NCBI GenBank assembly: GCA_028875335.1 | Contig: JAPPEF010000211.1 | Span: forward strand, 1-24,288 | Source: Gemmatimonadota bacterium | Lineage (GTDB): Bacteria > Latescibacterota > UBA2968 > UBA8231 | Reading direction: 5' to 3' | DNA: 24,288 bases | In this document: positions 1-24,288 of the stretch, one piece after another | Layout: each line of letters begins with the position of its first letter | How positions within the stretch are numbered: the first letter of the stretch is position 1 | The notes under the pieces: generated by a model | Database searches by the model: none | What the model saw: the letters and a program-made list of their open reading frames with translations, nothing else | Told to the model about the DNA's origin: nothing | Translations under genes and position numbers: made by a program

Positions 1-55
1 GTAGCTTGTCCGGTAGCTTGTCCGGTAGCTTGTCCGGTAGCTTGTCCGGTAGCTT
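1..55 (-). repeat. 12-bp tandem repeat encoding a TGQA linker
   Basis: Four exact copies of GTAGCTTGTCCG (1-48) plus a partial fifth (49-55) run off the left edge. Read on the minus strand in the frame of the downstream half of the AlbA_2-type gene, each unit encodes Thr-Gly-Gln-Ala. It directly follows the conserved C-terminal ATP-binding region. In this family a low-complexity TGQ/TPQ-type linker often separates that region from a C-terminal winged-helix domain, so the repeat is probably coding rather than CRISPR or satellite DNA. The unit is a multiple of three, so copy-number changes would alter linker length without shifting frame. The total copy number is unknown because the window ends inside the array. 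Confidence 0.85.
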
Positions 56-1093
56 CATTCGCAATCGACTCTCGCCCTAGTCTCGCCTCGGTCTCGTCTT
101 GGCCCTCATCCGTGAACATGGCCTTTAATAGGTCCGAAGCCATATCCACTTCTCGGTCCAACTCCGGGATAAAGAACTCAAATGCCTTCCATCCCCGGTC
201 GTTTTTGTGAACAGGGGCCGGATGCCCCAGCTTTTGCCATTCTTCGCGCATCATGCGCATTCCGGTGCCTGCCTGCTCGCATAGGGCGATGCGGCGCATA
301 CCCATGACGATGGCCGGATTGCGAACCTCCTTTTCGCCCGGTTCAAACAGGCGGGAGTCGTCACCGAACACATCGCCTGGGTTCCAGAACTGAATACCGT
401 CGCGGAAGAACTTGATTACAGCCTTGCGTGAGACGACCCGAATAGCATGATGGCCGCACGGGTGGGAACAAACTGCTTTCCGTCCCTAAGCAGGTACCCC
501 CAATGGTAAAGAAAATCTTGGTTGGGCTGTTCCAAATCGAAACCTTCATTAAAGGCATGAAAACGGTTTCGATACCACCGCAGACTTCTTAAATCGAACG
601 CTTCTTTAAGGAGCACTCGCTCAAATGGCTGACTGTCCCAAATATCCGCGGTAGCGTCTCGCAACATGCGCTCGATATCTTGTATTTGGGCTCTGTAGTC
701 GCCACCGCCTTTACGCAAAAATGAGCGCCGGATGTCGCCATCCAGATAAAGCGGTTTTCGCGTACGCGGGTTTTCGTCAATGCGAAAGATCAGGATAGTC
801 TTTCCGCCAACGTCAACTCGCTGTTCAGTTACTGTCACATCATGGTTGATCTTGCCGTCGACATTTAGGACAGAAAGGAAATTGTTTTGAACCTTATCCG
901 TCTTCTCAACGCCGACAATTTGGAACTCCTCGCCGTGCTGCGCGACCCCAAAAACCAACCAACCACCATGGGTGTTAGCAAACGCAGACACGGTTTCAAA
1001 GGCGGATTTCGGTACTCCCGATCGAGCTTCCTTGAACTCGATATCATTCCATTCACCCGCTTTGAGGAGTCGTTTCAGTTCCGCTTGATTCAT
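1..1093 (-). pseudogene. AlbA_2/RecG-like ATP-binding protein, broken by an out-of-frame deletion; partial at left edge
   Basis: The 5' half (1093-416) starts at ATG 1093 (MNQAELKRLL) and encodes an AlbA_2/Schlafen AAA_4-type domain, with the typical DIEFKEA and FANTHGGWLVFGV segments, ending AAIMLFGSSHARL then TAA (418-416). The next part of the family continues in another frame from about 431 to the left edge: SRKAVIKFFRDG, FWNPGD, NPAIVMGMRRIALCEQAGTG, then WKAFEFFIPELD and the TGQA repeats. The stretch between FGSSHA and SRKAV, which in intact relatives holds the end of the middle region and the NLLIHQDYGDH-like motif (recalled from the family, not compared here), is absent. I estimate 80-100 residues are missing. 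The two halves meet at TCACGCAAG (423-431), readable as S-H-A in one frame and S-R-K in the other. A sequencing or assembly artefact is the alternative. Intact members act as nucleic-acid-associated ATP-binding regulators or in toxin-antitoxin and defence settings. Confidence 0.8.
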
Positions 1094-1130
1094 CGTCACT
1101 TGCCTGTCGTTTCCAAGCGATTTGTCACAC

Positions 1131-1160
1131 CAAATACGCCTTCCACCTGTCAATCGTCAA
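1131..1160 (-). promoter_or_regulatory. Possible sigma-70-type promoter upstream of the broken AlbA_2 gene
   Basis: On the minus strand TTGACG (1160-1155) is separated by 18 bases from TATTTG (1136-1131), about 40 bases before ATG 1093. The -35 lies in a short run of TTGAC direct repeats. The match is moderate and the organism's sigma preferences are unknown. Confidence 0.25.
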
Positions 1161-1176
1161 TTGTCACATAAGTGGG

Positions 1177-2241
1177 CTAGCCGTCCGGCTGCATGTCCTC
1201 GCCGCGCAGCAAAAAGGCGCGGATGTCGTAGCGGCCCGGACGCTCTACTGGCAAGTCCCCTGCCTCGATCATCACCTCCAGCGGCGAAGCCATTGTCCGC
1301 AAAGGCAGCGCGGTCACCTCGTGTAGCCGCGCCGACTCGTACGTGGCCATGATGATCTCCACTGCCGCTCGGCCGTTTTCCGCTTGGCCGCGATGCTCGA
1401 CCTTGCCTTCGATCCACTCCACGATCTCGCGCTGCTGGCCAACGCTGGGATCCTCGCCCTCGCCCGGACGCTCCTCCCAAGTGCCGGTCTTGCTGTTGAG
1501 CAGCCGCACCTTGCTCTCGTCGAGTTCAATTATACCCTCCGAGCCGTAGAAAACCCCGCCTTGGTAATTCGGACCAGCCAACTCCTGCAAAAGCTGGCCA
1601 ATGGCCCCGTTGTCGAATTGCACCACGCACAAACTGCGATCCTCAATGGGGATGTCGCGCTCAAAGCGCTCGGTCTTGCGCTCGACATTGCCCATCACCC
1701 ACACCGCCTGCGGATCGCCCATCACATAGCGCATCATGTCCAACAGGTGCGAGCAGTCGTTGAGCAAGCCCTGTCCGCCGCGCGCGTTGACCTGCCGCAT
1801 CTCGCCGATGGCCCCTTCTGCCACCAGTTCCTTGGCCAAAGTCCACGCCGGATTGAAGCGGCGCTGATGGGCAATGGCCAGCTTGACGCGGTTGCGCCGG
1901 GCAGCGATCAGCATATCGTCGCAATCGCCCAAACTAGTCGCCATGGGCTTTTCGCACAGCACGGCTTTGGGCTTGCGCGCACAGGCGGCAATCGTCATCG
2001 GCGCATGCAACTTGTGCCAAGTACACACCGAGACGATGTCGAGCGCCTCCTCATCGAGCATCTGGCGGCAATCTTCGTAGCGTTTGGCGATCCCATGCCG
2101 CTCGCCGAATTCCTCCCGTACCTCAGCCACCGGATCGGCCAATGCCACGACCTCGACTTGGTCCACCCCGTTCCAGCCTTGCACGTGGTAGTTGGCAATG
2201 CTGCCGCAGCCGATAATGCCCACTCGGTACTTTTCTGCCAT
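1177..2241 (-). CDS. Gfo/Idh/MocA family oxidoreductase
   Basis: A 354-residue cytoplasmic NAD(P)-dependent dehydrogenase-like protein, probably oxidising or epimerising a sugar or inositol-type substrate. The N-terminal Rossmann domain shows VGIIGCGSIA (residues 7-16) for dinucleotide binding and the family EKP motif at 97-99, which holds the catalytic lysine. The C-terminal alpha/beta domain follows, with NDCSHLLD (161-168) where family members carry the active-site Asp/His region. Length is normal for the family. ATG 2241 is preceded by AAAGGA at good spacing. It is the last intact gene of the leftward cluster, 34 bp after the double hydrolase, so the two are probably co-transcribed. The substrate cannot be assigned from sequence, because this family is very broad. 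No signal peptide is visible. Confidence 0.93.
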   Translation of the reverse strand: MAEKYRVGIIGCGSIANYHVQGWNGVDQVEVVALADPVAEVREEFGERHGIAKRYEDCRQMLDEEALDIVSVCTWHKLHAPMTIAACARKPKAVLCEKPMATSLGDCDDMLIAARRNRVKLAIAHQRRFNPAWTLAKELVAEGAIGEMRQVNARGGQGLLNDCSHLLDMMRYVMGDPQAVWVMGNVERKTERFERDIPIEDRSLCVVQFDNGAIGQLLQELAGPNYQGGVFYGSEGIIELDESKVRLLNSKTGTWEERPGEGEDPSVGQQREIVEWIEGKVEHRGQAENGRAAVEIIMATYESARLHEVTALPLRTMASPLEVMIEAGDLPVERPGRYDIRAFLLRGEDMQPDG

Positions 2242-2275
2242 GTCGTCTTCCTTTGTTGGAGGTTAGCTATCCGTA

Positions 2276-4174
2276 CTAATGGATCCACTCGACAATCGCA
2301 TCCGCGCTCATCTCCTCGGCCTCAACCACGATCTGCGTTCCCTTACCCGCCGCGCGGTAGCATCGCCTAGCGACGCGCTCCGGGAAATGCTCCCCTGCCC
2401 CATGCACCAACAGCCGCCCCGGCGCGCACAACGCCAGTGCCGTCCGCACATCGCCTAACGCGCGAATCCCCGGCGCAAAAAGCGCTCCGCTCCACGCCTC
2501 ATCGTCTCCTAAATCGCAACCGTCCCAGTCCACCACTGTGCTGCCGACGCCACTAGCCAACGCCCGGGCAAACAGGCACCAGATGCCGGCCTCGCCCTGG
2601 CCGACGAGGTGGCGCTTGCCCACGCGCAGGTGCTGGTCCAGATAGGCCAGCCCCGTGAGGATGTCCTGCACCCGGCAAGCCATCGTCGCCTGATTGTACG
2701 TGTGGTACAAAGGATCCATCTCGTCATGTCCTTCCCTCTCTGTCCCATCGGTCAGAAAAGGAGCGACGACCAGCACAGCCCCACCCGCCTGCAACAAGCC
2801 CTGCGCCAGCGCACCCGGCTCGTCACCACCCCAATTCGCGTCAGCAATCAGCGTCGCCGGCACCTTGCCCTGGGGACCACGCGGAAGAAAACACATCGCG
2901 CGCACCCGCTCCCCGCAGCCCACGCGCCCCAAGACCAGTTCCTCGGCCACATAGCCTTCCTCCCGCCGAAACCCCAAGCTCTCGACTGCTACTTGGGGCG
3001 CGGCATCCACCCCGAGCAGACTTGCCAGCGCCGGGCGTGTCTGCCACTGGAAACGATGGATGCGGGCCGATGCCAGCCGCACGGCCAATTGCTTCTCGCT
3101 GCGAGCGATCACAGCGTCAAAGACCCCTTGCGAGTCGAGCACATGGGCCGGTTTTTTACGCCCGCTGAACGCCAGCAAATCCTCGTCCTGCTCCACGGTA
3201 AACGACAGCTCAGCTACCTTCCCTTGCCCGCCGAGCAGGTGACGCTTGAAAAACGCGTACACCGCCTCGCGGCTCGGCTGATTGTAGTTGTGCGGAGCGT
3301 CTATCTGCACTTCGCTCACTTTGTTTTGCGCCCCGTAAAGCCCGTAAATCGCACGCACCGCCGGGAACTCAACCTCCGGCGTATTCGCCGTCCAGTCGCC
3401 GGTACACGACACCAGCAACAAGGGCCTTGGCGCCATGCAGCTCGCGATTTCTACATTGTTAATGTCCAGCCGCAAGTGGCCCTGATTCTCGCAGCGACAG
3501 CCGCCCTGCATAAAGGCCGAGACCATGTTGACGGGAGCCGCCGCCTTGATCCGCTCGTCAACCGCCATCAACAAAAAGGTCTGCGTCCCGCCACCGGACG
3601 CACCCGTGCAGCCGATGCGCTCGGCATCTACATCCGCCAGCGAGGCGAGAAAGTCAACCACTCGAATGCTGTTCCACAGTTGCAAGCTCAGCGCGCCAAT
3701 CCCCCACAGGGCCTCGCGCCGCCCCCCAATCTCCCGATGCACGAATTGGTCGCTGTCGTTGTACCCGACCATGTCGTACGAAAAGGCCACCATGCCCTGC
3801 CGCGCAAAGTTGATGCAGCGCCCAGCAATCGACCCCAGCTCGGTGTTTTCCAGACGCCCGCGCCCCCAATGGCCGTGCGGGCAGGCAATCCCCGGAAAAG
3901 GCCCCTCGCCCAGCGGCCGGTACAGATTGCCGCAGACGAAAAAACCGGGCAGACTCTCGAAAAAAACCTTTTCTACCGCATAGCCCTCCCGCTCAATCCG
4001 CCCAAAAACCTGCGCCTTGAGCGGCGTCTTCTCCGGCAGCGGCCACAATCCCGCGCAGACGAGAATGTGCCGGCGAATCGCCGCCGTCCGCTGTTCCCAC
4101 TCCGCCAGTGTCCGATAGCGGCGCAAGGCCCACGGCGTACTAACGTGTTTGGCCGTGCCTAGCCGTGTATCCAT
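2276..4174 (-). CDS. Double alpha/beta-hydrolase (acetyl-xylan-esterase/dienelactone-hydrolase-like)
   Basis: A 632-residue protein with two consecutive alpha/beta-hydrolase folds. Lobe 1 looks catalytic: nucleophile elbow GASGGG with Ser193, acid Asp260 in CTGDWT and His295 in DAPHNYN. An upstream HGHWGRG segment probably forms the oxyanion region. This resembles acetyl-xylan esterase/DUF-type hydrolases that deacylate polysaccharides or oligosaccharides. Lobe 2 (about 395-632) keeps strand/elbow spacing, but its elbow reads VGQGEAG, with Gly527 where Ser is expected, so it is probably inactive and structural. No clear signal peptide is seen, suggesting action on imported oligosaccharides. 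The start is taken at ATG 4174 because AAAGGA lies 8-9 bases upstream; a TTG at 4180 extends the frame but is too close to that ribosome site. It precedes the Gfo/Idh/MocA gene by 34 bp. Confidence 0.85.
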   Translation of the reverse strand: MDTRLGTAKHVSTPWALRRYRTLAEWEQRTAAIRRHILVCAGLWPLPEKTPLKAQVFGRIEREGYAVEKVFFESLPGFFVCGNLYRPLGEGPFPGIACPHGHWGRGRLENTELGSIAGRCINFARQGMVAFSYDMVGYNDSDQFVHREIGGRREALWGIGALSLQLWNSIRVVDFLASLADVDAERIGCTGASGGGTQTFLLMAVDERIKAAAPVNMVSAFMQGGCRCENQGHLRLDINNVEIASCMAPRPLLLVSCTGDWTANTPEVEFPAVRAIYGLYGAQNKVSEVQIDAPHNYNQPSREAVYAFFKRHLLGGQGKVAELSFTVEQDEDLLAFSGRKKPAHVLDSQGVFDAVIARSEKQLAVRLASARIHRFQWQTRPALASLLGVDAAPQVAVESLGFRREEGYVAEELVLGRVGCGERVRAMCFLPRGPQGKVPATLIADANWGGDEPGALAQGLLQAGGAVLVVAPFLTDGTEREGHDEMDPLYHTYNQATMACRVQDILTGLAYLDQHLRVGKRHLVGQGEAGIWCLFARALASGVGSTVVDWDGCDLGDDEAWSGALFAPGIRALGDVRTALALCAPGRLLVHGAGEHFPERVARRCYRAAGKGTQIVVEAEEMSADAIVEWIH

Positions 4175-4234
4175 TTCCAAATTCCTTTCTGTTGGGAGAG
4201 GTAGGGTGCCACTGATAGTTCCTCTTCATTGTTA

Positions 4235-4370
4235 CTGATGTTACGCAGTACGTGGCCGGTGGTTGGCTTTCGGCCCGATTCTCTCTGGGGTCGCGGGCAT
4301 CTTGCCCGCGTCGAGGACGGGACGCCCTCGATCCGACCTCGTAGGGGGCGGTTTCAAACCGCCCCCTACT
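4235..4370. repeat. Intergenic palindromic cassette with a one-sided CTGATGTTACGCA terminus
   Basis: The gap 4175-4385 holds no gene. It starts with CTGATGTTACGCA (4235-4247), the same terminus seen at 14300 and 23832, and then carries three palindromes: CGCGGGCA/TGCCCGCG (arms 4292-4299 and 4303-4310), TCGAGG/CCTCGA (4311-4316 and 4326-4331) and a strong hairpin at 4341-4369. I cannot find the matching inverted terminus on the right; only TGCGT at 4372-4376 is reminiscent. It therefore looks like a decayed member of the family. The right boundary is approximate, set by the hairpin end and the 136-137-bp length of the two intact relatives. Spurious short reading frames across it were ignored. 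Confidence 0.6.
4341..4369. repeat. Perfect 14-bp inverted repeat with one-base loop
   Basis: GTAGGGGGCGGTTT, one base, then its exact reverse complement. The hairpin lies 16 bp beyond the stop of the DUF6785 gene, whose stop codon is at 4386-4388. It could slow or end transcription or protect the RNA 3' end. No convincing T-run follows on the minus strand, so it is recorded as a repeat and not a proven intrinsic terminator. Confidence 0.7.
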
Positions 4371-4385
4371 TTGCGTTGGCCGTTT

Positions 4386-6332
4386 TCACACCCAGTAGAG
4401 CCCGTGCCCCTGTGCGCCCGTGATCAGATCGACGATCAGCCAAAAAGCGATAACGGCGAATTGACCGAGGATAAGCCCCAGAAAAAAAGGCCGCACGGCC
4501 TTGAGCACCCGGGGGCCGCCGTAGCGCATCAGCACGGCCTTGAACAGCCACACTAAAAAGACACTGAACCAGATGTGGCGGGTCAGCATCATCTGCGAGA
4601 CGGCAAAGCCTATGGGATGGATGGGGAAGGTCAGCAGATGACTGCGGATCCAGTAGAGGGCGGTCATGACCGCCCCCCCCAAAGCCATCAGGCCCAAGCC
4701 GCTGTAATCTGGTCCGGCCGGATCGCGCAGATAACTGGCCGCAAAGTCAACGGTGTAGCGGGGGCCGCTGAGGAAGAACCAAGTATTGGCGTTGTTGGCC
4801 CCGCTCTCGTAGGCGTAGTACAGGGTCGTCCACACCGATACGCCCAGACTCAGGACCACTGCCAGTATCATGCTGCCCAGGACCAAGCCTTTGTTGCGGA
4901 TCGATTCGGTCAGCTTGAGGCCGTTGGCCGCTGCAGCCATGACAAAGGTGCGCACATCGCTCATCCACACCTGGCCGAAGGAAAGCACGCCTATGGTGCC
5001 GGGGGCGCCCAGCACCTGGGTACCGAAAAAACTGCGGACCACCGTGGGGGTGATCAATTGAGCCCGGGTAGCGGCCAAGCCCGATTCGCAGAGAATGCGG
5101 GTGATGCCCAGAAAGGTGAGCGAAGCCATCAGCACAAAAGTAAGAGCGGCCCACCAAGGCACCCCAATGGCAATAAACCATCCGGTCATCAGCGCCAACC
5201 CCAGAAACAGTTGCAGATAAACGGCCCTAGCCGAAAAGTCGGCGCTAGAGGCGGTTTTCGGACGCAGGGCCGCCTTCCAGCTCTGCCGCAGGTGCCGACG
5301 GGCGATCCACAGGGTGTGGCCCACTAAGGCCATGAGGGCACCGAACTGGACGAAGGCCATGATCGGGCCGCCATCACTCTGCGTGTAGATATCGACGTCG
5401 AGGGTGCGGGTGAGGCCGACAACGCTGAAATAGCCTTTGATTACGTAGCCCAGCAAATAGAAAAACCAGACGCTGAGCGCCACTTCCTGGTGAATGAGGT
5501 AGGCAAAGCCCATCATGGGGAAACTGAGATTGATGGTCAGATTCTCCATGCCGTGGAAAACAGGTACGCTGGTGTTGAGGACGATGCGAGGGAAGAAGTG
5601 GAAGTAGGCGTTGAGGCCGTTGAGCGAAGTGACGATGAAGGGGACGGCAAAGCCGCTCCACATCACCGGATTGCGAAAAAAGGAGTTGAGGGCGTGACCG
5701 GGCTGCTGAGTGCCCATCACCAAGGGCAGTTGGGCCAAGGGATAGGCCAAGCGCTCGTATTCGATCCACTGGCGGCGGAAGAGAATGGCCAGCGCTATCA
5801 TGACCATGTACAGGCCCAACAAGACTGGCAGCCAGTTCAGCAGGGGGCGGATCCAGGCCATCCAAGGAATGGGCTGGTCGCGGGCAATGCCCTCGTAAAA
5901 GCCGCGGATGACGTCCTCGCCTTGGGGCACCAGCCAGTGCGGCACAAAGGGATGAATGAGTTCGGCCCATTGGTTTTCGGGGGAGGCCATATAGGAAATC
6001 GCCGGCAGGATGGGAATCAGGTACAGGGTCAGCCCCATGGTACATATAGAACAGGAAATGGCCGCCATCACATAGGCAATGGCCAGTTCCCCCGAAGACA
6101 GGGCTAGGTAGGGGAGGAAACGGCGCAGCAGACCATTGACGAACAGGACGAGGAAAAACAGCAGGAAAACTGCGGCCGCGGTGGTAAAGTCAATAGTCAG
6201 GTAGGAACCGCGCACCACCAAGCTATTATAAGGCCCCCAAAAAGCGACTAGAACGCTCAAGGCAGTCCCCGCGGACAAGGCCCAGAGCGGCCGGACGGGG
6301 GCCGGGGTCAATGGATGGGGGTTGGCGACCAC
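4386..6332 (-). CDS. DUF6785-type polytopic membrane protein (possible oligopeptide/solute transporter-like)
   Basis: A 648-residue very hydrophobic protein with a dozen or more predicted membrane segments spread along its length, starting at about residues 18-34. Segments such as the hydrophilic TRTLDVDIYTQSDGG stretch and ITRILCESGLAATRAQL resemble the DUF6784/DUF6785 membrane proteins common in planctomycete- and poribacteria-like genomes, which distantly resemble OPT transporters. I recognised this by pattern and not by a search. GTG 6332 is the only usable start because no ATG occurs near the N-terminus; a weak AAGG lies just upstream. It lies 115 bp after the second ABC permease in a cluster of carbohydrate genes, so transport of a glycan-derived solute is a fair guess. 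Substrate and direction are unknown. Confidence 0.75.
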   Translation of the reverse strand: MVANPHPLTPAPVRPLWALSAGTALSVLVAFWGPYNSLVVRGSYLTIDFTTAAAVFLLFFLVLFVNGLLRRFLPYLALSSGELAIAYVMAAISCSICTMGLTLYLIPILPAISYMASPENQWAELIHPFVPHWLVPQGEDVIRGFYEGIARDQPIPWMAWIRPLLNWLPVLLGLYMVMIALAILFRRQWIEYERLAYPLAQLPLVMGTQQPGHALNSFFRNPVMWSGFAVPFIVTSLNGLNAYFHFFPRIVLNTSVPVFHGMENLTINLSFPMMGFAYLIHQEVALSVWFFYLLGYVIKGYFSVVGLTRTLDVDIYTQSDGGPIMAFVQFGALMALVGHTLWIARRHLRQSWKAALRPKTASSADFSARAVYLQLFLGLALMTGWFIAIGVPWWAALTFVLMASLTFLGITRILCESGLAATRAQLITPTVVRSFFGTQVLGAPGTIGVLSFGQVWMSDVRTFVMAAAANGLKLTESIRNKGLVLGSMILAVVLSLGVSVWTTLYYAYESGANNANTWFFLSGPRYTVDFAASYLRDPAGPDYSGLGLMALGGAVMTALYWIRSHLLTFPIHPIGFAVSQMMLTRHIWFSVFLVWLFKAVLMRYGGPRVLKAVRPFFLGLILGQFAVIAFWLIVDLITGAQGHGLYWV

Positions 6333-6367
6333 GACCTTACCAATTTGAACGTCTTGCGCATACCATA

Positions 6368-6395
6368 GATATATCCAAGCAGAGAATCAGGGCAA
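6368..6395 (-). promoter_or_regulatory. Possible promoter before the DUF6785 gene
   Basis: On the minus strand TTGCCC (6395-6390) and TATATC (6373-6368) are 16 bases apart, about 35 bases ahead of GTG 6332. The 115-bp gap after the permease gene would accommodate an internal promoter. This is a moderate match only. Confidence 0.25.
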
Positions 6396-6447
6396 GAGGA
6401 AGGTAGCAAAAGAGGAGCTAAAGCACAGCCTTATATCCCAATTCTCC

Positions 6448-7284
6448 TCACGCCTTAACCGCACCCGACATCAAACCGTCTGTCAACCGCTTTCTGACCA
6501 GCAGGAACAATAAGATCGTGGGTACCGTCGCCACCACCGCGGTGGCCATCAAATAATTCCACTCTACCACGTTGTTTTTTTCCCAAGCGTAGAGCGCCAT
6601 AGTAATCGGCTGCATGGTCCGTTTGGAAACCAGCACCAGCGCAAAGATGAATTCGTTCCAAGCACTGACAAAGGTAAAAATAGCCGTAGTCGTCAGCCCG
6701 GGGGCCGTCAGCGGCAGGGCAATTCTGAAGACCATCCCCGTCCGCGAGAGGCCGTCGATCATGGCGGCATCCTCCAATTCCTCGGGGATGTTCTTGAAAA
6801 ACCCTCGCAACATCCAGATGGAAAACGGCAGGGTTATCGCTGTGTTCACCAAGATCAAAGCCGTGTACGTATCCAATAGCTGCAAGGCTTTCATCATCTC
6901 GAACAAGGGGATGAGGACAATCACCGGCGAAAACATCTGCACCACTAGGATGCCCATGCCGAATAGACCTCGCCCGCGAAATTTGATGCGCGCCATTGCA
7001 TAGGCCGCCGGGGTCGCCACAATGATGTTGAAAAATACCGCGGCCAAGGCGATGAACAGACTGTTCAACAGGTGCCGCGCCATTGGAATGCGGACAAAAA
7101 TATCCACGTAGTTGTACCATACAAACGCGCGGGGGACCAGCGTCGCTGGCGATTGAAACACCTCCCCCAAGGTCTTTAACGAGGTGCCAGCGACGACCAA
7201 CAGCGGAAAGAGTGTGAAGAGCGCAAGCCCCGCCATAAGCGCAGTGCGCAACAGCGCGCCGGACAGCGTCGAAACGGATCTCAC
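6448..7284 (-). CDS. Carbohydrate ABC transporter permease, MalG type
   Basis: A 278-residue inner-membrane permease with six predicted segments. The EAA loop that docks on the ATPase is visible at about 169-195 (EELEDAAMIDGLSRTG, then ALPLTAPG), as is normal for CUT1-family sugar importers. The start is GTG 7284, which overlaps the stop of the MalF-type gene by four bases (GTGA), with a GAGG ribosome site inside the upstream gene. The two permeases are therefore translationally coupled. It forms the heterodimeric channel with the MalF-type partner and receives solute from the lipoprotein at 8191-9462. No ATPase gene is present nearby. Confidence 0.95.
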   Translation of the reverse strand: MRSVSTLSGALLRTALMAGLALFTLFPLLVVAGTSLKTLGEVFQSPATLVPRAFVWYNYVDIFVRIPMARHLLNSLFIALAAVFFNIIVATPAAYAMARIKFRGRGLFGMGILVVQMFSPVIVLIPLFEMMKALQLLDTYTALILVNTAITLPFSIWMLRGFFKNIPEELEDAAMIDGLSRTGMVFRIALPLTAPGLTTTAIFTFVSAWNEFIFALVLVSKRTMQPITMALYAWEKNNVVEWNYLMATAVVATVPTILLFLLVRKRLTDGLMSGAVKA

Positions 7285-8153
7285 GACTCAGCCTCTTCTC
7301 TGTAAAAGAGACACCACTGGAGGAAGCTGACGGCGACCAGCAGTAAGAAGGCCAAAAAGGCCATGCTGCTGGCCTGGCCAAAGTTGAAGTAGCCAAAGGC
7401 GCGGCGAAAGATCTCCGTGACCATGATTTGGGTCTGGTTGGCTGGCCCACCCCCGGTGATTACGTAGATGAAGACAAAGCTGTTGAAGGACCAGATGAAA
7501 CTGATCAACAAAACCGCCAGCGCGACGGGACGGAGCAGCGGTACGGTGATATACCGGAACTTCTGCCATGCCGTAGTCCCATCTATAATGGCGGCCTCGT
7601 ACAGATGGACCGGAATGGCCTGCAAGGCCGAGAGGAATGCAAAGGTGGTAAACGGCAACGCCGTCCACAGCCGGGCAAACAGGGCACCGCCAAACGCCGT
7701 AGAAGCACTCGTCAACCACTGCACGGGGTGATCGACGATATGCAGCGACAGCAACAGCGCATTGAGGTGTCCGTACTCGCCATTGTACATCCATTTCCAG
7801 GCGATAGCCGCCACTACCAGCGGCGTGGCCCAGGCCAAGATCAACGAACTGCGGATCAATTCGCAGATGATCGTGTTGCGACTCAACAATAAAGCGGCGG
7901 CCAAGCCCGCTCCCACATTCATCAACACGGCGAGCACCGTCCACACAGCCGTGTTTTTGAGCACCAGCAGAAAGATGTCGTCCCCGACCAGACCCGTATA
8001 GTTCTGCGCTCCCACAAAGACCTCCCCTTTGTAGGAGGTGTGGTAGAGACTGGTCTTGAGGATTTCGACTATGGGAAATCCCATGAACAGCAGTAGCCAG
8101 AGAGCCGCTGGCGCAATGTAAAAATAGGCCAGCCGGCGTTTCTCTCTTTCCAC
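7281..8153 (-). CDS. Sugar ABC transporter permease, MalF/UgpA type
   Basis: A 290-residue inner-membrane permease, with first membrane span about residues 9-31 and EAA loop about 186-208 (YEAAIIDGTTAWQKF, then TVPLLRP). It begins at GTG 8153, supported by GGGGAG about six bases upstream; no better ATG start is near. It sits 37 bp after the binding protein and overlaps the MalG-type gene by four bases, giving a standard binding protein-MalF-MalG order. Length is typical of the short UgpA/LacF-like form and lacks the large periplasmic loop of enteric MalF. Confidence 0.95.
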   Translation of the reverse strand: MEREKRRLAYFYIAPAALWLLLFMGFPIVEILKTSLYHTSYKGEVFVGAQNYTGLVGDDIFLLVLKNTAVWTVLAVLMNVGAGLAAALLLSRNTIICELIRSSLILAWATPLVVAAIAWKWMYNGEYGHLNALLLSLHIVDHPVQWLTSASTAFGGALFARLWTALPFTTFAFLSALQAIPVHLYEAAIIDGTTAWQKFRYITVPLLRPVALAVLLISFIWSFNSFVFIYVITGGGPANQTQIMVTEIFRRAFGYFNFGQASSMAFLAFLLLVAVSFLQWCLFYREEAES

Positions 8154-8190
8154 AATAACTCCCCTACATTTCCCGCGCGAAAATGCGACC

Positions 8191-9462
8191 TCAAGGCATG
8201 GGTAGCGCCGGGTTTTCCAATTCTTTCAGCAAGCGATCGTACACGGTGTTGAGCGCCTCGGCAGGTGTCGCCGTGCCCGACAAAACCATCTGGATCGCTT
8301 CGCCCCATCCATCCTGGATCTTGGTCCATTCTGGATGTTTTGGCGTCAATTGCAGCAATTCCCTTTGCGCTTGATAATTCTGCATCGGGATCGACTGGTA
8401 GTAGGGATCGTCGGCCACATTCCTCGTCATGGGCACGCCCCCTACTTCCATGTCGATCAAACGGCGATTTTCCAAGCGTTGGATAAAACGCATGAATTCA
8501 TAGCCTAGGTCTTTGTGTTGCGAAGTGGAAAACATGCCAAAGACATCGACAATGAGCAGCATCTTCCGATCTTCGCCGTCCGGGATCATCAAAGGCTCGC
8601 ATTCAACGCCCGCATCCCGGCACAACTGGTCCTGCCACGGGCCGCTGAACAACATCCCCACCTTGCCCGCAGCCATCTCGGCATAACATTCGTTGGCATT
8701 CAAATTCAGAATGCCCGGAGGCATGACTTGGTCCAAAAGGTGCATGTTGGTTAAAAACTCGACGTAAGCAATGGCTTGGGAGCTATTGATGGCTAGCTTG
8801 CCCTCTCGGTCGAAGAAGTGAGCCCCAAATCCCCACATCATGGCGATCTGATCCTGCATCAGGTGTTTCTGTCGGCCTGCGCCGATACAGAATCCATAGC
8901 GCTCGGGCGGCTGGTTGAGCGCATTCGCCAGAGCGCGGACCCCTTCCCACGTCGTCGGAGCTTCTGGCACTCCCACCTCTTGCATCCAGTCCCGGCGCAC
9001 GTAAAGCGTCCGGTTGGCCCCCACCAGCGGCACCCCGTAGGTTTTTCCCTTGTACTCGCCCGCGCTCAGGGCGACGTCGATCCACTCTGCGCGCTCGGCA
9101 GCACTCATAAAAGCATCGAGCGGCTCCAACACGCCCCGCTCCGCATATTCGGGGATCATGCCCATGAAGAGAAAACCCAGATCGGGCAGGTTGTCGCCCT
9201 GGATCATGGTATTGTAAAACGTCGGCCCTTGGTCGTAGGAGACGTATTGCTGTTCAATGGTCACGCCGGGGTGTTCCGCCTCGAACCCTTTTTTCCATAT
9301 CCCATAGGTTTCGAGTTCGGGTCCCATCCAGACGATCTTCAAGACTACGTCCCCGTCATCAGGAACGTCGGCGCAACCGGACCAGACCGCGCTGAGGAAC
9401 AGCAATATCCACGTGGAGAGGCGACGATATGATGAAAAAGTCGCGCCATTCGGAATCGTCAT
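8191..9462 (-). CDS. Extracellular sugar-binding lipoprotein of an ABC importer
   Basis: A 423-residue solute-binding protein of the family 1 type. The N-terminus has a charged stretch, a hydrophobic core STWILLFLSAVW and a lipobox-like SGC with Cys30 as the likely lipid anchor. The mature part shows typical family segments such as GIWKKGFEAEHPGVTIEQQ and TYGVPLVGANRTLYVRRDW. The frame stays open upstream to 9549, but ATG 9462 is chosen because it puts the signal peptide at the N-terminus. It is the first gene of the transporter operon and is divergent from the CBM9/PKD gene. It should bind an oligosaccharide or sugar derivative outside the inner membrane and pass it to the two permeases. The ligand cannot be predicted. 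Confidence 0.93.
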   Translation of the reverse strand: MTIPNGATFSSYRRLSTWILLFLSAVWSGCADVPDDGDVVLKIVWMGPELETYGIWKKGFEAEHPGVTIEQQYVSYDQGPTFYNTMIQGDNLPDLGFLFMGMIPEYAERGVLEPLDAFMSAAERAEWIDVALSAGEYKGKTYGVPLVGANRTLYVRRDWMQEVGVPEAPTTWEGVRALANALNQPPERYGFCIGAGRQKHLMQDQIAMMWGFGAHFFDREGKLAINSSQAIAYVEFLTNMHLLDQVMPPGILNLNANECYAEMAAGKVGMLFSGPWQDQLCRDAGVECEPLMIPDGEDRKMLLIVDVFGMFSTSQHKDLGYEFMRFIQRLENRRLIDMEVGGVPMTRNVADDPYYQSIPMQNYQAQRELLQLTPKHPEWTKIQDGWGEAIQMVLSGTATPAEALNTVYDRLLKELENPALPMP

Positions 9463-9589
9463 AAACGCATTTTCTCGCTTGGATGGATTGCGAACATTGG
9501 ATGTCGTACAATTTTCGCCAGCAGTCAAAATAGGTAGAATACTAAGCACACAACAGCAAATTGAATTTCATCTTGGAGGATCTCCCAAC
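9463..9589. promoter_or_regulatory. Divergent intergenic region with likely promoters for the transporter operon and the CBM9/PKD gene
   Basis: This 127-bp gap separates two divergent starts and must hold both promoters or leaders. For the plus strand TAGAAT (9535-9540) is a plausible -10, with a weak TTTTCG-like -35 about 17 bases upstream. For the minus strand TTGACT (9528-9523) is a good -35 match without a clear -10. GGAGGA at 9575-9580 is a strong ribosome site for ATG 9590. A shared regulator could control both sides, but I saw no clear operator palindrome. Confidence 0.4.
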
Positions 9590-10657
9590 ATGAAGCAAAA
9601 TCTGGCTGGATTCCTAGGGCTGGCTCTGCTAACCCTTGCCCCTGTACAAGCACTTGAACGCCCCGACAAAGAGTTCGCAATCTTCCAGTTCCCCCCCACT
9701 ATGATACCCCGCATTGATGGGCAGACCGACGACTGGGAGATCGTACCCGAATCCTATGTAATCGGCACTGAGGAACTCGCGGAAACCGTCAAGGGCAAGG
9801 GCACCAACCACGATTTGGAAGATCTAGACGTAGCCGTGCGAGTGGGCTGGGTCAATGGTCTGAACCGGCTCTACTTTCTCTACGAAGCCCGCGATGACTA
9901 CTGGAACATGCACTACCGTCGCGGGGACATTTTTGAAGTCGCCGTCGATGCGGACCGCTCGGGTGGTCCCAACATCAACAACCCCCAGTTGGATGAATGG
10001 GACAGCCACTTCACATTCAAAGGAGTGCACGCGCAGAACTACCACATTTTCACGCCGCCCGGCGAGGGCCGCGACTGGGCTTTCGTCTGGGGTTGCCAGC
10101 CGTGGATCGGCCGACTGCCCTACGCCAACCACGCGTACTCCTACGATTTTGCCGAGGGCGAGAGCGGCCGACTGGTGCTCGAATTTTGGATCACGCCTTT
10201 TGACTACGCCCCCTATGAAGGCCCCGAGCGAGCGGTAGTATCCAAACTGGTAGAAAATACCCTCATCGGCCTATCTTGGGCCGTGCTCGACTACGACGAA
10301 AGCAACAGTTCGTACGAGGGGTTCTGGAACCTATCCCACGAGACCCGCATGGACTCAGACGCCTCCAATTTGTGCGCCTTTCGGCTAATGCCGCTCGCGA
10401 GCCGCTTTCGCAAGCCGCTCGAAGCGGAGTGGGAATTCCACGTGCTGGATATGGACCGCAGATTGGTGGCCTTCAAAGACCTTTCCCACGGCACCATCAC
10501 TTCTTGGTCGTGGGATTTTGACGATGGCACCACCGCGGCCGAGCAACACCCCATCCACCAGTACCAAGAAGCCGGCGAATACATAGTCGTACTCACCATA
10601 CAGGGGCCAGAGGGCACGGCGCGCCGCGTCAAAGTGAGACAAGTCGTAGTGCGCTAG
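9590..10657 (+). CDS. Exported CBM9-like domain plus PKD domain protein
   Basis: A 355-residue secreted protein. ATG 9590 has a strong GGAGGA site nine bases upstream and begins a clean signal peptide (MKQNLAGFLGLALLTLAPVQA), so the frame extension to 9413 is discarded. The mature N-terminal domain opens with RIDGQTDDW (41-49) and continues with LYFLYEARDDYW and GDIFEVAVDAD (112-121), a pattern of family-9 carbohydrate-binding-like domains. The last 70-80 residues form a PKD/Ig-like domain with SWSWDFDDGTT, HQYQEAGEYIVVLTI. No catalytic motif is visible, so binding of glycan or of a cell-surface partner is the best reading. It is divergent from the sugar-binding lipoprotein and convergent with the enolase-superfamily gene, the two stops being only four bases apart. 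Confidence 0.85.
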   Translation: MKQNLAGFLGLALLTLAPVQALERPDKEFAIFQFPPTMIPRIDGQTDDWEIVPESYVIGTEELAETVKGKGTNHDLEDLDVAVRVGWVNGLNRLYFLYEARDDYWNMHYRRGDIFEVAVDADRSGGPNINNPQLDEWDSHFTFKGVHAQNYHIFTPPGEGRDWAFVWGCQPWIGRLPYANHAYSYDFAEGESGRLVLEFWITPFDYAPYEGPERAVVSKLVENTLIGLSWAVLDYDESNSSYEGFWNLSHETRMDSDASNLCAFRLMPLASRFRKPLEAEWEFHVLDMDRRLVAFKDLSHGTITSWSWDFDDGTTAAEQHPIHQYQEAGEYIVVLTIQGPEGTARRVKVRQVVVR

Positions 10658-10661
10658 CGAC

Positions 10662-11804
10662 TTAAATGTACCCAGTCGATCCATCCGGCCGCACCGGACA
10701 GGTGCGCTGCCAGTGGACGTATTTGTCTTCGCTGATGGCGTCCTCGTTTACATCAATCCCTAGGCCCGGTCGGTCGCGCAGTTCGAGGTAGCCGTCCTTG
10801 GGCAGATAAGGCTCATCTACCCAGTCCTTCCACTCGTTGCTCAAGGGCGAGATGTACTCCAGAATTTTGAAGTTGGGCGTGGCCGCCGCAAAGTGCACAT
10901 TGACCGCAGTGGCCACCGGCCCCATGGGGTTGTGCGGCGCTACGCTGACGTAGTGGGCCTCGGCAATGGCGGCGATTTTGCGCATTTCGAGCAGGCCGCC
11001 GCACACGCACACATCCGGCTGGATGATGTCCACGGCTTGGGCTGCCATCAGGTCGAGAAATTCCCAACGGGTGTACAGGCACTCGCCAGTGGCCAAGGGA
11101 ATCTGCATCTGCTGGCGCAGCCGCGCCCAAGCGGCAGTATGCTCGGGACGCAGCGGCTCCTCGTAGAAGTAGGGATCGTAGGGTGCCAGCGCATTGGCCA
11201 ACTGCAGGGCGCGGACGGGCTCGAAGATCTTGGCGTGGGGATCAAAGGCGAATTCAAAGTCCGCGGGTGCGTGCTGGCGAATCTCCTCAAAGTACTTGGC
11301 CGCCTCCGCGCAAATGCGCCCCCAGCGGGCGACGTCCGGGCTGAGGCGGAATGGACTGAGTTTGAAGGCCGTAAAACCCCACTCTTCGTTGAGGCGCAGA
11401 GCACTGTTGGCCGTCTCCTCGCCGTCGCGCCCCCCCGCCCCCTGGTACACGCGCACCCGATCGCGGCAGGAACCGCCCAGCAGCATGTACACCGGCAGGC
11501 CGGCAGCCTTGCCGGATATGTCCCACAGAGCGTGGTCAACGGCCGAACTCACCGCTAGGCCAACGCCGCCGGGAGGAAAGCGGAATTGCTGGGTGAGTTT
11601 GAGCATGATGTACTCAATGCGGCGCGGGTCTTCGCCCTTGATCATCTCGAAGATGTAATCGGCAATAGGTTCTATCGACAGATCGGGGCCAATGGAATAC
11701 GCCTCGCCCCAGCCGTGGATGCCCTCGTCTGTTTCGACCTTGATGAGCCCGCGGTTGCGGCCGCTGAATAGCCCCATGAAGGTTTTGATCGCCGTGATTT
11801 TCAT
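10662..11804 (-). CDS. Enolase-superfamily sugar-acid dehydratase, galactonate-dehydratase-like
   Basis: A 380-residue mandelate racemase/muconate lactonising enzyme-type protein expected to dehydrate an aldonic or related sugar acid to a 2-keto-3-deoxy product using Mg2+. Metal and catalytic positions are visible: Lys148 in FKLSP, Asp188 and His190 in FDPHAK, Glu215/216 in YEEPL, Glu241 in ATGECLYTR, His291 in APHNPMGP and Glu316 in ILEYISP. The Asp-x-His arrangement, in place of the Lys-x-Lys of racemases, is that of galactonate/mannonate dehydratase-type members. Exact substrate specificity is an inference. ATG 11804 has a strong AAGGAG seven bases upstream. It stands alone on this strand between two plus-strand blocks. 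Confidence 0.9.
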   Translation of the reverse strand: MKITAIKTFMGLFSGRNRGLIKVETDEGIHGWGEAYSIGPDLSIEPIADYIFEMIKGEDPRRIEYIMLKLTQQFRFPPGGVGLAVSSAVDHALWDISGKAAGLPVYMLLGGSCRDRVRVYQGAGGRDGEETANSALRLNEEWGFTAFKLSPFRLSPDVARWGRICAEAAKYFEEIRQHAPADFEFAFDPHAKIFEPVRALQLANALAPYDPYFYEEPLRPEHTAAWARLRQQMQIPLATGECLYTRWEFLDLMAAQAVDIIQPDVCVCGGLLEMRKIAAIAEAHYVSVAPHNPMGPVATAVNVHFAAATPNFKILEYISPLSNEWKDWVDEPYLPKDGYLELRDRPGLGIDVNEDAISEDKYVHWQRTCPVRPDGSTGYI

Positions 11805-11909
11805 ATTAGTCTCCTTCCCTTCGGGAAAAGTTGGTTGGGGAGTAATTACGCCCTATTTTCTCGGCAAGCAGGATGCCGATGATCTAACCTAGATTCAACT
11901 CGGGGAACA

Positions 11910-12737
11910 ATGCAATTCGTCCAATTGACCCGCGACCAGCGCAGAGCCTTTGAAGCCGACGGCTTTCTCATGGTCCCACAAGCCATTGATGCCGCCACCG
12001 TGGCCCTCCTGACCAAAGCAAGCGATCGCTTGATGAAATCGTTTCTCGACGATCCAGCAGAGATCCAGATGCAATTGCGCCAGGGCGTCGTCCAGGAGGA
12101 AGCGTTCGACCAACTCGTCTCCAACTCGGCAACCGTTCCCCTAGTGGTGCAGTTACTCTCGCCCAATATCCACCTCCACTCGGCCTCGGTGATCTACAAA
12201 AAGCCCCAAGATCCACACACCACAGAGCCGAGGCGCGGCTGGCATCGCGATATTGGCATTGCCGAAGATCTAGGACAAGCCGGCTTGCCGCGCCTCGGCG
12301 TAAAGGTGTGTTACTGCCTAACTGACTTTGCCGAACCCAACTCCGGCATGACCATGATGGCCCGCGGTACGCACCTGAATGAAACGCCCCTAACCATTCC
12401 CACGGGCGCGGTCGATCCGCCGACGGTGGTCGATCCGCTATTGCGCGCTGGCGACGCCATCCTCTTTGAAAACCGCACGTTCCACACCGCGGCCCCCAAT
12501 TTGAGCCAGCGCACCTCCAAGGTGATAATCTACGGCTACGCCTACCGCTGGATGAAAACGGATCAATACCTCGATCCACCAGACCAACGGGTATTGCAGC
12601 GGACGACCAACGACATCGACTGGCAGCTCTTGGGCGGCTATTACAACGTCGATGACCCTCCCCGCGCATTGATCGACTGGGCCGAACAGTACGGCGTCAA
12701 TCCACCCTCTGTGACCTGGACTACGGACGCTCTGTAG
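11910..12737 (+). CDS. Phytanoyl-CoA dioxygenase (PhyH) family protein
   Basis: A 275-residue Fe(II)/2-oxoglutarate-dependent oxygenase-like protein. The double-stranded beta-helix carries the metal triad His112-x-Asp114 (GWHRD) and His192 (RTFHTAAPN), with Arg201 (QRTSK) suited to bind 2-oxoglutarate. The N-terminal QLTRDQRRAFEADGFLMVPQ is typical of the family. Hydroxylation of a small organic molecule is likely; bacterial PhyH proteins have very diverse substrates and this one cannot be assigned. ATG 11910 follows CGGGGA. It is divergent from the dehydratase gene and 101 bp upstream of the propeller protein. The gap between holds a short hairpin near 11818-11830 but nothing else I can name. 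Confidence 0.92.
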   Translation: MQFVQLTRDQRRAFEADGFLMVPQAIDAATVALLTKASDRLMKSFLDDPAEIQMQLRQGVVQEEAFDQLVSNSATVPLVVQLLSPNIHLHSASVIYKKPQDPHTTEPRRGWHRDIGIAEDLGQAGLPRLGVKVCYCLTDFAEPNSGMTMMARGTHLNETPLTIPTGAVDPPTVVDPLLRAGDAILFENRTFHTAAPNLSQRTSKVIIYGYAYRWMKTDQYLDPPDQRVLQRTTNDIDWQLLGGYYNVDDPPRALIDWAEQYGVNPPSVTWTTDAL

Positions 12738-12838
12738 CAGGTCGGTAATGGGTGCGGAGAAAAGCAGGGGAAAAACTCATGCTGGGACAACCCTGCTGCC
12801 ATTAGGAGATATGCAGACGCTTCAAGAGGAGCAATAAC

Positions 12839-14296
12839 ATGACGGACGAAAAATCGGCCTTTTTGTTTATTGACGATGAGTCTATCGAAAGTCTCGACAA
12901 CGTCGCAAAAGGGGTCGTACCCGCAAAAAAGGTTTCGCCACAACCGCTGATCGAGAAGGATCAAGCCTATGAAGAGGAGTGGCTGATCGGCAGCTACATC
13001 AACGTCCTGTACGACGACGACGAGAACATCTTCAAGATGTGGTACGGCGTGGGCCGAAAATTGAGCGACGCGCGCGGCGACCAAGCGGACGGAGTGGCCT
13101 ATGCCATCTCCCAAGATGGGATCCACTGGGAAAAACCCATCCTCAACCTCTTCGAGGATGGCGGCAGCAAAGAGAATAACTTGGTCTTTCCATTTTTCAG
13201 GTGGGGAGCTGGGACCGGGGTCATGAAAGACCCCATTGAAACCGATCCGGCCAAGCGCTACAAGATGCTCTTCATGTTCCAGAGTGGCGACATGATATTC
13301 GCCGGCATTGTCCAGCCGGTCTGCGTGGCGTATTCTGCCGACGGGATCCATTGGGACGTGCCTCAACGCTGGCTCAACCCGGTCATTCCCGAGGGATCGG
13401 ATACCCATCTAGTCGCTTATTGGGATGCTAAAATCCACCGTTACGTCGTCTATCTGCGGGGCCGGCCCAACGTGCGCATCATTTGCATGGCCGAGAGCAG
13501 TGATTTTGAAAACTGGACTCCGCGCCAGATCATCGTCGCCCCCGATGAACTCGATCCCCCTCAGGACCACGAGTTTTACGGCATGAGTTCGCTGGCGTAT
13601 CGCGACTTTCGCATCGGCTTCCTGTCTGTGTTTCACACGCTCTACGAGGGGTGGATCGCCCAGAACCAGATCGAAGATTGGATGCCTGAATGGATGAACC
13701 AGATGGACATTCAGTTGACCTATTCAAAGGACGGCCGCACTTGGCATCGGGCGGGCAACCGCGAACCCATTCTGCTCTGCGGCCCCTCGGGCAGCTATGA
13801 TTGTGGATCTGTCTATCCCCCACATGCCCCTTTTGTCCTAGGCGAGGAGATCTGGGTCTATCACGGCGGCTCGAACGATCTGCACGGCGAGCCGCCGCGC
13901 GGCGGCGAGGAAACCCAGCGGGGAATCAATCTGGCGAAGATCGAAAAGGATCGACTAGTCTGTCTGAAAACAGACTCCCAAGGGATCGCGACCACGGTGC
14001 CACTGAGCATTGACCCCCACGCCTTGTGGATCAACGCCGACGCGAGCGGCGGCTCGCTGCAAGTGGAACTGGTCGATCCGTTTGACCGGGTCGTGCCGGG
14101 TTTTAGCCGCGACGACTGCATCCCCTTCTCGGGTAATGAGACAGAATACCAGATACAATGGAAAGGCGATCGGCAAGGTGCGGCCGGGAGCAAAACGGGC
14201 GGTCTCGAACAGAAGATGGTCTCACAGATGCGAGGGGGGCTCAAGGTCAAAGTGTACCTAGACCGCGCTAAACTATTCGCTCTCTATGCTTCTTAG
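12839..14296 (+). CDS. Five-bladed beta-propeller glycosidase-like protein (GH32/GH43-related fold)
   Basis: A 485-residue protein with repeated propeller blade signatures: SQDGIHWEKP (91-100), SADGIHWDVP (166-175) and SKDGRTWHRA (296-305), each an Asp-Gly-x-x-Trp element. Other blade-like stretches include FKMWYGVG and KMLFMFQSG. This pattern is common in GH32/43/68-type or GH130-like proteins of glycan loci. The catalytic acids cannot be fixed with confidence. No signal peptide is visible. A C-terminal beta-sandwich-like region (about 395-485) follows the propeller. ATG 12839 has GAGGAG 8-9 bases upstream. It lies downstream of the PhyH gene and ends 3 bp before an intergenic cassette. It could equally be a non-catalytic glycan-binding propeller. 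Confidence 0.75.
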   Translation: MTDEKSAFLFIDDESIESLDNVAKGVVPAKKVSPQPLIEKDQAYEEEWLIGSYINVLYDDDENIFKMWYGVGRKLSDARGDQADGVAYAISQDGIHWEKPILNLFEDGGSKENNLVFPFFRWGAGTGVMKDPIETDPAKRYKMLFMFQSGDMIFAGIVQPVCVAYSADGIHWDVPQRWLNPVIPEGSDTHLVAYWDAKIHRYVVYLRGRPNVRIICMAESSDFENWTPRQIIVAPDELDPPQDHEFYGMSSLAYRDFRIGFLSVFHTLYEGWIAQNQIEDWMPEWMNQMDIQLTYSKDGRTWHRAGNREPILLCGPSGSYDCGSVYPPHAPFVLGEEIWVYHGGSNDLHGEPPRGGEETQRGINLAKIEKDRLVCLKTDSQGIATTVPLSIDPHALWINADASGGSLQVELVDPFDRVVPGFSRDDCIPFSGNETEYQIQWKGDRQGAAGSKTGGLEQKMVSQMRGGLKVKVYLDRAKLFALYAS

Positions 14297-14299
14297 TAC

Positions 14300-14436
14300 C
14301 TGATGTTACGCATCGTGCTGATTATGGGCTAGGCCATAGAGATGCTTCGACTCCGCTCAGCATGACAAGAAGCCAATGTCATGCTGAGCGGAGCGAAGCA
14401 TCCCCTACCCAAACGGCTTCCTGTGCGTAATATCAG
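14300..14436. mobile_element. 137-bp MITE-like cassette, CTGATGTTACGCA termini, palindromic core type A
   Basis: It fills the gap between two convergent genes. Left terminus CTGATGTTACGCA (14300-14312) and right terminus TGCGTAATATCAG (14424-14436) are inverted copies with one mismatch. Inside is a long hairpin with arms 14341-14366 and 14378-14402, differing by a single inserted base, around an 11-bp loop. The minus-strand gene's TGA (14437-14439) directly abuts the right terminus, and the plus-strand gene's TAG ends three bases before the left one. I found no convincing target duplication (TTAGTAC against TCAGTCA). No transposase is encoded, so mobility would need enzymes supplied elsewhere. 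The hairpin could also serve as a two-way transcription stop. Confidence 0.75.
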
Positions 14437-17400
14437 TCAGTCAACGCCAAGTTCCACGCAACTAAGCCGCCCCCCTGCCAAGCTGCACACCACGCCGCTG
14501 TGGCACGGCCACAAACCGCGAATTTCCGCTTCCATCGCCACAAAACCCACGCACCTGCCGTCTGCATCGCAGGCCAGTAGCGCACCTTTTTCCACAGCTG
14601 CGACAATGTATTCCCCCACCGGGGCGATGGCCCGAATCCACTCGCCGATCTGGACGTGCCAGCGCAATTCCCCTCGGTAGCTGAAGGCGTAGAGTTCGCC
14701 AAATTCGCTGGCCGCAACCAATCCCCAAGGAAAGACGATGAGACCTACAACTTCGCCGACGATATTGACGTGCCAGACCTCGGCCCCATCCTGCGGTTTG
14801 ACCGCGTAGATCCAGCCGTCCTGCGTGCCGTAAGCAATTTCGCGCACGCCGTCTCCATCGACATCGACCAGTTGCAGATGGGTGAGGCCGATGCCGCGGC
14901 GCGGCGTAGTGGCATTGCCCTCGGAGCCGACCTCTTCAAAGGTAGTCCAGCGGAAGGACCCATCGCTATTGTGTACATTGAGTGGAGTGGAGTATTCGGT
15001 CCCCGCAATCACCTCGGCTTTGCCGTCGCCGTCCACATCCGCTGCGGCGAGCGCCGTGATCGCGTGGTAGCGCACCCACTCCGCCCACTTGGGCGTGCCA
15101 TCCGCAGCAAAGACATTTATGTACCAACCCACGGTGGACGCTATGACACTCGTGCGGCTCCGACCCTCCAGATCGGCCACGGCTAGGCCGGAGACTTTTG
15201 CACCCCACCCCGAGTCTTTCAAAGTTTTGCACCAACGCTGCTCGCCGCTGTGGCCTGCGAGTGCGGCCAGTTGACCATCGTCCGTGCCCACCAGCGCTTC
15301 CACGATTCCATCCGCGTCGATGTCGGCCAAGAGCAGGGCACTGGGCGCACTGTCTGGATCCAGCCGATGTGACCACATCGCCGCACCGTCTTCAAGCCCC
15401 AGTTGGACGACCTCTCCTTCCTCAGTGCCAGCAAGCAAAATTTCATCGTGGACCGCTACAGCACTTATCTCGGTCGGCCCCAAGTCCCGGCTCCACTTGA
15501 CGGTCCAACCACCTTCTGGCCGAAGTCGGGAAGGTTCCACCGCAGCCGAGGAAGGTTCTGGCACGACGGCGTCCAAGACGTCGCAGATGCGTTGCGCCGT
15601 TTCGCTCTGTCCCACTTGGAACGTCGCATGCAACCCGTCAAACACCTGCCAGTCCCAATCCTCGCCCTCGGCAAAGCCCAAGCGTTCAATGCCCTGCAAG
15701 GTCAAGCTATCCCCCTTTAAAGAGATCGCGAACATTTCGGCCTCAATTGCCAGCGCGCCCAGCCGGGTATGGCCGACGCCCAAAATGGTCGTCTCCTCCC
15801 CATCGCGGATCTCGACGGTCCTTTCATTTAGGCGCGCTATGCGGATGTCGGGATGCGGCGTCAGCAGATTGATATAGAAGAGATTCTCCCCCGGCTGCAT
15901 GGTGCGGGCGGCTTGCTGGTGCAGGACGTGGAGTATGTCCCCAGCGTGTGGATAGTTGGACCAGCGGCTTTTCACGTGCAAGTCGGCGACGATTTCCTGG
16001 GCCGATCCATCGGCATTGTCGATGTAGAAGTGTTCGCCCTCCTGATGCAGACATACCCTAGATCCTGTGAGTTCAGCTTCGCCCACTAAACGCCACAAGC
16101 AGTAGCAGCGGTAGTCCCCGGCCTTGGTGCATTGCAGTTGGTCGATCACCGCGAAATAGCGTCCCTTGCCCCAAAAGATATTGCGCCGCCAGTCAACTCC
16201 GTTGTACCCGGCAGCCTCGGTCTGCACCAAGCCAAGAGCAGCACTTTCGCTACGGTATTTTAGCGAGGCCAACAGCGGCATCAGCAACCCATCTCCCGGC
16301 GGCTTCAACACGCCCACGCCATCGCGGATGACGGCGATTGAGTTGTGGAATTTAGGTGCCGCCCGGATATAGTCGCCGTCCCCCAGCCAAGCTCGGTCGT
16401 TCCAAGTCAGCCGGACGATGGTATTGCTGTCTTCGTGCCCGTGACAGAATGTGCCGCTCCCTTCGAGCAACAAGTACTCACTCATCGGATCAAAGTCTCG
16501 CCGCAGCGAGAGCTTGTCGAAGTAGTCTTTTTGTGGGTCGGGCTGGTTATCAGCCGGAGCGTACGCTCGCACCCACTGCAGCGCTTTAGCCGGCAATTTC
16601 ATCGCGTATATACCGAGCAGCCCGACTGGTTCCTCGGCGACGCAATCGGCGAGCGCCAATCCATCTTCTCCCCATTCGACGCCGGCATAAAGTCCTCGCA
16701 ATACGTGTACCAGCGTCGGCCTCTTGCCCGCACCCAACCAGTTGAGGATCCACAAATGCTCGGGGTTGCGCGCATACCAAGTGGAGACCATCGGTGCCCA
16801 CAAGCGGCCTTCCCACCCCTGGGACGGAGAAAAAGGCGCGTACCCCGCAGTATCTCCGTGGTTGCTCTCGCTGCGCATATTGTCCGTAGTCACCACCGCT
16901 AGCGTACACAAGTCGGCGATGTGGCCATTCTCGATATACCCGTAGTCGTTCTTAAGCAACCCGTACGAGAGCGTCTCCTGGGGCACGAGCCAAGCGTACC
17001 CCACGCCACCGTCGTCGTTGGATCTGTAGCAATCGCTCTGGCCAGCAAAAATCCGCTCCACCACTTCCTCGGTGGAATCGAATTCGCGGATGCCGTAGCG
17101 CCTGCTCAGGTAGTTGTGGCCTGCTGCCAAGTCCAAGGCGATATAGGTGGTGTGGTTCTGGCGAATCTGGTCTGGAGGGTTGACTGTTTCCTCCATATAG
17201 AACAGACCGGCCAAGTGGCGCAGCATCTCGCCGATCATGGTCACCACCCCGCGACGGTCGGCCTCGGTGTAGAGCGGACTATCCTCGATCAGTTCCCAGA
17301 GATGGATGAGGCTGTGGAAGTGGAAAAAGCAGTGGTAGGTCTCCGGATAGTCGCGCCGCTGAGCCAGCCAGGGTTCTAGGGAACCGGCGAAGATGGCCGG

Positions 17401-18030
17401 CACGGCGCGGCCCCACACCGGATGGTCGGTCAGATAGTAATACCAAGCGTAGTTTTCCACCTGACCGCCCCGAAAAGGCGTGGAGACCCAAGCGCCTTCC
17501 CAGGTCTTGAGATCGTCCTGCACCATCTTTTCCAGTTGTGCTTCCTCGGGAAACGGAGGCAGAGGATGATGGAACTGAGCGGCGTGCACTCGGTGCAGAT
17601 TCTCGGGACTGGTGCGGACCAAATCCTCGAACACCGCAAAGGCCGCCAGCAGTCCTTCCCTACTACTGGCCCCGAGGACGATACAGTTTTTGCCATAGCC
17701 GAAGGGATCTGAGATCGACTTGACAAAATAGTCGTCCCCACCGGGAAAAAAGGTATCGACAAAACAGCAGCGGGCTGTGTAGAGCCGCCGCAGCGCGGCA
17801 TTGTTCGTCATATCGCCGCCGGCGATCACCTGCACACTGCTGAAAAGCGTCTCGGTGAAATCCCGCTGCGGGACAATGTCGGGTGCTCGCCCCCCCACGG
17901 CGGCGATAGCACCCTGTAGTTGCACAACGGGCGAGGTCGCTTGGAGACCGTCCGGCACTACCAGGACTGTATCCGCGGCGAGGTCAGTGCGGGGAAAGTG
18001 TCGGGAATGCGCAAAGGCGAATTCTGTCAT
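14437..18030 (-). CDS. Large heparinase/polysaccharide-lyase-like protein with C-terminal FG-GAP/PQQ-type propeller
   Basis: A 1197-residue protein (ATG 18030, one base after the upstream gene's TGA; a GTG at 18072 would overlap it). Suggested order: an N-terminal alpha/beta domain of the kind seen ahead of glycosidase domains (about 20-140), a helical toroid-like region (about 165-500; contains NHTTYIALDLAAGHNYL), a beta-sandwich resembling heparinase II/III (about 515-735; GHEDSN at 530-535, then RAWLGDGDY), and a propeller (about 840-1197) with calcium-loop-like DIDADG, DVDGDG and DVDGDG repeats. Family resemblance is by eye, and no catalytic residue was proven. Such lyases cleave uronic-acid glycans. 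No signal peptide is visible, which is odd for a lyase with an FG-GAP-type propeller. Tight spacing suggests translational coupling to the TIM-barrel gene. Confidence 0.7.
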   Translation of the reverse strand: MTEFAFAHSRHFPRTDLAADTVLVVPDGLQATSPVVQLQGAIAAVGGRAPDIVPQRDFTETLFSSVQVIAGGDMTNNAALRRLYTARCCFVDTFFPGGDDYFVKSISDPFGYGKNCIVLGASSREGLLAAFAVFEDLVRTSPENLHRVHAAQFHHPLPPFPEEAQLEKMVQDDLKTWEGAWVSTPFRGGQVENYAWYYYLTDHPVWGRAVPAIFAGSLEPWLAQRRDYPETYHCFFHFHSLIHLWELIEDSPLYTEADRRGVVTMIGEMLRHLAGLFYMEETVNPPDQIRQNHTTYIALDLAAGHNYLSRRYGIREFDSTEEVVERIFAGQSDCYRSNDDGGVGYAWLVPQETLSYGLLKNDYGYIENGHIADLCTLAVVTTDNMRSESNHGDTAGYAPFSPSQGWEGRLWAPMVSTWYARNPEHLWILNWLGAGKRPTLVHVLRGLYAGVEWGEDGLALADCVAEEPVGLLGIYAMKLPAKALQWVRAYAPADNQPDPQKDYFDKLSLRRDFDPMSEYLLLEGSGTFCHGHEDSNTIVRLTWNDRAWLGDGDYIRAAPKFHNSIAVIRDGVGVLKPPGDGLLMPLLASLKYRSESAALGLVQTEAAGYNGVDWRRNIFWGKGRYFAVIDQLQCTKAGDYRCYCLWRLVGEAELTGSRVCLHQEGEHFYIDNADGSAQEIVADLHVKSRWSNYPHAGDILHVLHQQAARTMQPGENLFYINLLTPHPDIRIARLNERTVEIRDGEETTILGVGHTRLGALAIEAEMFAISLKGDSLTLQGIERLGFAEGEDWDWQVFDGLHATFQVGQSETAQRICDVLDAVVPEPSSAAVEPSRLRPEGGWTVKWSRDLGPTEISAVAVHDEILLAGTEEGEVVQLGLEDGAAMWSHRLDPDSAPSALLLADIDADGIVEALVGTDDGQLAALAGHSGEQRWCKTLKDSGWGAKVSGLAVADLEGRSRTSVIASTVGWYINVFAADGTPKWAEWVRYHAITALAAADVDGDGKAEVIAGTEYSTPLNVHNSDGSFRWTTFEEVGSEGNATTPRRGIGLTHLQLVDVDGDGVREIAYGTQDGWIYAVKPQDGAEVWHVNIVGEVVGLIVFPWGLVAASEFGELYAFSYRGELRWHVQIGEWIRAIAPVGEYIVAAVEKGALLACDADGRCVGFVAMEAEIRGLWPCHSGVVCSLAGGRLSCVELGVD

Positions 18031-18031
18031 G

Positions 18032-19288
18032 TCAGCTAATAAATCCTTGCAGTACCTGCCACTCCTCTTCACTCATATCCGAGTAGTGCCAGTAGATGAG
18101 GCTTTGCAGGCCGCTGGCGACAATGGCCTGCAAGAGCAATTCGAGTTCGTTGGACGAGATCCGCACTCCGCCGTGGTGCAGGCCAACCCAGGGTTTGAGG
18201 CGCTCCACCGGACCAGTGCGGAAGATCATCTTGGCGATTTCCCCGGGTACGGTCTCGCGGAAAAAGGCTTCGTTGAGCGGTGCCGACAACTCGTCTAGCG
18301 TGCGCACGCCGGGCATGGTGAAGCCGAACAGTTTAAAGACAAAATCCAGCGCCAAGCCCTCGTCCACATCTTCGTTCAATTCCACCAGCGTTTTGGCGTA
18401 GCGGTACACCGTCCCCTTCAGCCCGTCGATGCCGTGCTGCCAAAAGTAGAGCTTGGGGGCGATAAAATCGGTCACTTCACCCAAGCGCCGATAATTGTAT
18501 CCAGTCAACGGAGCAAAGGCCGAGATCCGGGGTCCGCAAGCCAGCTTTAATTTCGGGTCAATCTCTTTGACGCCGCGGTAAAATGCACCCACGTAGTGCT
18601 CGATACACGTGGTCTTGAAGCGAATCCAGTCGAAGAGCGCGGGATCCTGCAAGAGCAAATCCACTGCGTCAAAGGGCCCGGTCTGCGCCTCGATAAAACC
18701 GCGCATCACAGCCGGACTCAATGCACTCAGGCGAGCCCGCAAGCGCTCGGCCGCTTCCTGCATGGCGGCGAAATCGCAGCTCAATTCCCGCGCCTTGTTC
18801 TCGCAGTGGCGACAGAAACACCCGAATACGTCGCTGCGGTGTCCCGGCTCAATTTCGTAGCCGTATTCGGGGCCGTCGAGTACAAAACCGCCGGTATCGG
18901 GATATTGGGCAAAAGTGTCCCGGGTGCGCGCCAAGCCGTAGCGCACCTGCTCGGGATTGTTCAGGCACGAGCCCGATTCGAACCAGCCGAACTGTCCCCA
19001 ATCGTGGAAGTAGATGGAAAACCCCTTGTCCGCGGCGACTTTTACCGCATCGCCGAAAATGCGGCTCGACGCTTCTAGATCGGTGGGCAGTTGCGGCGGC
19101 TGTTTTTCACAGTCGTGGTAAAAATCCACATTGGGAGCAAAGGAAGGGCCCTGGGTCTCGCCTTGCCGCAAGATCAAATCGCCCAGCACCAATTCCCTGA
19201 TGCCCCCGTCCCACAGGCGCTCGATAATGTAGTCCGCGCCGTCGTTTTCAAATGCCTGAATCTGTCCCATGAACATTACGGGTCGCAT
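18032..19288 (-). CDS. TIM-barrel-type putative glycoside hydrolase-like protein of unknown function
   Basis: A 418-residue protein with alternating strands and helices typical of a TIM barrel: IRELVLGDLIL, GFSIYFHDWGQFGWF, TGGFVLDGPEYGYEI (133-146), KLKLACGPRIS, DFIAPKLYFWQHG and LQSLIYWHYSD near the end. Asp138 and Glu141 in the LDGPE segment are candidate acids. A cysteine group CFCRHC (157-162) may bind metal or form a disulfide. I do not recognise a precise family; GHL-type putative glycosidases are the closest by eye. ATG 19288 has a strong AAGGAGG eight bases upstream. It is followed immediately by the lyase-like gene (TGAcATG). Upstream it is separated from the spermidine-synthase-like gene by an inserted 156-bp element. 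Confidence 0.6.
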   Translation of the reverse strand: MRPVMFMGQIQAFENDGADYIIERLWDGGIRELVLGDLILRQGETQGPSFAPNVDFYHDCEKQPPQLPTDLEASSRIFGDAVKVAADKGFSIYFHDWGQFGWFESGSCLNNPEQVRYGLARTRDTFAQYPDTGGFVLDGPEYGYEIEPGHRSDVFGCFCRHCENKARELSCDFAAMQEAAERLRARLSALSPAVMRGFIEAQTGPFDAVDLLLQDPALFDWIRFKTTCIEHYVGAFYRGVKEIDPKLKLACGPRISAFAPLTGYNYRRLGEVTDFIAPKLYFWQHGIDGLKGTVYRYAKTLVELNEDVDEGLALDFVFKLFGFTMPGVRTLDELSAPLNEAFFRETVPGEIAKMIFRTGPVERLKPWVGLHHGGVRISSNELELLLQAIVASGLQSLIYWHYSDMSEEEWQVLQGFIS

Positions 19289-19332
19289 GAGCTATCCTCC
19301 TTTGTCGCGGTCGAATTGATCTAGTCCGTTTG

Positions 19333-19506
19333 CTTTTCCTCCTAAGTACACGACAGTAGAGCGGTATGAGATGCTTCGCTTCGCTCAGCATGACAACAGG
19401 GGCGTCAGCACCGGTCATGCTGAGCGGAGCAAAGCGGAGTCGAAGCATCTCAGCGCTCCCATGCCTAACGTCCACTGGATTACTGTCGTGTACTTAGCTT
19501 TTCCTC
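19333..19506. mobile_element. 156-bp MITE-like element with perfect 17-bp inverted termini and 9-bp target duplication
   Basis: The element proper spans 19342-19497. Its termini are CTAAGTACACGACAGTA (19342-19358) and the exact reverse complement (19481-19497). It is flanked by the direct repeat CTTTTCCTC at 19333-19341 and 19498-19506, a clean target-site duplication. The core is a hairpin of the same type as at 14341-14402, with arms 19368-19394 and 19414-19451; the right arm carries an extra 11 bases. The right terminus codes for the last five residues (LSTRQ) of the spermidine-synthase-like protein, and its stop TAA uses the first base inside. There is no transposase. Short reading frames across it (with HAERSKAESKH-like text) are artefacts of the repeat. 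Confidence 0.9.
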
Positions 19507-22500
19507 TAAGGCGAGATATTTCTCGAAATCGCGTCGCGCCCTGTCGAGATATGGATGGTCTCCGGCTTGGTAGCATTTGACGCGCGCTTCGAGCAAATCG
19601 CGCTTCCAAGGCACGTGTGGTTCCAGCTCGTTGAGCACCTCTATGCAGTTCTGCGGAAAATTGAGCTCGTAGCCCAGATTCAACAATGCATTCAGCCGCG
19701 TCTCCCGCGCGTAATCCATGACAAACGGAGAACGCAACGCCGCGTATAATCGCTCGGCATGAGCCGCATTCCGACCACCGAGGTCCACCGCTAGCGCCAA
19801 CCCGCGCTGCATCAGTGCCGGCCAAGCCCAAGGATCGCGGCCGTACCCCGCAAAAGCGGACTCCAAGGCGGCGACTGCTTCCGACATCCGTCCCTGGCGC
19901 GTGCGCAAAATGGCCAAGACCACATCCGCTTCAACGGGCTGAAGGAGGCGCAACTGCTCTATGTACTGGGCGGCCTCCTCGCGCTGGTTGACCGCCATCA
20001 TGTAGGCCACCGCCGACACTTCGTGCAGCCCGCGCGGCTGGCGCGGCTGACTTTGCCACCAAGCCAGCCCATTGCGCGACCGCGAGTCCCACCAGGCCGC
20101 TAAGGCCCGCAGGCGATATCGCTGGTGCGGCGTCAAATCCGGGTACCGGTTCGGGCGAATCTGTTCCCCTTGGCCAATCAGAAAGGCGAGACGCTGGTCT
20201 GCAACCCAGTCCCAGTCCACGTCCCCACCCGTCGCGCGGAGCCGATCTTCCCCTCGATCACGCGCCAATTTTTCCACCGTCTCGATATTGAAATGCCTCC
20301 CGAGACCCAGATGGCGGGCAAAGGCGTACTCCACCAAGGTGCGATCATCCGTATTCAACGCTTGCCCGCGCGCCAATTCGCGCGCCACTGTAGGACCGGC
20401 CACATAGTGGGCGAGGAAGCCTTCGAGGTCCGCAGTGCGCCAGACTGCGGCCAGTGCACTGCGATAGGGTTCCTCGGCGATCCGGGCACGCAATCTGGAA
20501 ACATCGTACGACACCGGCCCGGCAGACGATAGCAGCAGCAAATCCCCGCGCTGAGTCTGCCAAGTTTCCACGTGCGCGAAAACCGAACTCAGAGTAGCGT
20601 AAATGGTGCGAATAGTTTGCTCGTCCACCTCGTACATTTGCACCCACTGCGCGAATAGGCCGCCATCGCGCAGCAGTGGGGCGATTCCCTCGTAGAATTC
20701 TCGCGTGTACAGGCTGGCGACTCCCGCCCGGTAGGGATTGGAAGGCTCGGAGAAGATGAGGTCGTAGGATTGCCGGGTGGTCAGAACGACCTCTCGCCCA
20801 TCGCCGACCACCGTGTGCACCTTGGGATGACCGACGGCGTTCACATTGACCGGCCCAAAGGCGCTGGCCGCTTCGACCACAGCCCCCTCCAACTCCACCA
20901 CATCGACGCGTTCCATTGCGTCTATAGCAGCCAGCCAACCGGCCGTAGATCCGGTCCCAAGTCCAATGACTAGAGCATTGCGCGGCTGTGGATGCAGAAT
21001 AGCTCCGATCATCCCGCTCATGATCTGAGTGGAGGCGTCCCCCACCGCAGATCCCTCGCTCTTGCCGTTCAAAAAGAGCACCGGCCCCCGATCGGACACG
21101 CGAATGGCCACTGAGCTTTCAATCCCTTCCCGCTCCCAACGCACGGCGCGCCGCTGCCCTTGCATCCATCCCCGTATCCCGTTGGCATTCAAATTGGCCA
21201 GCATTTTCAGCCCCGCTCCAATCGGAGTGTGCCGCCACGCCGCGGTGGGCCCGGTCGCCAACAATAAGGACGCGGCGACCACAGCCAAAACGACAGCTAT
21301 ACCCGCCTGCAGGCCAACCCATCTCGCGCTTTCCCCCTCCCGTCTGTCTCTCGCCCACGAAAACGCAGCAATACCGCCGCCCAAAACCGCGAGCAGTACT
21401 ACCACGAGTTGCCACGCGCCCGGCGCGGAAAGCCACGGCAGCAAGGCGAAGCCGCCGAGCAAAGCGCCCAGGATGGCACCCAGTGTGTTCCAAGCATAGG
21501 TCCACCCCACGTCGAGCCCGAGTTGGCGCGCGCCAGGGCCCAGCAGCGCAATGAGGAGCGGAAACTGGTACCCCGCAACAATAGCCGTGGGCAGCACCAC
21601 AATGCCCACTACTACGGACCACGAAAGCACCAGTCCGCCAAAACCCAGCGTCCCCCACTCGCGCAGGCCGCCCGCCAGCACAGCTAATTGATCGCCCAGC
21701 GCAAAGGGAATGGCTACACACAGCGCTTCTAGGATGCACGTCAGCGCCAGCCCAGAGAGCGCAGGAGGCCGCTTTCGCCCCCACAATGCATAAGCGGTCC
21801 CCCCCAAGCCGATCCCTAGCAGCGCCACGGCTAGGATGAGGCCAAAGGTATAAGTGGTACCCCCAAGCAGCGGTGCCAGCATCCGGTACCAGACCAATTC
21901 CATGAGCAGAAAGGCCATTCCGACCACCGCAGCAGTGGCAAAAATCAGCAGCCGCACATAGCCGGAGCGCCGCACCTCTCCATCTGCTGATTGCGCAACA
22001 GACACCTGTTTGTCAAAGACGGCTGGGTAAGCGCGCGCAATCCAAAGGGCACAGCCGCCGACAACGGCGTTTAGCACAGCCGCAGCCCACAGGGTTGCAT
22101 CAGCCCCTAGGCGTTCCAGCAGCGCGAAAGTAGCCAGCAAAGCCCCGGTCACAGCGCCGAGCGTGTTGATTCCGTACAGCACGGCGACCCGGCGTCTCCC
22201 AGCATCCTCATCGCCCCCGACAGCTCTGGCCGCGGCGGGTAGCGTTCCCCCCATGAGAAAAGTCGGAACGGCCAGCGCACACGCAGTTAGCACGAGCCGC
22301 ACCAGCGTGGCCACGACCGGCCCCAGCGACAGGACTCCGCCCAAGGCGACGTAGAACTCGCGCGCCATCCACACCAGCAATGGCGTGAGGGCAGCCGAAG
22401 CCGCAATGAATAGTTCAAGGTAAGCGTAGAGAGCTAAAGGCCGAGGGTTGCGGTCAACGCGCCGCCCAAACCAGAACCCGCCCGCGCCAAGCCCCCCCAG

Positions 22501-22644
22501 AAAGACAGACAGCACCGCGGCCGAGGCCAGCGTAGAAGCACCAAAGACAAAGCGGAATTCGCGCAGCCAGACCATCTGGTAGATCAGGGCGCACATCCCC
22601 GACCCAAACAATAAGCCGGCGACCAATATCACGTGTCGCACCAT
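19480..22644 (-). CDS. Membrane-anchored spermidine-synthase-like protein (MFS-like fused) with C-terminal TPR-like region
   Basis: A 1054-residue protein. Residues 1-465 form about a dozen membrane segments in two halves, as in MFS/spermidine synthase fusions. Residues about 505-720 form a SAM-dependent methyltransferase fold with ALVIGLGTGSTAGW (557-570), VVELE (582-586) and SYDLIFSEPSNPY (626-638). The last part reads as TPR-like helices (LRTRQGRMSEAVAALESAF). The SEPSNPY segment differs from the Asp-rich catalytic loop of true spermidine synthase, so aminopropyl transfer is uncertain. ATG 22644 lies six bases after the molybdoenzyme's TGA, suggesting one transcript. Its original C-terminus was changed by the element at 19342-19497 (now EEKLSTRQ, formerly EEKQTD by reconstruction). 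Confidence 0.88.
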   Translation of the reverse strand: MVRHVILVAGLLFGSGMCALIYQMVWLREFRFVFGASTLASAAVLSVFLGGLGAGGFWFGRRVDRNPRPLALYAYLELFIAASAALTPLLVWMAREFYVALGGVLSLGPVVATLVRLVLTACALAVPTFLMGGTLPAAARAVGGDEDAGRRRVAVLYGINTLGAVTGALLATFALLERLGADATLWAAAVLNAVVGGCALWIARAYPAVFDKQVSVAQSADGEVRRSGYVRLLIFATAAVVGMAFLLMELVWYRMLAPLLGGTTYTFGLILAVALLGIGLGGTAYALWGRKRPPALSGLALTCILEALCVAIPFALGDQLAVLAGGLREWGTLGFGGLVLSWSVVVGIVVLPTAIVAGYQFPLLIALLGPGARQLGLDVGWTYAWNTLGAILGALLGGFALLPWLSAPGAWQLVVVLLAVLGGGIAAFSWARDRREGESARWVGLQAGIAVVLAVVAASLLLATGPTAAWRHTPIGAGLKMLANLNANGIRGWMQGQRRAVRWEREGIESSVAIRVSDRGPVLFLNGKSEGSAVGDASTQIMSGMIGAILHPQPRNALVIGLGTGSTAGWLAAIDAMERVDVVELEGAVVEAASAFGPVNVNAVGHPKVHTVVGDGREVVLTTRQSYDLIFSEPSNPYRAGVASLYTREFYEGIAPLLRDGGLFAQWVQMYEVDEQTIRTIYATLSSVFAHVETWQTQRGDLLLLSSAGPVSYDVSRLRARIAEEPYRSALAAVWRTADLEGFLAHYVAGPTVARELARGQALNTDDRTLVEYAFARHLGLGRHFNIETVEKLARDRGEDRLRATGGDVDWDWVADQRLAFLIGQGEQIRPNRYPDLTPHQRYRLRALAAWWDSRSRNGLAWWQSQPRQPRGLHEVSAVAYMMAVNQREEAAQYIEQLRLLQPVEADVVLAILRTRQGRMSEAVAALESAFAGYGRDPWAWPALMQRGLALAVDLGGRNAAHAERLYAALRSPFVMDYARETRLNALLNLGYELNFPQNCIEVLNELEPHVPWKRDLLEARVKCYQAGDHPYLDRARRDFEKYLALEEKLSTRQ

Positions 22645-22650
22645 TATCCA

Positions 22651-23802
22651 TCAAACCTGTCTGACATAGATCCGCCGTCGGTGCAGCCCCCGGTCGAGCC
22701 GCCACGTCCTGATGCTAGCGTCGTCGATGTGCATGGTAATGTCGTAGAACCCCATCCGCGCGGGTTCCCACGCATGAGACCAGAGCGTCCAAGTGTCGTT
22801 GGTCTCCTGCGCGTAGGGCATGTTGACTGGAACGGGATCTCGGTCCCGACCGAACCGAATCATCAATTTGTCGGTCGGCCGCTCGCCCCCCCACATCAGA
22901 CCGACCACCCGATAGACGATCCGCTCGGCGACACGCCATTTTTCAACGCGGATGGGCAGAGCCGCTTGGTCGATCAGCGCGGAGTCAAAGTCTCTGGCGA
23001 GCTTGGGGGTACCCTGCTGGTTGATGCGGCTGGCAAATTCCAGCATCTGACTCGTCGCCATCGTGCCGTCGTCGACCAACGCAATCTCATTGACCCATTT
23101 GATGTCCACGCAACTAAACCACCGAGGCATCACTAGGCGCACGGGGAAACCGTGATCGCGCGGCAGCGGTTCGCCATTCATCTCAGTGGCTAAGAAGGCT
23201 CCGTATTTCTCAAGCTCCGCAAAGGTGAAAACCCAGCTCGCCCCCGGAATCGAAGAGTGCGGTTTGGTTGAGTACTCGTCAAAGCCCGAGATCAGGACGC
23301 GAGTCGCCTCAGCTTTGATGTTTAGCCTTTCTAGTACCTCGGTCAGGGGAACGCCCGACCACTGGGCCGCGCTCATCAAACCAAAGGGCCGGCGCTGATT
23401 GCCGGCGCACTCCAGCAGCACAGTGCCCATGGGTTTGACCAAGGGCTTTAACTCGACCAGACCTATTTCCACTGGCCTATCGACCAGTCCGCGCACCGCG
23501 ATCTTCCACGGCTGGACAAAATCAAGCAGGTCGGAACAGCGCGTGCGTATAAAGAAGCGCTCATTGGAAGTGATCAAGGTGGCGGGCGTGAGCGCGGTCA
23601 AATCAGTGTGGAACCGCGCATCAAGTCCATCCCCTAGTTGCAGGGGGTCTTTGCCGTCGAGGAAGCTCTGATTCCCCAGCAATTCGCCGCCGGCAAAGGG
23701 ATCGGGGTCGCTCTCTGGACGGGCGCACGCAAGGCCCAAGGCGAGCGCACCGCCCGCGCCAAACGCCTGCTGGATAAACGTCCTGCGCGTCCATTTCTCC
23801 AT
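22651..23802 (-). CDS. Tat-exported molybdopterin-dependent oxidoreductase (sulfite-oxidase/YedY-like)
   Basis: A 383-residue protein starting at ATG 23802 (AGGAGA eight bases upstream). The N-terminus has a twin-arginine signal, TRRTFIQ (5-11), followed by a hydrophobic stretch and Cys26 in GLACA, which could be a lipid anchor. The Moco domain shows ERFFIRTRCSD (81-91), the cysteine expected to bind molybdenum in LLECAGNQRRP (Cys132), and HGFPVRLVMPRW, all typical of the sulfite-oxidase fold. A C-terminal dimerisation-like domain follows. Physiological substrate is unknown: sulfite or a protein methionine sulfoxide (MsrP-like) are possibilities. The frame stays open upstream to 24168 through an inserted cassette, but that extension has no support. 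It overlaps functionally with the next gene, six bases away. Confidence 0.92.
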   Translation of the reverse strand: MEKWTRRTFIQQAFGAGGALALGLACARPESDPDPFAGGELLGNQSFLDGKDPLQLGDGLDARFHTDLTALTPATLITSNERFFIRTRCSDLLDFVQPWKIAVRGLVDRPVEIGLVELKPLVKPMGTVLLECAGNQRRPFGLMSAAQWSGVPLTEVLERLNIKAEATRVLISGFDEYSTKPHSSIPGASWVFTFAELEKYGAFLATEMNGEPLPRDHGFPVRLVMPRWFSCVDIKWVNEIALVDDGTMATSQMLEFASRINQQGTPKLARDFDSALIDQAALPIRVEKWRVAERIVYRVVGLMWGGERPTDKLMIRFGRDRDPVPVNMPYAQETNDTWTLWSHAWEPARMGFYDITMHIDDASIRTWRLDRGLHRRRIYVRQV

Positions 23803-23831
23803 CGTCTGCTCTCCTAAGGTAGCCTTTTTTA

Positions 23832-23967
23832 CTGACGTTACGCATCGGCACCGAACCGGTCGATGTAGGGGCGTCCCTTGTGGGCGCCCATGCGACACCG
23901 CGTATGCAGCCAGCGGGATCCGACGAGGGCAACCACAAGGGTTGCCCCTACAAATGCGTAACGTCAG
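23832..23967. mobile_element. 136-bp MITE-like cassette, perfect 14-bp inverted CTGACGTTACGCAT termini, core type B
   Basis: Termini CTGACGTTACGCAT (23832-23845) and its exact reverse complement (23954-23967) bound it. The core is a different imperfect hairpin from the 14300 copy, with arms at 23865-23889 and 23927-23951. Flanking direct repeats TTTTTTA (23825-23831 and 23968-23974) fit a 7-bp target duplication, but a T-run is weak evidence. The right terminus provides the TGA stop (23964-23966) of the DUF4091-type gene. The gap 23803-23963 has no gene of its own. Confidence 0.8.
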
Positions 23968-24288
23968 TTTTTTAGGGCCGCAGCCACGGCCTTCAGCGCC
24001 TCCAGCCGCATCTCGAGCAATTCCCCGGGCGTACCGCTGTGCAGGTCCACCTGCACTAAATCGGCCCGACCATCCTGCCTGTTCACCAAGCGGGCCGGAC
24101 CTTCGCGGTGGAGTTGCGCCAGACCTGCATCGCCGGTTTTTGCCGCGACACTGCCCAGATGACGCCACAATTCAACATCTTCAATGCCTTCGCGCCAAGC
24201 CTCCCGCCGCTTGCTGGTGATCGGCCCGTGCTCGGTGGCATAGACCATGCCGTAGCTGGGATAGCGGCCCGCGTAGTCGTTGAACTGT
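23964..24288 (-). CDS. C-terminal fragment of a DUF4091/GH123-like protein, cut by the right edge
   Basis: The frame is open from the edge (first full codon 24287-24285, Q-F-N-D-Y-A-G-R-Y-P) to TGA at 23964-23966. The text GMVYATEHGPITSKRREAWREGIEDVELWRHL matches the end of DUF4091 domains, which form the C-terminal part of GH123-like glycosidases (many hits read GPI/VxSxRxExxREGIEDYEY). The remaining C-terminus is a charged helix (AQLHREGPARL) and ends ALKN. The start and most of the protein lie outside the window. The last codons and stop (N, TGA) fall at the edge of the 23832-23967 cassette, so the natural C-terminus may have been altered. It would be the most upstream gene seen in this minus-strand block. 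Confidence 0.7.
   Translation of the reverse strand, partial: QFNDYAGRYPSYGMVYATEHGPITSKRREAWREGIEDVELWRHLGSVAAKTGDAGLAQLHREGPARLVNRQDGRADLVQVDLHSGTPGELLEMRLEALKAVAAALKN

Follow-up and report, generated by a model that had tools for sequence, protein, structure and literature searches.

A 156-bp element with IS4-family ends in the last codons of a spermidine synthase-like gene from a little-studied bacterial phylum

Within a 24,288-nucleotide stretch of DNA (the window; contig JAPPEF010000211.1 of assembly GCA_028875335.1), a spermine/spermidine synthase-like gene ends inside a 156-bp non-coding element, MITE1. The explanation that best accounts for the data as a whole, and that we hold to be very probably correct, is that a MITE with IS4-family (IS10-like) ends was inserted in trans into the last codons of this host gene. 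The case is a clean one, in which a tiny transposon takes over the stop codon of a gene and the empty sites, the partner insertion sequence (IS) and the target rule are known. MITE1 also encloses a REP-like palindrome, core A, which is common to MITE families with unrelated ends, so that the origin of REP-like cores becomes testable in a little-studied phylum. The features of the window are collected in Table 1; fetched loci, genomes and proteins are referred to by numbers beginning with L, G and P, respectively.

Table 1. Coordinates of the features discussed, in window positions.
Feature	Position	Strand	Remarks
MITE1 (156-bp MITE, non-coding)	19342..19497	.	Sequence, inverted ends, copies elsewhere
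TIR1, terminal inverted repeat CTAAGTACACGACAGTA	19342..19358	.	Same 17 bp as the ends of the 1165-bp IS
TIR1, opposite end	19481..19497	.	Same 17 bp as the ends of the 1165-bp IS
Target-site duplication CTTTTCCTC, old-stop-codon side	19333..19341	.	GAGGAAAAG on the gene strand
Target-site duplication CTTTTCCTC, copy within the gene	19498..19506	.	Codons GAG GAA AAG (EEK)
Core A, REP-like palindrome GATGCTTCGCTTCGCTCAGCATGAC	19370..19394	+	First arm; inverted pair with 19414-19452
Host gene, spermine/spermidine synthase-like (PF01564), 1054 amino acids as called	19480..22644	-	
Element-derived gene end	19480..19497	-	CTA AGT ACA CGA CAG TAA (LSTRQ-stop)
CAA at the former stop-codon position, now non-coding	19330..19332	-	TAA in L001, L002, L005; TGA in L003
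Downstream gene	18032..19288	-	Own strong ribosome site AAAGGAGG
MITE2a, ends CTGATGTTACGCA / TGCGTAATATCAG, core A inside	14300..14436	.	Empty site in L002, L005
MITE2b, MITE2 ends, different palindromic core GTAGGGGCGTCCCTTGTGGGCGCCC	23832..23967	.	7-bp duplication TTTTTTA

The insertion site in the window and in relatives

The inverted termini of MITE1 and the direct repeats that flank it are those given in a preliminary description of the window, and match at 17/17 and 9/9 positions, respectively. The identity of the direct repeats extends for one further base (GCTTTTCCTC), the first base of the right copy then being the last base of MITE1. The direct repeats directly adjoin the inverted pair and the same layout was found again at other loci; the arrangement is therefore beyond chance. 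In its length, its lack of coding sequence and its 17-bp inverted repeats MITE1 falls within the ranges given for MITEs in the cited part of PMC3733652 (approximately 70–300 bp, non-coding, terminal inverted repeats of 15–30 bp). It also has the other properties of a MITE: a duplication and four empty orthologous sites, multiple copies in relatives and ends in common with an autonomous IS. As RNA, MITE1 folds with a predicted energy of −81.9 kcal/mol compared with a mean of −47.1 kcal/mol for shuffled sequences (z of −8.5), and none of 200 shuffles was equally stable. Once transcribed, the hairpin may have a regulatory effect. No Rfam family was found in the window at the gathering score, and a scan of positions 19200–19700 gave no terminator-like site and a single promoter-like match (19224–19251, minus strand; 0.3 expected).

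The host gene now ends ...ALEEKLSTRQ-stop. As the preliminary description had it, EEK is encoded by the right copy of the duplication, and the five codons that follow, together with the stop codon, are supplied by MITE1. Both ends of MITE1 encode LSTRQ-stop in frame 0, the stop codon being TAA or TAG, and the same tail was found at two further insertions near gene ends (L204 and L164, which lie 3 and 9 nt, respectively, from the stop as reconstructed). In the fetched loci, 33 of 153 distinct ends are entered by a frame of at least 90 codons, and the three frames are hit evenly (ten, 11 and 12 entries in frames 0, 1 and 2, respectively). Translation ends after five codons in 10/10 entries in frame 0, immediately in 9/11 in frame 1, and after six or 14 codons in frame 2. 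The host gene and its downstream neighbour, a putative compact operon in the preliminary description, have been moved apart, as had been proposed: the spacing from the host stop to the downstream gene is 191 nt in the window compared with 41 nt in L002 and 32 nt in L001 and L005. The strong ribosome site ascribed to the downstream gene was recovered; its designation as a TIM barrel was not confirmed, as the gene gave no Pfam match.

Orthologues of the host gene at four loci from relatives (L001, L002, L003 and L005; 90–96% identical over the best segments) all lack MITE1. On the gene strand the empty site reads TTG-GAGAAAAAG-TAA in L001, TTA-GAGAAAAAG-TAA in L002, TTA-GAGAAAAGG-TGA in L003 and TTA-GAGGAAAAA-TAA in L005. 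The stop is directly followed by ACGGAC at all four loci, and past ACGGAC the ribosome site and the gene downstream of it are those of the window in L001, L002 and L005 but not in L003. Alignments of the window with L001, L002 and L005 (blastn) end within 5 nt of MITE1 and restart beyond it; with L003 the gene side alone aligns. A search of 25 genomes of the family gave nine with a match at an E value of 1e-100 and four with an orthologue of at least 91% identity, which are those of the four loci above, and in 4/4 the stop lies at the old position. The empty sites, the breaks in the alignments and the position of the stops in relatives establish that the insertion is real and that, among the sampled genomes, it is present in the window alone. 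The preliminary claim that a small non-autonomous element had truly transposed is thereby upheld. To call the event fairly recent, as was also done, is reasonable given its absence from four relatives and its perfect ends and duplication, but gives it no date.

At the position of the former stop codon the window has CAA, with C as the first base where the four orthologues have T. T is also the base favoured there by the target preference described below. CAA is an altered stop codon, in which T most likely mutated to C after the insertion had made the stop redundant. The insertion had been called exactly reversible; it is one base away from being so, as excision from the present sequence would put CAA at the position of the relatives' stop codon.

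The partner insertion sequence, the MITE1 family and its targets

The transposase with matching termini that the preliminary description had anticipated was found in genome G012. Here, the 17 bp of TIR1 bound an IS of 1164–1167 bp (the 1165-bp IS of Table 1), and among 27 end pairs of this length both ends are identical to those in the window in 26. One end of the window MITE1 has 20 nt in common with the IS. Duplications flank these pairs as 15 exact 9-bp repeats, one 9-bp repeat with a mismatch and two 8-bp repeats, with none at the other nine; 9 bp, in 16/27 pairs, agrees with IS4-family duplications of about one helix turn. The transposase, for which 26 of 39 matches in G012 are of full length without stops, scores 216 bits against the IS4 model NF033591 (cut-off 152) and also matches PF01609. 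Its catalytic residues are D104, D168 and E269 (D-63-D-100-E) and its motif YGQRWAIETTFACLK is a complete Y-2-R-3-E-6-K, as in IS4-family DDE enzymes. Of 959 plasmid records, the 12 listed show 34–41% amino-acid identity to the transposase, and a PDB sequence search gave no match at E values of up to 0.1. Fragments of a close relative of the transposase lie at contig ends in G001. In G004 there was no transposase match at an E value of 1e-20, and the G004 copies of the MITE therefore look orphaned. Since identical ends bound both, the 156-bp element is a MITE, presumably moved in trans by an IS4-family IS with matching ends, and the G012-type IS or close kin would have acted in the genome of the window.

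Matches to the 156 bp were found in the genomes of three of the four relatives and in seven of the 25 family genomes, many of them spanning the core only, and a 16-nt end pattern (up to one mismatch) occurs in at least nine of the 25, with no matches to the reversed control. Pairing of ends in the fetched loci (up to three mismatches) gave 51 pairs, some of which are nested or mispaired. Duplications of 8–10 bp with at most one mismatch flank 32 of them (20 exact at 9 bp or more and seven exact at 8 bp), so that copies with different duplications do exist in relatives and in the family, as had been expected. The remaining 19 pairs have no such duplication and neither does L080, the best-matching full copy; both observations count against the main explanation. 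A single MITE1 insertion with the duplication GGGAAGAA is common to G002, G004, G007 and G011, both flanks being homologous (83–94%). The MITE1 family has thus been active before as well as after the split of these lineages. In G004 the same copy contains an IS110-family element. A 1346-bp TIR1 pair in this genome was rejected as an autonomous IS, as it is a MITE1 copy interrupted in this way (L110 1181–2526 / L087 1501–2846), with an insert of approximately 1.2 kb that codes for an RNA-guided transposase of the IS110 family and approximately 41 nt of the MITE core unmatched. As a separate observation, the IS4 ends also adjoin another palindrome, of the GGGCGTCTCGCCCGC type, in G003 and G012 (L211, L222, L223, L226, L227, L133 and L141).

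The target preference was derived from 19 exact 9-bp sites excluding that of the window, 17 of which are from G012. It takes the form TNA-N9-TNA, with T at −3 in 14/19, A at −1 in 15/19, T at +1 in 15/19 and A at +3 in 14/19 (binomial p for each single position between 1e-6 and 4e-5 against the flanking composition). The empty site of the relatives agrees with this form throughout in L002, L003 and L005 and at three of the four positions in L001. The preference is a tendency, which counts against the main explanation: all four positions are present at 6/19 sites and at least three at 15/19. The preference of IS10, NGCTNAGCN, differs from that found here.

In the mechanism that we favour, the IS4-family transposase would insert MITE1 in trans by DDE chemistry, probably by cut-and-paste to judge from the family. 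The target would have been TTA-GAGGAAAAG-TAA, with the 9 bp that separate TTA from the stop becoming duplicated. The reading frame now runs from the first duplicate into the end of MITE1 and gains the five residues L-S-T-R-Q before a stop; the old stop codon has become spacer, and its TAA would later have mutated to CAA. The downstream gene has kept its own ribosome site, and its start now lies 191 nt past the stop instead of 32–41 nt.

The reconstruction in the preliminary description would imply another order of events, in which the stop first mutated to CAA, the gene briefly ended in EEKQTD and the MITE then inserted. The base in the window today is indeed C, and joining the flanks gives EEKQTD-stop in frame, on paper. 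However, the uninserted alleles, which were found in four relatives as expected, have no QTD-stop; these orthologues stop right after EKK, EKK, EKR and EEK, and T is the first base of the stop in 4/4. T is also preferred at this target position (15/19 other sites), and a redundant stop is free to drift. Neither QTD nor LSTRQ ends any of the 19 nearest other proteins (P0002–P0020, of which P0013, P0014, P0016 and P0017 are without a normal C-terminus). We consider the order with CAA first to be unlikely. It is far less probable still that the element is a REP or REPIN moved by a REP-associated tyrosine transposase, with single-strand HUH rather than DDE chemistry. In favour of this reading, the core, a REP-like pair of inverted palindromes, is also found in places that lack TIR1, but the duplications of 8–9 bp and the 17-bp ends in common with an IS4 element speak for the DDE enzyme, and none of six Y1 hits (PF01797; four of eight genomes) has a core with up to five substitutions within the approximately 3.2 kb of the fetched locus. 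Mobilization by a RAYT was rejected, as no RAYT flanked by the same REP, the arrangement of a REPIN, was found in the loci fetched from the eight genomes.

The insertion might alternatively be adaptive, with the hairpin or the LSTRQ tail regulating the gene pair, or with the family aiming at stops and so sparing genes. The very stable RNA hairpin fits such a role, as does the distribution of insertions: 7/32 lie within 20 nt of a predicted stop, whereas only 3.5% of the positions in these stretches do so, and 16/32 lie within frames, compared with 90% of positions, and are thus rarer there than expected. These figures are based on frames from a crude greedy longest-frame caller, not a gene finder; in two cases out of 32 (L111 and L087) the available stretch was short at one end or at both, and for one of the seven near-stop insertions (L159) the stop belongs to a neighbouring IS copy. 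Sites that fit TNA-N9-TNA are no closer to predicted stops than others (3.2% of 187 compared with 3.5% of positions), which shows that the target motif is not aimed at stops and makes the survival of harmless insertions, that is purifying selection, the likelier cause of the excess near gene ends; this would explain the excess equally well. Together with the even entry frames, the same comparison led us to reject the targeting of stop codons through the motif, and no terminator-like site accompanies the hairpin. An adaptive origin thus appears improbable, and insertion in trans followed by loss of the redundant stop is the reading retained here.

Core A and the second MITE family

Inside MITE1, GATGCTTCGCTTCGCTCAGCATGAC forms the basis of a REP-like inverted pair that makes up the interior. 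Of 64 genomes from the phylum, 20 contain the corresponding pattern, GATNCTTCGCTNCGCTCAGNATGAC, which was also found, among 36 genomes reached through 37 of 74 more distant loci, in three beyond it, titled Acidobacteria (two) and Pirellulales; the reversed control gave no match in either set. The first and last N of the pattern, which would face each other in a hairpin, show each of the four complementary pairings and are mismatched in a minority of cases, as judged by eye, and the cores from other phyla (L292–L298 and L306), also by eye, are without these MITE ends. In the window and in relatives core A occurs in two MITE families with unrelated ends; many copies in G004 and other relatives sit in MITE2, with ends CTGATGTTACGCA...TGCGTAACATCAG (judged partly by eye).

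The fetched loci were classified by ends and core, both ends being required. Since the loci came from searches with TIR1, core A, the MITE2 ends (TIR2) and the transposase, the resulting frequencies are biased. TIR1 encloses core A in 12 elements, eight with a duplication, and TIR2 encloses core A in eight (five with a duplication), a GTAGGGGCG core in two (both with a duplication) and a 103-bp form in six (four with a duplication). Five TIR1 elements (three with a duplication) and two TIR2 elements (one with a duplication) were left unclassified. The duplications at TIR2 elements are of 7 bp in 10/12 cases.

Several further observations concern the MITE2 family. The site of the window MITE2a corresponds to approximately 14000–14100 of L001, where a TIR2 end is followed by a different sequence; this could reflect either a repeated hit on one target or an interior swap. 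Beside the MITE2b site, L002 and L005 have approximately 100 nt that the window lacks. The 103-bp form has one frame open from end to end in 6/6 copies (L307, L308, L310, L312, L314 and L316), with a translation of approximately ...KPVDPRYWGEIEDFLENCVTS, and is perhaps a remnant of the corresponding transposase gene. Between a pair of MITE2 ends 1156 bp in length in L116, no obvious transposase was seen by eye.

By eye, the segment ATCCAGTGGACGTTAGGCATGGG of MITE1 looks similar to a TIR2 end. On the simplest reading, MITE1 began as a MITE2 and acquired its IS4 ends later; replacement of the ends, insertion of the core and shared descent would each be compatible with the data. More generally, we tentatively suggest, as a possibility that we would not yet call probable, that the REP-like cores of the phylum are exchangeable cassettes, mobile or recombining units that acquire new transposase-recognized ends, with MITE1 as a re-wrapped MITE2. 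This suggestion is drawn from the presence of core A in two MITE families that differ in their ends and duplications (8–9 bp compared with mostly 7 bp), from the at least three different cores carried by MITE2 ends, and from kin of the core in other phyla that are not enclosed by ends of this kind. A possible exchange of cores between unrelated ends was less to be expected than the other results and is worth following.

Comparison with known systems

In the open-access literature searched we recognized no description of the MITE1 family, of the IS4-family partner or of the target preference, and the core strings occurred there in unrelated context only. The general features have precedents in the cited parts of earlier accounts, which describe MITEs with IS ends and REP-bearing MITEs (PMC5896051, PMC3733652 and PMC10969869), as well as the targeting of a MITE REP by IS1111 and the extension of a C-terminus by an in-frame MITE (PMC5896051). 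The G012 IS has the YREK motif of IS10 and IS50. As summarized in the relevant part of PMC2266710, IS10 has ends that start with CT, 9-bp duplications and a length of 1200–1350 bp, and IS50 has CW and 8–9 bp; the G012 IS resembles the IS10 subgroup in its CT ends and 9-bp repeats, but at 1165 bp is slightly short. Core A resembles the REP and REPIN sequences treated in PMC3733652 in that these are short palindromes, arranged as inverted pairs and repeated in intergenic DNA. With respect to the features covered there, it differs in having no GTAG/CGTC tag by eye, in being enclosed by DDE-type ends and in having no RAYT beside it in the fetched loci.

Two systems come closest to the effect on the host protein. 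The Rickettsia palindromic elements, in the portion of PMC10969869 used here, are likewise small in-frame repeats that add residues to proteins, but have an open frame and a conserved peptide, whereas MITE1 provides five codons and a stop only. The Coxiella burnetii element QMITE2, according to the cited sections of PMC5896051, is also a MITE (150–190 bp) with duplications of 7–11 nt that contains a REP; its copies lie for the most part in intergenic DNA or 3' untranslated regions, and one in-frame copy lengthens the C-terminus of a protein. Its REP is an insertion target of IS1111, which is of the IS110 type, comparable with the MITE1 copy in G004 that contains an IS110-family element. QMITE2 differs from MITE1 in its ends, in its GTAG-type REP and in the length of the extension, which is 33 residues compared with the five added here.
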